This document shows, in pieces, positions 1 through 64,000 of a DNA stretch of 64,000 nucleotides. A model generated the notes under the pieces. The model was not told where the DNA came from. It did not search any database and was given only the letters and a program-made list of their open reading frames with translations. The translations under genes were made by a program, and so were the position numbers. Position 1 is the first letter of the stretch. Every line of letters begins with the position of its first letter. Origin of the DNA: Flavobacteriales bacterium 34_180_T64 (GTDB lineage: Bacteria > Bacteroidota > Bacteroidia > Flavobacteriales > Flavobacteriaceae); contig MAAR01000006.1 of the NCBI GenBank assembly GCA_002162765.1, positions 124,001 to 188,000 on the forward strand, given 5' to 3'.

Positions 1-1290
1 TATGCCTACAGGACTAAAGATTACGGTCAAACTTGGGAAGGTATAGTTGACGCGAACGATGTTGAGAGCTACACCTTATCAATTGTTGAAGATTTAGTTG
101 AACCAAACTTAATGTTCCTAGGAACAGACGACGGTTTATATGTGTCAATAAATGCAGGTCAATCGTGGACCAAATGGACCGAAGGGTTCCCTACAGTATC
201 GGTAAAAGATTTAGTAATTCATCCACGTGAGCATGATCTAGTAATAGGAACTTTTGGTAGAGCTGCTTGGGTATTAGACGATATTCGACCACTTCGAGCA
301 ATTGCTAAAAATGCATCCATCTTAGACGAATCAATAAAATTATTTAATGCTCCAACTGCGTATATTGCGGCATATCAAGAAGCAACAGGTAGTCGTTTCG
401 GAGGAGATGCTTTATACAGTGGCACTAATAGAGGCAGTGGGGCTATCTTATCTTACTATGCAAAAATAAATAATCAAAAAAGCGAAGACAAAAAGGATGA
501 TGTTACCAATGATAAAGATGAAAATGAGGTAAAATGGGATTCGTTAACTTTAAAAATATTTGATGGTGAGCGTTTAATAAGAACTTTAAAACAAAAAGCG
601 CCTAAAGAAAGTGGCATTCATAAATGGACATGGAATATGGATGAAGCTGGTGTTAGTGGCCCTTCAAGAACAATTCAAAAACAAACGAGGGAACCTAGTG
701 GATCCTATGTTCTACCCGGAGAATACAAAGCAATCTTAAGTTATGCTGATCAGAGTTCTGAAACTTTTGTTACTGTAAAATACGATCCTCGAATAGAAAC
801 TACAACTTCATATCTTAAAAACTCATATGATGCAACCAAGCAAATAGAAGCGTTGAATAAAGTTACGGCCGATGCAGTAAAACAATTAGTTGAAAGTAAA
901 ACGATTGCTCAAAATTTTCAATCTGATTTGAAAAAATTAGACAAAGACGCTTTCAAAGATCCAATTGAGGACTCTAAAACCATTATTGAAAAAATTGACG
1001 AACTCATTGATATTTATTTAGGAAAAGAAGATAAAAGACAAGGGATTACAAGCAGTTCTATAGTGACGGTAAATGATCGTATTAATGCTGCGGCATTCTA
1101 TGCAAATTCTAGACCTAGTGGATTAACGAGTACTGAAACGACGCTTATAAATCATGCTAAAGATGCCATTAATAGCGCTCTAAACAAAACCAATGCATTC
1201 TTTAAAAATGAATGGACAGCGTATCAAACAAAAATGAAGCAATTAGAGGCCAGTCCATTTAAAGAGGTTAAATCTTTTAAATTGGATTAA
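1..1290 (+). CDS. BNR/VPS10-type repeat protein, C-terminal part (5' end outside window)
   Basis: The frame is open from base 1, so the first ATG at 112 is internal and the gene starts outside the window. About 430 residues are visible. The first 60 hold Asp-box (BNR) type repeats: a YRTKDYGQTW stretch, then a second SINAGQSWTKW repeat, followed by GTFGRAAWVLDD, typical of the end of a sortilin/VPS10-like beta-propeller. The rest is a Lys/Glu-rich region with an FlgD-like Ig segment (around WTWNMDEAGVSG) and helical C-terminus. Such long secreted propeller proteins are common in Flavobacteriia and are often annotated as glycosyl hydrolase, without a proven activity. A strong hairpin terminator follows. 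Function is unknown; the family call is fairly safe. Confidence 0.75.
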   Translation, partial: YAYRTKDYGQTWEGIVDANDVESYTLSIVEDLVEPNLMFLGTDDGLYVSINAGQSWTKWTEGFPTVSVKDLVIHPREHDLVIGTFGRAAWVLDDIRPLRAIAKNASILDESIKLFNAPTAYIAAYQEATGSRFGGDALYSGTNRGSGAILSYYAKINNQKSEDKKDDVTNDKDENEVKWDSLTLKIFDGERLIRTLKQKAPKESGIHKWTWNMDEAGVSGPSRTIQKQTREPSGSYVLPGEYKAILSYADQSSETFVTVKYDPRIETTTSYLKNSYDATKQIEALNKVTADAVKQLVESKTIAQNFQSDLKKLDKDAFKDPIEDSKTIIEKIDELIDIYLGKEDKRQGITSSSIVTVNDRINAAAFYANSRPSGLTSTETTLINHAKDAINSALNKTNAFFKNEWTAYQTKMKQLEASPFKEVKSFKLD

Positions 1291-1303
1291 GAGTCAATTT
1301 ATG

Positions 1304-1346
1304 AAAAAAAAAGACCTTACAGTAATTACTATAAGGTCTTTTATTA
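1304..1346. terminator. Bidirectional terminator between BNR protein and fnr-like gene
   Basis: A perfect 9-bp stem pairs 1311-1319 (AAGACCTTA) with 1332-1340 (TAAGGTCTT) around a 12-nt loop. It has an A-run on the left and a T-rich run on the right, so it can stop both the plus-strand gene ending at 1290 and the minus-strand regulator gene ending at 1361. Confidence 0.85.
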
Positions 1347-1360
1347 TAAATAATTTCTTA

Positions 1361-2038
1361 TTATTCAACGCGTTCTAAACCTGAAATGTATTCTATCTTT
1401 ATCTGTTTACCTGATGTTGTAATCAAGCCTTCTTTTTTAAGTTGTGACAACACTCTAATTGCAGATTCTGTTGCAGTTCCAACAATGCTTGCATAGTCTT
1501 CTCTCGAAAGTATAACGTTTAAATATCCCTTATCATCGTTTCCGAAATTATCTAATATATAAAGTAAGGCTTCAGCCAATCGTTTCTTTACAGATTTCTG
1601 CGCCATATTAACAATAATATTATCCGCTTCTTTTAAATCGTTAGCCATGTCTTGCAGCACATTCATCGAAAAACTAGAGTTCTGCTGCAAATCACCTATG
1701 ATTTCACTTTTAGGTATAAAACATACCTCCATATCATTTAAAGCAATGGCGCTCAAATTAGAAGACTCATCACTTATTAATGAACGTTGCCCCAACAAAT
1801 CACCTTTCATTACCAATTTCACAATTTGATCTCTACCATTTGCGCTTAGTTTTGTGAGTTTACATAAGCCGTCCTTAACACAAAAAACGCCATTTAGTGT
1901 TTCCCCTTCCTCAAAAATGACTTCGCCTTTTTTGATGAATTTCGAAGTTTTACACCCAGAAATCCTTACTAGTTCGTCTTTCGTTAAAGCTTTTAAAGAA
2001 TTAAATTGCCTTATAATACATTGTTCACATTTACTCAT
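1361..2038 (-). CDS. fnr: Crp/Fnr family transcriptional regulator, FNR-like (probable oxygen sensor)
   Basis: Start placed at 2038 (225 aa, beginning MSKCEQCIIRQF). The longer in-frame start at 2086 lies inside the FNR-like operator and would add an unconserved tail. Domains: N-terminal Cys pair C4-x2-C7, cyclic-nucleotide-binding fold (about 20-130) with C107 in DMEVCFIP, aligning by eye with E. coli FNR Cys122, and a C-terminal winged helix with recognition helix TATESAIRVLSQL. Glu and Arg that read the GA core in CRP/FNR are present; the position equivalent to FNR Ser212 is Ile. C4/C7 match FNR Cys20/Cys23, but the Cys29 equivalent is absent; C29 or C53 might serve as the fourth ligand. 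It is divergent from ccoI, and the shared operator lies between them. Probably the activator of the five FNR-type promoters in this window (inference). Confidence 0.88.
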   Translation of the reverse strand: MSKCEQCIIRQFNSLKALTKDELVRISGCKTSKFIKKGEVIFEEGETLNGVFCVKDGLCKLTKLSANGRDQIVKLVMKGDLLGQRSLISDESSNLSAIALNDMEVCFIPKSEIIGDLQQNSSFSMNVLQDMANDLKEADNIIVNMAQKSVKKRLAEALLYILDNFGNDDKGYLNVILSREDYASIVGTATESAIRVLSQLKKEGLITTSGKQIKIEYISGLERVE

Positions 2039-2056
2039 AACCCATTTTGTAACATG

Positions 2057-2064
2057 CAAAATTA
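2057..2064 (-). promoter_or_regulatory. Putative -7 element of the fnr-like gene
   Basis: On the minus strand this reads TAATTTTG, a full match to the Bacteroidota -7 consensus TAnnTTTG, about 19 nt upstream of the ATG at 2038. The FNR-like box at 2073-2086 is centred only 15.5 bp upstream of it, so a bound regulator would overlap the core promoter. That suggests negative autoregulation (inference). Confidence 0.5.
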
Positions 2065-2072
2065 ATGAAAAC

Positions 2073-2086
2073 ATGACAATAATCAT
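2073..2086 (+). promoter_or_regulatory. FNR-like box 1 (ccoI promoter / fnr intergenic)
   Basis: ATGACAATAATCAT, a dyad of the form ATGAY-N4-RTCAT. Its centre (2079.5) is 29.5 bp upstream of TACATTTG at 2109-2116, a TAnnTTTG element 12 nt before the ccoI ATG at 2128. If transcription starts about 11-12 nt after the first base of the -7 element, the box is centred near -41, the class II FNR position. No TTTG is present at the -33 position, as expected for an activator-dependent promoter. Confidence 0.8.
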
Positions 2087-2108
2087 ATAATAAACGCCAT
2101 AATCTTGT

Positions 2109-2116
2109 TACATTTG
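2109..2116 (+). promoter_or_regulatory. -7 promoter element of ccoI
   Basis: TACATTTG matches TAnnTTTG and sits 29.5 bp after the centre of FNR-like box 1. Predicted leader is only about 7 nt. Confidence 0.7.
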
Positions 2117-2127
2117 CCGTCAGGTAA

Positions 2128-4515
2128 ATGAGCAAAAATATGGAGCATAAACAATGTTTCCACTGTGGAGATCGTTGCGATAGTAACATAATTCAATTTC
2201 AAGAAAAATCATTCTGCTGTAATGGCTGTAAAACGGTTTACGAGATTTTCGAGAGCCATGATTTGACCTGTTATTACGATTTACAAAGTTCGCCAGGAGC
2301 TATTCCAAAAGAAATACAAGGCAAATACGATTTTCTATCTCAAACTAGTATCATTGAAAAATTGTGCGAATTTAATGATGGAAACACACAAATTGCAACA
2401 CTATACATTCCTCATATTCATTGCAGTTCCTGTATTTGGATACTAGAGAACCTGCATCAACTTCATCCCCAAATATCATCTTCACAAGTTAATTTTGGAA
2501 AGAAAACTGTTCGCGTCAGTTACAATCCAAACACCTATTCTTTGAAGGAAACTGTTTTATTACTGAGTAGCATTGGTTATGAACCTTATATCTCACTTGA
2601 CGATTTTAAGACTGGAAATGAAAAGGTAAATCGTAGCTTAATTTACAAACTTGGAATAGCTGGCTTTGCCTTTGGAAATGTCATGTTTTTATCATTTCCA
2701 GAATATTTTGAAGTTGGTGAATTCTGGCTTGAAAAATACAAGCATTTGTTTAGATGGCTCATGTTTGCATTTTCGCTGCCTGTTGTTTTTTATGCTGGAC
2801 GGGATTATTTTAAAGCTGCATATAAAGGATTACGATCTAGGCTTTTAAATATTGATGTTCCAATAGCACTCGGAATTGCAGTCCTTTTTATACGTAGTAC
2901 TGTTGAAATTAGTTTTGATCTTGGTTCTGGTTTTTTCGATAGTCTCACTGGACTCGTCTTTTTCTTATTACTAGGAAAATTCTTCCAACAAAAAACATAT
3001 ACATTTTTATCTTTTGAACGCGATTACAAATCCTATTTTCCAATTGCGGTTACAAAATTAACTCGTGATAATAAAGAACAGCCTGTTCAAGTTTACGACA
3101 TTAAAAAAGGAGATCGATTACTCATTAGAAATGAGGAGCTTATTCCAGTCGATGGTATTTTGATTAATGGGAAAGCAAAAATTGATTACAGTTTTGTAAC
3201 TGGTGAATCTGAAACCGTTAGAAAAAATTCTGGCGACAAACTTTTTGCTGGAGGAAAGCAAACTCATGGTGTTATTGAAATGGAAGCCATTAAATCGGTG
3301 GAGCAAAGTTATCTAACTCAACTATGGAGTAATGATATTTTCAACAAAAATAAAGAAGATGGATTTACAAATCTGACCAATACTATTAGTAAAAAATTCA
3401 CTATTACTATTTTGGCAATTGCCTTAGTTTCCACAGCATATTGGTTATTTGTAGATGCTTCAAAAGCAATGAATGTCTTTACAGCAGTTTTAATTATTGC
3501 TTGTCCTTGTGCTATTGCTTTATCGGCACCATTTACTTTTGGTAATATGTTGCGGATTTTTGGCAAGCTGAAATTTTATGTAAAAAACGCTTCTGTGATT
3601 GAGCAACTAGCGTCTATTAATACTATTATTTTTGATAAAACAGGTACAATTACTTCCAATTTAAAAAGTACAGCAACCTATGAAGGAGCGTCGCTTTCAA
3701 CAACGGAAGAGCTGGTTTTAAAAAACACCGTTAGAGGTTCAAATCATCCACTAAGCAGATCACTTTATGAGATGCTAAAAGATAATCAGATTATTACACT
3801 AGATTCATTTGAAGAATATTTAGGACAGGGTATTCAGGCATCACATAAAGCCACAAGCATTAAATTAGGTTCGGCTAAGTTTGTTGGTTTCACCAACGAA
3901 ACACAAGTTTTAAATACGACAGTGCATGTTAGTTCAAGTGACACCTATAAAGGGAAATTTACGTTTTACAACAACTATAGAAAAGGATTGTCAAAACTTT
4001 TTAATCAGTTAAAAAAACAATATGATCTCGTAATATTGTCGGGAGACAATGAAGGTGAACATGATAATCTAAAAAAACTATTACCTTCAAAAACAAAACT
4101 ACTATTCAATCAAAACCCTAAAGATAAATTAGAATATATTAAATATCATCAAACCGAAGGCGCAAAGGTGTTGATGATTGGTGATGGATTAAATGATTCT
4201 GGTGCTTTGGCCCAGAGTAATGTTGGCATTGCAATTTCAGAAAATGTCAATATTTTTTCACCTGCATGTGATGCTATTTTAGACGCTAAAAAATTCAATC
4301 AATTGTTTAGTTATATTAAAGCATCCAAAACAGCAATTCGTATAATTAAATGGAGTTTTGTATTTTCGTTTATCTATAATATAATTGGGCTTTATTTTGC
4401 TGTAACAGGACAATTAGCTCCAGTAATAGCCGCCATATTGATGCCCTTAAGCTCAATTAGCATTGTTGTTTTTACAACTATTGCTACGAATGTTTTAACC
4501 AGAAAATTAGAATGA
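2128..4515 (+). CDS. ccoI: Copper-translocating P-type ATPase CcoI/FixI for cbb3 oxidase assembly
   Basis: 795 aa. The N-terminus has Cys clusters CFHCGDRC and CCNGC, typical of the zinc-ribbon-like extension of FixI/CcoI. An HMA domain follows with HCSSC (about residues 97-101). Core P-type motifs are all present: CPC at 459-461 in the transport membrane helix, DKTGT with the phosphorylated Asp at 503, and GDGLND with Asp at 686. The family exports Cu(I) from the cytoplasm for CuB of cbb3 oxidase, and possibly for other periplasmic cuproenzymes. It is separated from ccoS by 80 bp containing a second FNR-type promoter, so it is probably a single-gene transcript of the same regulon. CcoI assignment rests on the N-terminal Cys region and immediate ccoS/ccoNO neighbours. 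Confidence 0.95.
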   Translation: MSKNMEHKQCFHCGDRCDSNIIQFQEKSFCCNGCKTVYEIFESHDLTCYYDLQSSPGAIPKEIQGKYDFLSQTSIIEKLCEFNDGNTQIATLYIPHIHCSSCIWILENLHQLHPQISSSQVNFGKKTVRVSYNPNTYSLKETVLLLSSIGYEPYISLDDFKTGNEKVNRSLIYKLGIAGFAFGNVMFLSFPEYFEVGEFWLEKYKHLFRWLMFAFSLPVVFYAGRDYFKAAYKGLRSRLLNIDVPIALGIAVLFIRSTVEISFDLGSGFFDSLTGLVFFLLLGKFFQQKTYTFLSFERDYKSYFPIAVTKLTRDNKEQPVQVYDIKKGDRLLIRNEELIPVDGILINGKAKIDYSFVTGESETVRKNSGDKLFAGGKQTHGVIEMEAIKSVEQSYLTQLWSNDIFNKNKEDGFTNLTNTISKKFTITILAIALVSTAYWLFVDASKAMNVFTAVLIIACPCAIALSAPFTFGNMLRIFGKLKFYVKNASVIEQLASINTIIFDKTGTITSNLKSTATYEGASLSTTEELVLKNTVRGSNHPLSRSLYEMLKDNQIITLDSFEEYLGQGIQASHKATSIKLGSAKFVGFTNETQVLNTTVHVSSSDTYKGKFTFYNNYRKGLSKLFNQLKKQYDLVILSGDNEGEHDNLKKLLPSKTKLLFNQNPKDKLEYIKYHQTEGAKVLMIGDGLNDSGALAQSNVGIAISENVNIFSPACDAILDAKKFNQLFSYIKASKTAIRIIKWSFVFSFIYNIIGLYFAVTGQLAPVIAAILMPLSSISIVVFTTIATNVLTRKLE

Positions 4516-4531
4516 TTACAAATAATGAAAC

Positions 4532-4545
4532 ATGACAATTATCAT
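4532..4545 (+). promoter_or_regulatory. FNR-like box 2 (ccoS-NOQPG promoter)
   Basis: ATGACAATTATCAT, almost a perfect dyad. Centre 4538.5 lies 29.5 bp upstream of TAATTTTG (4568-4575), exactly the spacing seen at box 1. The flanking bases (CATGACAAT..ATCATATAATAAA) are nearly identical to those at box 1. No TTTG at -33. Confidence 0.82.
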
Positions 4546-4567
4546 ATAATAAAACGGGGCATGACAG

Positions 4568-4575
4568 TAATTTTG
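4568..4575 (+). promoter_or_regulatory. -7 promoter element of the ccoS operon
   Basis: TAATTTTG matches TAnnTTTG, 28 bp upstream of the ccoS ATG (4596), and is phased at 29.5 bp from FNR-like box 2. Confidence 0.7.
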
Positions 4576-4595
4576 AAACATAACTTCTAGTAGGT

Positions 4596-4781
4596 ATGAG
4601 CGTTATATATATTTTACTCACAATCAGCATTATAGTTGCTATAATATTCTTTATGGCGTTTATTTTTGCCGTAAAAAACGGACAATACGACGACAGTTAT
4701 ACGCCTTCAGTTAGAATGTTATTTGAAGATGAACTCGTTAAAGAAAAAACAGAACAATCAATACAAACCAAAAAAGACTAA
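4596..4781 (+). CDS. ccoS: cbb3-type oxidase assembly protein CcoS
   Basis: 61 aa: an N-terminal transmembrane helix (about residues 3-25, IYILLTISIIVAIIFFMAF) followed by a short acidic tail containing GQYDD and RMLFEDE, the usual CcoS layout. In other bacteria CcoS works with CcoI in cofactor insertion into cbb3 oxidase; its exact role is unclear. First gene of the FNR-box 2 operon, with ccoNO starting 8 bp after its stop. Confidence 0.9.
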   Translation: MSVIYILLTISIIVAIIFFMAFIFAVKNGQYDDSYTPSVRMLFEDELVKEKTEQSIQTKKD

Positions 4782-4789
4782 CAACAATT

Positions 4790-6973
4790 ATGGAAATGCA
4801 ACAGTTTCATTACGATAACAAAATCGTTACTAAATTCCTTTATGCCACAATAATTTTTGGAGTGGTAGGAATGCTAGTGGGTTTAATACTCGCATTTATG
4901 TTTCTATTCCCAAATCTAACCGATGGTATTTCATGGCTAAGTTTTGGACGTTTAAGACCATTACATACAAACGCCGTTATTTTTGCCTTTGTAGGGAATG
5001 CGATGTTTGCAGGTATTTATTACTCACTACAGCGTTTGTTAAAAGCACGTATGGCGAGTGACCTATTAAGTAATATTAACTTCTGGGGTTGGCAACTTAT
5101 TATTGTTGCTGCTGCAATTTCTCTTCCTTTGGGGTATTCTACTTCAAAAGAATATGCTGAATTAGAATGGCCAATCGATATCGCTATTGCCTTAATTTGG
5201 GTTGTTTTTGGCGTTAATATGATTTGGACCATTTTAAAAAGAAGACAACGTCATTTATACGTTGCTATTTGGTTTTACATTGCCACATTTGTAACTGTAG
5301 CAGTACTTCATATATTTAATAGTTTAGAATTGCCTGTAAGTGCTATGAAAAGTTATTCCGTTTACGCAGGCGTACAAGATGCCTTAGTACAATGGTGGTA
5401 CGGTCATAATGCCGTAGCGTTCTTTTTAACGACTCCATTCCTTGGTTTAATGTATTATTTTGTACCAAAAGCGGCTAACAGACCTGTATACTCATACAGA
5501 TTATCCATAGTTCACTTCTGGTCCTTAATTTTTATTTATATCTGGGCAGGACCGCATCATTTATTATACACTGCTTTACCAGACTGGGCACAGAATCTAG
5601 GTGTAGCGTTTTCAATAATGTTATTAATGCCATCTTGGGGAGGTATGATAAATGGTCTTTTAACACTTAGAGGTGCATGGGACAAAGTGCGTACGGACCC
5701 TGTTTTAAAATTTATGGTTGTTGCTATTACAGGTTATGGTATGGCTACATTTGAAGGGCCCTTGCTATCTTTAAAAAGTGTAAATGCAGTCGCACATTAT
5801 ACCGATTGGATTATTGCACACGTACATGTAGGTGCTCTCGCTTGGAATGGCTTCATGGCCTTTGGAATTATTTATTATTTAATACCAAGACTATTTAAAA
5901 CTAAATTACACTCTCTAGGATTAGCTAATTTACATTTCTGGTTAGGAACATTGGGTATCATAATCTATGCCTTACCAATGTATGTCGCAGGGTTTACACA
6001 ATATTCAATGTGGCAACAATTTAATCCAGATGGTACATTAGTTTACGGTAATTTCTTAGAAACCGTTTCTGAGATCATACCAATGTACTGGATGCGTGCT
6101 ATTGGAGGCACGCTATATATTGCTGGAATGCTAATTTTAGTGTATAACGTATATGCAACAATCAAATCTGGTAGTAAAGTAACCGATGAATTAGCAGAAG
6201 CTCCAGCATTACAACGTGTTTCTAAAAAACGAATTGCTGGCGAAGGATGGCATACCTGGTTAGAACGTAAACCAATTCAATTGACAATTTTAGCAACTGT
6301 CGCTATTTTAATTGGTGGTATTCTTCAAATTGTACCAACTATTATGGTTAAATCTAACATTCCTACAATTTCAAGTGTTCAACCGTATACACCTTTAGAA
6401 TTAGAGGGAAGAGATATTTATATTCGTGAAGGCTGTGTTGGCTGTCACTCTCAAATGATACGTCCGTTTAGACATGAAGTTGAGCGTTATGGAGAATATT
6501 CAAAAGCCGGCGAATATGTATACGACCATCCCTTCCTTTGGGGATCTAAACGAACAGGACCTGATTTACATAGAATTGGAGGGAAATATTCCGATAATTG
6601 GCATTTAAATCATATGTATGATCCGCAAAGTACATCTAGTGGATCTATCATGCCAGGTTACAAATGGTTAATTAGAGATGAACTTGATAAATCTCAAACA
6701 GAAACTAAAATGGAAGTTATGGCGACTCTAGGCGTGCCATATACGGAAGATGATATTGCAGATGCACAACAACAAATGTTAGATCAAGGTACTCAAATAG
6801 AAAAGAATCTTTATAACGATCCTGATTTTGTTGAAAATTATGAAGCAGACAAGCAATTCGCTAAGGAAAACGGAGAAGAATTTGTAGAAATGAGACATCG
6901 AGAAATCGTTGCAATCATTGCTTATTTACAGCGATTAGGGACAGATATTAAAGTTAAAGATTTACAAGAATAA
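4790..6973 (+). CDS. ccoNO: cbb3-type cytochrome c oxidase, fused subunits I and II (CcoNO)
   Basis: 727 aa. Residues 1 to about 480 are the 12-helix CcoN catalytic subunit, with the conserved His-bearing stretches LHTNAVIFAF, WWYGHNAVAFFLT, GPHHLLYT and HVHVGALAWNG that ligate the haems and CuB. After a linker and one more transmembrane helix comes CcoO, with a single haem-c site CVGCH at 549-553 and Met-containing SGSIMPGY. CcoO normally is a separate mono-haem cytochrome; the fusion is known in Bacteroidota. The enzyme reduces O2 with high affinity and pumps protons. There is no stop or frameshift between the halves, so the fusion is real in this sequence. Confidence 0.96.
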   Translation: MEMQQFHYDNKIVTKFLYATIIFGVVGMLVGLILAFMFLFPNLTDGISWLSFGRLRPLHTNAVIFAFVGNAMFAGIYYSLQRLLKARMASDLLSNINFWGWQLIIVAAAISLPLGYSTSKEYAELEWPIDIAIALIWVVFGVNMIWTILKRRQRHLYVAIWFYIATFVTVAVLHIFNSLELPVSAMKSYSVYAGVQDALVQWWYGHNAVAFFLTTPFLGLMYYFVPKAANRPVYSYRLSIVHFWSLIFIYIWAGPHHLLYTALPDWAQNLGVAFSIMLLMPSWGGMINGLLTLRGAWDKVRTDPVLKFMVVAITGYGMATFEGPLLSLKSVNAVAHYTDWIIAHVHVGALAWNGFMAFGIIYYLIPRLFKTKLHSLGLANLHFWLGTLGIIIYALPMYVAGFTQYSMWQQFNPDGTLVYGNFLETVSEIIPMYWMRAIGGTLYIAGMLILVYNVYATIKSGSKVTDELAEAPALQRVSKKRIAGEGWHTWLERKPIQLTILATVAILIGGILQIVPTIMVKSNIPTISSVQPYTPLELEGRDIYIREGCVGCHSQMIRPFRHEVERYGEYSKAGEYVYDHPFLWGSKRTGPDLHRIGGKYSDNWHLNHMYDPQSTSSGSIMPGYKWLIRDELDKSQTETKMEVMATLGVPYTEDDIADAQQQMLDQGTQIEKNLYNDPDFVENYEADKQFAKENGEEFVEMRHREIVAIIAYLQRLGTDIKVKDLQE

Positions 6974-6994
6974 TAACCTTCAAATTAAGTCATT

Positions 6995-7183
6995 ATGCTA
7001 AAATATATAAAAAACCATATGGAGAGTATCATCGGGATTGAGATTTATCCTATCATCTCTCTGCTTATCTTTTTCAGCTTTTTTGTAATTCTTTTTTGGT
7101 GGGTTTTCACTGCTAAAAAAGCATATATAAAAACGGTAAGTAACCTTCCATTAGAAAACAATCAAAACGACATTATATCATGA
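6995..7183 (+). CDS. ccoQ: cbb3-type oxidase small subunit CcoQ
   Basis: 62 aa with one transmembrane helix (about residues 17-39) and the segment FWWVFTAKKAYIKTVSNLPL. This fits the CcoQ/FixQ subunit, which stabilises cbb3 oxidase. It lies between ccoNO and ccoP, and its stop overlaps the ccoP start as ATGA. An internal Met at residue 9 could be the true start. Identification rests on size, helix and position. Confidence 0.85.
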   Translation: MLKYIKNHMESIIGIEIYPIISLLIFFSFFVILFWWVFTAKKAYIKTVSNLPLENNQNDIIS

Positions 7184-8061
7184 GACATTTAGTTCCACCA
7201 TACGTAAGAATTCCGTTAGTGTTCTTCACTATTTTCGGATTAATAGAATATTTTGTAGACTCGGGAGATCAACCTGCCTTTCTAGAATATCCTGTCATAA
7301 TGCTCTTCTTGCTATTAGTATTACTTATTATAATTGCTGTTGAAGCTATCGTTGGTGCTTTAGAAAATGTGATGTACCAAAGTCTAGATGACGAAGCAAA
7401 AGCAAGGTTTGTTGCATCTAAGGAAGGACCAAAATTTACATGGCTGCATGAGACCTACATCAAACTTTTAGGCTCTCGTCCTATGGAAGAAGAAGGTGAA
7501 CTTATTTTAGACCATAATTATGATGGGATCAAAGAATTGGATAATAACCTTCCACCATGGTGGGTATGGGGATTCTATGCGTCTATCTTTTTTGCGGTAT
7601 TTTATCTTTTTAAATATCATGTGTTTAATGGTGACACTCAAATTGATGAGTTTGAAACTGAATTGGCACAGGCAAAAATAGATTTGGAAGAATATAAGAA
7701 AACGGCTAAAGACTTGGTCGACTTTAATACTGTCGAATTATTAACTGAAGCATCAGATTTAAGTCGTGGTAAAAACATTTTTGAAACCAATTGTGTTGCT
7801 TGTCATATGGCAGATGGTGGCGGTGGAATTGGCCCGAATTTAACCGACCATAATTGGATATTAGGAGGTGGCATCAAAAATGTATTTAAAACTGTGAGCG
7901 AAGGGGGTAGAGATGGTAAAGGTATGATTTCATGGAAACAAACATTGAAACCAGCTGAAATCGCCCAAGTTTCAAGCTATTTGTTAACATTAGAAGGTAC
8001 AACACCTGCAAAACCAAAAGCTCCAGAAGGAGATGTATGGGAAGCAGAATCACAAGAGTAA
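7180..8061 (+). CDS. ccoP: cbb3-type oxidase subunit CcoP, mono-haem
   Basis: 293 aa. Two N-terminal transmembrane segments (about 12-60), then the characteristic DNNLPPWWVWGFY motif (121-133) leading into a further helix, and a periplasmic cytochrome c domain. Only one haem site is present, CVACH at 205-209, with likely Met ligand in GKGMISW. Proteobacterial CcoP usually has two haems; one is common in Bacteroidota. CcoP passes electrons from soluble cytochrome c to CcoO. Start overlaps the ccoQ stop. Confidence 0.95.
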   Translation: MRHLVPPYVRIPLVFFTIFGLIEYFVDSGDQPAFLEYPVIMLFLLLVLLIIIAVEAIVGALENVMYQSLDDEAKARFVASKEGPKFTWLHETYIKLLGSRPMEEEGELILDHNYDGIKELDNNLPPWWVWGFYASIFFAVFYLFKYHVFNGDTQIDEFETELAQAKIDLEEYKKTAKDLVDFNTVELLTEASDLSRGKNIFETNCVACHMADGGGGIGPNLTDHNWILGGGIKNVFKTVSEGGRDGKGMISWKQTLKPAEIAQVSSYLLTLEGTTPAKPKAPEGDVWEAESQE

Positions 8062-8073
8062 ACAGAACCAGTT

Positions 8074-9498
8074 TTGGAAACCCCTGAGAACGAAATATTT
8101 AGAGATTCAATTAGCACTATAACCGAAGAGGGTAAACGTGCGTGGGTATTTCCAAAAAAACCTAAGGGTCCCTTTTATGAAAAGCGTAAAATTGTAAGCT
8201 ATGCTTTGTTGCTAATTCTTGTTGCTGCACCATTTATAAACATAAATGGCAATCAATTTTTGATGTTCAATATATTAGAACGTCGTTTTAATATATTCGG
8301 ATTTCCGTTTTGGCCACAAGATTTTCACCTCTTCGTTATTTCAATGATAATAGGCGTCCTATTTGTAACCCTATTTACAGTTGCCTTTGGACGAATATTT
8401 TGTGGATGGATTTGTCCTCAAACTATTTTTTTAGAAATGGTATTCAGACGCATTGAATATTGGATAGATGGTGATCGTGGGAAGCAAATGCGCTTGGATA
8501 AACAAAAATGGAATGCTGATAAAATAAAAAAACGGCTTTTAAAATGGAGCCTGTTTTTGATAATATCTTTTATTATCGCGAATGTTTTTTTAGCTTATTT
8601 AATAGGTAGCGACAAACTACTAGGTTACGTTATCGATGGACCAATCGAGCACGTAAGTACGCTAATATCATTGCTGATTTTTACAGGCGTATTTTATTTC
8701 GTATTTGCTTGGTTTAGAGAACAAGTATGTATAATCGCATGTCCTTATGGACGCTTACAAGGTGTCCTCTTAGATACTAAATCGATTGTTGTGGCTTATG
8801 ATCATAAGCGCGGAGAAGGCGAAAATGGTCGAAAAAAATGGCGTAAAAATGAGGATAGAGATGCCTTAGGTCATGGGGATTGTATTGATTGTTTTCAATG
8901 TGTTCACGTATGCCCAACAGGAATTGATATTAGAAACGGTACGCAATTAGAATGTGTTAATTGCACGGCATGTATTGATGAATGTGATGAAATCATGGAA
9001 AAAGTAGGCTTACCTACTGGACTGATTCGATATGCTAGCGAAGCCGAAATTGCTAATAAAGAAACGTTTAAGCTGACTACCAGGTTGAAAGGTTACATTA
9101 TAGTATTAACTATATTAACTGGAGTTTTGATGAGTATGTTGTTTTTAAGAAATGATGTTGAAGCTAGAGTTTTAAGACTACCAGGTCAACTGTATGAGCA
9201 CAAAGACAATAAGATTATCAGTAATGTATTTACTTATAAACTCGTTAATAAAACTAGTAACTCTATAGATGACATTTCACTAAAATTAAAAACCTACAAG
9301 GGTACTATTAAATTGGTGTCTCATAATGAAGGTTTTAGTGTTCCGAAACAAGGGATTGCAGAAGGAACTTTGTTTATTGAAATCAATCAGGCACATTTGA
9401 ATGGCGATAAAAACAAACTAACTATTGAAGTTTATAGTGGTGATGAATTAATTGAAACAACCACTGTGAACTTTTTAGGACCAAGGAGTTATAGATAG
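8074..9498 (+). CDS. ccoG: Polyferredoxin-type cbb3 assembly protein CcoG (FixG/RdxA)
   Basis: 474 aa from a TTG start at 8074, 12 bp after ccoP; no better ATG precedes the conserved N-terminus ETPENEIFRDSIST. Membrane segments surround FeS motifs CGWICP, CIIACPYGR and a double 4Fe-4S cluster region CIDCFQCVHVCPTG / CVNCTACIDEC. The C-terminus is an Ig-like FixG domain. In other bacteria CcoG reduces Cu(II) to Cu(I) so copper can be delivered to cbb3. Likely last gene of the contiguous ccoS-NOQPG unit before a repeat-filled gap. Confidence 0.93.
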   Translation: METPENEIFRDSISTITEEGKRAWVFPKKPKGPFYEKRKIVSYALLLILVAAPFININGNQFLMFNILERRFNIFGFPFWPQDFHLFVISMIIGVLFVTLFTVAFGRIFCGWICPQTIFLEMVFRRIEYWIDGDRGKQMRLDKQKWNADKIKKRLLKWSLFLIISFIIANVFLAYLIGSDKLLGYVIDGPIEHVSTLISLLIFTGVFYFVFAWFREQVCIIACPYGRLQGVLLDTKSIVVAYDHKRGEGENGRKKWRKNEDRDALGHGDCIDCFQCVHVCPTGIDIRNGTQLECVNCTACIDECDEIMEKVGLPTGLIRYASEAEIANKETFKLTTRLKGYIIVLTILTGVLMSMLFLRNDVEARVLRLPGQLYEHKDNKIISNVFTYKLVNKTSNSIDDISLKLKTYKGTIKLVSHNEGFSVPKQGIAEGTLFIEINQAHLNGDKNKLTIEVYSGDELIETTTVNFLGPRSYR

Positions 9499-9803
9499 TT
9501 GTCATTAAGACGAGCTTCTTCGTTTACACGGAGCGTAGTCGAAGTGTCGACTTCAATTTGAAAGATTGCCACAGCAAATAAAATTGCTTCGCAATGACGC
9601 TAAAATTAATGATTAGTGCATTAAGGATTGAAGTGACATCCTTTTTAAAACATGAGAGAACGTCATTGCGAACGTAGTGAAGCAAGCTGTTGATATTAAA
9701 AATAGATTACCACATCGTTTCACGCCTCGTAATAACATAAATGTTTTAAAAAGATATAACGGAAAGCCTGGCCTGAGTACAGCGAAGGAATGCCATAAAA
9801 AAA
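9499..9803. repeat. Non-coding stretch with REP-like palindromic intergenic repeats
   Basis: About 300 bp without a credible gene. It holds inverted copies of a CGTCATTGCGAA motif: TTCGCAATGACG at 9588-9599 and CGTCATTGCGAA at 9661-9672, each beside a GCTTC / GAAGC arm. A degenerate AGATTACCACATCG..CCTCGTAATAAC partner ends near 9733. A second type, CGGAGCGTAGTCGAAGTGTCGAC, lies at about 9530-9551. These resemble the short dispersed palindromes found between Flavobacteriia genes. They separate ccoG from ccoH. I saw no promoter matching the FNR-type arrangement here. Confidence 0.6.
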
Positions 9804-9809
9804 ATGATT

Positions 9810-10256
9810 ATGAAAATTAATTGGGGAACGGGAATTGTGATTGCTTTTATTGGCTTTATTGCTTTCATATTGTATTTCGTAATTACTATGAGTACTAGCA
9901 AAGACATTAACAATGATTTGGTTACTGAAGAATATTATAAAGAAGAACTGGGTTACCAGAAGGAGATTGATAAAGAACAGAATACCAAAAATCTTGATCA
10001 AAATATAAGTTGGAAAAATACGGATGACGGATTGCTTATTCAATTTCCTGAAAATTTAAATTCAAAAGAAATCACAGGAAAAGTGTTCCTATATAGACCA
10101 TCTAATAAACAGTTAGACTTTGAAACTACGATTTCGCTGTCTAACCACAATTTGCTCATACCTGACAATCGTTTATTGGGTGGTCGTTGGAACATTAAAG
10201 TAGATTGGCAATATAAAGGAATTTCGTATTTATACAAAAAGGAGATCGTGTACTAA
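9810..10256 (+). CDS. ccoH: FixH/CcoH-like cbb3 oxidase assembly protein
   Basis: 148 aa from the ATG at 9810 (MKINWGTG); an ATG two codons earlier (9804) is also possible. It has an N-terminal transmembrane helix (about residues 7-28), then DLVTEEYYKEELGYQKEID, a sequence typical of the FixH family, and an Ig-like periplasmic domain. CcoH is needed for assembly or stability of cbb3 oxidase in proteobacteria. It is followed with no gap by the UreH-like gene. The upstream 300 bp of repeats may weaken or interrupt co-transcription with ccoG. Confidence 0.88.
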   Translation: MKINWGTGIVIAFIGFIAFILYFVITMSTSKDINNDLVTEEYYKEELGYQKEIDKEQNTKNLDQNISWKNTDDGLLIQFPENLNSKEITGKVFLYRPSNKQLDFETTISLSNHNLLIPDNRLLGGRWNIKVDWQYKGISYLYKKEIVY

Positions 10257-10958
10257 ATGTTAGCGTCGGCATTCATATTAGGTTTATTAGGCAGTTTTCA
10301 CTGTGTTGGAATGTGTGGTCCTATTGCCTTTATGCTACCTGTTGATCGCACAAATTCAACGAAAAAAATAATTCAAATTTTAACTTACCACTTAGGGCGC
10401 TTATTGGCTTATAGTTTAATAGGCTTATTTTTTGGATTGGTAGGTCAGAGTTTATACATATTTGGCATCCAGCAACACTTATCCATTGCTATTGGAATTT
10501 TAATGATTATTGTAGTAATGATTCCTACGAAAACTTTTAATTCTTTCAATTTCTCCAAACCAATTTACCAAGTCATTTCAAAAGTAAAGAGCGCTTTAGG
10601 AACCGCCTTAAAGAAAAAAACTGCAGATACATTTCTAACCATTGGTTTTTTAAACGGATTCTTACCGTGTGGCTTGGTTTATATGGCCGTTTTCGGTGCT
10701 ATTGCAACAGCCAATTTAACACAAGGTAGTTTATATATGGCGGTATTTGGATTAGGAACTATTCCATTAATGACCACAGCGATTTATATTGGTAAATTTT
10801 TAAATACGAACATAAAACAGCGTATTCAAAAAGCAATCCCTGTATTTATTGTAATTATTGGATTGCTTTTTATTGTACGTGGCCTAGGATTAGGAATTCC
10901 ATACCTATCTCCTACTCCAGTTACAGAAATTGCAACTGGAACTATTGACTGTCAATAA
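10257..10958 (+). CDS. UreH/TauE-SafE-like membrane protein of the cbb3 cluster
   Basis: 233 aa, about six transmembrane helices. The first helix carries GSFHCVGMCGP (residues 12-22), and a second repeat-like segment has GFLNGFLPCGLVYMAVFG, the paired Cys motifs of UreH-domain (DUF318-like/CcdA-like) proteins. Members beside ccoGHIS clusters are annotated as sulfite exporter TauE/SafE family but more probably handle copper or thiol redox in oxidase maturation (inference). The ATG follows the ccoH stop directly. Confidence 0.85.
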   Translation: MLASAFILGLLGSFHCVGMCGPIAFMLPVDRTNSTKKIIQILTYHLGRLLAYSLIGLFFGLVGQSLYIFGIQQHLSIAIGILMIIVVMIPTKTFNSFNFSKPIYQVISKVKSALGTALKKKTADTFLTIGFLNGFLPCGLVYMAVFGAIATANLTQGSLYMAVFGLGTIPLMTTAIYIGKFLNTNIKQRIQKAIPVFIVIIGLLFIVRGLGLGIPYLSPTPVTEIATGTIDCQ

Positions 10959-10962
10959 TTAA

Positions 10963-12975
10963 TTAACGTATCACGTAAGATAAATTCAAATAAAAATTAC
11001 GTCCTTGTCTTGGTATATTATTCCAATCTGCATAGGTTGAATAATTTGTATCCAACATATTATCCACACCATATTTAAGGATTATTTTATTCTCTTTTGT
11101 ATAAAACGTATTCCCTAAATTCAGATTTAAAACAGCAAACTGTGGTGTTTCATCTTCTCCATAGAAACTATTATAATTACTTTGATTTCCATTTCCTTCT
11201 AGTTGAATAGCTGCATTAAAACGGGATATGTTATAACCAACTTCGGCTAAATATGAAAACGGCTTAATAAGTGGTAAATTTTCATCGTTACTCCCTTTTC
11301 CATAATTATATCCTACCGTTCCATTTATAGATAAGGATTTTGAAAACCTATAAGATGAATTTAAATACACATCAAAAATGGTAGCATGCGACAACGCATT
11401 ATAAACTTTGACGCCATTAGCTCCAATAGTCATTGCATTTAAAGATGGATCGATATTGCCAATAATATAATCCATAATATGAAAGTAAGAGGACTCCAAA
11501 CCAATATGAAATTTATTGAAATGATAATTGGCTTTTATATTTGCCTCTATAGCTTTTTCATTATTCAATGTAGGATTACCTATGTAATCAAAATTATCAA
11601 AACTATTAAAAAGGAAAAATCCATAGCCTTCACTCACTGAAGGTGCTCTTTCTCCATAGCCTAAGCCGAAAGAAACATCGTATGCTTTTTGTTTAAATGA
11701 GTAATCTGCGGCCATACTTGTTAGAAATCTATTTTTAGAATCTTCAATTTCTGGATAGAATATTTGAAGACTTTCTAATCCAACGTCTTTGGCGATTCTA
11801 TTGTGGTGATATCCCAATCGTAATGAAGCTGTAAGCGATTCCTTTTCATTTATAGAATACCTATCTTTTACATAGAATCCTGAATATAATGTTCTAATAT
11901 CCGGCCAGGTATACATAAACATTTCCGGTTGATTAGAATCATTAGGATACATAGTCATTTCGGCCAACGATCGATTATAAAAGCCATTCAAATTAAAAGA
12001 CAATTCGTGATTTTTAAAAGCTATAGCTGCTTTGCTATAAAAACCATACGTGTTGCTCCAACCTGGCATATCCATTCGAATAGCAACAACTGGACGTTTA
12101 GAATCGTCCATAACATGCGTTATTGTATTAAAATATAATTTAGACTCTAAAGATTTAAAAAAAGTAGAATCGTTACTGTAATTATGGGTGACTGAAGTAA
12201 TTATGGCTTCAGCAAGAGAGACATCCATTGGTAATGCCGGATAACCAATATCTGTAGCTTTATCATATATCACATTAGCTTCTAGCTTATGATTCTCTGT
12301 GAGTTTATATCCTACTTGTGTTGAGCTATTGTATTTCTCAAACTGAGAGTATAATACGTCTTGGTTTCTTCCAGAATCATAATTATCTGACTTACGGAAA
12401 ATACCATCAGTTTTAATGTAAAATTTATTTCCTGAATATTCCAATTCTAACCCTGCAGTTCTATAATTACCATTAGTTTCATACCCTAAATCAATACTGG
12501 TTTTTAATCCTGATTCGTAAAATTTAGTTTCCGGAAGCTTTAAATCTAAACCGCCTCCTACACAATGCCCATTTTCAGTCCCTGATTGACCAGATCCGAC
12601 GCTTACTTTTTCTAAATTAGAAACATCTACATAGGATGTTATGGGGTCCATTTTATCTGTACATGCACCAAAAATTTGCATGCCATCAATGGTCACAGTT
12701 AAACGCTGACTATTCATATTATTTATAGACGGTTCCCAAGCATAATTCCCACGTTTTATCATTGTGATTTTATTCGCTTTTTCTAAGAAATCATCAACAC
12801 TTGATAACGTTTTTTCTTGTCGATAATTACTTAATTTTCTTCGTCCGACAACTGTAATCTCATCTAGCTTAGTCGTATCTTTTTTAATACTGTTTAGGGT
12901 ATCGCTCTTCTGTTGTTGAGCACACATTAAGCCACTAAGCAACAAGCCAAAACAGCATATAATGAAATGTTTCAT
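10963..12975 (-). CDS. TonB-dependent copper receptor, NosA/OprC-like
   Basis: 670 aa outer-membrane receptor. Signal peptide about 1-19, N-terminal region DEITVVGRRK, plug domain (about 50-150) and 22-strand barrel ending in the aromatic-rich NLSYVIR. The plug holds IFGACTDKMDP, a C105-x3-M109 pair matching the CxxxM copper site described for Pseudomonas OprC and its relative NosA. The downstream HxM half of that site is not obvious here. Its position between the cbb3 and nos clusters, last in an operon with an FNR-type promoter, supports copper import for oxidase and N2O reductase. A long inverted repeat precedes the start. Confidence 0.85.
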   Translation of the reverse strand: MKHFIICCFGLLLSGLMCAQQQKSDTLNSIKKDTTKLDEITVVGRRKLSNYRQEKTLSSVDDFLEKANKITMIKRGNYAWEPSINNMNSQRLTVTIDGMQIFGACTDKMDPITSYVDVSNLEKVSVGSGQSGTENGHCVGGGLDLKLPETKFYESGLKTSIDLGYETNGNYRTAGLELEYSGNKFYIKTDGIFRKSDNYDSGRNQDVLYSQFEKYNSSTQVGYKLTENHKLEANVIYDKATDIGYPALPMDVSLAEAIITSVTHNYSNDSTFFKSLESKLYFNTITHVMDDSKRPVVAIRMDMPGWSNTYGFYSKAAIAFKNHELSFNLNGFYNRSLAEMTMYPNDSNQPEMFMYTWPDIRTLYSGFYVKDRYSINEKESLTASLRLGYHHNRIAKDVGLESLQIFYPEIEDSKNRFLTSMAADYSFKQKAYDVSFGLGYGERAPSVSEGYGFFLFNSFDNFDYIGNPTLNNEKAIEANIKANYHFNKFHIGLESSYFHIMDYIIGNIDPSLNAMTIGANGVKVYNALSHATIFDVYLNSSYRFSKSLSINGTVGYNYGKGSNDENLPLIKPFSYLAEVGYNISRFNAAIQLEGNGNQSNYNSFYGEDETPQFAVLNLNLGNTFYTKENKIILKYGVDNMLDTNYSTYADWNNIPRQGRNFYLNLSYVIR

Positions 12976-12989
12976 GTTTAATTTTTTAT

Positions 12990-13032
12990 AGCATACACAT
13001 TGAGATAGTTTCGTTTATTCAATGTGTATGCT
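12990..13032 (-). promoter_or_regulatory. Long inverted repeat upstream of the copper receptor gene
   Basis: Perfect 14-bp arms AGCATACACATTGA (12990-13003) and TCAATGTGTATGCT (13019-13032) flank a 15-nt loop. It lies between the lipoprotein stop (13052) and the receptor start (12975), ending 14 nt before the ATG. No T-run follows on the minus strand, so it is a poor intrinsic terminator. It could be an mRNA processing or stability hairpin, or an operator. Confidence 0.65.
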
Positions 13033-13051
13033 GTTAACTGCTGTTCTTTTG

Positions 13052-13903
13052 TTAAAACTCAAGCTCTAAATATAGTGAACTTTGATTGTTATCATCAGTA
13101 ACATCTTCACCTTTTAAAACTTCATCCATTGTATTAAGCAGCTTTAAATTAAGCACCCAATAACCGGTCATTGTAAGCGACAAATCTGCATGATACATAG
13201 TATCAGCTGCACTATAACTTAAATCCGTATTATTAGAAGATGTATGATTGTCCATTCCAGGCATACGAGGATCCAATGCAATCGTATAATCTTCTACAAT
13301 AGGAAATGACATCATGCTTTCCATTCTAAAGAGTCCTACTTTAAGGTTATTGATTGCGATTTTTGGAGCACTTGGCTCAATCATTGCAATAACATAATTA
13401 CTGCCATCATCAGCCATAAAGCTTGTCACATTTTGGTTTTCGGCTTGTGTAACAGTTATTGATTCAGTTGCCGTATATACCATATCAGCAATACTATAAT
13501 CTATAGTTAAAGACCATCCAGAACCATCCATTCCTGTCATTTGATACACTATATAACCTTCATAAACTGTATCTTTTCCCAATGACTTGGCGATAGATGA
13601 TCTTGGGCTTGAGTGTTGCATGGTAGGCATTTGCATCATTGGCAACCATGTAATTGAAGCATCTTCTACATATAAGTTGGTGGTATTATCCATTAATCTC
13701 ATACTGATTGCGTTGTAACCCGTACTAAAATTTCCAGTTTTACTGTATAACTCAATGGTATGTGTGTCGTTAATAATGTCATGTATTCTTATAAGTCCAT
13801 CGACTTCATTGACAATTTGAGGATCATCATTACTCTCATCTGTTGAACATGATGTTGACATTAAGGCAATAAATAGAATTGGTAGTATATATTTTAGTTT
13901 CAT
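13052..13903 (-). CDS. Met/His-rich lipoprotein, putative copper-binding
   Basis: 283 aa. Signal peptide with lipobox ending at C19 (STSCSTDESNDD); the acidic residues after Cys resemble surface-export signals of Bacteroidota lipoproteins (inference). Two similar beta-sandwich halves each contain Met/His clusters: WLPMMQMPTMQHSSP near 87-101 and DPRMPGMDNHTSS near 214-226. The second is followed by MYHADLSLTMTGYWVLNLKL, a pattern like YtkA/FixH-type domains. Such clusters suit Cu(I) binding. It lies between a small Cys protein and the NosA/OprC-like receptor, so it may hand copper to the receptor. No exact family recognised. Confidence 0.7.
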   Translation of the reverse strand: MKLKYILPILFIALMSTSCSTDESNDDPQIVNEVDGLIRIHDIINDTHTIELYSKTGNFSTGYNAISMRLMDNTTNLYVEDASITWLPMMQMPTMQHSSPRSSIAKSLGKDTVYEGYIVYQMTGMDGSGWSLTIDYSIADMVYTATESITVTQAENQNVTSFMADDGSNYVIAMIEPSAPKIAINNLKVGLFRMESMMSFPIVEDYTIALDPRMPGMDNHTSSNNTDLSYSAADTMYHADLSLTMTGYWVLNLKLLNTMDEVLKGEDVTDDNNQSSLYLELEF

Positions 13904-14005
13904 TTTTTTTGTATTTGTATTTCAGATTAGTTTTAAAACCTCCTGCTCGCCTAAGTAAATAAGCAAGAATAGAGCAAAATCGTTACGATTTTAATATCGA
14001 AAAAA

Positions 14006-14401
14006 CTAGCTGAAATTTGGTGGAGGTGTATCTATTTCGAGATACAATTTGGAAACCCTATGAGTTGTATATAATGTTTCCTTTTGGGATAATCCAAAAC
14101 ATATAGATGGAAATTCTAAGGCATCAATAGTAGTAATACAAAACACATCAAGGGACAATCGTTTACTTTCTTGAAATGGTAGATCAGAACCCGAATTTGA
14201 ATTGGTTCCTTTTAATTCTTTACGCAATTGACATTTACCATTACAACCTTGTTGTTTCTCTTTTTGAATGCATAATGTTTTTGCAATAAAATCCTGATTA
14301 ACAATAAAATCTCCTATAATGACTAGTGTGTTTATATTATGTGCAAATAATATAAATACTAGAATAAAGGCCATTATTTTATGAGCAATTGCTGAAATCA
14401 T
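14006..14401 (-). CDS. Small membrane-anchored Cys protein, first gene of the copper operon
   Basis: 131 aa from ATG 14401; a start at Met10 (14374) is equally possible because the predicted transcript starts almost at 14401. One N-terminal hydrophobic helix (about 8-30), then AKTLCIQKEKQQGCNGKCQLRKEL with C44, C53 and C57, then a low-complexity tail ending DTPPPNFS. I recognise this CNGKC-type small protein only as a recurring Bacteroidota companion of copper or metal TonB receptors, without a known function. Preceded by FNR-like box 3 and followed by the Met-rich lipoprotein and the receptor. Confidence 0.7.
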   Translation of the reverse strand: MISAIAHKIMAFILVFILFAHNINTLVIIGDFIVNQDFIAKTLCIQKEKQQGCNGKCQLRKELKGTNSNSGSDLPFQESKRLSLDVFCITTIDALEFPSICFGLSQKETLYTTHRVSKLYLEIDTPPPNFS

Positions 14402-14405
14402 AGTA

Positions 14406-14413
14406 CAAACTTA
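14406..14413 (-). promoter_or_regulatory. -7 promoter element of the copper-uptake operon
   Basis: Minus-strand TAAGTTTG, a TAnnTTTG match. Its first base (14413) is 29.5 bp from the centre of FNR-like box 3. Predicted start point is near 14401-14402, at the annotated ATG, so either the message is leaderless or translation begins at 14374. Confidence 0.68.
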
Positions 14414-14435
14414 GAGCTATTCCAAGACTTAAAAC

Positions 14436-14449
14436 ATGACAAAAATCAC
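14436..14449 (-). promoter_or_regulatory. FNR-like box 3 (copper-uptake operon promoter)
   Basis: Minus strand GTGATTTTTGTCAT (plus ATGACAAAAATCAC), one mismatch from ATGAY-N4-RTCAT at the outermost base. Centre 14442.5 is 29.5 bp upstream of the TAAGTTTG element for the minus-strand operon 14401-10963. It sits between the stop of the last nos-operon gene (14456) and the copper operon. Confidence 0.75.
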
Positions 14450-14455
14450 AAACTC

Positions 14456-14914
14456 CTATAATTTAAAATGCCTGAAATAATTATGTATAAGTGATTCAAG
14501 ATTTGACAAAGCATTTACCGATTCTGAGGTAGTTGTTGACTCTTTCAACATAGAAATCTCATCTAACATAGGAACAAGAACAACATGTAGTTGATCATGA
14601 GATTCCCCTTTCATGGAACAATTTTTAATTACAAAACTCGTTTGTTTCGACAGTAATTCTCCCAGGTCGACATAATCCTTTTGTGAATCAGTTTTGAATT
14701 TTCTAATTATCGAATCCATTTTTAATAATCCAACATGAGTCTCATCATTTACTTGCCATTTTTCACCACGATCAAATTTTAATTGCAGCGTATCTAAAAG
14801 TGTGATTTCTACAGATTCTTCGGTGTTAGTCACCGCTTTTTTTGGTTCATTCACACAACTAAAAACGCTACTTAAAACAACGAGTAATACTATGATTTTC
14901 ATTTGATTAGACAT
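14456..14914 (-). CDS. Lipoprotein of unknown function at the end of the nos operon
   Basis: 152 aa with lipobox LSSVFSC (C20). The mature part contains LLDTLQLKFDRGEKWQVNDETHVG and, near the middle, KNCSMKGESHDQLHVVLVPML, where Cys, Met and two His residues could bind metal (inference). It starts 2 bp after the stop of the 605-aa protein and ends 7 bp from FNR-like box 3, so it is the last nos-operon gene. I do not recognise a family; similar small lipoproteins appear with copper and haem enzymes in Flavobacteriia. Confidence 0.65.
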   Translation of the reverse strand: MSNQMKIIVLLVVLSSVFSCVNEPKKAVTNTEESVEITLLDTLQLKFDRGEKWQVNDETHVGLLKMDSIIRKFKTDSQKDYVDLGELLSKQTSFVIKNCSMKGESHDQLHVVLVPMLDEISMLKESTTTSESVNALSNLESLIHNYFRHFKL

Positions 14915-14916
14915 AA

Positions 14917-16734
14917 CTATATTATTTTTTTAAAAGTCTCAATCTGACTTAAACTATTAATTTCAACTTCTAAAACCTGCATGCGTGCTCTACTAAAATT
15001 TAAATCATTGAGAATTGTAGATTTCGTATCCTTAAATTGGTCATTGAGATTAATAAACAAATCGTGATAATAATTAATTCCTTCCTGTAAATTTTTAGCA
15101 AATGTCTTCAGATACCTTTCTTGTTTTTTAGTGACTACTATTTTAGTTTCTTCGATTTGTGTTTTAAGATAATCTATATAGATATTAAGCTCTTTGATAA
15201 ACATATTGGGTCTATCTGTTCTCGAAATCATATTAGAACGTCCATAGATATGATCGGTTATATCTTTTAAACTCATTATTTTTGAGAAGTAGGCCAAATT
15301 TGGCCCTGGGCAAACTGCAACCCCGTCGCCTTCAGTTTTTGTACTAATATTATGGGTTAGTAACGCAGAAGTCCCTAATCCAACACAGATGCATGATTTT
15401 TCTACAATTTTATTGTATTTAGAATTATACATATCCGATTCCAATTCCTGTGAATCTAGCTCTTTTAATTTTAGATTCTGGTATTGTCTAGAGGCTGTAC
15501 AAATTGCTTTTTCGGTAAATTCGTTATTAAGAGCCACGAACTTTTTAGGGCAAGAACTCCCAGGTCGTCCTTTATCTATTAATTGTGTCTTTTCATCATC
15601 CTTAGTGTTCCCTCGAAGGTTATTAAAAGGAACCCCTAAAGGAGAAATATGACTTAAGTACAGATCCTTTTCTTCAGCTTTCATGAGCTTACTCAAAGTC
15701 TCATCATCTACTGTAGTGGATTCTGGCACTAGAAGAAATGGAGATCCCCATCCTACAGAATCAACCTCGTAATGATTTAACAAAAACTCATGTTCTTCAG
15801 AATCACCTACACCGCCTTGAGCGCTTATTTTTAAATCTAAAAAAGTTTTTGGAACCTTTCGGTTTTTAGCTGTTAATGCATTTATTAAAAGCGCATTAAC
15901 CGTAGTAATCAATTCTTGTTTATTGTTTTTAAATTCTCCTAATATTGGTCCAATTAAATGGCCATCGGTTGCAAAGGCATGGCCGCCACAGTTAAGTCCA
16001 GATTCTATTCTGTATTCTGATACCCAAAGCCCTTTTTTTGCCAAAAACTTACCTTGTATTAATGCAGATCTATAATCACTTACTTTTAGAATAATTTTCT
16101 TTTTTATCACACCATTTTCATTAGGATAAAAATCATCAAACTGCTCTAAATAACTATATAATCTAGGATTCATTCCTGCTGAAAACACCATTGAAGATGA
16201 TAAATTACTACTCGCATATCCCCTAAGGGCAGCATGAGCATCATTATAAATAGTCGGCAATTTTTCATTTTTAATATAATTATCCTTATCAACCTTCGTC
16301 ATTATATTGACATCGATATTTCCTAAAGAAAGATTATCGTCTAACCACTTCTTTACTTCACTTATATTAAACCGATCTGCCGTTAGTTTTTTAAACTCTT
16401 GCTTTTTTGAAGAACTGTCAGGTAACATATTAAAATAGTTCTTAAGATCATTGTTTTTTTCTAAAGTCACATTTTTAAGATCGTCAAATTTTTCTTCAAC
16501 CAATTCACTAATTAAGTTTAAATACGCGGTAATGCGTTTCGCTCTGAAATCGTCTATTTTGTCTGTAATCTCGGCATATGGAACACGGTATTTACTACTG
16601 TACATTTTTCTTAATTTTTCTAGCAGGATATCATCCAATAGAGAAATTACCGAATCCATCCCTAAATGGGAAACTTTTAACGGCGTATCGATTGTAAATC
16701 CAATTCCCATAACAGGGATATGAAATGTATGCAT
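14917..16734 (-). CDS. Large unknown protein, possible nitronate monooxygenase-like FMN TIM barrel
   Basis: 605 aa, no signal peptide, starting MHTFHIPVMGIGFTIDTPLK. Three stretches in the middle read like nitronate monooxygenase/FabK-type FMN barrels: SGLNCGGHAF (246-254; family EAGGH), ISAQGGVGDSEE (303-314; family AAGGI) and VGWGSPFLLVPEST (327-340; family GTRFLATxES). Six cysteines (249, 395, 412, 448, 450, 475) include CICVG and a GRPGSSCPK segment, and residues about 510-600 look like a coiled coil. It starts 11 bp after nosY, so it is probably co-transcribed with nos genes. The flavoprotein idea is a by-eye motif match, not established; biochemical role unknown. Confidence 0.6.
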   Translation of the reverse strand: MHTFHIPVMGIGFTIDTPLKVSHLGMDSVISLLDDILLEKLRKMYSSKYRVPYAEITDKIDDFRAKRITAYLNLISELVEEKFDDLKNVTLEKNNDLKNYFNMLPDSSSKKQEFKKLTADRFNISEVKKWLDDNLSLGNIDVNIMTKVDKDNYIKNEKLPTIYNDAHAALRGYASSNLSSSMVFSAGMNPRLYSYLEQFDDFYPNENGVIKKKIILKVSDYRSALIQGKFLAKKGLWVSEYRIESGLNCGGHAFATDGHLIGPILGEFKNNKQELITTVNALLINALTAKNRKVPKTFLDLKISAQGGVGDSEEHEFLLNHYEVDSVGWGSPFLLVPESTTVDDETLSKLMKAEEKDLYLSHISPLGVPFNNLRGNTKDDEKTQLIDKGRPGSSCPKKFVALNNEFTEKAICTASRQYQNLKLKELDSQELESDMYNSKYNKIVEKSCICVGLGTSALLTHNISTKTEGDGVAVCPGPNLAYFSKIMSLKDITDHIYGRSNMISRTDRPNMFIKELNIYIDYLKTQIEETKIVVTKKQERYLKTFAKNLQEGINYYHDLFINLNDQFKDTKSTILNDLNFSRARMQVLEVEINSLSQIETFKKII

Positions 16735-16745
16735 ATTTTGTTGTT

Positions 16746-17528
16746 TTAAAAGTCTTTCTTTTTTGATTTAAACATAATTCTTAGCACGGGTATAACGACC
16801 CAAACACTTAGCATAATTAATGAAACTATCAAACCAATGTTTGTTCCAAAAAACTGTTTAAAAACAGCGCCTGTATAACCTAGCAATGCTGATATATCTA
16901 GTTTTAATAAAATTAGTGTTCTAGATAAATCAATTGGATTTAGCATCGTACCTACTAATGATAATTTATCTAATGGATAATCTTCAAACATAATTAATGT
17001 CATTAAGAATATTCCATCATAGATAATGGCTAAGAATAGCCATAATAATATGGCATATCCAAATCCTTTAATTTTATTTTCATTCGATAGCGCAATATTA
17101 AAGGCTAATGCCGTAAATATAAACGTTAGAAATGTTCCGGTTATGAGCAACAAAGAAAAGTCCCAAATTGCCGAAGACTCAAACAATCCATAAAACACAA
17201 ATGGTAAACCTAGTCCTAAAATCAAACTCATTGAAAGTGACAAGGCAACACCAAGATACTGGCCTAAAAATATAGACGATCGCTTTAAAGGTTGCGCCAA
17301 TAATAATTCGGTAAACTCTTTTGAATTATAGTAATACATCACACCGAATATGGTTCCAATAAGTGGAACCAGCACAATAATTACATTCATTAAAGTGATG
17401 ACCGCTTTAGACAGGTCGTTATTCAAAAACAATAACACAACTCCAAGCAATAAATAGAACGCGAAATACACGTAGCTCCATCGGCTTCGCATTAAATCGT
17501 AAAAACTGTATTTTAATATTTTAAGCAT
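16746..17528 (-). CDS. nosY: NosY-type ABC transporter permease
   Basis: 260 aa with six predicted transmembrane helices (first FYLLLGVVLLFLNN at about 25-38). The segment YYNSKEFTELLLAQPLKRSSIFLGQYLGV matches the ABC-2/NosY permease family. With NosF and NosD it forms a membrane complex needed for CuZ maturation of N2O reductase. Its start overlaps the end of nosF by 8 bp, indicating translational coupling. Confidence 0.92.
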   Translation of the reverse strand: MLKILKYSFYDLMRSRWSYVYFAFYLLLGVVLLFLNNDLSKAVITLMNVIIVLVPLIGTIFGVMYYYNSKEFTELLLAQPLKRSSIFLGQYLGVALSLSMSLILGLGLPFVFYGLFESSAIWDFSLLLITGTFLTFIFTALAFNIALSNENKIKGFGYAILLWLFLAIIYDGIFLMTLIMFEDYPLDKLSLVGTMLNPIDLSRTLILLKLDISALLGYTGAVFKQFFGTNIGLIVSLIMLSVWVVIPVLRIMFKSKKKDF

Positions 17529-18228
17529 GATTATCTATAAGTATTGATGCTATTGCATGTTCAAAGTCAGGTTGATTCGTTTTCGTTTTGAGTGCGCTAA
17601 TTGTACCTTTAAAGTAAATTTTTCCTTCTAAAAGAAACACAATTTCATCAGACATTTCTTCAACAAAACTCATAATATGTGATGTGATTAATATCGTTTT
17701 ACCTTTAGCTTTCTCCTTTTGTATCAATTCTTTTAATCGGATCAATGAAATAGGATCTAAACCAGTAGTTGGCTCATCTAAAATAATTAATGGGCTGTTA
17801 AACATGAAGGTTAAAACGATGTTCACTTTTTGCTTAGTTCCTCCAGAAAGGTTACCCAATTTTTTATCTAAAAATGGTTCTAATTTAAACAGTTCAATTA
17901 AATATTGGTCTTCATCGGTGTTTCCTCTCAAATCCTTAATCATTCTGATCAATTCTTTTACTTTCAAATTACTTGGAAAATTTGCGATTTGAGGTAAATA
18001 GTCAATTTGACGTCTGTAATCAGAGTTCTTTTTAATATTTTCTCCAAGTACAGTAATCTCACCTTCATTAGGAATCACCATGCCCAAAATTGATTTTATA
18101 AGCGTAGTTTTTCCTGAACCATTTGGTCCAAGCACTGCGAAAATTCCACCATCAGAAATATTAAGATCTACACCACTTAAAACGACATTCTTATTGAATT
18201 TTTTATGTAAATTTTGAATGCTTACCAT
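17521..18228 (-). CDS. nosF: NosF-type ABC transporter ATPase
   Basis: 235 aa. Walker A GPNGSGKTTL (34-43), signature LSGGTKQK (about 129-136), Walker B LIILDEPTTGLDP and switch His in TSH. It energises the NosDFY complex, whose cargo (sulfur species, or copper handed over from NosL) supports the Cu4S CuZ centre of NosZ. Overlaps nosD by 7 bp upstream and nosY by 8 bp downstream. Confidence 0.93.
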   Translation of the reverse strand: MVSIQNLHKKFNKNVVLSGVDLNISDGGIFAVLGPNGSGKTTLIKSILGMVIPNEGEITVLGENIKKNSDYRRQIDYLPQIANFPSNLKVKELIRMIKDLRGNTDEDQYLIELFKLEPFLDKKLGNLSGGTKQKVNIVLTFMFNSPLIILDEPTTGLDPISLIRLKELIQKEKAKGKTILITSHIMSFVEEMSDEIVFLLEGKIYFKGTISALKTKTNQPDFEHAIASILIDNHA

Positions 18229-19466
18229 TCTATTTTTTTTATTAAAGGGTTAGTATCTAATAAATTATCTGGTGTAAAAACAGGTGACACTTTTTCAGAA
18301 AAATCTATAATATCTATGAATAGACTTCGTAACAAGATGATTGTTTCAGGGGTACGATTTACAATATATGAAAACAACTTTACAGGTCTATATGGTACAT
18401 CACCAATACCATCTTTGTCCAAATCATATCCTGTATAATTACTCCAATAGTTTCTATCAAATACATTATCGTTTATCTTGCTATTGTAAGATATGTCAAA
18501 GGAATTATATAGAAAATTATTTTCTATAAAACTATTATTATAACAGGCTCCTCTAACTTTTATGGCCCAACCATTGCTAATAAAGTTATTGTTTTTATAG
18601 GTTATTCTATTTGAGCCTTCAACGTTTATTCCAATTGTGTTTTCTTCAAATGTATTTCCTAATATTTCTGCATCATTGATTTCCTTAAGCAACATTCCGT
18701 AGGATGCTGTACCCCAGTTTTCTTTAAAAACATTATTTAGCATTTTGATTCTTTTAGAAAACATAACTGCCACACCAGCGCCATTATTTTCAAATGTATT
18801 GTCCTGATAAATGTCATCGTTAGAAAACATAAAATGCAATCCATATCGTAGATTGTTGGCACTTACATTATTTTTGATCAAGCAATCGTTAGAGAACTCC
18901 AAATATATTCCATCCCGAACGTGTTGCACAAAATTATGCTCTATTTGAATGTTTTTGCTGTACCAAAGTTGAATACCATTTCCCGAATTATATTCCTCAA
19001 CGGCATCACCGATTATTTTGTTATGGAACACTTTACCGTCTCTTGATTTTTCAATATAAATTCCAAAGAATAATTTCTCTAATACTAAATTTTGAATGGT
19101 AAAATTTTTGCTTCTTCTCACTCTTATTGCCGCATAATCTTCCGTATAACTTGTACCTACATTTATTAGGAACAAACCATCTACCGTTACATCATCAGAA
19201 ACAATTGTTATAATCTCTCCTTTTAATTCACCATCAATAATTGGGTAATTTTCGCCAATAATTGTTAATGGCTTGTCAACTTTTATATTATGCTCCTTAT
19301 AAGTTCCTTTTTTAACCAGAATAGTATCAAAATCTTTGGCGTAGCTAATAGCATCCTTAAGAGATGACATCGTACAGTTTTCGCAGACTTCAATAGTTTG
19401 AGAATAGATAGTATTCGTAAAAAATACTACGAAGTATAAGACACTATATTTAAACAATCGTTCCAT
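18222..19466 (-). CDS. nosD: Periplasmic N2O reductase maturation protein NosD
   Basis: 414 aa. Signal peptide about 1-22 ending SQ. The body is a parallel beta-helix of CASH/PbH1 repeats rich in Asn ladders (for example IQNLVLEKLFFGIYIEKSRD, ILGNTFEENTIGINVEGSNR), closing with the NosD-typical YDLDKDGIGDVPYRP. NosD docks on NosFY and delivers to apo-NosZ. Sits between nosL and nosF in the usual order. Confidence 0.95.
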   Translation of the reverse strand: MERLFKYSVLYFVVFFTNTIYSQTIEVCENCTMSSLKDAISYAKDFDTILVKKGTYKEHNIKVDKPLTIIGENYPIIDGELKGEIITIVSDDVTVDGLFLINVGTSYTEDYAAIRVRRSKNFTIQNLVLEKLFFGIYIEKSRDGKVFHNKIIGDAVEEYNSGNGIQLWYSKNIQIEHNFVQHVRDGIYLEFSNDCLIKNNVSANNLRYGLHFMFSNDDIYQDNTFENNGAGVAVMFSKRIKMLNNVFKENWGTASYGMLLKEINDAEILGNTFEENTIGINVEGSNRITYKNNNFISNGWAIKVRGACYNNSFIENNFLYNSFDISYNSKINDNVFDRNYWSNYTGYDLDKDGIGDVPYRPVKLFSYIVNRTPETIILLRSLFIDIIDFSEKVSPVFTPDNLLDTNPLIKKIEW

Positions 19467-19526
19467 TTAAGTACTAAAATTTAAAAACACAAGATATTAT
19501 AATCTCTATAGTTTAATTTATTAAAA

Positions 19527-19961
19527 TTAGTTTAAATGTGAAAGCAGTTCGTTCCAACTATACAATTTTCCGTCTTTATCTGATTTAACTTTGCTAGCTT
19601 CTTCCTTGCTATCAAATGCCGAAAGATAGGCTCCCATTGGACTCGGAATGTTTTCTGATATCAAAAAAGTTGCTTGTGTTGCATCTATAAGAGTTCCAGG
19701 GACGTTATAGTTATTAGATAGATAGTGTTTGATATTAGATGTATCAAATTCACTCAAAAAGTTTACCATGCATTCTGTTGCATCAAATTTATAAACTTTT
19801 CCCTTTTTAGTTACTACTTCCGCAGCGTGAAGTTTGTCCACAATTGTCATCTGGCAAAAGTAACAACCATCATTACCATAATCTATGGCTTTAGGTGATA
19901 CAGAACAACTGTAGAGCAGCATAATCGCTGCCATGAGTAAATAGTGTTTTAGTGTTTTCAT
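19527..19961 (-). CDS. nosL: NosL copper chaperone lipoprotein
   Basis: 144 aa. Lipobox Cys at 19 (LLYSCS). The NosL signature CYFCQM (C33, C36, M38) and the later FDATECMVNFL are present; these Cys/Met residues bind Cu(I). NosL supplies copper to NosD/NosZ during CuZ assembly. It is encoded 60 bp before nosD and 30 bp after the 199-aa membrane protein. Confidence 0.93.
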   Translation of the reverse strand: MKTLKHYLLMAAIMLLYSCSVSPKAIDYGNDGCYFCQMTIVDKLHAAEVVTKKGKVYKFDATECMVNFLSEFDTSNIKHYLSNNYNVPGTLIDATQATFLISENIPSPMGAYLSAFDSKEEASKVKSDKDGKLYSWNELLSHLN

Positions 19962-19991
19962 AATTTTAGTGTTTTAGTGTTTTGACTCGCT

Positions 19992-20591
19992 CTACATAGT
20001 CAACGGTTTTTTATGATTTTTCTTTCCAACTAGATAAGCTATCAAAGAAGCTGCAATACCCAGTCCTAAAAAGTAAGCTCCTAATCTGGGATAAGAATGT
20101 GCTTTAAAGTTTAAGATATCTTTACTTCCAAATAATGGCGGCTGAAAGCCCATTGCAGTTCCATCCGGATTCGTAAATTTCATAATAGCCTTAGGATCCA
20201 AATCATGTCCATAATCATGTTCCCATAAGTAAAAATCATACAGTCCCGCACTACATAAAATTATCATTAATATGAACCAAAACATGAACCATTTATAATT
20301 CCCTCTAAAGGCAATTAACAGTCCAATAACGGTAGTAATAAGAATTCCTGCTGGGAAAATTTTAAATTCTGGAATGGCATCAGGAATATATTTCATCCCC
20401 ACATAATGATTCATTAAGTTAATATTTTTAATGTCATGTGGATTCGCATCAGCAAAATCATTAATATGAATATTCATCCCTAAAGGAATGGGATATTGTG
20501 GTGCTTCAAGTGTAATGTTCCACAAAGGAAAAATAAAAAGTGCTAGCGGTAATAATGCAGCTAAAAGCATTATGATATTTGACTTTTTCAT
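19992..20591 (-). CDS. Conserved-type 4-TM protein of the nos operon, function unknown
   Basis: 199 aa, about four transmembrane helices (near 7-25, 78-98, 100-120 and 168-190) with a large first periplasmic loop (PIPLGMNIHINDFADANPH) and a second loop rich in His/Asp (LWEHDYGHDLDPKAIMKF). The His and Met residues could contact copper or haem (inference). No NosR is encoded in this cluster, as usual for clade II nos operons, so this protein is a candidate for an accessory or electron-transfer role. It follows nosZ after a hairpin at 20655-20685. Confidence 0.7.
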   Translation of the reverse strand: MKKSNIIMLLAALLPLALFIFPLWNITLEAPQYPIPLGMNIHINDFADANPHDIKNINLMNHYVGMKYIPDAIPEFKIFPAGILITTVIGLLIAFRGNYKWFMFWFILMIILCSAGLYDFYLWEHDYGHDLDPKAIMKFTNPDGTAMGFQPPLFGSKDILNFKAHSYPRLGAYFLGLGIAASLIAYLVGKKNHKKPLTM

Positions 20592-20647
20592 GATTTTTTA
20601 CTTAACTATTATTGAAATAAATCCAGTTTGCAATACTTAGTGATTTT

Positions 20648-20690
20648 AAAAAGAAAGGCGAGAGTGACGAATCATCTCTCGCCTTGTTAG
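20648..20690 (-). terminator. Hairpin between nosZ and downstream nos genes (attenuator or processing site)
   Basis: A 10-bp GC-containing stem pairs AAGGCGAGAG (20655-20664) with CTCTCGCCTT (20676-20685), loop 11 nt. On the minus strand it is followed by TTCTTTTTAAAA, a terminator-like U tract. Being inside the operon, it probably gives partial termination or 3'-end protection, so that nosZ is expressed above nosL-D-F-Y. Confidence 0.75.
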
Positions 20691-20727
20691 GAAAATAAAC
20701 ACTAAAACAAAATTTCCCTATTTTATT

Positions 20728-22698
20728 TTATTCAATATCTTCACCAAGTGACCACTTTATTGGAGTGTTACTATCTGCTGGAGATACTCTAATATAACCT
20801 TGCATTTCTTGGTGCAATGCAGAACAGAAATCTGTACAATAAAATGGCCATACTCCTACTTTTGTTGGTTCCCATACAGAAGATTTAGTTTGTCCTGGCA
20901 TAATTAATAACTCTGACGTATTTTGACCTAACACTGCAAATCCATGAGGTACATCAAAATCTTGTTCCAAATTAGTAACATGGAAATATACTTTATCTCC
21001 AACTTTAACACCTTCAATATTATCTGGTGAGAAGTGACTTCTTATAGTCGTCATATAAATATGTACTTCGTTACCTTTTCTTACCACTTTAGTATCATCA
21101 TCAGTAAAAGCAGCATAAGGATGCTTATTGTCTTCTAAATTGTATATTTTTTGAGAACGCTCTTTAATAAGATCTGCTCGCATTGCTGCTGCATAATGAG
21201 GCTCTCCATGTGTTGGAAAATCTAAAAGCAATTCCATTTTATCACCAGAAATATCATATAATTGAGCACTATGCTCTAACTCTGGACCTGTTGGTAAATA
21301 ACGGTCTTTTGTGATTTTGTTCATCGCAAACATATATTTACCTTGAGGTTTTCCTGAGTTTCCTCCTGGAATGGTTAAGTGACCAACAGAGTAAAACGTA
21401 GGTTGTCTATCAACAACTTCCCAAGTTCCTAATTTCCATTTTACAACTTCAGAAGAAATAAAGAAGGTTGTATATGCATTTCCTTTTCCATCAAACTCTG
21501 TATGTAAAGGTCCTAATCCTGGTTGTTCAACAACACCAGCTAAAACATCTTCGAAGTTTAAGATTGGAATTCCATATGCTTCTCCAGCAAATTTCTCATT
21601 TTCAATAGCGTCTAACATTTTAGTAAATGAATGCACTGTTAAATTAGCTGAAAGTTTACCATTACCAACAATATATTCTCCAGAAGGATCAACATCACAA
21701 CCATGAGGCGATTTTGGCGTTGGCAAGAAATATACAGCTCCAGGAACATCAATTGGGTTAACTACACGCACTTCTTTTATCATAGTAGACGTTGCAGTAT
21801 GCGTGTGCTCATCGTATACATTATGAGCATAGTCAGCTGGCATCATAGTTCCACCACCATTATTTACATATTCTTCAATTTTTTTCCAGTTTACCGCTGC
21901 AATAAAATCTTTATCGTTTTGAGATGCGTTAACCTCTAATAAAGTACTTGCTTCTTCAGTATTATAAGTGGTAAAGAAGAACCATCCGTGAGATTTTCCA
22001 CGTCCAGGATGTGATAAATCGTAGTTAAAACCAGGCATTAGTACTTGGAATTTTATATCCATATTACCCGTTTCTGGTGCTACACTAATAAATGATAAAG
22101 CGCCTTGAAAATTACCTTTATAATCTTTAATTGGCATATCGCGTTGCGGAATTGGCACAGAAAAACGCGTACCTGCAACTACATACTCTGTATTTTCTGT
22201 TACAAATGACGAACTGTGGTTACCAGCACTATTTGGTACTTCGATAATCTCGGTTGTTTCAAATGTCTTTAAATCAATTTTCGCAATTCTAGGTGTATTA
22301 TTTTCATTGATAAAAATGAAACGCCCATCAATTTCTCCATTTGTTTGAGATATGTCTGGATGGTGAGAATCTCCCCAAGGAATAAATCCGTGAGAGGTAT
22401 TAAGCATTGGTTTGGTCTCCTCAGAATAACCATATCCAGAAGTAGGAAACTGTGAGAATACAGGAATCTCTTTAAACATTCTTCCTGATGGCAATCCATA
22501 AACAGTTAAGTTACCGCTATAACCTCCAGAAATAAAGGCGTAAAATTCATCATGCTCTCCTGGTGCGACATATACTTTTTCTGCAACATTACTTGCAAGG
22601 GCACCAGATTCACGATCTGATTTTGTTGTGTTATTGCAACTTGTAAATGCTATTAAAACAGTTAAAAGTGCAATAGTTGATTTAATTATAGTCTTCAT
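20728..22698 (-). CDS. nosZ: Nitrous-oxide reductase NosZ, clade II (Sec-dependent, putative lipoprotein)
   Basis: 656 aa. Reduces N2O to N2. The N-terminus is a Sec-type leader with no twin-Arg motif, and it ends in AFTSCNN, which resembles a Bacteroidota lipobox (C21). The seven-bladed propeller carries the His-rich CuZ stretches DSHHPDISQTNG, GNHSS, HPGRGKSHGW, AHNVYDEHTH, SPHGCDVDP and GPLHTEFDGKGNAY. The C-terminal cupredoxin domain has the CuA motif C621-x3-C625-x3-H629-x2-M632 (CTDFCSALHQEM). Length and all copper ligands seem intact. Second gene after cytochrome c in an FNR-box 5 operon. The Sec leader and operon content point to clade II. Confidence 0.97.
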   Translation of the reverse strand: MKTIIKSTIALLTVLIAFTSCNNTTKSDRESGALASNVAEKVYVAPGEHDEFYAFISGGYSGNLTVYGLPSGRMFKEIPVFSQFPTSGYGYSEETKPMLNTSHGFIPWGDSHHPDISQTNGEIDGRFIFINENNTPRIAKIDLKTFETTEIIEVPNSAGNHSSSFVTENTEYVVAGTRFSVPIPQRDMPIKDYKGNFQGALSFISVAPETGNMDIKFQVLMPGFNYDLSHPGRGKSHGWFFFTTYNTEEASTLLEVNASQNDKDFIAAVNWKKIEEYVNNGGGTMMPADYAHNVYDEHTHTATSTMIKEVRVVNPIDVPGAVYFLPTPKSPHGCDVDPSGEYIVGNGKLSANLTVHSFTKMLDAIENEKFAGEAYGIPILNFEDVLAGVVEQPGLGPLHTEFDGKGNAYTTFFISSEVVKWKLGTWEVVDRQPTFYSVGHLTIPGGNSGKPQGKYMFAMNKITKDRYLPTGPELEHSAQLYDISGDKMELLLDFPTHGEPHYAAAMRADLIKERSQKIYNLEDNKHPYAAFTDDDTKVVRKGNEVHIYMTTIRSHFSPDNIEGVKVGDKVYFHVTNLEQDFDVPHGFAVLGQNTSELLIMPGQTKSSVWEPTKVGVWPFYCTDFCSALHQEMQGYIRVSPADSNTPIKWSLGEDIE

Positions 22699-22725
22699 TG
22701 TTATAAAAATTAGATTAGTGTTTGT

Positions 22726-23304
22726 TTAGTCTTCACTTGGTGGTAATAATACTTTATCTATTACGTGAACAATTCCGTTACCGGCTTTTATTGAAGCTAA
22801 GATTTTAGCGCCACCAATCATAGGTTCTCCATCTACTACTTCAACTTGTACATAACCATTATTGGCTTGTCCCAATTTTTTAAATTTCTTCAAAAAGTCT
22901 TTTGAATAGTTTCCAGGAGTTACATGGTATTTCAAAATATTTGCTAATGCGGCTTTATTCTCCGGCTTAAGCAAATTTTCAACAGTTCCTTCTGGTAAAG
23001 CAGCAAATGCTTCATTAGTTGGTGCGAAAACCATTAAAGGTCCTGCATTAACTAATACGTTTTCTAGCTCCGCAGCTTGTACCGCAGCTACTAAAGTTGT
23101 ATGATCTTTTGAACCAATAGCAATACTTAAAACTGTTGGTGTACTCTCATCATCTTTAATAAATGCTTGTCCAGATCTTTCAGTCGATTTTTTTTCAACT
23201 TTTGTATCTGTTGAGCTCGTTGAGGCATCTTTAGTGTCATTCTTGCAAGCCACGAAAGCTAAGGCAAGAACCGCTACAAGAATTAATTGTTTAATTGTTT
23301 TCAT
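22726..23304 (-). CDS. Fasciclin-domain lipoprotein of the nos operon
   Basis: 192 aa. Lipobox LAFVACKND (C20), a Ser/Thr/Lys linker, and one FAS1 domain (about 55-190) with the two conserved blocks VFAPTNEAFAALPEGTVENLL and KILASIKAGNGIVHVIDKVLLPP. Fasciclin domains mediate protein or surface contacts. In Bacteroidota this gene type recurs beside nosZ, perhaps as a scaffold for NosZ and cytochrome c at the membrane (inference). Starts 6 bp after the cytochrome gene. Confidence 0.9.
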   Translation of the reverse strand: MKTIKQLILVAVLALAFVACKNDTKDASTSSTDTKVEKKSTERSGQAFIKDDESTPTVLSIAIGSKDHTTLVAAVQAAELENVLVNAGPLMVFAPTNEAFAALPEGTVENLLKPENKAALANILKYHVTPGNYSKDFLKKFKKLGQANNGYVQVEVVDGEPMIGGAKILASIKAGNGIVHVIDKVLLPPSED

Positions 23305-23310
23305 ATGATA

Positions 23311-23814
23311 TTATTTAAGTGTTCTAAAATATTCTAAAACAGCTCTAGCATCATCTTCTGATAAGTTTTGATTTGCCATCGGAGAACCGTTAAATTCAAT
23401 TAATAAGTCCTTAGCTAAAGCATCTTTTTGAACCATTTCATCTGGATTTAGAATCATATTCATTACCCATTCAGGAGAACGACGATCTAAAATTCCTGTT
23501 GGAGATGGACCTATAAATTTCTTATTTGCTCTATGACATGCTGTACACATTTTTTTAAACACATCTGCACCATGCGTTGCCATGTTTTGATCAATTTCAT
23601 TACCTAGATCAACAGATGTTATTGGACCTACACCTTTATTGGTAAGATCTACTCTTTTAGAAGCAGGCGTTTTTTCTGCTTTCGGAGTTTCCTTTTGTTC
23701 AGTAGTTGCTTTCTTATCATAAGAAAATCCTTCTTTCTTTTTTTCTTCTTTACCACCACAACTCATTAGCAGGATTGTAAATAAAACAGTCATTAATTTT
23801 AGTGTTGTTTTCAT
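23311..23814 (-). CDS. Mono-haem cytochrome c lipoprotein, first gene of the nos operon
   Basis: 167 aa from ATG 23814 (MKTTLKLMTVL). The upstream in-frame ATG at 23847 lies ahead of the predicted transcription start and would spoil the signal peptide. Lipobox LLMSCGG (C19), a Lys/Glu-rich linker, then a class I cytochrome c with C90TACH94 and Met ligand in NGSPMANQ. Probable electron donor to the NosZ CuA centre. Directly downstream of FNR-like box 5. Confidence 0.92.
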   Translation of the reverse strand: MKTTLKLMTVLFTILLMSCGGKEEKKKEGFSYDKKATTEQKETPKAEKTPASKRVDLTNKGVGPITSVDLGNEIDQNMATHGADVFKKMCTACHRANKKFIGPSPTGILDRRSPEWVMNMILNPDEMVQKDALAKDLLIEFNGSPMANQNLSEDDARAVLEYFRTLK

Positions 23815-23832
23815 ATCATTTAATTTATACCA

Positions 23833-23840
23833 CAAAAATA
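23833..23840 (-). promoter_or_regulatory. -7 promoter element of the nos operon
   Basis: Minus-strand TATTTTTG (TAnnTTTG), first base 23840, 26 nt before the cytochrome c ATG at 23814 and 29.5 bp from the centre of FNR-like box 5. Confidence 0.7.
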
Positions 23841-23862
23841 TAACCATGTGCCTTTATATAAT

Positions 23863-23876
23863 ATGATAAAAATCAT
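23863..23876 (-). promoter_or_regulatory. FNR-like box 5 (nos operon promoter)
   Basis: ATGATAAAAATCAT on the plus strand (minus ATGATTTTTATCAT), an ATGAY-N4-RTCAT dyad centred at 23869.5. The spacing to the nos -7 element is 29.5 bp, as at the other four sites. This would place N2O respiration under the oxygen-responsive regulator. Confidence 0.78.
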
Positions 23877-23904
23877 ATTTAAGATAAAAACATCCTTTAT
23901 AAAT

Positions 23905-23942
23905 CAAAAAAAGAGACCAATGAAAATTGGTCTCTTTTTTTC
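23905..23942 (-). terminator. Terminator of the hemN-usp operon
   Basis: Perfect 11-bp stem AAGAGACCAAT (23911-23921) / ATTGGTCTCTT (23926-23936) with a GAAA tetraloop, followed on the minus strand by TTTTTTGATTT. Located between the usp stop (23984) and the nos promoter, insulating the two units. Confidence 0.9.
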
Positions 23943-23983
23943 TTAAAATAATTACTAAACTAAATCATTAAAAGGGTCTTTAA

Positions 23984-24817
23984 TTATATCTTAAATGTCA
24001 TTACTGGTAGTAATGAATGATTCGCTACATTTTCAGAAATACTTCCTTCAAAAAAGTGTGCAATCCCAGTTCTACCATGTGTAGCTACGGCTATTAAATC
24101 AGCACCTATAACATTAGAGAAATTTAAAATACCTTTTTCAATCGTATAATCCGATACATAATTAACCGAATTCATTTTATCTAAACTACCATCAGCCAAT
24201 TTCAAAAACGCCGCCACTCGTTTTTCCATCTCTACCGAGCTTTTAAAATTTTCACTTGGTAGGTTGACATATACGAGATGTATTTTTGAATTTAGTTTTT
24301 CAAATAGTTTGCTGGCATTTTTATATGATCTTACGGATTCTTCAGAAAAATCACATGCAAAAACAACATTTTCAAAATCCATAAGAATTGGGTCGTTTTT
24401 AAGAACCAAAACTGGAATACCAGAATTTCTTACAACTTTTTCAGTATTAGAACCTATAAATATTTCCTTAACACCGCTAGAACCATGAGAACCCATTACA
24501 ATTAAATCTGCTCCTTGTTCTTTAGCCACGCCACTTATTTCACTAAATACTTTAAAGTGTTTAACTATTGGCGTAACTTTTACACCATCAAGGTAATCTT
24601 TTGATAAAAACTCTTCAAATTTTTGTTCCGCTAATTTATAAAAGAACACCGTTTTTGCGTGTTGCTCGTTATCCGTTTTATTTAATAGGATGTCAGACAT
24701 TTCTAGCATGTGTAATGCTAATATTTCTGAGCCGTGTTTTTTAGCCAAGATAGCTGCTGCTTCCATTGCATATTCTGAATGTTGCGAGAAGTCTATTGGT
24801 ACAATAATTTTTTTCAT
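23984..24817 (-). CDS. Tandem universal stress protein (UspA family)
   Basis: 277 aa made of two USP domains (about 1-142 and 148-277). Each begins with a beta strand and Asp (IIVPIDFSQHSEYAMEAA; VVFACDFSEESVRSYKNA). The nucleotide-binding G-x2-G-x9-G(S/T) loop is clear in domain 1 (MGSHGSSGVKEIFIGSNTEKV) and modified in domain 2 (ATHGRTGIAHFFEGSISENV). It starts 16 bp after the hemN stop, so it is probably co-transcribed under FNR-like box 4; USPs are frequent members of anaerobic regulons. Confidence 0.9.
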   Translation of the reverse strand: MKKIIVPIDFSQHSEYAMEAAAILAKKHGSEILALHMLEMSDILLNKTDNEQHAKTVFFYKLAEQKFEEFLSKDYLDGVKVTPIVKHFKVFSEISGVAKEQGADLIVMGSHGSSGVKEIFIGSNTEKVVRNSGIPVLVLKNDPILMDFENVVFACDFSEESVRSYKNASKLFEKLNSKIHLVYVNLPSENFKSSVEMEKRVAAFLKLADGSLDKMNSVNYVSDYTIEKGILNFSNVIGADLIAVATHGRTGIAHFFEGSISENVANHSLLPVMTFKI

Positions 24818-24832
24818 GATTCTAATTTTAAG

Positions 24833-26197
24833 TTAAACAGTCATTGAAAACAACTGTGTTTTAGGTTGATTCCTTTGCAATAACACGTCAAATGCCATGC
24901 ATATATTTCTAACAAAAGGCTTTCCTTTTTCTGTTACAATAATTTGATTTGAACTAAGCACAATTAAGCCATCATTCTCCATTTCTTTTAATCTGATTAG
25001 AACGTCAGACACTTCCTTAAAATATAAATTTTCACCATCCCAAGATGTTTCAAATTGACACATTAGGTTGAGTATATGTTTTCTAATTATCAGATCTTCA
25101 TCGTTCAATATATGACCGCGATATACCGGAATTGTATGTTCATCTATTAAATGATAATAGTCTTCTATCCCTTTTACATTTTGAGCAAACCCATACCAAC
25201 TATCACTTATTGAAGATACACCTAGACCAATCATAGCTTGTGTTTTTGAAGATGAATATCCCATGAAATTTCTATGTAGTGAACCGTCTTTCATCGCCGA
25301 ATATAAAGTGTCCGTTTCAAGAGCAAAATGATCCATTCCAATTTCATGATAACCTGATTCTGCCAAAAGCGATTTACCAGTTTCATATTGCATTCTTTTG
25401 CTTTCCCCAGAAGGCAAGTTGCTTTCACTAAATCCGCGTTGCCCATTACCTTTAATCCACGGTACATGTGCATAACTATAAAACGCAATACGATCTGGCA
25501 TTAAACTTTTGGTTTTAGCGATTGTTTCTTTTACATGCGCTTCCGTTTGAAACGGTAAGCCAAATATTAAATCATGACTTATTGATGTATATCCAATCTC
25601 TCTCGCGGCTTCTGTTACACGTTTTACATTTTCAAATGGTTGGATTCTATGAATTGCTTTTTGAACAATTTCATTATAGTCTTGAACTCCAAAACTTACC
25701 CGTTTAAATCCAAGATCATACAGTGTTTTTAAATGTTCTTTTGTTGTATTATTTGGATGCCCTTCAAAACTAAACTCATAACCCTCAGCACGTACCGCTC
25801 TTTTAAGTATACTATCGATAAGTTTTTTCAGGTTTTCTGGAGTAAAAAACGTTGGTGTACCACCACCTAAATGTAACTCTTTTATTTTTGGTTTTGCGTT
25901 AAATAAATCACAATACAAATGCCATTCTTTTATAACCGCCTCAATATATGGCGATTCAACTTCATGTCTTTTTGTAATACGTTTATTACAACCACAAAAA
26001 GTACATAAGCTTTCACAAAACGGTAAATGAATATATAAACTTAAGCCTTCACTAGAATTGCTTTCATTAAATGACTTTATTAAGGAAGATTTCCATTCTC
26101 TAAGCGAAAATGTTTGCGTATCCCAATACGGTACGGTTGGGTAACTTGTATACCTTGGACCAGCAACATTATATTTGTTCACTAAAGAATTACTCAT
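24833..26197 (-). CDS. hemN: Oxygen-independent coproporphyrinogen III oxidase HemN
   Basis: 454 aa, typical length. Radical-SAM site C61-x3-C65-x2-C68-x-C70 within HLPFCESLCTFCGCNK, followed by LHLGGGTPTFF and the HemN features RVSFGVQDYNE and YSYAHVPWIKGNGQRGF. It decarboxylates coproporphyrinogen III to protoporphyrinogen IX without O2, so haem for cbb3 and cytochromes can be made under low oxygen. Own promoter with FNR-like box 4; followed by usp. Confidence 0.96.
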   Translation of the reverse strand: MSNSLVNKYNVAGPRYTSYPTVPYWDTQTFSLREWKSSLIKSFNESNSSEGLSLYIHLPFCESLCTFCGCNKRITKRHEVESPYIEAVIKEWHLYCDLFNAKPKIKELHLGGGTPTFFTPENLKKLIDSILKRAVRAEGYEFSFEGHPNNTTKEHLKTLYDLGFKRVSFGVQDYNEIVQKAIHRIQPFENVKRVTEAAREIGYTSISHDLIFGLPFQTEAHVKETIAKTKSLMPDRIAFYSYAHVPWIKGNGQRGFSESNLPSGESKRMQYETGKSLLAESGYHEIGMDHFALETDTLYSAMKDGSLHRNFMGYSSSKTQAMIGLGVSSISDSWYGFAQNVKGIEDYYHLIDEHTIPVYRGHILNDEDLIIRKHILNLMCQFETSWDGENLYFKEVSDVLIRLKEMENDGLIVLSSNQIIVTEKGKPFVRNICMAFDVLLQRNQPKTQLFSMTV

Positions 26198-26214
26198 ACC
26201 TATTTAATTTGTGT

Positions 26215-26222
26215 CAAAAGTA
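26215..26222 (-). promoter_or_regulatory. -7 promoter element of hemN
   Basis: Minus-strand TACTTTTG (TAnnTTTG), first base 26222, 25 nt upstream of the hemN ATG, phased 29.5 bp from FNR-like box 4. Confidence 0.7.
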
Positions 26223-26244
26223 AAGCATCGGACCCTCTAAAAAT

Positions 26245-26258
26245 ATGACATATGTCAT
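26245..26258. promoter_or_regulatory. FNR-like box 4, perfect palindrome between hemN and sod
   Basis: ATGACATATGTCAT is a perfect 14-bp palindrome centred at 26251.5. It is 29.5 bp from the hemN -7 element. In the other direction it is 39.5 bp from a weaker candidate -7 element of the superoxide dismutase gene, about one helical turn further, so an effect on that gene is possible but less certain. Confidence 0.8.
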
Positions 26259-26267
26259 GTAAAGAAG

Positions 26268-26298
26268 TTTGTTATTATCTAAATATTAAGTAACTTTC
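26268..26298 (+). promoter_or_regulatory. Putative promoter of the Cu/Zn superoxide dismutase gene
   Basis: TTTG at 26268-26271, a 19-bp spacer, then TAACTTTC at 26291-26298, which is one base off TAnnTTTG. This is the Bacteroidota -33/-7 arrangement, 28 bp before the ATG at 26326. Confidence 0.45.
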
Positions 26299-26325
26299 AA
26301 CTAAATAAAAAACACTATAATCAAC

Positions 26326-26949
26326 ATGAAAAGAGTACTCCTTATTATATTTGTTTTAGCGTTCAGCCTTAACATTTCTTGTAAAAAAGATAAAAAAGAA
26401 ACTGAAGTAAAAACAGAAGAAACAACTGAAAACGCAACAATTGAAGCCTCTGAAAGTAAAAAATCTGTGACTCCAACAGACACACATCCTGGAGAAATTA
26501 AAAAATTAAAAGTTTCGCTCGAATCAAAAAGTAATAGTAATGTTACCGGAAATGTGCTTTTTACAGAAGACAAAGGTGTTGTTACTATGATAACCGTTTT
26601 GGGCGGTTTAACAGAAGGTACACATGCCATTCACCTACATGAGAAAGCCGATTGTTCTTCACCTGACGGAAAATCATCAGGAGGGCATTGGAATCCCACA
26701 GCGCAACCACATGGTGCATGGGGAGATGAAAAAGGGCACCACAAAGGCGACATAGGAAATTTAGAAGCAGATGCCAATGGTAATGCTACTAAAACTTTTT
26801 ATACCGCACAATGGTGTTTAGGATGTGGCGACCCTGAAAGAGATATTATGGGTAAAGCAATTATTGTGCATCAAGGTGCCGATGATTTAACGTCCCAACC
26901 GACTGGGAATGCTGGAGGTCGAGTGAGTTGTGGTGGAATTATTGAATAG
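26326..26949 (+). CDS. sodC: Cu/Zn superoxide dismutase, lipoprotein
   Basis: 207 aa. Lipobox LNISCKK (C18), Lys/Glu/Thr-rich linker, then a SodC domain with the metal-binding blocks HAIHLHEKADCSS, SGGHWNPTAQPHG and HHKGDIGNL, and the C-terminal GNAGGRVSCGG carrying the second Cys of the disulfide. A bacterial insertion containing GCGDPERDIMGKAIIVHQGADD is present. Dismutates superoxide outside the cytoplasm, relevant at oxic/anoxic shifts, and adds another copper demand. Divergent from hemN. Confidence 0.94.
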   Translation: MKRVLLIIFVLAFSLNISCKKDKKETEVKTEETTENATIEASESKKSVTPTDTHPGEIKKLKVSLESKSNSNVTGNVLFTEDKGVVTMITVLGGLTEGTHAIHLHEKADCSSPDGKSSGGHWNPTAQPHGAWGDEKGHHKGDIGNLEADANGNATKTFYTAQWCLGCGDPERDIMGKAIIVHQGADDLTSQPTGNAGGRVSCGGIIE

Positions 26950-26964
26950 TAAATCAAAAAACAA

Positions 26965-27000
26965 GGTATTAAAAGCTACTTATTAAAGTAGCTTTTTTAA
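26965..27000 (+). terminator. Terminator of sodC
   Basis: 11-bp stem AAAAGCTACTT (26971-26981) / AAGTAGCTTTT (26986-26996), 4-nt loop, ending in a T-run that continues to 26998. Confidence 0.85.
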
Positions 27001-27024
27001 TTTTATACTTTTAAATAAATTCTC

Positions 27025-28197
27025 ATGAATCCATCGTCACATGGTTGGATAGAAAAATTACTAAAGGAAGTTTCTTCTAATGAAACCTACTTGCAAGCAC
27101 CTATTTCTGATTTTTACAGAGCACTTAAACGCTGTGGTTTTATTTATGGAAGCAATGTAGATGTGATTTATAATAGTGTCAATAAAGGCGATTTAAGCAG
27201 TGAAGAACTGTGTAAAGTCAACTTAATGCTCACCTTTAAATATGTGCATCATAATCAACACTGCAATTCTGATTTTGTAGATAGCGTTATTAATTTCTAC
27301 AAAGCAATAGAAGAATACAAAATATCATTTCTCGAAGGTTTATTAGGTGAGAAAAAATCTTCGGCTTTATTAGAAAAAATAATCAGTAAGCGCATACATA
27401 TTGATGATAATATAATTACCAAGAATTTTAATTATTTCATTATAAATGCACTTCTATTTGTTGATGTATTGGCTTATCAAAAATCCCTCTTAACTAATTC
27501 TATTTCAGAAGAATACCTTAAGCATATTGAAGCTTCAATTGAGACGATTGTTATCAAAGTTTTTGACACCAAACAAGATAAGACTGAATATGATAAAAGC
27601 TTGATTAAACTTTTTGAAGCTTCTCTACGCTATCACAATAATGACACGTTAAATTACAAAGAGATTATTGGACATATTACATCCCCTCTTGAGAAACAAT
27701 ACATTGTTGATATTGTCTGTATGGCATCATGGAGTGATAAATCGATTGATAAAACTGAATTAGATTTTCTAAATCAAATGCAAAAAGATTTAGGTTTTGA
27801 AACTGAACTCATAACGACTTCAATTGATGACATCAACACATTTTATCATACAAATAAAGATGGGATTGCATTTTTAAATTCTAAAAATTTGGTTCAAAGC
27901 TTTTATGACAATTCAAGCCAAATTGTTAGTAAACTTATATCCCGGAATAGTAAACGCTTAAACAAGGAGCTAAAACAAAGCAAAGAGCTCATGATTTTGT
28001 TGACTCAATCTACAACTCGTAATTTATCAGATGAGGAACAAAAGCAAGTTCATGACCAACTGATAGACATTATAAAATCCATTCCTAGTTTAGCCATTTT
28101 TCTTTTACCTGGTGGCGCTTTACTTCTGCCAATTTTCATCAAGTTTATTCCTAAATTACTGCCATCAGCATTTGATGATAACCGCTTAGATGAATAA
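27025..28197 (+). CDS. LETM1-related protein with TerB-like region
   Basis: 390 aa, soluble and mostly helical until a C-terminal hydrophobic segment. Residues about 220-270 (IVDIVCMASWSDKSIDKTELDFLNQMQKDLG) resemble a TerB-like fold. The C-terminus KSIPSLAIFLLPGGALLLPIFIKFIPKLLPSAF is the LETM1-like membrane motif. Flavobacteriia homologues are annotated as LETM1-related biofilm-associated protein; function is not established. Stands alone between the sodC terminator and a convergent gene. Confidence 0.75.
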   Translation: MNPSSHGWIEKLLKEVSSNETYLQAPISDFYRALKRCGFIYGSNVDVIYNSVNKGDLSSEELCKVNLMLTFKYVHHNQHCNSDFVDSVINFYKAIEEYKISFLEGLLGEKKSSALLEKIISKRIHIDDNIITKNFNYFIINALLFVDVLAYQKSLLTNSISEEYLKHIEASIETIVIKVFDTKQDKTEYDKSLIKLFEASLRYHNNDTLNYKEIIGHITSPLEKQYIVDIVCMASWSDKSIDKTELDFLNQMQKDLGFETELITTSIDDINTFYHTNKDGIAFLNSKNLVQSFYDNSSQIVSKLISRNSKRLNKELKQSKELMILLTQSTTRNLSDEEQKQVHDQLIDIIKSIPSLAIFLLPGGALLLPIFIKFIPKLLPSAFDDNRLDE

Positions 28198-28204
28198 CAT
28201 TGTT

Positions 28205-29812
28205 TTAATTTTTAATGAATTTTTGAGTCGCCCTAGAACCATTAGTTGTTACTCTCAAATAGTATACTCCTGCAGCCAAATATTCGGTATCAATTTCGAT
28301 AATCGATCCTTCGAAATCCTTTGATTTCAGTACTGAACGTCCTTTAACATCGAATATTTCATATAATCCTTCTGTAGCATTTTGTGCTAATTGAAGTGTA
28401 AGTAATTCACCCACAGGATTAGGAAATAATTTAAAGTGATTATTCTCAATTTGATGCAATGCTAAAGTTGCTGATGAAGCGGACGAACTTATAATAGTAT
28501 TCGTTAAGGTACCATCTATAGAATACGCAATGATTTTGAACCAGACTTCATCGCCATTAGAAATAGGAGCATTCGTCCACAAGAATGACGGGCTCGTTAG
28601 TCCCTGCACAATTGAAGTGAAATTTGCTTGATTATCGATACTATATTCTACATCGTAAAACACAGGACGTCCATCATCCGGATTATTTAAATCCCAGGTT
28701 ATTGGCATCGATGTTTCGTAAACCCCACCACTTGGACTTGTAATTGTAATATCTGGATCTTCATAATCATGCAACAACTCAGCGAACCCAATTCCCGTAA
28801 CAGGGTTCCCATTTACTGTTCCTGTTATATTAGTTGCACCTTCAAAAAACCGAAAAGGGAGTTGCACTTCAGTATTATCATGGAGTGTGGTTATCGTTAA
28901 ATCCAAATTATTAGTTATAGATGTCAATCGCCATTGTTTTGAATAACACATCGCATCATCTGGCATACAGTTAAATGCTAAGCGTTCAATTTCAAAATCA
29001 CTTATGGTATACTGCGTCGATTCGTCTACATATGCTGAAAGAATTTTATATTCTTGCGTGTTAGGTATTTGCCTGTCTGCAGTAAATATATTCCACAGAT
29101 TGATATCCATCCCGTTTGAGAGCTGCATACTAAACCATTCATATTTTTCACCTGTTAATGGGTTAAAATCACCATATTGTCTGTCTATCCAACCTGTACC
29201 TATAACAGGTTCAGTAACCCCATTAAAGGTCAAGGTTCCTGTTACATCATTCTTTGTCTGAGAGAAATAATATGTATAATTAGCTATACCTTGATTTAAA
29301 TAGCCATCATCGCCTAAAATAAGTGGGCGTTTTAAAGTCACGAATTCTAAATCTAATCCACCAGTACCAATAGCTGCAGACAATTCATATTCAAATGGAA
29401 TCGGTTGATTACTCACATCTTCTTTATTTCTCCAATGTTCTACACCTCCTAAAAATACATTTGCTTCAATATCAAAACTCGTTGTTGATAGTGTTGTATA
29501 ATTAACTGGTTTTACATCTTGAAAAAAAGTTCCAGTATCATCATCTGTTATATTTAAAATTCTAAACCCATCAAAGCCAGATTGTGGATAATAAAAAAAG
29601 GTATACATAAAACTATAGTTTTTACCAGAAGTTTGACCTACAACATGACCAGCAGAATACCACCATTCAATGGGTTCGGATGTGTGTCTTCCTTCGTCCA
29701 ATGGAAATTCAATTTGCCCAGACGGACTATAAGGGTATGATTTCCAATCTTGTGCATAACAACATGTAGAAATAATAAGTAAAAGAATTATTAGGTTGAT
29801 TTTAAGTTTCAT
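28205..29812 (-). CDS. Secreted AttH/CrtC-like lipocalin-fold protein with T9SS C-terminal sorting domain
   Basis: 535 aa. Signal peptide about 1-20 (LLIISTCCYAQ). Residues about 30-350 match the AttH/CrtC-like pattern: EPIEWWYSAGHVVGQTSGKNYSF and GTGWIDRQYGDF are typical of hydroxyneurosporene synthase/AttH domains. A fibronectin-like segment follows (ITSPSGGVYETSMPITWDL). The last about 75 residues are a type A sorting domain (FKLFPNPVGELLTL ... GVYYLRVTTNGSRATQKFIKN), so export by the type IX system is expected. Substrate unknown. Confidence 0.85.
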   Translation of the reverse strand: MKLKINLIILLLIISTCCYAQDWKSYPYSPSGQIEFPLDEGRHTSEPIEWWYSAGHVVGQTSGKNYSFMYTFFYYPQSGFDGFRILNITDDDTGTFFQDVKPVNYTTLSTTSFDIEANVFLGGVEHWRNKEDVSNQPIPFEYELSAAIGTGGLDLEFVTLKRPLILGDDGYLNQGIANYTYYFSQTKNDVTGTLTFNGVTEPVIGTGWIDRQYGDFNPLTGEKYEWFSMQLSNGMDINLWNIFTADRQIPNTQEYKILSAYVDESTQYTISDFEIERLAFNCMPDDAMCYSKQWRLTSITNNLDLTITTLHDNTEVQLPFRFFEGATNITGTVNGNPVTGIGFAELLHDYEDPDITITSPSGGVYETSMPITWDLNNPDDGRPVFYDVEYSIDNQANFTSIVQGLTSPSFLWTNAPISNGDEVWFKIIAYSIDGTLTNTIISSSASSATLALHQIENNHFKLFPNPVGELLTLQLAQNATEGLYEIFDVKGRSVLKSKDFEGSIIEIDTEYLAAGVYYLRVTTNGSRATQKFIKN

Positions 29813-29931
29813 AACAATACATTTGAAATGAAAACTACCATTTTAAGTCTCTATGGTCAAATTTTTAAGTTAAGTAGTTATATTTTTAGTTTGAATGGTC
29901 ATAAGAGCCACAAAAAAATGTCAAATAATTA

Positions 29932-30687
29932 CTATTCTAACCATTTTTTGAAATCTTTTACGCGCTCTCTAGCTACAATAACTTCTTGATCATTAAAGGT
30001 ATTAAGTTTAATCTGAAGTCTTGAATTCGTATAACTAATCATATCTTTTATTGCATTTATATTGACATAGAATTTGCGACTAATTCTAAAAAACGTATGC
30101 GGTTCCAATTCATTTTCGAGTTGCTCTAAGGAATTATCCAGTAAATAGTTTCTCCCCTCTTTGGTATAGGCATACGTGCCTTTATTTTCACTATAAAAGC
30201 ACTCTATATCTTCAATATTTATAAGTTTGAGATGCTGCCCAACTTTCACTGAAAATCGTTTCTTGTATTCACGATCTATTGGGTTGACCAATAACTTTTT
30301 AATATCATTGAAGTCTAAAGTCACTGGCTTCTGACTAGGTAATCGCTCCTTAAATTTAGCAACGGCTTTTGCCATATCATCAGTATCAATAGGCTTTAAC
30401 AAGTAATCAATACTGTTTAATTTAAAAGCTTGTAGCGCATATTCATCATAAGCAGTAGTGAATATAACTGCAGATTTAATGTCTATAGTCTCAAAAATCT
30501 CAAATGACAAGCCATCACTCAACTGAATATCTAAAAATATAAGATCTGGATGTTCATTATTTTGAAACCATTCAATTGACTCTTCAACAGAATGTAGCAT
30601 GATATTAGTTTCAACATCGAGTTGAGCGAGCATGCGTTGCAAGCGTCTTGCTGATGGTTTTTCGTCTTCTATTATGATTACATTCAT
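29932..30687 (-). CDS. LytTR-family response regulator
   Basis: 251 aa from Met at 30687 (MNVIIIEDEKPSARRL), which begins the receiver domain exactly. A longer ORF from 30741 overlaps the previous gene by 10 bp and is less likely. Receiver domain with acidic pocket EDE, phospho-acceptor Asp in LIFLDIQL, and K in LLKPID; C-terminal LytTR DNA-binding domain with FFRISRKFYVNINAIKDM. Partner of the LytS-type kinase encoded at 31572-32933 in the same operon. Targets unknown. Confidence 0.92.
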   Translation of the reverse strand: MNVIIIEDEKPSARRLQRMLAQLDVETNIMLHSVEESIEWFQNNEHPDLIFLDIQLSDGLSFEIFETIDIKSAVIFTTAYDEYALQAFKLNSIDYLLKPIDTDDMAKAVAKFKERLPSQKPVTLDFNDIKKLLVNPIDREYKKRFSVKVGQHLKLINIEDIECFYSENKGTYAYTKEGRNYLLDNSLEQLENELEPHTFFRISRKFYVNINAIKDMISYTNSRLQIKLNTFNDQEVIVARERVKDFKKWLE

Positions 30688-30731
30688 TCTTTTAATTTTT
30701 TCTTCTAATTTCACTGTTTTAATGATAGGCT

Positions 30732-31061
30732 TTATTCCCAAAAAGTGGTCTCTACATTTTCTTTTTCCTTTTCCTTTAGAATCTTCTCTATTTTTTTATC
30801 TTCCCAACTTTTCTTAAATAGTAATCTCCCTCTAAAAACACTCCAAGCATGAATGCTAATAATTACAGTCCATAACACCATAATCGAAATATTTAATCCT
30901 GTAATAACATCCGTATATGGCCCTTGAATAATGTAAAGATTATATAAAAGAAGTGCTACTACAATACTATATAATGCCAAATGCAAATAGAAATTTTTTA
31001 TTCGTTTTACTTTATTCTTTGCATCCACAAATCGTTTTTCTTCCTCTTTGTTTAATTTCAT
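30732..31061 (-). CDS. 2TM domain protein (first stand-alone copy)
   Basis: 109 aa: helical start EEEKRFVDAKNKVKRIKNFYLHLALYSI, two transmembrane helices (about 27-45 and 58-78), then RLLFKKSWEDKKIEKILKE. This is the 2TM domain (PF13239 type) that recurs beside LytTR systems in Bacteroidota. The ending W-E-x-KKIEKI is shared with the other copy and with the kinase C-terminus encoded next to it. Possibly a membrane partner of the kinase; no proven function. Confidence 0.85.
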   Translation of the reverse strand: MKLNKEEEKRFVDAKNKVKRIKNFYLHLALYSIVVALLLYNLYIIQGPYTDVITGLNISIMVLWTVIISIHAWSVFRGRLLFKKSWEDKKIEKILKEKEKENVETTFWE

Positions 31062-31224
31062 GTCTTTATTTGTATTGTTCTTTAATGGTCACATGCTGTT
31101 CGCTATTAATCATTAACTCCATTTTTATAGTTTTTAAGGAGTCGTTGAACCTTTGGTTTTCCTTGGGAGATAAGCTTTTTAACATGCTCGTTTCATAACT
31201 ATAAAATCTCAAGTTAACTTATTC

Positions 31225-31581
31225 TCAATGGCGTTTTTCTTTGTCCATGATTTCTTTAATCTTACGTTCTTCCCAGTTTTTTCCGAAGAAAAAATCTGGT
31301 CCATAGATTCCTAAAAAGTGAAATAACAAACCAATTCCCCAAAAAATTGCCGTAGCGAACGTACCGAAGTGCCAAAAATTGCCTGTATTTACTCCTATCA
31401 AAACAATTAAAAAAATGTTTACTACGATATAGGATGCAAGATGCCAATAAAACCCTTTTAAATTATCGAGCTTTTTTCGGGCTCTTATGTACGCTTCTTC
31501 TTTAATAAATCGTTGTTTTGATTCGTCTTTTTGATGTGATTCTAATTTATAATTCTCCATGACTCTAGATATTAATTCCAA
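31225..31581 (-). CDS. 2TM domain protein (second stand-alone copy)
   Basis: 118 aa from 31581, overlapping the kinase stop by 10 bp; Met8 (31560, MENYKLESHQ) is an alternative start. It has the 2TM layout EAYIRARKKLDNLKGFYWHLASYIVV, two helices, and FFFGKNWEERKIKEIMDKEK. It is more similar to the C-terminal domain of the adjacent histidine kinase than to the other stand-alone copy, suggesting local duplication. A 163-bp gap separates it from the next 2TM gene. Confidence 0.85.
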   Translation of the reverse strand: MELISRVMENYKLESHQKDESKQRFIKEEAYIRARKKLDNLKGFYWHLASYIVVNIFLIVLIGVNTGNFWHFGTFATAIFWGIGLLFHFLGIYGPDFFFGKNWEERKIKEIMDKEKRH

Positions 31582-32933
31582 TGTTGTTCTTCTTCGTCTC
31601 TCATAAATTTCTCTATCTTACGTTTTTCCCAATTGCGCCCAAAAGCACCATCGTTTACAAAAACTCTAAATCCTTGAATAGTCAGTCCTAGTCCCCATCC
31701 AAACATTGGAAACCAAAACCATTGAATGGTATGTGGTGTAAAGCGATACCAAATAAAAATTAGAAATGGAATAACAACTACGTAAGAGATTAAACTGTAA
31801 TAAAAGCCTTTAAGTTCTTCGACATGGTTGCGCGCTCTTACGTAACTCTCGTCAATTTGTGATGATGTATGTGATTGTGTTCTCATGATTGATATTTGTT
31901 TAGTGAGCATTGGAATTGCAACTGCAAAACGTTTTGCTCCTTGATTAATTTGTACTCTTTTTTTTGTTAATAATTGATAGCGCTGTTTGATGTTTTCTAA
32001 TCCTACTCCACTACTCTTTTTTACAATTTGTTTCGGTTGCAAGTTGTTTTCAACAATCAAATTGTCGCCTGATTCATAGATCTTAATATGTAATGGTTTA
32101 CTACTTGTGACCATATTGTGCTTTACTGCATTTTCTAGAAGCAACTGCAAGGATAAAGGCACGACTTTACTTTCTGGATTTGAAGCTTTGTCTGGAATTT
32201 CAAAAATGATACTATCTTCAAATCTCATTTTTAAAAGCGACATATAGGTTCTTGCAAAATCTAGCTCCTCGTCTACCGTTACAATATCTTTGTTTTTTTG
32301 TTCAAGCACATATCTGTAAACCTTTGACAATGAGGTGGTAAACCTTTGTGCGTTATCAGGGTTTTCTTCAATTAAACTTGTTAATACATTTAAGCTATTG
32401 AACAAGAAATGAGGATCTAATTGATTCTTTAATGCATCGAATTTTGCACTTGCCGTACCAGCAATTACCTTTTGTTCTTTAATCTTATGCTTTTGGTAAC
32501 TATTATAAAAATAGAACACATGAAAGATGATAACAATAGTTAGCGTAATCCATAAACCAAACTGATAAGGCTCAAGCGTTTCATTGGCAATAAACGATTC
32601 AAAAGTTATTCCATTATAAAACAATGCTGTGGCAACTCTAAGCACAAATAACCCAATTAAAGTAATTACTATCGAACCAAGCATTCCTATAATTATTCGT
32701 TTTACTTTATCACCTGGTTTCCAATTTATACGCGCCATATAATCGAAAAAATATATGTTAGAAAAACCTAAAATAAACGAATACAACTGATAGAATGCAA
32801 ATACAATAAAAAACTCATTAAGGTTGTTAAATTGAAATCCATCGGATAGTAAGTTACTTACTACAAATACAATACATCCAATTGCGAACGTAATAATGAT
32901 ATTTTTTACTAATTTTTTCATAATGCTATTCAA
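31572..32933 (-). CDS. LytS-type sensor histidine kinase with fused C-terminal 2TM domain
   Basis: 453 aa. Four N-terminal transmembrane helices (within 1-150), then a His_kinase domain with the phosphorylated His in LDPHFLFNSLNVLTSL and an ATP-binding region with LLENAVKHN and SGVGLENIKQRY. After residue about 345 a separate 2TM domain follows: ESYVRARNHVEELKGFYYSLISYVV, two helices, FGRNWEKRKIEKFM. No periplasmic sensor domain is visible, so the signal is probably sensed in the membrane. Cognate regulator lies three genes downstream. Confidence 0.92.
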   Translation of the reverse strand: MNSIMKKLVKNIIITFAIGCIVFVVSNLLSDGFQFNNLNEFFIVFAFYQLYSFILGFSNIYFFDYMARINWKPGDKVKRIIIGMLGSIVITLIGLFVLRVATALFYNGITFESFIANETLEPYQFGLWITLTIVIIFHVFYFYNSYQKHKIKEQKVIAGTASAKFDALKNQLDPHFLFNSLNVLTSLIEENPDNAQRFTTSLSKVYRYVLEQKNKDIVTVDEELDFARTYMSLLKMRFEDSIIFEIPDKASNPESKVVPLSLQLLLENAVKHNMVTSSKPLHIKIYESGDNLIVENNLQPKQIVKKSSGVGLENIKQRYQLLTKKRVQINQGAKRFAVAIPMLTKQISIMRTQSHTSSQIDESYVRARNHVEELKGFYYSLISYVVVIPFLIFIWYRFTPHTIQWFWFPMFGWGLGLTIQGFRVFVNDGAFGRNWEKRKIEKFMRDEEEQHWN

Positions 32934-32954
32934 TTGGCTTCAATACTATTTAAT

Positions 32955-33575
32955 TTATTGACAAGATGCTAATACTTGTTCCGCGCGTTCTTTACCCCAA
33001 TCTGGATGAAACGGAGATTCAGGTTTAAAGTTAGCAAAAAGTTCTAAAGCCTTTTCAATATCTTTACAAAAGGGCTTCGTGTCCTGTTTGAAAAAACGAG
33101 CACTTCCCATTCCCCATTCTGCTTTTCCATAAACGACTCTTGGATTTTCTGGTGCCAGAACTTCTGCTTTAGCATAAAGCTCTGCTATTTTAGTGGAATA
33201 TTTCATACCATAGGTCATACCATCAAAAGCCACCCAATTTGTAAATACATGTGCTTGCATAATTAATAATTCTGGATTGTTCTCACTGACACGTATGGCA
33301 AGATCTAAGTGATTTTGTGCCTTTTCTAATTGAGCTCTAAGAATAGTTTCATCTTTTTGCCCCCAGCTTTTTAAGCTATTCATTTGAGCAATATAATAAT
33401 GTGGTAGCCATTGCTCAGATTCTGCTTTCGAAATGCGTTCGAACATGTTTTCTGCTTCTTCCCAATTATTTGCTTCCCAAAGGCCAAATGCTTTTTGCAT
33501 GCCTTTCTCGTAATTTGTTTGTGCGTTAGTAATTGTAGACACTAGAACTAATGCAAGAATGATAAAATGTTTCAT
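32955..33575 (-). CDS. Secreted TPR-like protein
   Basis: 206 aa with cleavable signal peptide (MKHFIILALVLVSTITNAQ). The mature protein is helical with TPR-like pairs (KAFGLWEANNWEEAENMFERI; LDLAIRVSENNPELLIMQA). It lies 21 bp upstream of the kinase and is probably the first gene of the LytS/LytTR operon. It might be a periplasmic component of that system (inference). Confidence 0.75.
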   Translation of the reverse strand: MKHFIILALVLVSTITNAQTNYEKGMQKAFGLWEANNWEEAENMFERISKAESEQWLPHYYIAQMNSLKSWGQKDETILRAQLEKAQNHLDLAIRVSENNPELLIMQAHVFTNWVAFDGMTYGMKYSTKIAELYAKAEVLAPENPRVVYGKAEWGMGSARFFKQDTKPFCKDIEKALELFANFKPESPFHPDWGKERAEQVLASCQ

Positions 33576-33750
33576 GATTATGTGTTTTTAATTATGAAGC
33601 AAATATCTAACGAAACAAGTTTGATTGAAAAGGAGACTTACTGAATTGTAATTTTAGATGGATGAATTGTTATTCGAAGAAAAATACACTTATAAAAAAG
33701 ACTAATAGTCTAAGAAAAAGCAATTTAAACGCATAAGGAAGACTTCATAA

Positions 33751-34446
33751 TTACTTATTATAAGCATCTACGTATGCTTTGGCTCTACTATTTCCTGTAT
33801 TATACTCGTAGGCTTGTTTATAATTAGTATATGCTTGTAAACTATCGCCACTAAGTAAATACGCCTCAGCCAAACTATCATAAACATTATTACTTTTTGG
33901 AAATAAAGTAACATTCATTTCGAATACATCTATGGCATTTTTATATTCTTTTTTTCGTAAATGCCTATATCCTATTGAATTAAAATCACTTTCATTTAAA
34001 AACACACTCGTCGAGTCTTGTTTTTGAATTTCTAAATAACCAATAAGTGCTTTATCATACTCCTTATCATTTAAATACATATTTGGTGTTTTATACGAAT
34101 CGTCCACTTTTAAATAATCATAGGTGATCTTGGTTACATCATCTTCAGGAAATACTGACATATACCGTTTTTTTGTTTCTGGATGCTGAACAAAATGAAG
34201 TTTCTTATACATGTCAACAATAAAAAATACATTCTCATCCAACACAACAGGTTCTATCTTCTCTGCACCTTTCCATTTTATGAATAATTTTTTATTTTCA
34301 TAATATACGTCGACTATTTCTTCTTGATTATACAAGTAACGACCAGAAGTTTGCTCCATGAACTCCGGCGAATAATCTATAGTTTTTGAGCAACTTGAAA
34401 TTAAAATGGTGAGGAATAGTACAACAAGTGATGTTTTAGTTTTCAT
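33751..34446 (-). CDS. TPR-containing lipoprotein
   Basis: 231 aa from Met at 34446 (MKTKTSLVVLFLTILISSCSK), which gives a proper lipoprotein signal with Cys at 19. The longer ORF start at 34497 lies inside the upstream terminator hairpin. The C-terminal half has two to three TPRs (DFNSIGYRHLRKKEYKNAIDVFEMN; YDSLAEAYLLSGDSLQAYTNYKQAYEYN). The N-terminal half (GRYLYNQEEIVDVYYENKKL) resembles the small beta domain often fused to such TPRs in Flavobacteriia. Function unknown. Confidence 0.75.
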   Translation of the reverse strand: MKTKTSLVVLFLTILISSCSKTIDYSPEFMEQTSGRYLYNQEEIVDVYYENKKLFIKWKGAEKIEPVVLDENVFFIVDMYKKLHFVQHPETKKRYMSVFPEDDVTKITYDYLKVDDSYKTPNMYLNDKEYDKALIGYLEIQKQDSTSVFLNESDFNSIGYRHLRKKEYKNAIDVFEMNVTLFPKSNNVYDSLAEAYLLSGDSLQAYTNYKQAYEYNTGNSRAKAYVDAYNK

Positions 34447-34481
34447 TTTAACAGTGGTTGATTGATTAAAATATAACGAGC

Positions 34482-34520
34482 AAAAAAAAAGTCTCATTAT
34501 AAATGAGACGATTTTTTTTG
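34482..34520 (-). terminator. Terminator of the PPIase gene
   Basis: 8-bp stem GTCTCATT (34491-34498) / AATGAGAC (34502-34509), 3-nt loop, followed on the minus strand by nine T residues (34490-34482). It ends the PPIase transcript (stop at 34556). Confidence 0.85.
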
Positions 34521-34555
34521 AATAATGTTACTGATATAGTGTTGAAATATGTGTC

Positions 34556-35488
34556 TTATTTAACATCCATTAACTCAACATCAAAAACTAATGTTGCGTC
34601 TGGTGGAATTACACCACCTGCTCCAGCAGATCCATAACCTAAATCACTAGGAATCACCAAACGTGCTTTATCACCAACGTTTAGTAAGCAAATCCCTTCA
34701 TCCCATCCTGGTATTACTTGTCCAACTCCAACTTGAAAATCTAAGGGTTTATTACGCTTATAAGAAGAATCAAAGACAGTTCCATCAGCCAATTGTCCTT
34801 TATAATGAACTGAAACCATTTTTCCAGCTTCCGCTTTAGTTCCATTTCCTTTTTGAATAACTTGATATCTTAGACCACTTTTAGTTTCATCAAAACCTGT
34901 TGCTAATTTATCTAATTCAGCTTTTACGGCCTCACGATCAGCAGCAACACGTTTTTCACGAGCCCCTTCAAACGTTCTAAATGCTTCAATACCATTGAAA
35001 TTCTCAGCCTCTGAACCAACTCTAATTATTTCTAAAGTCTCTAGTTCATCACCTTGAGCCACAGCATCAACCACATCTTGTCCTTCAATTACTTTTCCAA
35101 AAACGGTATGCATATTATCCAACCATGGTGTTTCGATATGTGTAATAAAAAACTGACTCCCATTGGTTCCGGGTCCTGCATTCGCCATAGAAAGTACTCC
35201 TGGAGCATCATGCTTCAAATCTGGATGAAATTCATCCTCAAACTTATATCCAGGATTTCCTGATCCTGATCCTAAAGGACACCCCCCTTGAATCATAAAA
35301 TCTGGAATCACTCTATGAAATTTTAATCCATTATAATAAGGATTTCCTTGAGGCTTCGTAGAGTTTTCCATATTCCCTTCTGCCAAAGCAACGAAATTAC
35401 CTACTGTTCCTGGTGTTTTTTGATATTCCAAAGCGACTACTATTTCGCCTTTTGTTGTATTAAATTTTGCGTATAAACCGTCTTGCAT
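34556..35488 (-). CDS. Peptidyl-prolyl isomerase, cyclophilin-FKBP fusion
   Basis: 310 aa. Residues about 5-170 are a cyclophilin domain (FHRVIPDFMIQGGCPLGSGSGNPGYKFEDEF, GTNGSQFFIT). Residues about 215-310 are an FKBP domain (VSVHYKGQLADGTVFDSSYKRNKPL, VGQVIPGWDEGI, YGSAGAGGVIPPDATLVFDVEL). A helical linker joins them. No signal peptide, so cytoplasmic. Such dual-type immunophilins are known in Bacteroidota; both active sites look complete. Confidence 0.93.
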   Translation of the reverse strand: MQDGLYAKFNTTKGEIVVALEYQKTPGTVGNFVALAEGNMENSTKPQGNPYYNGLKFHRVIPDFMIQGGCPLGSGSGNPGYKFEDEFHPDLKHDAPGVLSMANAGPGTNGSQFFITHIETPWLDNMHTVFGKVIEGQDVVDAVAQGDELETLEIIRVGSEAENFNGIEAFRTFEGAREKRVAADREAVKAELDKLATGFDETKSGLRYQVIQKGNGTKAEAGKMVSVHYKGQLADGTVFDSSYKRNKPLDFQVGVGQVIPGWDEGICLLNVGDKARLVIPSDLGYGSAGAGGVIPPDATLVFDVELMDVK

Positions 35489-35597
35489 TGTCTTGATTAT
35501 TAATTTAGAAGTGCAAAGATACTAAACAATATTAGAAGTTAGTATTTGGATTTGGGTTTTGTATTTTAAAACGTAGTTTTGCACAAAACATTAGTAA

Positions 35598-36056
35598 ATG
35601 AAATTTTCCTTCTCAAAATTAAAATCTTCTAAAGAAAACTCTAAAATTAATTCGGAGGCGGTTGACAAAGCCTTTATTTCTGATATAGTTAAAGATGTCG
35701 ACAATGAACCATTTGCCATTTCTAATCAAAATGTATTGTATGCTGGTTTAAATGAATTAGGTGGCTACCATGTTTTTCAAACGGTTAATGTTGGAAAATT
35801 TTTCACAAAGACAGTCAAAGGCGTTCAATTGTCAATTATAGGAAAGGGTTTTGAAATTCAATTAGATTCTGATATGGTTGAATTAGAATCTGAGCGAAGT
35901 AGTATCCCTAATCGAAATATTTCAGCAATTGATTTTCAAATTGAACCTGATGATTTAGATAAAATTCAAGCCAAAAGAATAGAAAAAATGGTACTTCATT
36001 CTAAAAAGCAGACCGTTGAATTTGAAATATTTAACAGTGAAAAACTCAGTAACTAA
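35598..36056 (+). CDS. Conserved-type hypothetical protein
   Basis: 152 aa, soluble, no signal or membrane segment. Lys/Ser-rich N-terminus (KFSFSKLKSSKENSK), then mixed beta pattern with GGYHVFQTVNVGKFFTKTVKG and VQLSIIGKGFEIQLDSDMVELESE, ending in a helical, charged part. I do not recognise the family. It is 9 bp upstream of the GNAT gene and probably co-transcribed. Confidence 0.7.
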   Translation: MKFSFSKLKSSKENSKINSEAVDKAFISDIVKDVDNEPFAISNQNVLYAGLNELGGYHVFQTVNVGKFFTKTVKGVQLSIIGKGFEIQLDSDMVELESERSSIPNRNISAIDFQIEPDDLDKIQAKRIEKMVLHSKKQTVEFEIFNSEKLSN

Positions 36057-36065
36057 TCAAAATAA

Positions 36066-36590
36066 ATGAATGCTCTAGATATACGAAAGGCTACCATAAA
36101 TGACGCAGAAATTATTGCCTTACTAGCGAGAGTCACGTTTAGAGAAAGCTTTGGTTATTTATTCAGTAATCAACAAGATTTGATAGACTATTTTGAACAT
36201 ACTTTTTCTGTTGACAAAATTAAGAATGGCATACAAAAAAAAAACAATGTATTCTGGCTTGCCCTATTAAATGAATTACCAGTAGGCTATGCAAAACTCA
36301 AAAAACATTCAACAACAGAATTTTTAGATCAGACCCATCAGATTTCTCAGCTTCAAAAAATTTATATTCTCAATGATTTTTTAGGACAACATATAGGGCA
36401 GCAATTACAAGACGCCATATTCGACGAGGTTAGAACACTTAAGTCTACGCATTTATGGCTTTCTGTTTATAATGGTAATCCAAAAGCTATTTCTTTTTAT
36501 AAGCGACATGGATTTACGTCTATAGGAACACACAATTTTAGTATTGGTAAAGAAACATTTGAATTTACAGTGATGGACAAACCATTCTAA
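36066..36590 (+). CDS. GNAT family N-acetyltransferase
   Basis: 174 aa GNAT fold: N-terminal IRKATINDAEIIALLARVTFRESF, the acetyl-CoA binding strand-loop LQKIYILNDFLGQHIGQQLQDAI (motif A, Q/R-x-x-G-x-G/A variant), and motif B LWLSVYNGNPKAISFYKRHGFTSIG. Substrate cannot be predicted. Its stop overlaps the convergent recQ stop by 4 bp (CTAA shared), leaving no room for a terminator between them. Confidence 0.9.
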   Translation: MNALDIRKATINDAEIIALLARVTFRESFGYLFSNQQDLIDYFEHTFSVDKIKNGIQKKNNVFWLALLNELPVGYAKLKKHSTTEFLDQTHQISQLQKIYILNDFLGQHIGQQLQDAIFDEVRTLKSTHLWLSVYNGNPKAISFYKRHGFTSIGTHNFSIGKETFEFTVMDKPF

Positions 36591-38788
36591 TTAGCGACTT
36601 CACTCATAAATTTTATACGGTAAAGACGTAAGTCTTCATCTTCGTAATCGCCATCAAATTCATCTATCGCATCAGAAATCTTATCCGTTTCAGAATCCAT
36701 AAAATAGTCATGAATTTCTTCTTGCTGATCTTCGTCTAAAACCTCATCAATCCAATAGTTAATATTTAGCTTAGTGCCAGAAAACACAATAGCTTCAAGC
36801 TCTTTAATAAATTCGCTCATAGTCATACCTTTGGCAGCTGCAAGTTCATCAAAATTTAATTTTCTATCAATATTTTGAATAATATATAATTTTAAAGCTG
36901 AATTTGAACCCGTACTTTTAACGACTAAATCATCGGGTCTTGTAATATCGTTTTCTTCAACATAATTAGAAATTAGCGCTACAAAATCATTTCCATATTT
37001 TTTCGCTTTACCTTCTCCAACACCATGTACATTACTAAGTTCTTCTAAAGTTATTGGGTATTTCAGCGCCATATCTTCTAAAGAAGGATCTTGAAACACA
37101 ACAAATGGTGGAACACCAAGTTGTTTAGCATTTCGTTTTCTTAGATCTTTTAGCATACGCATTAACTTCTCATCAGCAACGCCGCCGCCACCTTTTGCTG
37201 CCGTAATAATACCATCGTCACTGCCTATATCAAACACATGATCTTCAGTCATCATAAAGGAATTTGGATTTGAAATGTAATCCCTTCCCTGAGGTGAAAG
37301 TCTCAAAACACCATAGGTTTCAATATCTTTTTTCAAATATCCAGCAACTAACACCTGTCGAATCAAAGCCATCCAATAGCGATTATCTTTGTCTTTACCT
37401 ATACCAAAAAAGGGTTGAGTATCTGTTTTATGTGAAGAAATTAAAGCATTCGCCTGACCAATTATGACTTGAACTAAATCTTTCGATTTATATTTTTCAT
37501 TGGTTTTATTTACAGTTTCTAGAAGTTTAGCAACATCTTTTTTAGCTTCATTTTGTTTTTTGGGATTTCGAACATTATCATCCATATCACCACCTTCTCC
37601 CGTTTCATTATCAAATGCTTCTCCAAAATAATGAAGTATGAATTTTCGTCTCGATATAGAACTTTCGGCAAATGCAACTACTTCCTGCAATAAAGCCTGA
37701 CCAATTTCTTGTTCAGCAACAGGCTTACCAGACATAAATTTTTCTAATTTTTCAATATCCTTATACGCATAATACGCCAAACAATGTCCTTCACCTCCAT
37801 CACGTCCTGCTCTACCCGTTTCTTGATAATAGCTTTCAATACTCTTAGGCATATCATGATGAATTACAAATCGAACATCTGGTTTATCAATTCCCATTCC
37901 GAATGCAATTGTTGCAACAACAACATCTGTATCCTCCATTAAAAACATATCTTGATGTTTCACTCTTGTTTTTGGATCCAGACCTGCATGATATGGAACC
38001 GCTTTCACACCATTAACTTGAAGGACTTGCGCCAACTCTTCTACACGTTTTCTACTTAAACAGTATACAATTCCCGACTTACCGTCATTTTGTTTTACAA
38101 AGCGAATAATATCTGCATCTACATTTTTTGTTTTCGGGCGAATTTCATAATACAAATTCGGTCTATTAAACGACGCTTTAAATGTTGTAGCATCTGTTAT
38201 ATCTAAACTCTTTAGTATATCTTCTTGCACCTTAGGAGTTGCTGTAGCAGTAAGCCCAACAATTGGAATATTATCTCCAATACGTTTAATGATATGTCTT
38301 AAGTTTCGGTACTCTGGTCTAAAATCATGTCCCCATTCACTAATACAATGTGCTTCATCAACGGCCATAAATGAAATCGTAACCGATCTTAAAAACTCAA
38401 CATTTTCTTCTTTGGTTAATGACTCTGGTGCAACATATAATAACTTAGTTACCCCATTAGTTATATCTTCCTTGACTTTTTTTACTTCCGTTTTATTTAG
38501 TGAAGAATTTAAAACATGCGCAACCCCTTCCACATTAGAAACACCTCTAATCGCATCTACTTGGTTCTTCATAAGTGCAATTAAAGGTGAAACTATAATT
38601 GCAGTGCCATCTTTAATAAGTGCTGGCAATTGATAACATAAAGATTTACCGCCACCAGTTGGCATAATAACAAACGTATTGTTATTCGCCACTACACTCT
38701 CAATTACCTTTTCTTGAAGTCCTTTAAATTTTGAAAAACCAAAGTATTTTTTTAGTGCTGAATGTAAATCAATTTCTTTTGTACTCAT
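36587..38788 (-). CDS. recQ: ATP-dependent DNA helicase RecQ
   Basis: 733 aa. SF2 helicase motifs in order: Walker A PTGGGKSLCYQLP, DEAH in AVDEAHCISEWGHDFRPEY, SATATP-like GLTATATP, motif V/VI with AFGMGIDKPDVRFVIHHDMPKSIESYYQETGRAGRDG. RQC domain and HRDC domain (KLMRMLKDLRKRNAKQLGVPPFVVFQDPSL) follow, plus a C-terminal acidic extension after residue about 640. The Zn-binding Cys set of E. coli RQC is missing or altered. Acts in recombination and fork repair. Confidence 0.95.
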   Translation of the reverse strand: MSTKEIDLHSALKKYFGFSKFKGLQEKVIESVVANNNTFVIMPTGGGKSLCYQLPALIKDGTAIIVSPLIALMKNQVDAIRGVSNVEGVAHVLNSSLNKTEVKKVKEDITNGVTKLLYVAPESLTKEENVEFLRSVTISFMAVDEAHCISEWGHDFRPEYRNLRHIIKRIGDNIPIVGLTATATPKVQEDILKSLDITDATTFKASFNRPNLYYEIRPKTKNVDADIIRFVKQNDGKSGIVYCLSRKRVEELAQVLQVNGVKAVPYHAGLDPKTRVKHQDMFLMEDTDVVVATIAFGMGIDKPDVRFVIHHDMPKSIESYYQETGRAGRDGGEGHCLAYYAYKDIEKLEKFMSGKPVAEQEIGQALLQEVVAFAESSISRRKFILHYFGEAFDNETGEGGDMDDNVRNPKKQNEAKKDVAKLLETVNKTNEKYKSKDLVQVIIGQANALISSHKTDTQPFFGIGKDKDNRYWMALIRQVLVAGYLKKDIETYGVLRLSPQGRDYISNPNSFMMTEDHVFDIGSDDGIITAAKGGGGVADEKLMRMLKDLRKRNAKQLGVPPFVVFQDPSLEDMALKYPITLEELSNVHGVGEGKAKKYGNDFVALISNYVEENDITRPDDLVVKSTGSNSALKLYIIQNIDRKLNFDELAAAKGMTMSEFIKELEAIVFSGTKLNINYWIDEVLDEDQQEEIHDYFMDSETDKISDAIDEFDGDYEDEDLRLYRIKFMSEVAN

Positions 38789-38875
38789 TAATCCCTATTA
38801 GTATTTTATATACATTTGCATAAGATTAAAGATAACAATTTCTTTAGATGCATCAAACCCAAAAATCAATAAATT

Positions 38876-39841
38876 TTGAACATAAAAACTTCTATTCTTA
38901 ATACCGCAAAAAAGACCATAGATTTAGAGCGAGATGCTATTGCCAATTTAACACATTTACTTACCGATGATTTTGCAGATGCAGTTTCACTTATTTATAG
39001 TTCTAAAGGGAGAGTTATTATTACTGGAATTGGCAAAAGTGCCATTATTGCTAATAAAATTGTAGCAACATTAAATTCTACAGGGACACCTTCTGTATTT
39101 ATGCATGCGGCTGATGCTATTCATGGAGACCTAGGTTTGATTTTGGAGGATGATGTTGTAATCTGCATTTCTAAAAGTGGAAATACCCCAGAAATTAAAG
39201 TTTTAGTCCCACTTATTAAGAACGCAAAAAATAAAATGATCGCAATTACGGGCAACAAAACATCATTTTTAGGTCAGCAGTCTGATTTTGTTTTGAATGC
39301 ATTTGTTGAGCAAGAAGCATGTCCTAATAATTTAGCACCTACAACAAGCACCACAGCTCAGTTAGTTATTGGAGATGCCTTAGCGGTTTGTTTGTTGGAA
39401 TTACGAGGATTTTCTAGTACCGATTTTGCCAAATATCATCCAGGAGGGGCTTTAGGCAAACGACTTTATTTACGGGTTAATGATTTATCATCGGTAAATC
39501 AAAAACCACAGGTTGCTTTAAACACTAATGTTAAGGATGTGATTGTAGAAATTTCTGAAAAAATGCTAGGTGTAACCGCTGTTGTTAATGATCAAAAAAT
39601 AGTAGGTATAATTACTGACGGAGATTTAAGGCGGATGCTCACAAAAAGTGATGCTTTCATCCATTTAACTGCAAAGGACATCATGAGTGAGAATCCGAAG
39701 CGAATTGATGAAAACGCCATGGCTGTTGATGCCATGGAACTGATGGAAACAAACGGCATATCTCAATTACTTGTTGAAAATAACGGTAACTATGCTGGCG
39801 TTGTGCATTTACATGATCTAATTAAAGAAGGTATTATCTAA
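38876..39841 (+). CDS. kdsD: Arabinose-5-phosphate isomerase KdsD (KpsF/GutQ family)
   Basis: 321 aa from a TTG start at 38876; an in-frame stop lies directly upstream and the next ATG is far inside, so TTG is forced. SIS domain (about 30-170: GRVIITGIGKSAIIANKIVATLNSTG, ISKSGNTPEIK) and two CBS domains (about 200-320). Converts ribulose-5-P to arabinose-5-P for Kdo of LPS. Its stop overlaps the tatC start (TAATG). Confidence 0.93.
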   Translation: MNIKTSILNTAKKTIDLERDAIANLTHLLTDDFADAVSLIYSSKGRVIITGIGKSAIIANKIVATLNSTGTPSVFMHAADAIHGDLGLILEDDVVICISKSGNTPEIKVLVPLIKNAKNKMIAITGNKTSFLGQQSDFVLNAFVEQEACPNNLAPTTSTTAQLVIGDALAVCLLELRGFSSTDFAKYHPGGALGKRLYLRVNDLSSVNQKPQVALNTNVKDVIVEISEKMLGVTAVVNDQKIVGIITDGDLRRMLTKSDAFIHLTAKDIMSENPKRIDENAMAVDAMELMETNGISQLLVENNGNYAGVVHLHDLIKEGII

Positions 39842-40659
39842 TGGCACAAAAACAAACCCATGAAATGTCATTTCTCGACCATTTGGAAGATTTACGATGG
39901 CATTTAATTCGAGCTACTTTAGCAATTGTAATTGCTGGATCTGCAGCTTTTATATTTTCTGATTTTATTTTTGATACGATTATATTTGGACCAAAAAAAA
40001 TGAATTTTCCAACGTATGAATGGCTTTGTCGAATGTCAAATTTTGTTGGTATAGACACTACATTCTGTGCAGATGAATTTCCGTTTAGAATTCAAAATAG
40101 AACGATGGGCGGACAATTTTCAGCACATATTTGGACCTCAATATTTGCAGGATTTATAATTTCTTTCCCATATGTTATTTACCAATTTTGGAAATTTATA
40201 AGTCCAGGACTTCATGTTAATGAGCGTAAACATTCTCGAGGATTTATTATCATTTCATCTCTGTTATTTTTTATAGGTGTATTATTCGGATATTACGTGG
40301 TTACGCCATTGTCTATTAATTTTTTGGGCACTTATAATGTGAGTAGTGAAATTTCAAACGAAATCGACATAAGTTCATATATCGCATTAGTAAGGTCATC
40401 AGCCATCGCATCAGGACTTATATTTGAGTTACCAATAATTATTTATTTCTTGACTAAAATTGGTCTTATTACGCCTGAATTATTGAAAAAATACCGCAAG
40501 TTCGCATTAGTAATTGTCCTAATACTTTCGGCAATTATTACACCACCAGATATTGTTAGTCAAATTATTGTAGCTATTCCTATTTTGCTACTATATCAAG
40601 TCAGTATCTATATTTCGAAAATTGTAGTTAAAAAACAAAAGAAAAAGAAAAATGTCTGA
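39841..40659 (+). CDS. tatC: Sec-independent translocase subunit TatC
   Basis: 272 aa, six transmembrane helices. TatC signature in the N-terminal cytoplasmic part: MSFLDHLEDLRWHLIRA with the conserved Glu, and FISPGLHVNERKHSRGF. It forms the twin-Arg signal receptor with TatA/TatB, which are not in this window. Tightly packed between kdsD (1-bp overlap) and the AhpD-like gene (8-bp overlap). Confidence 0.96.
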   Translation: MAQKQTHEMSFLDHLEDLRWHLIRATLAIVIAGSAAFIFSDFIFDTIIFGPKKMNFPTYEWLCRMSNFVGIDTTFCADEFPFRIQNRTMGGQFSAHIWTSIFAGFIISFPYVIYQFWKFISPGLHVNERKHSRGFIIISSLLFFIGVLFGYYVVTPLSINFLGTYNVSSEISNEIDISSYIALVRSSAIASGLIFELPIIIYFLTKIGLITPELLKKYRKFALVIVLILSAIITPPDIVSQIIVAIPILLLYQVSIYISKIVVKKQKKKKNV

Positions 40660-40999
40660 TATAGTTTCTGAATTTAATGACTATCGTTCTAAAATGAATG
40701 ATAGAATATTAGCTGATAATAATAAAATTATCAAACGAATTTTCAATTTAGACACCAATGCCTTCAAAGAAGGCGCACTTGATGTCAAAACTAAAGAACT
40801 TTTGGGACTCGTTGCTTCAACTGTTCTGAGATGTGATGATTGCATTAAATATCATTTAGAATCTTCTCATAAAGAAGGATTGAGTAAAAATGAAGTTGTT
40901 GAAGCCTTAGGCATTGCAACTTTAGTTGGCGGTACCATTGTTATTCCTCATTTAAGACGTGCTTACGAATATTGGGACGCTCTAGAAAGCAAAGGTTAA
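40652..40999 (+). CDS. Carboxymuconolactone decarboxylase/AhpD-like protein
   Basis: 115 aa, helical CMD fold. Redox motif CDDC with downstream His in LRCDDCIKYHLESSHKEGLS, the AhpD-type catalytic pattern CxxC-x3-H. Then EVVEALGIATLVGGTIVIPHLRRAYEYWD. Probably a thiol peroxidase-type or peroxide-stress protein; exact substrate unknown. Overlaps the end of tatC. Confidence 0.88.
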   Translation: MSDIVSEFNDYRSKMNDRILADNNKIIKRIFNLDTNAFKEGALDVKTKELLGLVASTVLRCDDCIKYHLESSHKEGLSKNEVVEALGIATLVGGTIVIPHLRRAYEYWDALESKG

Positions 41000-41071
41000 A
41001 CTTTTAATAAAACCAGGTATATTCGTATGAGTACATATGAATTTATTATTTTTAACGTTTAGTATACTGTT

Positions 41072-41812
41072 ATGAAATTAAGAGCTGATCATTTAATGAA
41101 GTCCTACAGCGGACGTAAGGTTGTAAAAGACGTTTCACTTGAAGTTAACCAAGGAGAAATTGTAGGGTTACTAGGTCCAAATGGTGCTGGTAAAACAACC
41201 TCTTTTTACATGATTGTAGGTTTAATTAAGCCTAATGGTGGTACCATACATCTTGAAGACACAGAAATTACAAAATATCCTATGTATAAACGTGCTCAAA
41301 ATGGTATCGGTTATTTAGCACAAGAAGCATCAGTTTTTAGGAAGTTAAGTATTGAAGACAATATATTAAGTGTGTTACAGATGACCAAACTGAGCAAGAA
41401 GGAACAGCTTTTAAAGATGGAATCCCTCATAGATGAGTTTGGATTAAGTCATATTCGTAAAAGTAGAGGCGATTTATTATCTGGAGGTGAACGCAGACGA
41501 ACGGAAATCGCAAGAGCACTTGCTACAGATCCGAATTTTATTTTATTAGATGAACCTTTTGCAGGAGTTGATCCTGTTGCCGTTGAAGACATACAGCGTA
41601 TAGTTGCTCAACTCACAAAAAAGAATATTGGAATTTTAATTACAGATCATAATGTTCAGGAAACTTTAGCCATTACAGATCGCACCTATTTAATGTTCGA
41701 AGGGAGTATCTTAAAAGCTGGAGAACCTGAAGAACTTGCTAATGATGAAATGGTACGCAAAGTCTATTTAGGTCAAAACTTTGAACTTCGAAAGAAAAAG
41801 ATTTTGTTCTAA
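41072..41812 (+). CDS. lptB: LPS export ABC transporter ATPase LptB
   Basis: 246 aa. Walker [12 protein letters not shown], signature [16 protein letters not shown], Walker [21 protein letters not shown] and H-loop TDHNVQETL, which together are diagnostic for LptB. Powers LPS transport with LptFG (not in the window). It is convergent with terC, sharing a CTAA stop overlap of 4 bp. Fits functionally with kdsD upstream. Confidence 0.95.
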
Positions 41813-42597
41813 TCGTTGTCGTTATTTATATTTTCTGACTTCTTTTTAGCCATTAATTTCTTTTGGTAGCGTCCTTGTACAATATCTGTAATCACTAAAA
41901 TACCAATCACAAAATAGAACGTGGTTTTACTCATTGGCGTAATTTCATTTCCAACAAGTTTTAAATGTGCTAGATGTCCTCCTTCTGTAATTAGCATAAT
42001 ACCAACTATAAATAAAATAAAGAGCCCTAATACTTCGTACATTCTATTTTTAGCAAGAAAATTTGCAACTTTATCGGCTAACCAAATCATAAGTAATCCT
42101 CCTATTACAATAGCTGTTGCCATTACCCAAAACACATCGGTTAATGCCATGGCACTTAAAATAGAGTCAAATGAAAATACAATATTCATTATAACAATCA
42201 TTGTCACAACTCTAGCTAATGAGCCCTTTCCATGCTTTTCAACATCAGATTCTACTTTATAAACTCCAACCATATGCCAAATTTCTTTAGTTGCCATATA
42301 CACAATAAAAATACCACCCATTAAAACAATTAGACTATGTATATTAAAATGCCCTTCAACAATACCTTCAAAAGGTAAACTTACGATTGGTTCTTGAAAA
42401 TAATCAATCACTTTAATCAATAAAAAAAGCAGTCCGATTCGTAAAACAATAGCCATTAAAATGCCAACTTTACGTACAAAAGCTTGTTTTTCTTTAGGAG
42501 CATTTTTACTTTCTAATGATATATACAACAGGTTGTCTAGGCCTAAAACAGCTTGCAATAAAATAAGCATCAACAATGTAAAAATATGTTCGACCAT
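41809..42597 (-). CDS. TerC family integral membrane protein
   Basis: 262 aa, about seven transmembrane helices. TerC signatures: [21 protein letters not shown] near the start and [18 protein letters not shown] in the middle, each with an acidic residue inside a helix. Family members are linked to tellurite resistance and to Mn(II)/metal handling during secreted-protein metallation. Nine bp downstream of pssA on the same strand. Confidence 0.92.
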
Positions 42598-42606
42598 GGG
42601 AAACGT

Positions 42607-43365
42607 TTATTTGGAAATAAGATTATCTATAATGGACATTACAATATAAAGCCCAATGATTAATGGAATGGCTGCGAATTGAAATATAAGAATTGAAACA
42701 ACAGCCAACACTAAAAAAATGTAGCGTGTAGCGTTGGATTTAAAACTCCAATTTTTAAACTTTAAGGCGAACAATTTTATGCTAGAATTTAAAAGGTAAC
42801 AACTAAGAAATGTCAATCCAATTAAGAACCATTTGTTTAAAATAATCGCATTCATTAAATCGCTATTCTGAAATTTCATGATTAATGGTAAGGACAAAAT
42901 TAATAATGTATTTGCTGGTACTGGAAGGCCTTTAAAATAAGATTGCTGATCTTCGTCAATATTAAATTTCGCTAATCTAAATGCCGATGCTAAGGTTATT
43001 AATAATCCGAGTAATGGAAGCATTGAGAGGCTAAACCCATTCCATTGCATCATGGAATTCCAATCATTACTATAGGATGTGAAATCTGGCGCATCTACGG
43101 TTATCGCAATTAACTTATACATTACAATCCCAGGAACAACACCACTGGTCACCATATCTGCTAACGAATCGAGTTGAACTCCTAAAGGGCTCTGAACATT
43201 TAACTTCCTTGCTAGAAATCCATCAAAAAAATCGAAGAAAATACCAAGAAATACAAATAGAGATGCCGAAACAAAATCACTATTTACTGCAAATATTACA
43301 GCGATAGTTCCACTAAATAAATTTAGAAGTGTAATGACATTCGGAATATGCTTTTTTATTGACAT
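42607..43365 (-). CDS. pssA: CDP-diacylglycerol-serine O-phosphatidyltransferase
   Basis: 252 aa. CDP-alcohol phosphatidyltransferase domain; the motif FFDFFDGFLARKLNVQSPLGVQLDSLADMV shows D-G-x2-A-R-x8-G-x3-D-x3-D with a D..D variant typical of class II PssA. About seven helices. Makes phosphatidylserine, the precursor of phosphatidylethanolamine. Divergent from the PorV/PorQ-like gene. Confidence 0.94.
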   Translation of the reverse strand: MSIKKHIPNVITLLNLFSGTIAVIFAVNSDFVSASLFVFLGIFFDFFDGFLARKLNVQSPLGVQLDSLADMVTSGVVPGIVMYKLIAITVDAPDFTSYSNDWNSMMQWNGFSLSMLPLLGLLITLASAFRLAKFNIDEDQQSYFKGLPVPANTLLILSLPLIMKFQNSDLMNAIILNKWFLIGLTFLSCYLLNSSIKLFALKFKNWSFKSNATRYIFLVLAVVSILIFQFAAIPLIIGLYIVMSIIDNLISK

Positions 43366-43481
43366 AAATTAGTTTTTCGTAAAAATAGCAAACTATTTTG
43401 GTAATATCCTAGAGCAAGGCAATAACTAGGTGTATTTGAAGTTTAATACATTAAAAATATTGTGCATCTTTGTAAAAAATT

Positions 43482-44558
43482 TTGCTATTGAAAAATTACA
43501 TACTCATTACAATTGTTTTAATATCATTTGTATGCAACGCTCAAACCACTAGAAAATACTCTAATGAATTTATGAATATTGGTGTGGACGCTGCTGCTCT
43601 TGGTATGAGTAATGCCGTTGTATCGCATACATCTGATGTGAATTCTGGGTATTGGAATCCTGCTGGATTAATTACATTAGAAGACAATCAATTGGCATTA
43701 ATGCATTCTAGTTATTTTGCAAATATTGCAAATTATAATTACGCGGCATTTGCGATGCCATTAGATGATAGAAGTGCCGTAGGTCTTTCATTAATTCGAT
43801 TTGGAGTTGATGACATTTTAGACACAACCAAATTGATTGACGCTCAAGGAAACATCAATTATGATCGTATTAAGTTATTTTCTACTGCAGATTATGGATT
43901 AACAATTTCTTACGCGCGTAAACTTCCTGTACCCGGTTTGAGTTATGGGATTAATGCGAAAGTCATTCGACGTATTATAGGTGATTTTGCATCGTCCTGG
44001 GGATTTGGTTTGGACTTAGGAATCCAATTTGAAACTACCAACGATTGGAAGTTTGGAATTATGGCACGAGATATTACGACAACATTCAATGCATGGGCCA
44101 TAGACGAAGGTAAATTTGAAGACATTCAGAATGCCGTTGAAGGCCAAAATCAAGATTTACCTGAAACGACTGAAATAACAATTCCTAAATTACAAATTGG
44201 ATTTTCAAAAAAATACATCTTTCATTATGATTATTCTTTGTTAGCTGCATTTGATATTAATGTTAGATTTGAGCAGAATAATGATGTAATCTCAACGTCA
44301 TTCGCAAGTATAAATCCGGCTTTAGGATTTGAATTTGGTTACACGGATCTTGTCTTTCTAAGAGCTGGAGTTGGTAATTTCCAAAATGAAACACAATTTG
44401 ATAATTCAGAACAATTAAGTTTTCAGCCAAACTTCGGATTAGGGTTTAAATATAATGGCATTCAGATAGATTATGCGTTTACTGATATTGGTGATCAAAG
44501 TGCTGCCTTATATTCAAATGTATTTTCATTAAAACTTGATTTTAGTATCTTTAGATAG
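43482..44558 (+). CDS. PorV/PorQ family outer-membrane beta-barrel protein
   Basis: 358 aa from a TTG (43482, with a second TTG at 43488). Signal peptide LLKNYILITIVLISFVCNAQ. The mature start YSNEFMNIGVDAAALGMSNAVVSHTSDVNSGYWNPAGL is the hallmark of the PorV/PorQ (FadL-like) family, some members of which serve T9SS. The rest is a 14-strand-type barrel. No other por genes are near, so a T9SS role is not shown. Fifteen bp upstream of the DUF4105 gene. Confidence 0.85.
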   Translation: MLLKNYILITIVLISFVCNAQTTRKYSNEFMNIGVDAAALGMSNAVVSHTSDVNSGYWNPAGLITLEDNQLALMHSSYFANIANYNYAAFAMPLDDRSAVGLSLIRFGVDDILDTTKLIDAQGNINYDRIKLFSTADYGLTISYARKLPVPGLSYGINAKVIRRIIGDFASSWGFGLDLGIQFETTNDWKFGIMARDITTTFNAWAIDEGKFEDIQNAVEGQNQDLPETTEITIPKLQIGFSKKYIFHYDYSLLAAFDINVRFEQNNDVISTSFASINPALGFEFGYTDLVFLRAGVGNFQNETQFDNSEQLSFQPNFGLGFKYNGIQIDYAFTDIGDQSAALYSNVFSLKLDFSIFR

Positions 44559-44572
44559 TATATACATCCAAC

Positions 44573-45751
44573 ATGAAAATAAAATTATTCTTTTTTGCTT
44601 TTTTTTGTTTTCAATTTTTCGCTTTTTCGCAACAACTAACGCTTTCTCCAGACACTCAAATCAGTGTATTAACGATAGGCCCAGGAACTTCATTAAATGA
44701 TGCTTTCGGACACAATGCCTTTAGAGTAAAGGATAACTCTTATGGGATTGATTTGGTGTATGGTTATGGCGAATATGATTTCGATGCTCCCAATTTTTAT
44801 TTAAAATTTGCTCAAGGAAAGCTTAATTATCTGTTGAGCAAAGATAATTATGACAGGTTTTACAAATACTATGTGTATCAAGACAGAACTATTAGCGAAC
44901 AAATATTGAATTTGTCTCAAGGCGAAAAACAACATCTATTTAACTTCTTGCAAGAAAATTACAAGCCTGAAAATAGACGCTATCTATACGATTTCTTTTA
45001 TGACAATTGTGCTACTAAAATGAGAGACGTCTTAGAGTTGGCAAAAGAAAGCAAACTCAACTTCCCTTTAACAGAGGACTACGAGCCAAAAACATTTAGA
45101 AATCTAATTCATGAGCATGTCAATAGAAATACTTGGGGAAGTTTTGGAATTGATATAGCACTTGGCTCTGTTATTGACAAAGAGGCTACGCCCTATGAGC
45201 AAATGTATTTACCAAAATACATCTATGAATTTTTTAAAACTGCAACCTTTGATTCATCTCATAAATTGGTTCGTAAATCACAAATATTATATCGTCAAAA
45301 AGGGAATTCAACCTCTAAACTAAATGTTTTGTTTAGTCCATTAATTGTAATGAGTATACTCGCTTTTATAATCCTATTCATAACCTATTCTGATTATAAA
45401 AAACAAAAACGCAGTAGGTGGTTAGATATTGTATTATGTTCAATTACTGGGCTCATAGGGCTTTGTATTTTATTGTTATGGTTTGCAACCGATCATAGTG
45501 CTACAGCACAAAATTATAATGTGCTTTGGGCATGTCCACTTAATCTATTTATCATTGTACAGCTTACGCGCAAAAAAGTAAAATCTTGGGTTATAAACTA
45601 TCTAAAATTCTTGATTATAATGCTTTGTTTGTTAACGCTACATTGGCTAGTAGGGATCCAAATTTATGCAATAGGATTAATCCCTTTGTTAATTGCACTT
45701 GGCATACGATATATTTTTCTTGTTTATTTCTTTAAGAAAAGCACTATATAA
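44573..45751 (+). CDS. DUF4105/Lnb-like membrane protein
   Basis: 392 aa. Signal peptide (1-19, FQFFAFSQ), then a periplasmic domain with TIGPGTSLNDAFGHNAFRV and YDFFYDNCATKMRDVLE, matching the Lnb N-terminal/DUF4105 Cys-protease-like fold, with likely His and Cys residues. Five C-terminal transmembrane helices follow from about residue 255. Relation to lipoprotein N-acylation (Lnb) is by family only. Convergent with the glycosylphosphotransferase, 6 bp apart. Confidence 0.85.
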   Translation: MKIKLFFFAFFCFQFFAFSQQLTLSPDTQISVLTIGPGTSLNDAFGHNAFRVKDNSYGIDLVYGYGEYDFDAPNFYLKFAQGKLNYLLSKDNYDRFYKYYVYQDRTISEQILNLSQGEKQHLFNFLQENYKPENRRYLYDFFYDNCATKMRDVLELAKESKLNFPLTEDYEPKTFRNLIHEHVNRNTWGSFGIDIALGSVIDKEATPYEQMYLPKYIYEFFKTATFDSSHKLVRKSQILYRQKGNSTSKLNVLFSPLIVMSILAFIILFITYSDYKKQKRSRWLDIVLCSITGLIGLCILLLWFATDHSATAQNYNVLWACPLNLFIIVQLTRKKVKSWVINYLKFLIIMLCLLTLHWLVGIQIYAIGLIPLLIALGIRYIFLVYFFKKSTI

Positions 45752-45757
45752 TAAGTG

Positions 45758-47152
45758 TTATTGCCCTCGATAATACAAAATAGTACTCAAGGTTTTTACA
45801 ATAATATTCATGTCTAAAAAGAAACTTCGATGTTTAATATAATATAAATCATACTGTAATTTGGTCAAACTGTCATCAACCGAAGAACCGTATCTAGTTT
45901 TTACCTGAGCCCAACCAGTCAAACCAGGTTTTATGATATGTCTAGTTTCATAAAACGGAATGATTCGAGATAATTCGCTTACAAAAAAAGGCCGTTCAGG
46001 TCTTGGACCAATTATGCTCATTTCTCCTTTTAGAACATTTATAAATTGTGGAATTTCATCAATACGTGTTCTTCGTAGAAATTTACCAAAAGTAGTTACT
46101 CTTATATCATTTCTTTGAGCCCATTTAATCCCTCCAATCTCAGCGTTAATGACCATGCTCCTTAATTTGATTATATTAAATACACTTCCATTTTCACCAA
46201 TTCGTTCTTGTGAATAAAACAAAGGGCCTTGATTTGCAATTGCATTACCAATAATAATTAATGGTGCAATTAGTAACCCAAATAACAATCCAAGCATGGA
46301 AAATAGAACATCGAAAGTGCGATGAAAAACTAAATAGAGCTTATTCTGATTACTTCTGCTAAATGGAAAATATTTATAAAAATCTTTTCCAACGAATTGA
46401 ATTGGAACACGATACGTTATTTCCTCATATACTTGAGTATATTCTCTTATGGTAAAGCCTCTTTCTAACAAGGTGATTAAATCATGATAAATATCGGGTG
46501 TGATGGTCTCAGAATCATAAGTTGCGACCAAAATTTCGGAGACTTTTTCATCTTTGATGACTTGCATCAATTGATTTGGTTCGAACTCCTCAAGCCCTTT
46601 AAATTTAATAGGTTCATCAGTTGCAGATTCACAATTTATAAATCCCACTATTTTATAATTGGGATCTGATTGTCTTAGAGGTTTGACAATGTTTTCAATA
46701 TTTGAAATCTCACCAACTAAAAGTACTCTTTTATAAAATCGCGGTGTGGTTATAAACGTAATATAAGCCAATCTCCAAATAAAAATGCAAAATATAATTG
46801 TCAGAAAAAAATAAATGATCTGTAATCGATTTTCGGGTAAAGATGGTGTTACAAAGGGCGTGAACAAATAAAATAATACCGTGGTCGAGGCCATTAATAT
46901 TATGTTTCTAAATGTAATATCAATCTTGCTTGATTTCTGTAAATCATAAATTTCAAATATGGTTCCAAAAATAGTTATGTAAAAAGCGAAAACTAATAAT
47001 GCAATAACATTTTCAATATTTAATATTAGGTAATCAAAATCTAGAAATAATTCTAATCCATACAATCCAACTAATACAAAAATAACATCTAGGATGCGTA
47101 ATAAAACTTTACGCTCTGAAATTTCAAAATGAATATCTTTGTTTCTTGTCAT
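45758..47152 (-). CDS. Exopolysaccharide polyprenyl glycosylphosphotransferase (WcaJ/WbaP-type)
   Basis: 464 aa. Four N-terminal transmembrane helices, a CoA-binding-like middle domain, a fifth helix, then the bacterial sugar transferase domain: GPLFYSQERIGENGSVFNIIKLRSM, RRTRIDEIPQFINVLKGEMSIIGPRPERPFF, KPGLTGWAQVKTRYG. It links the first sugar phosphate to undecaprenyl phosphate, starting the repeat unit. Placed at the distal end of the polysaccharide locus. Confidence 0.95.
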   Translation of the reverse strand: MTRNKDIHFEISERKVLLRILDVIFVLVGLYGLELFLDFDYLILNIENVIALLVFAFYITIFGTIFEIYDLQKSSKIDITFRNIILMASTTVLFYLFTPFVTPSLPENRLQIIYFFLTIIFCIFIWRLAYITFITTPRFYKRVLLVGEISNIENIVKPLRQSDPNYKIVGFINCESATDEPIKFKGLEEFEPNQLMQVIKDEKVSEILVATYDSETITPDIYHDLITLLERGFTIREYTQVYEEITYRVPIQFVGKDFYKYFPFSRSNQNKLYLVFHRTFDVLFSMLGLLFGLLIAPLIIIGNAIANQGPLFYSQERIGENGSVFNIIKLRSMVINAEIGGIKWAQRNDIRVTTFGKFLRRTRIDEIPQFINVLKGEMSIIGPRPERPFFVSELSRIIPFYETRHIIKPGLTGWAQVKTRYGSSVDDSLTKLQYDLYYIKHRSFFLDMNIIVKTLSTILYYRGQ

Positions 47153-47199
47153 TGATGTTTTTTAGTTGAAATGATGTAAATATATAAAAACTTGTTAAA

Positions 47200-48210
47200 T
47201 TATGTTAAAACAGCGTTCCACTTTTGCTTAATGGTCTCCCAATCGAAAAATTCTACTTTATGTCTGGCATTAAGAATACGCCGCTTTGTATCAGCTTGAT
47301 GCGTTACAATATTTAGTATTGCGTTAACCATTTCTGCCATGTCATTCTTTTGCACAAGAAGCCCATCAACCTCATTAGCAAGCAAATAAGGGATCCCTCC
47401 GACATTAGTAGACACAATAGCCAAACCTAATGCCATCGCTTCAATGACGCTAACCGGCATATTATCAAAATTAGTTGTATTGATAAATATATTATAATTT
47501 TTGGCAAGCGCAATCCATTCAGACTTAGGCAATTTACCAGTAATTGTAACTGGAACTTTTAGCTCGTTTGCAAATTCAATAACATCTTGCAGCGTACCAT
47601 CGCTATCAGGTCCAACCATACACAATTCAGCAGTATACCCTTTATCAATTAACGTTTTTAATACAATTATAGCCATTGTAGGATTATATATTTTTGCAAA
47701 TGAACGTACCCAAAGCAATTTTATAGTATCAAACGATTTTGGAGCAATTGTATAATTATCAATAACGATTGTATTTGGAATATACACTAAGTTAGGGTAA
47801 CCATAGTTTTCAAAGGCGTCTTTCAAATACAATGAAGGCGTAACATTGACATAGGAGTTGTTAAAAATTAAGCCACATAAAAAGGGGTCTCGTTTTAGAC
47901 GTGCAGGTAAATTACCGCCATTTAAACTCGTAATATAGTTCACCTTAAACAATCGACACAACTGACTTATAATGAGTGCATAATAAAAATTATGAGTGCT
48001 ATAAGTGTCAATAATCACATAGTCAACATGACGTTGATATTTAAAAAAAGTAAACATCATATCTAGCAATCGCAAAACCTTATTTACTTTACTAGAAGCA
48101 AAATGTAGTGTATACCCCTCTTGTTTTAATAAACTACCCAAAACTTGAATGGAAGACACATTACTGTTCTTACTTTTTAAGTTGTTTCCTACGTAAAGGA
48201 TTCTTTTCAT
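47200..48210 (-). CDS. Glycosyltransferase family 4
   Basis: 336 aa GT-B fold. N-terminal MKRILYVGNNLKSKNSNVSS; C-terminal GT4 block IFINTTNFDNMPVSVIEAMALGLAIVSTNVGGIPYLL with E-x7-E-like pair. No signal or membrane segment, so it acts at the cytoplasmic face. Overlaps the end of the O-antigen-ligase-like gene by 41 bp. Sugar specificity unknown. Confidence 0.9.
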   Translation of the reverse strand: MKRILYVGNNLKSKNSNVSSIQVLGSLLKQEGYTLHFASSKVNKVLRLLDMMFTFFKYQRHVDYVIIDTYSTHNFYYALIISQLCRLFKVNYITSLNGGNLPARLKRDPFLCGLIFNNSYVNVTPSLYLKDAFENYGYPNLVYIPNTIVIDNYTIAPKSFDTIKLLWVRSFAKIYNPTMAIIVLKTLIDKGYTAELCMVGPDSDGTLQDVIEFANELKVPVTITGKLPKSEWIALAKNYNIFINTTNFDNMPVSVIEAMALGLAIVSTNVGGIPYLLANEVDGLLVQKNDMAEMVNAILNIVTHQADTKRRILNARHKVEFFDWETIKQKWNAVLT

Positions 48211-49549
48211 TTGTAATATTTAATAGTGCTAGTGCATAAATAAACGAAGGTGCTGCTATTCTCATTCCTGAATGATTTATAGTAGCAAACCAAAATCCTA
48301 AAAACGCATAAAAAAACATGTTCTTTTTATTTCTTGATCGAAATGAAATTGGCGTAAAAACAAGAATCAATAAAATTATAATACCTAAAAACCCATGCTC
48401 TGACAATAATCGACCAATCTCATTATGTGATGGTAAATGGCGTCCATATGCCTCAACTCGTTTGTTTTTAACACGACTGGCACCAATACCTAAAAAAGGG
48501 CTTTCTAAAAACCCATCAACTTCTTCCATAAATAAATGCCATCGTCCAGTAGTTATATCTTTCTTTTCCCTGCCTAAATGATCTTTATTTACATAACGCA
48601 TATCAATTAAACCATCCGTTTGGTTAGAACTTACACCCCAAACTAAAACTAAAGCAAATCCTAGTAAGAAGGATACTTGTATTAATTGATTTACTTGTTT
48701 TTTGGAAGATCTATAAAAAATCGCACCTAAAAATATTATTACTATTATAACCGCTGCTACGACCCCTCCTCTACTAAAAGTAACAATTGCTCTAAAGCTC
48801 ATTGCACCTAAAATGATTAGATTCAAAATTTTAAAGCGTAGTGAATTTGACTGTAAAAATAATCGCACAATAATTATAAAAACACCTAAGCCCAAAATAG
48901 TAGCAACTTGATTTGGGCCAAATCCACCAGAAGTAGCGCTATTCGACGCTGTACCGGATAAAAGACCCTTAAGACTTGGTGTATACAAGAATAAATATGT
49001 TGTAGTCGTTATACATGGAAGTAAAATATAAAGCAAAATATCAAGTACTTGTTTCTGAGTGATTTTTCGATCAAAACAAAACAAACTTGCTATACCTAAA
49101 CACACTGGACCACTTAAAACAAATGCTACATTAGTTCTAAATCGAGCTCCATAAGTTAAGGTAACTGAGGCTACTATAATTGCTGGCACCAACAGAATTA
49201 AAAAAGCAAAATAAGGATAGCTTTTACCTGAAATGCCTTTATAAAATATACCTATTGTCGTAAAAATTATAACAAGATATTTGGAAGCTTCATAAGACAA
49301 GCCTCCTTTTGTCATTCGAAACAAAACCTCAATTCCTGTAAAATAGGCGCATGCCATAAGTATTTCTATCGTTTTATCTTCTTTAGAAGAAAAGAGAATT
49401 CTGAATAGAAAAAAAAATAATATAAAAACAAAATATACTGTATTTAAGAAATCAAATTCATACAATAGAATACCGAGAACAATGTGAAACAGTACAAATA
49501 ACACATAGTTGTCGGTAGAATATATTTTTGATTTAATTGCCAAATTCAT
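48170..49549 (-). CDS. O-antigen ligase/polymerase family membrane protein (Wzy-like)
   Basis: 459 aa, about 12 transmembrane helices. A large periplasmic loop near residues 315-385 contains GRWHLFMEEVDGFLESPFLGIGASRVKN and HLPSHNEIGRLLSEHG, the Wzy_C/O-antigen ligase pattern with R and H. In a polysaccharide locus it is the likely repeat-unit polymerase. No other polymerase candidate is in the window. Followed by a 41-bp overlapping GT4. Confidence 0.88.
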   Translation of the reverse strand: MNLAIKSKIYSTDNYVLFVLFHIVLGILLYEFDFLNTVYFVFILFFFLFRILFSSKEDKTIEILMACAYFTGIEVLFRMTKGGLSYEASKYLVIIFTTIGIFYKGISGKSYPYFAFLILLVPAIIVASVTLTYGARFRTNVAFVLSGPVCLGIASLFCFDRKITQKQVLDILLYILLPCITTTTYLFLYTPSLKGLLSGTASNSATSGGFGPNQVATILGLGVFIIIVRLFLQSNSLRFKILNLIILGAMSFRAIVTFSRGGVVAAVIIVIIFLGAIFYRSSKKQVNQLIQVSFLLGFALVLVWGVSSNQTDGLIDMRYVNKDHLGREKKDITTGRWHLFMEEVDGFLESPFLGIGASRVKNKRVEAYGRHLPSHNEIGRLLSEHGFLGIIILLILVFTPISFRSRNKKNMFFYAFLGFWFATINHSGMRIAAPSFIYALALLNITNEKNPLRRKQLKK

Positions 49550-49553
49550 AGCA

Positions 49554-50681
49554 TTATTTTAATATGTCATTTTTAATTCGATTGTTGTAATATTCAAATG
49601 TAAACTTATGAATAAGTTCCTTTCTTGCTCGTAACAAATGGTTATATTCTATTCTTGATAAATTCAATACTTTTTTCAATTCCTTATTTAAATTATTTAT
49701 TGTAAGCGAATCCAAAACGATTCCATTCTTACCATGTCGTACGTATTGAGCAATAGAGGACACATTCGAAACCAACGGTATACAACCAAAATTTATTGCT
49801 TCTGCAATGACCTTAGGAAAGCCCTCTGAAGCTGAAGAAGGCAACAAAAATACATTTGCTTTTTTATACACATCGAACACCTGATTCCTTGGTAAGAATC
49901 CATGAAAATGAAACTTCACACCAGAATTCTTAGTTAATTTTATAAAGTATTCTTTTTCTTCTCCATCACCAATAAAATGAACTTCATTAATTTTATTTTT
50001 GTCACTTTCTTCTAAATTATTAAATGCTTTTATTATACGTTCCACTCCCTTTTGACGTTCCAGTCTTCCTACAAAACAAAAAATCAATTTATCCTCTTTA
50101 CTTTTATGTTCTATAGCTAAATCTCCTTCAATTAAATTTTTTTCAGTTAAGCAGGGATTTTCAAACGTAATACAATGTTTGGGTTGCATTTCCCATTGTC
50201 CATTTATTGTTACTTTTCTTGATTGTTGTTTAAGCATAAATCGCTGTATCGCATAGCCTAGAGGAGGTTGACTTTGATTCCAGTTACCTGCATATTTAAA
50301 CCAACCTTTCTTTTTAATAAAAAGAGTAAGATACGGAATAAGAAATACTCCAATTCCGGTTGGAGCACGCAATTGAAACACATCAATTTTTTTCAATGTA
50401 TTGGAGACAATACTTATAATTTTTGGAGCATTTCTAATACTGTTTATTTTACTCGAAATAGATTTCCCCCCAACAGCTGGAATTGGCACAAATGTTATCC
50501 TATTAGACACATAAGGCAAAGCACTAGGAGGTGCAACTTTATCATACAGCATTGCGACATGATAAATTTCATCAAATATATCTAGCAGATGATTAATCTC
50601 TGTAATAGTCGGTCCCCAACCCAGTATATTGCCATCTGGAGCTCTATAATGCTCAGTATGTGAAATAATCGCTAATTTCAT
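49554..50681 (-). CDS. Glycosyltransferase family 4
   Basis: 375 aa GT-B fold. C-terminal half: KLIFCFVGRLERQKGVERIIKAF, VHFIGDGEEKEYF, and VFLLPSSASEGFPKVIAEAINFGCIPLVSN, the nucleotide-sugar binding E-x7-E block. The N-terminal GNILGWGPTITEINHL region is acceptor-side. Start overlaps the preceding GT4 stop as ATGA. Specificity unknown. Confidence 0.92.
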   Translation of the reverse strand: MKLAIISHTEHYRAPDGNILGWGPTITEINHLLDIFDEIYHVAMLYDKVAPPSALPYVSNRITFVPIPAVGGKSISSKINSIRNAPKIISIVSNTLKKIDVFQLRAPTGIGVFLIPYLTLFIKKKGWFKYAGNWNQSQPPLGYAIQRFMLKQQSRKVTINGQWEMQPKHCITFENPCLTEKNLIEGDLAIEHKSKEDKLIFCFVGRLERQKGVERIIKAFNNLEESDKNKINEVHFIGDGEEKEYFIKLTKNSGVKFHFHGFLPRNQVFDVYKKANVFLLPSSASEGFPKVIAEAINFGCIPLVSNVSSIAQYVRHGKNGIVLDSLTINNLNKELKKVLNLSRIEYNHLLRARKELIHKFTFEYYNNRIKNDILK

Positions 50682-51787
50682 GACATGATAATATTAATAT
50701 AGCGCTGGATTATAATTTGCCAAGTATGTTTCAAAGCCCAATGATTTGCTCCCGATGAATATTTATTTTCATTTCGTAATATTTTATCGATTCCTTTTAA
50801 AAAGGCTTCCGTATTCGTAGGATCTATTAAAATTCCAGACTTATAATTATCAATGGCATCCTCAATTCCGCAATTAGTAGATCCTATTGCCGGAATCCTC
50901 AAATAATTGGCTTCTAAAATAGCAATTCCAAATCCTTCCACATCTCCTTCTTTTGTAACAGCACTTAACATCACAAATATATCGCATGATTTCAGATGAA
51001 ATTGTAACTCTTCCTGAGTTAGCCGACCATGAAATGTTACATGTTGATTAACTTTCAATTCTCTTGCTTCATTAATAAACTCTTTGGCCATAGTTGGCAA
51101 TCCAACACAATGGTAATGAAGATTCGGGTAACTATTAATCAAAGCAGGTAGTTGCTTGATCACATTTAGTTGACCTTTACGCTCAGTCACGTTACCAACG
51201 GTTATCAATTTTGGATGCCCTTTTAATTCGATGATTTTAGATGAAATTGAGTTAAATTTTTCTGGATCAAAGCCATTAGGTATCACAACACAGTTTTCAA
51301 GAAATCGATCTTTAAGTAAAGATTTTGTATGATTAGAAACGGCTATAAGATTAGAAAAACGTTTTAAAGATGCATTCACAAATAACTTAAAAATTCTACT
51401 AGAAAAATTCACTTCTGAGCCATGAAGAACTGCGACATATTTTTTTTTATAAAATAAACTACTAAATGCCACAATCCATAAGGAAAACTTTCCAGAAGCA
51501 ATAATGACATCTGCGCTTTTTATATTCTTAAAAAGTAATTCGATTCGTTTTAAATACATAATCCATCTCATGTGATTTATGCTTATACGATGTACATTAA
51601 AGCTTAAAACTTCATCAAAAATATTTTCTGTTCTTGGGTTTATCTCGCGTTGATCAGTAATAACATTAACTTGAAAATCACATGACTGTAAATGTTTAGC
51701 AAGATTAAAAGCATGATCACCAATACCGCCAGGTAATGGAGGAAACTCAGAAGTAACTACTAGTACGCGTCCATTCATTACTTTCAA
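50678..51787 (-). CDS. Glycosyltransferase family 4
   Basis: 369 aa. N-terminus RVLVVTSEFPPLPGGIGDHAFNLAKHL with the Gly-rich acceptor loop of GT4 enzymes; C-terminus KLITVGNVTERKGQLNVIKQLP and VMLSAVTKEGDVEGFGIAILEANYLRIPAIGSTNCG with E-x7-E. Start (ATG 51787) overlaps the GT2 stop by 4 bp. Specificity unknown. Confidence 0.93.
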   Translation of the reverse strand: MKVMNGRVLVVTSEFPPLPGGIGDHAFNLAKHLQSCDFQVNVITDQREINPRTENIFDEVLSFNVHRISINHMRWIMYLKRIELLFKNIKSADVIIASGKFSLWIVAFSSLFYKKKYVAVLHGSEVNFSSRIFKLFVNASLKRFSNLIAVSNHTKSLLKDRFLENCVVIPNGFDPEKFNSISSKIIELKGHPKLITVGNVTERKGQLNVIKQLPALINSYPNLHYHCVGLPTMAKEFINEARELKVNQHVTFHGRLTQEELQFHLKSCDIFVMLSAVTKEGDVEGFGIAILEANYLRIPAIGSTNCGIEDAIDNYKSGILIDPTNTEAFLKGIDKILRNENKYSSGANHWALKHTWQIIIQRYINIIMS

Positions 51788-53124
51788 TTTAAATTATCAA
51801 TTAAAGCGCCTTGATTTAATTTTACACTTGATAATTGCCATGATTTATAGACTTGAAATAATATTATAGGTATTAAAAAAAACGAAAGAAACAAACCTAA
51901 AATTTGCAAAAGCTTATTTTTCTTAAATTGATACGGCATTATCGAAAATGGTATTGTTTTAAAAAGAGCCCTCTTAGCATTATTATTCCCAAAATATTTT
52001 CTAAAAAGATACAAAACGCTTGGTATTGGCCTTGGATCTAACCATTTTCTATTTCTAAAAGCGTCCCAACTCCCCATTTCACGAAGTCCTCCAATACTGA
52101 CTTTTAAATGTAAACGCTTGGCATATGGGTTTGAAATGTTTAAATACCCATTTAAATAAGCTCTTAAGCCAAACTCACTATCACCCATGCGTTGCTTTTC
52201 AAACTGTCTGTCAAATAATCCAATGGCCTTAAAAACCTCCTTCTTAATCAATACATTTCCCGTATCCAATTGATCACTAACTCTAAAAAAAGAATAATGA
52301 TCTGGAATTTTAGCACCAACTTTAGAAATAGAAACTCCAGATGATATATCTGCATTAAAAAAATCGAGGCACTTTAAATGATTTGTTATCCAATCAGAAT
52401 CAATTAAGGAGTCGTCATCAAAAAGTAATATATAATTCCCTTTTGAAGATTTTATAGCTTCGTTCCGAGCTTTCCACAACGCTTTTTCCTCTTGAAACCA
52501 AAAATGTAAATCTAAATCCCAACCCTTATAAAAATCTTCATTAAATGCTTCTGTCTGATCTACGACAATTACTTCAAAATTTCTATAGTCCTGCTGTTCC
52601 AAATTTTCAAGAACGTCTTTTAGATATTGGTATCGATTGAGAGTTGGAATAATCACAGAAACCATTGGCTCAGAGTTAACTAAACTACTTGAAAAACGTT
52701 CATAATCTGAATATTTAAAATGATTTCTTGTAAAACTCTCTTGTACGGCATTTTTAGTTTTTATAAAAGCTTTGATTTCTTTAATTGGATTTTTAAAGGT
52801 TAGTACTCTAATTAAAAACACATAATACACCCAGGCCTTATTAAAATTTTTTCTAATAAAATGATATTCATCTGACAACGGTAGATTAATATGCTTCCAA
52901 ACAAACACACCAGTTCCATTTTCAGAATTAATATATCCCATTTGAAATGCGCGCCATGCCAAATCGTAAGTTTTCGATTCTTGAGATAGGTAATTAGAAT
53001 CTTCTTCAAGTTTAAATCCTCTATTACAAATATCATCAATTGTAGGAAAGTAATAGAAATCTTTTTTTGGTTCTAGATTAAAGTACCATATTGGTCTAAT
53101 ATACTTTAAAAATTTAAAAACCAT
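51784..53124 (-). CDS. Glycosyltransferase family 2 with N-terminal extension
   Basis: 446 aa. An N-terminal region of about 145 residues of unknown fold precedes a GT-A domain: SVIIPTLNRYQYLKDVLENL, VIVVDQ, LLFDDDSLIDSDW (DxD), and later QRMGDSEFGLRAYLNG. One C-terminal hydrophobic helix (about 405-425, LLQILGLFLSFFLIPIILFQVY) anchors it in the inner membrane. Sugar and linkage unknown. Confidence 0.88.
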   Translation of the reverse strand: MVFKFLKYIRPIWYFNLEPKKDFYYFPTIDDICNRGFKLEEDSNYLSQESKTYDLAWRAFQMGYINSENGTGVFVWKHINLPLSDEYHFIRKNFNKAWVYYVFLIRVLTFKNPIKEIKAFIKTKNAVQESFTRNHFKYSDYERFSSSLVNSEPMVSVIIPTLNRYQYLKDVLENLEQQDYRNFEVIVVDQTEAFNEDFYKGWDLDLHFWFQEEKALWKARNEAIKSSKGNYILLFDDDSLIDSDWITNHLKCLDFFNADISSGVSISKVGAKIPDHYSFFRVSDQLDTGNVLIKKEVFKAIGLFDRQFEKQRMGDSEFGLRAYLNGYLNISNPYAKRLHLKVSIGGLREMGSWDAFRNRKWLDPRPIPSVLYLFRKYFGNNNAKRALFKTIPFSIMPYQFKKNKLLQILGLFLSFFLIPIILFQVYKSWQLSSVKLNQGALIDNLN

Positions 53125-53128
53125 ATAT

Positions 53129-53866
53129 TTATTTATAAGCGATCGCTATTAAATGTGCAGTTCCATGCTCAGTTTCCTCGATTGATTTCGATTCGAATCT
53201 ATTTACAATATTACCAAATATTGACTTTACTAACCTCCACGGTTTTTTTATTTTAAAACTTTTTAAGCCCCAAACTCTATGTTTACCAGTCTTAACTGCA
53301 TATTTAACTGAAACCTTATCGAAATGCCTTTCTAGTAACTCTTGAAGTTGTTGTCGTGTATAGTGCCTTTTATGATCGGGATTAAAATTAGGTGGAACGT
53401 TCTTTATATAGTCTCCATTAGGAGTTGTAAAATAAGCCCATCCATTCTCATTAATAACTTTTGAAACATTCTTAATAAAGATATCATCTTCTTCTACATG
53501 TTCTATAACTTCGACACACACCACGGCATCAAATGAAGCATCTGATAGGGTAGATTTAGTCATATCCTCAATAATAATATTATTTATATTGCTTCGCACA
53601 TTTTTAACCTTGTCAAGTAATTCACTCGTAAACCCAAGATTTAGTTTTTCCTGTACATTATTTTCTTGTGGCACATCAAGTAGCGTTATTTCAGCAGGGA
53701 CATTTACCGTATAAGGAGACTTTCGGCCACCCACATCTAGAATAGAAAATTTATTATTATTTTGTTTGGTTCTTTTCACTAATCTTACAATATCTTTTTG
53801 AGCGGTAACCAATAAAACTGGCATAATAGGTAATGTAAACCAGCGCATAAATTCGTATTTTGTCAT
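53129..53866 (-). CDS. Class I SAM-dependent methyltransferase
   Basis: 245 aa. Motif I SILDVGGRKSPYTV, acidic strand end EITLLDVPQENN, motif DASFDAVVCVEVIEHVEEDDIFIKNVSKVINENGWAYFTTPNG. Typical of methyltransferases in polysaccharide loci that modify a sugar or a chain end. Immediately upstream (to the right) lies a decayed second methyltransferase. Confidence 0.88.
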   Translation of the reverse strand: MTKYEFMRWFTLPIMPVLLVTAQKDIVRLVKRTKQNNNKFSILDVGGRKSPYTVNVPAEITLLDVPQENNVQEKLNLGFTSELLDKVKNVRSNINNIIIEDMTKSTLSDASFDAVVCVEVIEHVEEDDIFIKNVSKVINENGWAYFTTPNGDYIKNVPPNFNPDHKRHYTRQQLQELLERHFDKVSVKYAVKTGKHRVWGLKSFKIKKPWRLVKSIFGNIVNRFESKSIEETEHGTAHLIAIAYK

Positions 53867-53942
53867 TACTCTTTTCGAATTATAAAATTGGATTGGAATA
53901 TAATAAAATTTGAATCATAAGTAACTAAAAAATCAATAATTC

Positions 53943-54408
53943 TCATGTGTCTTCTTTATTAAAATTCCAAACTACATGATCATTCCTAAGCCCGAATTCA
54001 TCAATGTTAGTATCGTTTAATTTATTTACAAATAGCGTTTCTGTTGAAAAACCAGAGCTCTCAAAACGTTCATAATAATCAAATCTACAACTTCGACAAT
54101 GATCATATTCTCTATGCGTTTTTTCATAATCTTTGTAGTTTATGAATTCATCTTCGAAGGTCTGAGTATTATTTTAGGGAAGATTGGGACGCTTACCAAA
54201 GCATTTCCAATAGGCTTTAGCAATCTATAGACTTCATTAATTGCTTTGGCATCATATGGTATATGTTCAAAAATATGCCAAACAATAATTAAATCATTTG
54301 TATCAGTTTTAATATCTGTTTTTGTTAAATCTTAATTTATATTGATGTGATTGAATTTAATAATATTTAATCGATCATAATTTGACATTTTGGTAACATA
54401 TTTTCGAA
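53943..54408 (-). pseudogene. Degraded SAM-dependent methyltransferase
   Basis: The 565-bp gap between two intact genes is not empty. On the minus strand one frame reads MSNYDRLNIIKFNHININ, an in-frame TAA (54332-54334), then DLIIVWHIFEHIPYDAKAIN and EVYRLLKPIGNALVSVPIFP, a clear methyltransferase motif. Around 54145-54185 the frame shifts, and a second frame continues TFEDEFINYKDYEKTHREYD, HCRSCRFDYYERFESSGFST, through to a stop at 53943. The N-terminal SAM-binding part is missing. At least one stop, one frameshift and 5' loss make it non-functional. Confidence 0.85.
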
Positions 54409-54431
54409 ATTAGTTAAATTCATATATAGTT

Positions 54432-55607
54432 TTAAACATTTTGGTGGTAAAAATCTTTAAATTGTTCTTGCTGAACCAGCAAATTGAATTCATCACGAAC
54501 TCTTACTTGAGCATTTAAACTTATAACTTCTTTTGTCTTATTTGATAAATTTAAAACTTTTGAAATAGTCTTTGCCAATGTATAAGGCTGTTTACTTGGA
54601 ACAACCCAACCCGTGTTTTCATTCAATACATTTTCCGGTAATGCCCCTCCGTCAGATACTATGCATAATAACCCCATAGATTGTGCTTCGAGAACAGCAT
54701 TACAGAACCCCTCAGACTCACTATATTGTAAATAATAAGTGGAATTATTGAAATAATTAATAACTTCAGTGTGTGTTTTTCTGCCTACTAATTTAACGTA
54801 TCGTGTTAACTCTAATTGTTTAATTAGAGCTATTAATTCATTTCGCTCTGGCCCATCTCCAATAATAGTATAGCTGAATTTAATTCCTTTATTTCTTATT
54901 ATATGTAAAGCTTCGAGGGTATCCTTAAGTCCCTTTATCCAATGTAATCTTCCAATGGTTAAAAATTGAATTGTTTCAAAAGATTTTACATCTTCATTTT
55001 TAAACCTGAAGTGATCAATAGCCGGCCTAATTATTTTATATGGAGTTTTTAGAGGTAGCTTTAAATCATAAGCTAATTTCAATAAATAGTTAGATATTGA
55101 ATGTACCTGATCAACATTTTTCCAAACGTTCAAATAATAATCCTCATCTTCTCTCGGACTTAGTACTAGATCATATCCTCTAAAGCTTACTGCCATTTTA
55201 GCTCCTATGGTCTTAGGAACATGTTCGCTTTGAATAGCTATAGTTGCAAATCCAAAATGTACCCAATCTAAGTGTGACTTTAAAAGATGAATATTATTAT
55301 ATAGGTTTTTTACTATTTGGATCCAAGGTCTGTTTATTTTACGTTCAAGTTTTACAAATTTTAAAAACCTTTTTGGGAAACAAATTAAAAAGGATGTCAA
55401 AGTATAGCATACTTTTACAGACTGCCATAAGAAATTATTTATTGAAACTTGAGGAGCTTCAACAACTTGACAAATAGAAAACTTGGATTTGTTTTTTTGC
55501 ACAAACAATATTACTTCAAAACCACTATTCATTAAACCTTTTATCTTTGATATGAAAAAAGTTTCCGAATAACTCGGTGCCACAGAAAGAACAATTCCTA
55601 CTTTCAA
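54432..55607 (-). CDS. Glycosyltransferase family 4
   Basis: 391 aa. MKVGIVLSVAPSYSETFFISKIKGL at the N-terminus; C-terminal block IQFLTIGRLHWIKGLKDTLEAL, YTIIGDGPERNELIAL, and YYLQYSESEGFCNAVLEAQSMGLLCIVSDGGALPENV with E-x7-E. Start overlaps the upstream SGNH-like gene by 4 bp (ATGA). Specificity unknown. Confidence 0.93.
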   Translation of the reverse strand: MKVGIVLSVAPSYSETFFISKIKGLMNSGFEVILFVQKNKSKFSICQVVEAPQVSINNFLWQSVKVCYTLTSFLICFPKRFLKFVKLERKINRPWIQIVKNLYNNIHLLKSHLDWVHFGFATIAIQSEHVPKTIGAKMAVSFRGYDLVLSPREDEDYYLNVWKNVDQVHSISNYLLKLAYDLKLPLKTPYKIIRPAIDHFRFKNEDVKSFETIQFLTIGRLHWIKGLKDTLEALHIIRNKGIKFSYTIIGDGPERNELIALIKQLELTRYVKLVGRKTHTEVINYFNNSTYYLQYSESEGFCNAVLEAQSMGLLCIVSDGGALPENVLNENTGWVVPSKQPYTLAKTISKVLNLSNKTKEVISLNAQVRVRDEFNLLVQQEQFKDFYHQNV

Positions 55608-56530
55608 AGCTTTTCTTTTTTAATGAGTTCGGCAATAATTTTTGAAACCTCTTGACCAGATTCATAATTGAGGTGATGTCCATCTGTATATTTATAGTTA
55701 TTACGTGATGGCATCAGGTTAATATAGGGCGCATTTAACATTCGACTAATATCCATTATTTCAGAATCAAACCTCGGTAACAAACCATTCTCTATAGTCA
55801 ACATTTCTTCATTTATAGGCAATCTTACCAAGTATACTGATCCATGCTCCTGCAAAAATTGAATAGTTTTCATTAAAAAGTCCATTCTTATATTTGACTT
55901 TCCTTCATATTCATTCCTAATATTTTTATAACTTTTGACAGTACTTTTAATTCTGCTAATTGTTCTTTCAGGACTATCTTCTAGTTTTACTTCAAACCAT
56001 CCATCGTTATGTACAAATAATGTTTCTCCATGGTGATTTTTTCCTTTTTTAGTCAAAATTTCAACATATCTACCATTATAATAATTTAACAAATACGTTA
56101 GATTAGGATTAGAATTGGGATTCTCGACCTCACCTAGAAAAGAATCCTGTTCCTTAAAATAAGTCAAATCCAAGACTTCTCCTTTCTGCTTACAAATACT
56201 CCATGGATTAACTTCAACGAGAAATATGCCATTTGAAGTATTGGAATCCAATTTTTTTTGAATACTGCTTAGGTATGGTTTACCATAAGGCGTATGGACA
56301 CGAGAAAACGCATAATTATAAATCGACAAATTCGAAATCAAATTATTAATTACTTTGGGCTGTATTCCTTGAGCAGCTCTTGATGACCCTATAATAAGTG
56401 CATTTTGCTTTTTAGTAGTAAACTTAGTATAAAAAGCATCCGTATGACCATCCGCTTGGCTGAGAATTAAGTACGAACTAATTCCAAATAGTATCAAAAA
56501 TAAAACAATATGTGTTAAAAAACGTTTCAT
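55604..56530 (-). CDS. SGNH-like secreted protein partner of MBOAT (copy 1)
   Basis: 308 aa with one N-terminal signal anchor (about 5-24). Block I-like ALIIGSSRAAQGIQP carries a candidate nucleophile Ser; the C-terminal YTDGHHLNYESGQEV supplies a DxxH-type Asp/His pair. Such SGNH/DltD-like proteins finish the transfer of acyl groups moved across the membrane by MBOAT proteins. Starts next to the MBOAT stop (no gap). Target sugar unknown. Confidence 0.75.
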   Translation of the reverse strand: MKRFLTHIVLFLILFGISSYLILSQADGHTDAFYTKFTTKKQNALIIGSSRAAQGIQPKVINNLISNLSIYNYAFSRVHTPYGKPYLSSIQKKLDSNTSNGIFLVEVNPWSICKQKGEVLDLTYFKEQDSFLGEVENPNSNPNLTYLLNYYNGRYVEILTKKGKNHHGETLFVHNDGWFEVKLEDSPERTISRIKSTVKSYKNIRNEYEGKSNIRMDFLMKTIQFLQEHGSVYLVRLPINEEMLTIENGLLPRFDSEIMDISRMLNAPYINLMPSRNNYKYTDGHHLNYESGQEVSKIIAELIKKEKL

Positions 56531-57967
56531 TTAAAATTGAAAATAAATAAATTCTTGTTCTTTTCCTCCGTATAAAAATATCGTCATCGCAATTAAATAA
56601 TAAATAAACAATCTAATAATGCGTGGAAATCTAAACCATAAAGTCTGGATTGCATACAATTGTCGCCTACCTGCCCATTCGATCAAAATAAATATGAAAA
56701 TTAATACAAATAAAAATGTTGGTCTAATTTCTGGAATGTTGAATAAAGAAACATCTACTAATCGCGATATGTATTGCGTAGCATGATTCAATGAATCAGC
56801 TCTAAAGAAAATCCAAGCGATTACAGTTATTATAAATGTGAATAGCATTCCAAAACTCTCCTTTAAATTTGGAAAAATCTTAAACTCAGCAACCACATTG
56901 GTATTGACTCTATTTCTTTTAACAATTAATAATGGTAAAAAGTATAAAGCATTTAATCCTCCCCAAACTATAAATGTCCAATTCGCACCATGCCAAAATC
57001 CGCTCACCAAAAAAATAATAAATACATTTCGAATTTTATTCCATATCGAGCCACGTGAGCCTCCCAATGGGATATACACATAATCACGAAACCAAGTAGA
57101 TAATGAAATATGCCAGCGTCTCCAAAACTCAGCTATATCTCTTGAAAAATAAGGAAATGCAAAATTTTGTTTCAAATTAAAACCAAACAAACGTGAAGTT
57201 CCTATAGCGATATCAGAATAGCCAGAAAAGTCTCCATATATTTGAAAGGCAAAAAAGACAGCTCCTAAAAACAAAGTGCTCGCTCCATAATCAGCATAAT
57301 TATCGAATATTGTATTCACGAAGTACGCACAATTATCAGCGATAACTATTTTTTTAAATAACCCCCACAATATCTGTCTTAAGCCGTCGACGGCATTGTC
57401 GTATTTAAAAGAACGTTTTTTATAAAACTGAGGCAGCAAATTAGTCGCACGCTCTATTGGACCTGCAACCAATTGTGGAAAGAAACTCACAAAAGCACCA
57501 AAAGCAACGAAATCGTTAGTCGGTTTTAATTTTCTCTTATAAATATCAATAGTATAACTTAATGTCTGAAACGTATAAAAGCTAATCCCAACGGGTAAAA
57601 TTATATTTAATGTATTGGGTTGAATTTCATTTCCAAAAAACGAAAACGCATTGACAAAATTATCAACGAAAAAATTGTAATATTTAAAAAACCCTAAGAA
57701 TCCGATATTTACAAGAATACTCGTCCATAGTAACAGTTTTCGCTTAGACTTTTTTTCAGATTTCGCCAATTGTAATCCAATTGAATAATCAACAAGGGTA
57801 CTAAATACAATCAAGGCTAGAAATCGATAATCCCACCAACCATAAAAAACGTAACTCGAAACTAGAATTAAAATATTCTGAATTTTCAGATTTCTTTGCG
57901 TCACAAACCAATACAACACGAATACTATTGGTAAAAAAATGGCGAAATCTAATGAATTAAATAACAT
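56531..57967 (-). CDS. MBOAT family O-acyltransferase (AlgI-like)
   Basis: 478 aa, about 11 transmembrane helices. AlgI/DltB-type sequence: PQLVAGPIERATNLLPQF, FSGYSDIAIGTSRLFGFNLKQNF, AEFWRRWHISLSTWFRDYVYIPLGGSRG, and VSGFWHGANWTFIVWGGLNAL with the catalytic His. It probably moves acetyl groups across the inner membrane for polysaccharide O-acetylation. It is flanked by two SGNH-like proteins. Confidence 0.95.
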   Translation of the reverse strand: MLFNSLDFAIFLPIVFVLYWFVTQRNLKIQNILILVSSYVFYGWWDYRFLALIVFSTLVDYSIGLQLAKSEKKSKRKLLLWTSILVNIGFLGFFKYYNFFVDNFVNAFSFFGNEIQPNTLNIILPVGISFYTFQTLSYTIDIYKRKLKPTNDFVAFGAFVSFFPQLVAGPIERATNLLPQFYKKRSFKYDNAVDGLRQILWGLFKKIVIADNCAYFVNTIFDNYADYGASTLFLGAVFFAFQIYGDFSGYSDIAIGTSRLFGFNLKQNFAFPYFSRDIAEFWRRWHISLSTWFRDYVYIPLGGSRGSIWNKIRNVFIIFLVSGFWHGANWTFIVWGGLNALYFLPLLIVKRNRVNTNVVAEFKIFPNLKESFGMLFTFIITVIAWIFFRADSLNHATQYISRLVDVSLFNIPEIRPTFLFVLIFIFILIEWAGRRQLYAIQTLWFRFPRIIRLFIYYLIAMTIFLYGGKEQEFIYFQF

Positions 57968-57998
57968 ACGTTATTGATTAAATTATACAATATACACT

Positions 57999-58988
57999 CT
58001 AGTTGGCCTTGTCTAAAATATATTCTTTTAAATCATTGGCTAGTTTTTCACTAAACAATTTGGATCCTTTAGCATTTAAATGCTGACTATTATAAAACAA
58101 ACTTTGATCATAACACAATGAATCTGACGAATAATTTAAAAATGGAATTCGATGTTTATTCGAGATGGCAGTATAAGTATTCATTAATTCATCTCTGTTT
58201 TTTACAAATTCTTGCCCTTCTATATATTCTGGACTATAAATCATTATAACTTTAATATCAAGTTCTGTACACTCCTTTAAAAATTGATGCATTAAATCTA
58301 CATAGGGTTGATGCTTAAATACTTCATAATACTCCATTTTAGACTTAGCTTTTTCAAAATCTACTGTCCATGTCCTTCCAACAGCTCTATATCCTTTTCG
58401 TCTAAAACTAGAGTCACTAAACGGGCGACTTTTATCTCTTAGAGCTTCCTTTACATCTTCAGTTCTTCCATAATACCTAAATAAAGGCATATTATAATCT
58501 AACCAACTAAAACCCTTATATTCAGAAGTATATTGACGAATTTCTTGATTTAGAATGAATGGGGAAAATTGCTTAGAATTATAAAAATCATCATTAGGAT
58601 TTATGGCAAAAATATCTTCATATTTAGATAGGGTAAACACATCTACCGATAAAAGGATAACTTTTGGTTTTGGATTATTTTTTAAAAGTAACTTATGTCT
58701 TAAATGTTGAAACCAAAAAAAATGCCCATCAATACCAAAATTATAGGCGGAAATTTTTAAACTATCTTGAATTACTGTAGGGTCAAAATGCACCCATGCT
58801 CTCGAAGACCCATAAATATAAAGATCTTCTGAAATATCTCCTTCTAAAATCTGATTCCAAATGAATGTTTCACCTTGAGCATATCGATCTGATGTTCTAA
58901 GTCCTACAGATATTAAATAATCTATCACCAAAGACATCAATAAAATTGGCACAAAAAAAAACAGAATTTTTTTAAAAAATAATCGCAT
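57999..58988 (-). CDS. SGNH-like secreted protein partner of MBOAT (copy 2)
   Basis: 329 aa with an N-terminal signal anchor (about 7-25). Block I-like LYIYGSSRAWVHFDP and C-terminal YNSQHLNAKGSKLF. At the place of the usual DxxH Asp there is Asn, so the triad may be incomplete or use another acid. Sequence layout matches copy 1 (GSSRA; HLN near the end) but they are distant. Probably the second component of the O-acetylation module; a non-catalytic role is possible. Confidence 0.72.
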   Translation of the reverse strand: MRLFFKKILFFFVPILLMSLVIDYLISVGLRTSDRYAQGETFIWNQILEGDISEDLYIYGSSRAWVHFDPTVIQDSLKISAYNFGIDGHFFWFQHLRHKLLLKNNPKPKVILLSVDVFTLSKYEDIFAINPNDDFYNSKQFSPFILNQEIRQYTSEYKGFSWLDYNMPLFRYYGRTEDVKEALRDKSRPFSDSSFRRKGYRAVGRTWTVDFEKAKSKMEYYEVFKHQPYVDLMHQFLKECTELDIKVIMIYSPEYIEGQEFVKNRDELMNTYTAISNKHRIPFLNYSSDSLCYDQSLFYNSQHLNAKGSKLFSEKLANDLKEYILDKAN

Positions 58989-58992
58989 TTAA

Positions 58993-60099
58993 CTACTCTA
59001 CTTTAAGCAATTCCTTATAAAACAATTGATAGTTAATAATGAAACTTAGTATTGAAAATTTCTGGACGGCTAAATTTCTAAACTCCTGTTGCATCTTAGT
59101 CACTTCACTTTGATTTAAACCCATTACATATTTAATCTTTTCAGCCAAGTCATCAATATTACTTGGTTCGAACAACAATTCTTTTTTTGATTCCAAAATA
59201 TCTTTAATTCCCGATATATTAGAACCTATCACAATTCTATTTGATGCCATGGCTTCTAACGGTGCTATAGGCATGCCTTCTTTACGACCTTCATCTTTTG
59301 TAGGTATCACAAAAATATTGGCAACAGCAAGATATGGTTTAATATCAAGTTGTTTTCCTAAAAATACTATATGTTTTTCACTTTTATAGTGTAGTTTTAA
59401 TGTTTCTGCATAATTACCGTGATCACTACCAACTATAAGCACTTTAATGTTCTTATCATTTAATTGTTTTACTGCATTTAGAAGCACTTCTATACCTTTA
59501 ACTGCTACTAAATTTGCAATGGATACAATGATAAAATCCTTAGTGCTAAACTTTTGCCCAGAAGGTATTTCATAAGACTTATCTAAAGGTTGGAAATAAT
59601 CTACATCCACACCTAATGGAATGCTTTCAACTTTATGTTCCATGCCTACAAAATAATCAAGCATATCTCGATTAATAGCAATAATTCTTGTGCTCAACTG
59701 AGACCGCCATCTCCATGCCTTGTTGCCCCAACCCATAGCCTTTTTAGTATAAACAAAAGGAATCCCAACTAATTTTGCAGCTAATGGCTCGGTAAAATCA
59801 GAACTCCAATGCCAAGAATGTATTAAATCAAAATTTTGCTTTTTGAAAAATCGCGCAATTTTAATAACTCTAAAAGGTAAACTCAAGAGTGGTCTATATG
59901 GTGCGGTAAATTGGAATATGTGTATTTTAACGCCTAAAGTTTTTATTGTATCAAAATAAACTCCTCTATTGTGAAAACAACAAATTTCAGGTTCAAAACG
60001 TGTTTTATCTAAACCTTTTACCAAATCATATACAACTTTACCGCTACCAGCTGTATCAAAATTGGGTATAGTAAATAAAATCTTTATGCGCTTACTCAT
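58993..60099 (-). CDS. Glycosyltransferase family 4
   Basis: 368 aa. N-terminus IKILFTIPNFDTAGSGKVVYDLVKGL; C-terminus FIIVSIANLVAVKGIEVLLNAV, VLIVGSDHGNYAETL and VIPTKDEGRKEGMPIAPLEAMASNRIVIGSNISGI with the E-x7-E block. Overlaps the end of the asparagine-synthase-like gene by 8 bp. Specificity unknown. Confidence 0.93.
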   Translation of the reverse strand: MSKRIKILFTIPNFDTAGSGKVVYDLVKGLDKTRFEPEICCFHNRGVYFDTIKTLGVKIHIFQFTAPYRPLLSLPFRVIKIARFFKKQNFDLIHSWHWSSDFTEPLAAKLVGIPFVYTKKAMGWGNKAWRWRSQLSTRIIAINRDMLDYFVGMEHKVESIPLGVDVDYFQPLDKSYEIPSGQKFSTKDFIIVSIANLVAVKGIEVLLNAVKQLNDKNIKVLIVGSDHGNYAETLKLHYKSEKHIVFLGKQLDIKPYLAVANIFVIPTKDEGRKEGMPIAPLEAMASNRIVIGSNISGIKDILESKKELLFEPSNIDDLAEKIKYVMGLNQSEVTKMQQEFRNLAVQKFSILSFIINYQLFYKELLKVE

Positions 60100-61477
60100 G
60101 ATTCGAATTTTGATGAAATTTTGAAAACGTTAATAACATATTAATCGAGTGAGCATTTTGCAACGAATTTTCATTATAAAATGCTTCAACATAGTGATTT
60201 ATTACGTCTTTAGGAATCCACTGCTCTAAATTACTATCCATTAATTGTTCGTTAAATTTTTGTTCGTTAACTTCCCCTAGAAATTGCAACTCCCAGTTTC
60301 GTTGAATATTAGTTCGACCTACAGCGCTAAAAAACAGCCTCTTAACTTTATCAAATATTTTATAAGGAAGATTAAAAGGTATTTTATTATAGTTGAAATT
60401 ATTTAAATTAAAAGGACGTTGATCTTGCCATACAATTGATGCTAATTCTGGTGTTCTCTTCTTAATATATGCTATTTGTAGTTTTCGGTTTTTTAAAAAC
60501 TCCTCTGGGATACCACAAATAAATTCACACATACGATTATCATAATATGGCAAACTAATGGGGTTCTGAGCCTCAAAGATTGATAAATTTACAGATGTCC
60601 ATCGAGGTGCCCAATATTTTGATTTAAAAGCGCGGAGTTTAGCATTAGTATCACTTATGTTAATTGTATCCAGTAGCAGTCCGATTCTTGTTCTAAAATA
60701 ATTTTCAAAATCACCTTCCAAATTCCAAGCAATCCACAATTTATTTGCCAAATCCAATCCTCCTTTTTTTATAATTTTCTTAGATATAATTTCTACTTGT
60801 TTTGCCTTAGATAAATGAGGCAAGTTCATAGAGTCAAATAACACGTCTCCCCAATGCCCAAGAGATAATACATCTCCATTGGACTTGTATTCATTAAAAA
60901 CGCTCATTTGACGTGGACTGGTAAAATCTGAATAACACATATTCAATTCAGATAATTCATCCAAGACATCCCATAAATACCCTTCCTTAATTGTTGAAGG
61001 TCTAAACTCAAAACTGCAAGTTTTAGCAATTTGTCTTGCAATATTCGTTTCTTTAAATCCATTTTTAAAATCATAACTATAAGAAAACACTTTAGCATCA
61101 ATATGATTTAATGCAGTAGCTTGAGTTCGACTATCGAGACCACCAGATAGCGGCAAGATGACTTTCCTATTTTTAGTTTGTTCATTAATAATGGTTTCGA
61201 ATAGGTCAGTAAACTCATTTAGAGCGTCATTGAATGATATATTTCTTGGAGAATAGTGCCATTGAAACCATGGAATTGACTCAATAAGTTCATCACTATC
61301 ATTAAAGGTATTAATCGATGCTGGAGGCAAAACAACCTTATCTTTCCAATAGGTATCCTTATCCAAAAAAAACCCTATGGCAGCAAACACACATATGGCT
61401 TCTAAATTTAATTCATGCGGACCTTTTGTCTTCGCAAAGGTCTGCCTTATTGGGATAATATCAGTTTTAATGTCCAT
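60092..61477 (-). CDS. Asparagine-synthase-related protein lacking the glutaminase domain
   Basis: 461 aa. PP-loop ATP site VILPLSGGLDSRTQATAL (SGGLDS at 111-116), then SYSYDFKNGFKETNIARQIA and LSLGHWGDVLFDSM, the Asn_synthase pattern. The N-terminal about 100 residues lack the Cys2 nucleophile of the class II glutaminase half, so it cannot use glutamine alone. Relatives occur in polysaccharide loci, where they may amidate uronic or amino-sugar acids (inference). Overlaps the GT4 downstream. Confidence 0.82.
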   Translation of the reverse strand: MDIKTDIIPIRQTFAKTKGPHELNLEAICVFAAIGFFLDKDTYWKDKVVLPPASINTFNDSDELIESIPWFQWHYSPRNISFNDALNEFTDLFETIINEQTKNRKVILPLSGGLDSRTQATALNHIDAKVFSYSYDFKNGFKETNIARQIAKTCSFEFRPSTIKEGYLWDVLDELSELNMCYSDFTSPRQMSVFNEYKSNGDVLSLGHWGDVLFDSMNLPHLSKAKQVEIISKKIIKKGGLDLANKLWIAWNLEGDFENYFRTRIGLLLDTINISDTNAKLRAFKSKYWAPRWTSVNLSIFEAQNPISLPYYDNRMCEFICGIPEEFLKNRKLQIAYIKKRTPELASIVWQDQRPFNLNNFNYNKIPFNLPYKIFDKVKRLFFSAVGRTNIQRNWELQFLGEVNEQKFNEQLMDSNLEQWIPKDVINHYVEAFYNENSLQNAHSINMLLTFSKFHQNSNHE

Positions 61478-61541
61478 TAGTTAGAATAGGACTAATATAG
61501 TTATTCTATAAGATTTCATTTGTTTCAAAAACTAAAATAGT

Positions 61542-62969
61542 CTAAAGCTCCTTATATTTAAATATTTTTAAGCCTCCCATTTCACCTTCAAAACTATAAT
61601 AGTTTATGACATCAATATTTAGAATTGGTCTCACATTGGAATATAAAATTAAATACTTGATTTTTCCATTATAAAAATCCTCTCTTAAATTATTATACTG
61701 ATATGCCCCTTTGTTTAGGGCGGCTTGATGAATTTCAATTTGTGGCAGTATGCAATTTTTAAAATTATTCAAATTAATTCTCCTATCATCACTATAAAAA
61801 TATGCGTCTTCAATATTGTTATTCAAAAAATATTTGATATCATTTCTCAAAGTGCTATTAGACAAATGTTCTTCATAAATTCCTTTGGCAATTCTTTCGG
61901 AATAATAATAGAAATGAACAATACTCACTTGGATTCCAACTAAAAAAAGGAAACTTACAAAATTTTTCTTTTTGTATTTTAAATAGTCTTTTTTAGTTAT
62001 GATACTATATCCTAACAACAATAGCAATACGATCAAAAAATCGTTGAAATAGTTGATTCCAGATCCCTTTTTTAATGCAAAAACCATAGAAAACAATAAT
62101 AATAATAATAGTACTAAGAAAGTTAAAAAAAAAGAAATTGTTTTTTTACTATGTATCATTTTCACAAAGCCATCTTTTATAAAAAAAACTATTCCGAAAA
62201 TCAAAAAAGTATAATACAAAACAAAATCCTGGTAAGTTGCCTTTATAGCATAAAGTAAGCTAAAATCACTAACACCGTCAATTATATTTTCCTTAAAAAA
62301 AGTAAAATCATAGCCAAAGGACAGCATCAAAAGACTAAAAAAAATAGCACATACTATAAACCCAAAACCAAGAAAAAACACAGCTCTCCATAACTCATTA
62401 ATTAACAGGTAAAGACCAAAAATAAGGCTAAACAAAATCCCTGTTTGCTTAGATGCTAGTGAGAGAAAACAAAAAAACAAATCAATACAGAGCAACATAA
62501 AATAAGACACTAAAACATCAGGTCTTGAAATTATAAACCAAGGAAAACTAACCACTATAAATAATGATACTAACAAAAAAGCATCAGACTTTGGAAGTTT
62601 AAAGTGAACCCTAAATATTCTATTTATATTAAATACTGAAGCTACTAAAAACACTAACGATACAAGTTTTGAAATCATCCTTATATTAAACACATCAAAT
62701 TCATTTACATCAAATAATGTCAAAATAAGATCACATATAATATAATATAACGGTGTATATTGAGTTATTGCATAAGGCAATTTTGCTGGGTTTTGATATA
62801 ACAACGAATTATCAACAAGAATTTGTTGGATTGTAAAAATGACATTACTCTCAACGCCTCTAATATCAGCACCCGATAAAAAAGAAAGGCTCAAAAGCAG
62901 ACAAATCCCGAAAAAAAACAGAAAATACACTTTACTAATATGGTCGCCAAACCCTATGTTCTTTAGCAT
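61542..62969 (-). CDS. Polytopic membrane protein, possible GT-C glycosyltransferase
   Basis: 475 aa with about 10-12 transmembrane helices and a C-terminal periplasmic part (after about 370). The first loop has SGADIRGVESNVIFTIQQIL, followed by PYAITQYTPLYYIICD, which resembles the first extracytoplasmic loop of ArnT/PMT-like GT-C enzymes with acidic residues. No firm family motif beyond that. A transporter-like role cannot be excluded. Very AT-rich (long A/T homopolymers) compared with its neighbours. Confidence 0.6.
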   Translation of the reverse strand: MLKNIGFGDHISKVYFLFFFGICLLLSLSFLSGADIRGVESNVIFTIQQILVDNSLLYQNPAKLPYAITQYTPLYYIICDLILTLFDVNEFDVFNIRMISKLVSLVFLVASVFNINRIFRVHFKLPKSDAFLLVSLFIVVSFPWFIISRPDVLVSYFMLLCIDLFFCFLSLASKQTGILFSLIFGLYLLINELWRAVFFLGFGFIVCAIFFSLLMLSFGYDFTFFKENIIDGVSDFSLLYAIKATYQDFVLYYTFLIFGIVFFIKDGFVKMIHSKKTISFFLTFLVLLLLLLFSMVFALKKGSGINYFNDFLIVLLLLLGYSIITKKDYLKYKKKNFVSFLFLVGIQVSIVHFYYYSERIAKGIYEEHLSNSTLRNDIKYFLNNNIEDAYFYSDDRRINLNNFKNCILPQIEIHQAALNKGAYQYNNLREDFYNGKIKYLILYSNVRPILNIDVINYYSFEGEMGGLKIFKYKEL

Positions 62970-63042
62970 GGTTGTTTAGTTATTAACGTTTGATATAAAA
63001 ATTAAACACATAATATCATCTCTTTTTTTTCTATGAACTAAA

Positions 63043-64000
63043 TTAATTATTAAAATTCGATATAGATAAAATAAAGGTTTTATAGAACGATTTTGGTGGA
63101 TATTTAACACTACTTTTTTGATTTAACTGAAATAATAAAATTAAAAAAGTGGTTAAAATGACAATGGCTAAAATATTTATTAAAATTAAACCAATAGCAG
63201 ATGACCAACTCGATACTATTATATTAGTGAATAGCCCTAAAAATAATATAACTAAAAGACCAACACCAACTATAATAGAGCTAAAAAATGACAAGAAAAG
63301 CAAACGAACAGAAACTATATCGAGATATATAGAAATCGAACTCAGACCATGTAGAACAAGGTTTTGAAAGTTCATTTTAGAACTTCCATGATATCGCTTT
63401 CCTCGATCTGTTCCAATTGACAGGTATGAGATTTTTGATTTAATAATAGCACCTGAATAATGATTCCATAACTCAGGAATTGACACTGTTTTTTCCACTA
63501 AAGATCGCGGAATAGAACTGTAATTCCCAAAATCGATATGCTGGGTTGTAAGCAATGAAAAAACATATTTATAAATGAGATAAAAAAGTTTAAACAAAAA
63601 GCTCTCACTACGCTTTTCTCGTTTAGCAAATATTATACTCTTATTATTAGCAGCTATCTGAGCTTGAACTAATTTATAAATATCCTCAGGTCTATCTTCA
63701 CCATCACAATCCATGACTACAATTTGATCTACAACCTCTTTTAAATGATCATTAACATATGACAAGCCAATAGATATGGCTCGTTGATGCCCCATATTAT
63801 TATTTAAGTTAACTATTGTGATAGGTAATGAAAATGATTTGTCCTGATCTATAGACTGAGTTGACCCATCGTTTACCGCTACAACTTCTTCAATTACAAT
63901 ATTTGATACCTTTTTTAAGTGTACAAGTTCTTCAATTAAAAACTGAAAACTCTCCCAATCATTATAAACAGGAGCAACTATAATTATATGAATGTATTTG
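63043..64000 (-). CDS. Glycosyltransferase family 2 (DPM/GtrB-like), 5' end outside window
   Basis: The frame continues beyond the internal ATG at 63795 to the window edge, giving about 319 visible residues. It begins IIIVAPVYNDWESFQFLIEE, then VVAVNDGST, NNMGHQRAISIGLSYV, and VVMDCDGEDRPEDI (DxD). Two C-terminal transmembrane helices (LLFLSFFSSIIVGVGLLVILFLGL; LILINILAIVILTTFLILLF) match GtrB/DPM1-like enzymes that charge undecaprenyl phosphate with a sugar. It may feed the adjacent GT-C-like protein. Confidence 0.88.
   Translation of the reverse strand, partial: KYIHIIIVAPVYNDWESFQFLIEELVHLKKVSNIVIEEVVAVNDGSTQSIDQDKSFSLPITIVNLNNNMGHQRAISIGLSYVNDHLKEVVDQIVVMDCDGEDRPEDIYKLVQAQIAANNKSIIFAKREKRSESFLFKLFYLIYKYVFSLLTTQHIDFGNYSSIPRSLVEKTVSIPELWNHYSGAIIKSKISYLSIGTDRGKRYHGSSKMNFQNLVLHGLSSISIYLDIVSVRLLFLSFFSSIIVGVGLLVILFLGLFTNIIVSSWSSAIGLILINILAIVILTTFLILLFQLNQKSSVKYPPKSFYKTFILSISNFNN

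Follow-up and report, generated by a model that had tools for sequence, protein, structure and literature searches.

The FabX-like gene and its surroundings

The window analysed here comprises 64,000 nucleotides of a contig (MAAR01000006.1) of Flavobacteriales bacterium 34_180_T64. It carries a nos operon and, directly behind nosY, a gene encoding a 605-aa protein that is referred to below as FabX-like. The genes needed for the following description are:

1361..2086, minus strand: Crp/Fnr-family regulator with an N-terminal CxxC (Pfam cNMP_binding and HTH_Crp_2)
14917..16734, minus strand: FabX-like 605-aa protein (intact ORF; family alignments of 57 and 95 members; AlphaFold)
14917..23847, minus strand: putative transcription unit (gaps of -8 to 136 bp)
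24833..26197, minus strand: hemN, oxygen-independent coproporphyrinogen III oxidase (NCBIfam TIGR00538, E = 2.7e-132)

The ORF of the 605-aa protein, for which the initial annotation had given no strand, proved to be intact and real and is located on the minus strand. It follows nosY after 11 bp and is separated by 2 bp from the next gene (152-aa ORF). The order of genes in the putative transcription unit is cytochrome c, fasciclin-like, nosZ, 199-aa ORF, nosL, nosD, nosF, nosY and FabX-like gene. The 199-aa protein encoded between nosZ and nosL (19992-20591) recurs in ten loci and lacks a convincing Pfam family. Directly 3' of the FabX-like gene, two small ORFs (152 and 131 aa; 14006-14914) are located on the same strand, for which no family was found. 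Further downstream (10963-13903), a TonB-dependent copper-receptor-like protein (TIGR01778, E = 3e-41, below the cut-off) and a YtkA-like lipoprotein are encoded, and these two proteins plausibly provide the copper supply for NosZ.

When we searched Pfam, NCBIfam, PADLOC and the PDB sequences with the 605-aa protein and with a 21-member profile, no relative was found. The Pfam NMO family (PF03060) did not match the protein at E-values of up to 1 and was also absent from the 25 Pfam families listed for 21 members of the FabX-like family (E up to 5). Weak matches to squalene synthase and to a spindle protein were rejected as chance similarity of helical or low-complexity sequence. The literature searched, in which subscription papers are thinly covered, held no description of the family. 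Full-length homologues (42-70% identity) are present in 37 of 99 relatives, and across the Bacteroidota we found homologues in 142 of 395 sampled genomes, mostly as one copy per genome. The family is common in this phylum, yet it is missing from the profile libraries searched. On plasmids, no homologue was found. One genome (G076) contains a second, fragmented copy of the gene (C1:4371170-4372874), and in another one (G050) the copy is split by a stop or frameshift (C165:19519-21307).

Predicted fold, conserved residues and comparison with FabX

The structure of the 605-aa protein was modelled with AlphaFold using either 21 homologues (model 1, pLDDT 84.4) or 57 homologues (model 2, pLDDT 92.6, pTM 0.92), and in the latter run all five models scored above 90. 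The initial annotation had guessed a TIM-barrel fold, and the prediction bears this out: it gives an eight-stranded FMN-type barrel (strands 27-31, 140-145, 181-185, 213-218, 238-244, 302-306, 326-328 and 358-361), to which solved members of the superfamily align with Z-scores of 17-27. The N-terminal extension of about 240 residues described in the same annotation is absent, and the predicted barrel begins near residue 4. The extra length of the protein is accounted for by a helical insertion (about residues 35-135) and by a C-terminal helical tail. As for the coiled coil suggested for the C-terminus, its helical character was recovered in the model (511-529, 536-561, 571-604), and the tail is poorly conserved beyond about residue 556. 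The parts of the protein are:

15652..16734, minus strand: FMN-type TIM barrel, residues 1-361 (AlphaFold; VIA-align to FabX, Z 26.7)
16330..16632, minus strand: family-specific helical insertion between barrel strands 1 and 2, residues 35-135 (AlphaFold)
15973..15993, minus strand: NCGGHAF with His252, residues 248-254, equivalent to catalytic His182 of H. pylori FabX (MAFFT, three modes)
15235..15651, minus strand: FabX-type C-terminal cluster domain, residues 362-500, with Ser364, Cys395, Cys412, Cys448, Cys450 and Cys475
14920..15222, minus strand: C-terminal helical tail, residues 505-605 (AlphaFold)

The three motifs that had first drawn attention to the protein, NCGGHAF (248-254), ISAQGGVGD (303-311) and VGWGSPFLLVPES (327-339), are present. 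Among 57 family members (42-67% identity) N248, C249, G250, G251, H252 and F254 of the first motif are invariant, and the same holds for Q306, G307 and G308 of the second and for G328, W329, F333, L334 and E338 of the third. Since the motif cores are invariant throughout these members, the motifs are not due to chance. The Cys-rich segments mentioned in the annotation are also real, as none of the 95 sequences deviates at C249, C395, C412, C448, C450 or C475. His252 and Asn143 aligned with their FabX equivalents in all three MAFFT modes; they are invariant in the 57 sequences and conserved in at least 98.5% of the 95. The predicted structure places the protein among the flavin TIM barrels of the NMO/FabK/FabX superfamily, and the catalytic-His block occupies its usual position.

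For both AlphaFold models, the best solved match was H. pylori FabX (HP0773; PDB 7e1q, 9lt5), with VIA-align Z-scores of 26.5 and 26.7 over 329-330 residues at 3.1 Å. For the second model FabX ranked above FabK (23.4), PfaD (21.2) and the nitronate monooxygenases (at most 19.3). Foldseek by itself places PfaD, DfnA and FabK above FabX, so that it is the VIA alignment together with the sequence comparison that favours FabX. Thus, the likeness to nitronate monooxygenases and FabK that was noted initially holds at the level of the superfamily, but the closest solved structure is FabX and not a nitronate monooxygenase. FabK and PfaD have the same barrel and His block as the 605-aa protein (Z 21-23), but FabK lacks the Cys-rich C-terminal domain, and no PUFA or polyketide synthase genes were recognised near the FabX-like genes. 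Class I and class II nitronate monooxygenases share the superfamily fold and the GGH block, but not the extra conserved cysteines.

FabX is an acyl-ACP dehydrogenase/isomerase of 363 residues that carries FMN and a [4Fe-4S] cluster and has a 266-residue barrel (PMC8626469), and therefore the 330 aligned residues include part of the cluster domain; the VIA alignment extends to FabX residue 363. Its cluster ligands are C300, C304, C308 and C320, the catalytic H182 is held by S273, and N99 binds FMN (PMC8626469). In all three modes of the joint MAFFT alignment with FabX orthologues, N143, H252, S364 and C395 of the 605-aa protein aligned with the counterparts of N99, H182, S273 and C300. The C320 counterpart was matched by C448 in two modes, and the C304 counterpart by C412 in a single mode. 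It can be seen that the catalytic His, the flavin-binding Asn, an SP(L/V)G motif and the Cys-rich C-terminal domain are in register in the two proteins. However, the insertion at 35-135 and the 100-residue C-terminal tail are features of the longer 605-aa protein, the identity in the structural alignment is about 19-20%, the cysteine spacing differs and the PDB sequence searches gave no match. The FabX cluster motif CX3CX3CX11C is absent from the FabX-like family, which has five invariant C-terminal cysteines with a spacing of its own. Since the exact FabX spacing is not shared, we filed these proteins as a FabX-like family and not as FabX proper.

Profile comparison with hhalign matched the FabX-like family to a FabX-type set (A4), which consists of FabX orthologues and a 420-aa FabX-type family (A2), with an E-value of 6e-9 and a score of about 76 versus at most 25 for shuffled columns. 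The corresponding E-value for a FabK/NMO set was 0.003. With the five FabX orthologues alone, the similarity was weak (probability 5-33%), with a score of 38.5 versus 21.7 for shuffles. The alignments to the wider FabX-type set often stop short of the cluster domain, and when the C-terminal domain alone was compared with FabX-type proteins, weak profile similarity was obtained (best E = 4e-4). True FabX orthologues are present in five sampled Bacteroidota genomes; the FabX cysteine motif had not turned up when NMO-like loci were first scanned for it, and the orthologues came from five other genomes.

The A2 'VEGPLAGGHLGF' proteins (about 420 aa) occur in two other Bacteroidota families and match FabX at E = 3e-33. 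Their TCLCxG motif and other cysteines are in register with C395, C412, C448 and C450 of the 605-aa protein, but they are about 185 residues shorter and are found only in genomes without the FabX-like family. When FabX-type proteins (88 genomes) and the FabX-like family (142 genomes) were compared among the 395 genomes, there was no shared genome (genus-level P = 0.005), an exclusivity that is dominated by one family. The 420-aa family (L186-L196) carries CWTCG and TCLC cysteine motifs, and the NCBIfam models for FabK and dihydroorotate dehydrogenase match it with scores far below their cut-offs.

Genomic linkage, co-occurrence and an upstream palindrome

Within 6 kb of the FabX-like gene, we found nadA/nadB in 15 of 95 loci, nos genes in 10, Rrf2 regulators in 8, hemN in 5, nirK and cbb3 oxidase in 4 each, RIC in 3 and nrdD/nrdG in 2. 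At least one of nos, nad, hemN, nrd, nirK, RIC and cbb3 was present in 29 loci and none of them in 66. In two loci (L035 and L043) the gene order is nrdG-nrdD-target-Rrf2-nadA-nadB, where the target is the FabX-like gene. The products of nadAB, hemN and nrdDG carry out, without O2, steps that otherwise depend on it. In the kynurenine route, NAD synthesis opens with an O2-consuming dioxygenase (PMC4217691). No fatty-acid synthesis genes were recognised as recurring neighbours of the FabX-like gene. In some distant genomes (L080, L139, L141) it adjoins genes of a beta-eliminating lyase (tryptophanase-like).

NadA was found in 27 of 37 relatives with the FabX-like gene versus 11 of 62 relatives without it (OR 12.5, P = 1e-7, uncorrected for shared ancestry). 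When the analysis was restricted to genomes of at least 2.8 Mb within the family, we obtained an odds ratio of 17 (P = 8e-5, shared ancestry again uncorrected). For NosZ, the odds ratio was 4.0 (P = 0.002, with the same reservation on ancestry), and significance was lost both with the 2.8 Mb size cut and among NadA-positive genomes. NadA co-occurrence accounts for much of the nosZ association of the FabX-like gene. For class III ribonucleotide reductase, co-occurrence is suggestive only (FabX-like gene in 4 of 5 NrdD genomes, P = 0.06).

A half-site search upstream of stand-alone FabX-like genes yielded the palindrome TATGA-N6-TCATA (10 of 88 versus 4 of 586, P = 6e-7, uncorrected for the roughly 5,000 patterns tried). 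Allowing up to one mismatch, the extended form TATGAYN4RTCATA precedes the FabX-like gene in 20 of 88 loci versus 30 of 851 other genes (P = 2e-9), the pattern having been found and tested on the same loci. Many of these 30 genes are hemN, nadA, nos or cbb3 genes or share the promoter of the FabX-like gene divergently. In the window, the following sites were located:

2072..2087, unstranded: palindrome with one mismatch, at the start of the Crp/Fnr-family regulator gene
4531..4546, unstranded: palindrome with one mismatch, upstream of cbb3 oxidase genes
23862..23877, unstranded: perfect Crp/Fnr-like palindrome TATGATAAAAATCATA, just upstream of the nos operon
26244..26259, unstranded: palindrome with one mismatch, between hemN and a divergent Cu/Zn superoxide dismutase gene

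The whole genome contains only nine perfect sites, which include those of the nos operon, nadAB and hemA. When one mismatch is allowed, the genome contains 87 sites versus 69 for a reversed-pattern control, which is no clear enrichment, and single weak sites therefore mean little. E. coli-type Fnr and Crp sites were not enriched upstream of the FabX-like genes, and the literature searched, thin in its coverage of subscription papers, held no Bacteroidota Fnr site of the TATGAYN4RTCATA form. The Crp/Fnr-family protein encoded at 1361-2086 is a candidate reader of the palindrome. It appears that the FabX-like gene and the nos operon belong to one low-oxygen regulon.

Possible function of the 605-aa protein

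The FabX likeness, the linkage to and shared inheritance with genes of low-oxygen biosynthesis, and the mutual exclusion with FabX-type proteins are most economically, and most likely, read as an O2-independent route to unsaturated fatty acids. To the view that the 605-aa protein is a divergent FabX/UfaA-type enzyme of such a route, we assign about an even chance. In N. gonorrhoeae, the anaerobic synthesis of unsaturated fatty acids is reported to depend on a FabX homologue, UfaA (NGO1024), with an unknown electron acceptor (PMC11300592). We liken UfaA to the 605-aa protein by its description. The acceptor of FabX is O2, which is a point against O2-independent function.

Computation establishes the fold, the homology to FabX-type proteins, the conserved residues, the gene linkage, the co-occurrence and the common upstream site. 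The cofactors, the substrate and its conversion, the electron acceptor, the pattern of expression and the identity of the regulator are inferred, and we picture them as follows. The gene is probably expressed when oxygen supply is short. FMN would be seated in the TIM barrel, and the invariant C-terminal cysteines would hold a [4Fe-4S]-type cluster. His252 may remove the C2 proton of a saturated acyl-ACP (or acyl-CoA), with the hydride passing to FMN; the trans-2 product would then isomerise to cis-3, and the cluster would hand the electrons on. The outcome would be unsaturated membrane fatty acids while the O2-dependent desaturases cannot work. More tentatively, and with slightly less than an even chance, the family may form a third, undescribed FabX-type class with its own iron-sulfur ligands and added domains, serving facultatively anaerobic Bacteroidota as their O2-independent synthase of unsaturated fatty acids under a Crp/Fnr-type regulator that reads TATGAYN4RTCATA and controls it together with nos, nadAB, hemN and class III ribonucleotide reductase. 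If true, this would explain how many of these bacteria make unsaturated membrane lipids without oxygen, and it would place unsaturated lipid synthesis, along with N2O respiration, in a defined low-oxygen regulon.

The main rival reading is that another acyl compound or a quinone serves as substrate. The protein would then still be an FMN/iron-sulfur enzyme of FabX type within the same low-oxygen regulon, but it could work as a quinone reductase or as an O2-independent dehydrogenase, isomerase or enoyl reductase in the metabolism of lipids, quinones, pigments or amino acids, and we consider this possible but rather unlikely. Z-scores above 21 were also obtained for other members of the superfamily, namely the enoyl reductases PfaD and FabK and the NADH:quinone reductase PA1024; the extra domains and the new cysteine spacing suggest altered specificity, and the lack of recognised lipid genes near the FabX-like gene points in the same direction. 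On the other hand, VIA-align ranks FabX first for both models, and among the profile comparisons the FabX-type set scores best. Desaturation would also be the O2-dependent step that most obviously still lacks a replacement next to nadAB, hemN and nrdD. It is improbable that the protein is an accessory flavoprotein of NAD synthesis that works with NadB or NadA under anoxia. The nadA/nadB genes are neighbours in 15 loci and nadA co-occurrence is strong, but NadA is absent in 10 of 37 relatives with the gene and the gene is absent in 11 of 38 relatives with NadA. Moreover, NadB and NadA suffice elsewhere.

The initial annotation had suggested a role coupled to nos, and in this form the protein would be a factor for NosZ maturation, a nitronate monooxygenase or a flavoenzyme that detoxifies nitrogen oxides. 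The gene does lie inside a nos operon here, the neighbouring Rrf2 regulators (8 loci) and RIC repair genes (3 loci) fit such a role, and nitronate monooxygenases belong to the same superfamily. However, the homologues are found mostly away from nos clusters, an outcome that the initial annotation itself had named as refuting its idea, NosZ is absent in 17 of 37 relatives with the gene, the gene is absent in 14 of 34 relatives with NosZ, and there is no association among NadA-positive genomes. Nitronate monooxygenases also rank below FabX, FabK and PfaD, and nitronate oxidation requires O2. We therefore regard these alternatives as very unlikely, and coupling of the FabX-like gene to NosZ was rejected by the linkage and co-occurrence tests. 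Under the preferred reading, an O2-independent route to unsaturated fatty acids, the position of the gene in the nos operon would reflect the membership of gene and operon in one Crp/Fnr-type low-oxygen regulon and not an action of the gene product on NosZ. The genome of the window also encodes an O2-dependent 3-hydroxyanthranilate dioxygenase and two desaturase-family proteins, and their retention is expected if nadAB and the FabX-like gene are low-oxygen backups.

The palindrome TATGAYN4RTCATA supplies a ready list of further low-oxygen genes. Other perfect sites (L216, L217, L221, L222, L223) precede an SBF transporter gene, the gene of a YceI protein, hemA, the gene of a 295-aa protein and a cupin gene, and these five are candidate members of the regulon. 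At the hemA site an AraC regulator gene is located divergently, and hemA itself lies ahead of a ferrochelatase-like gene.
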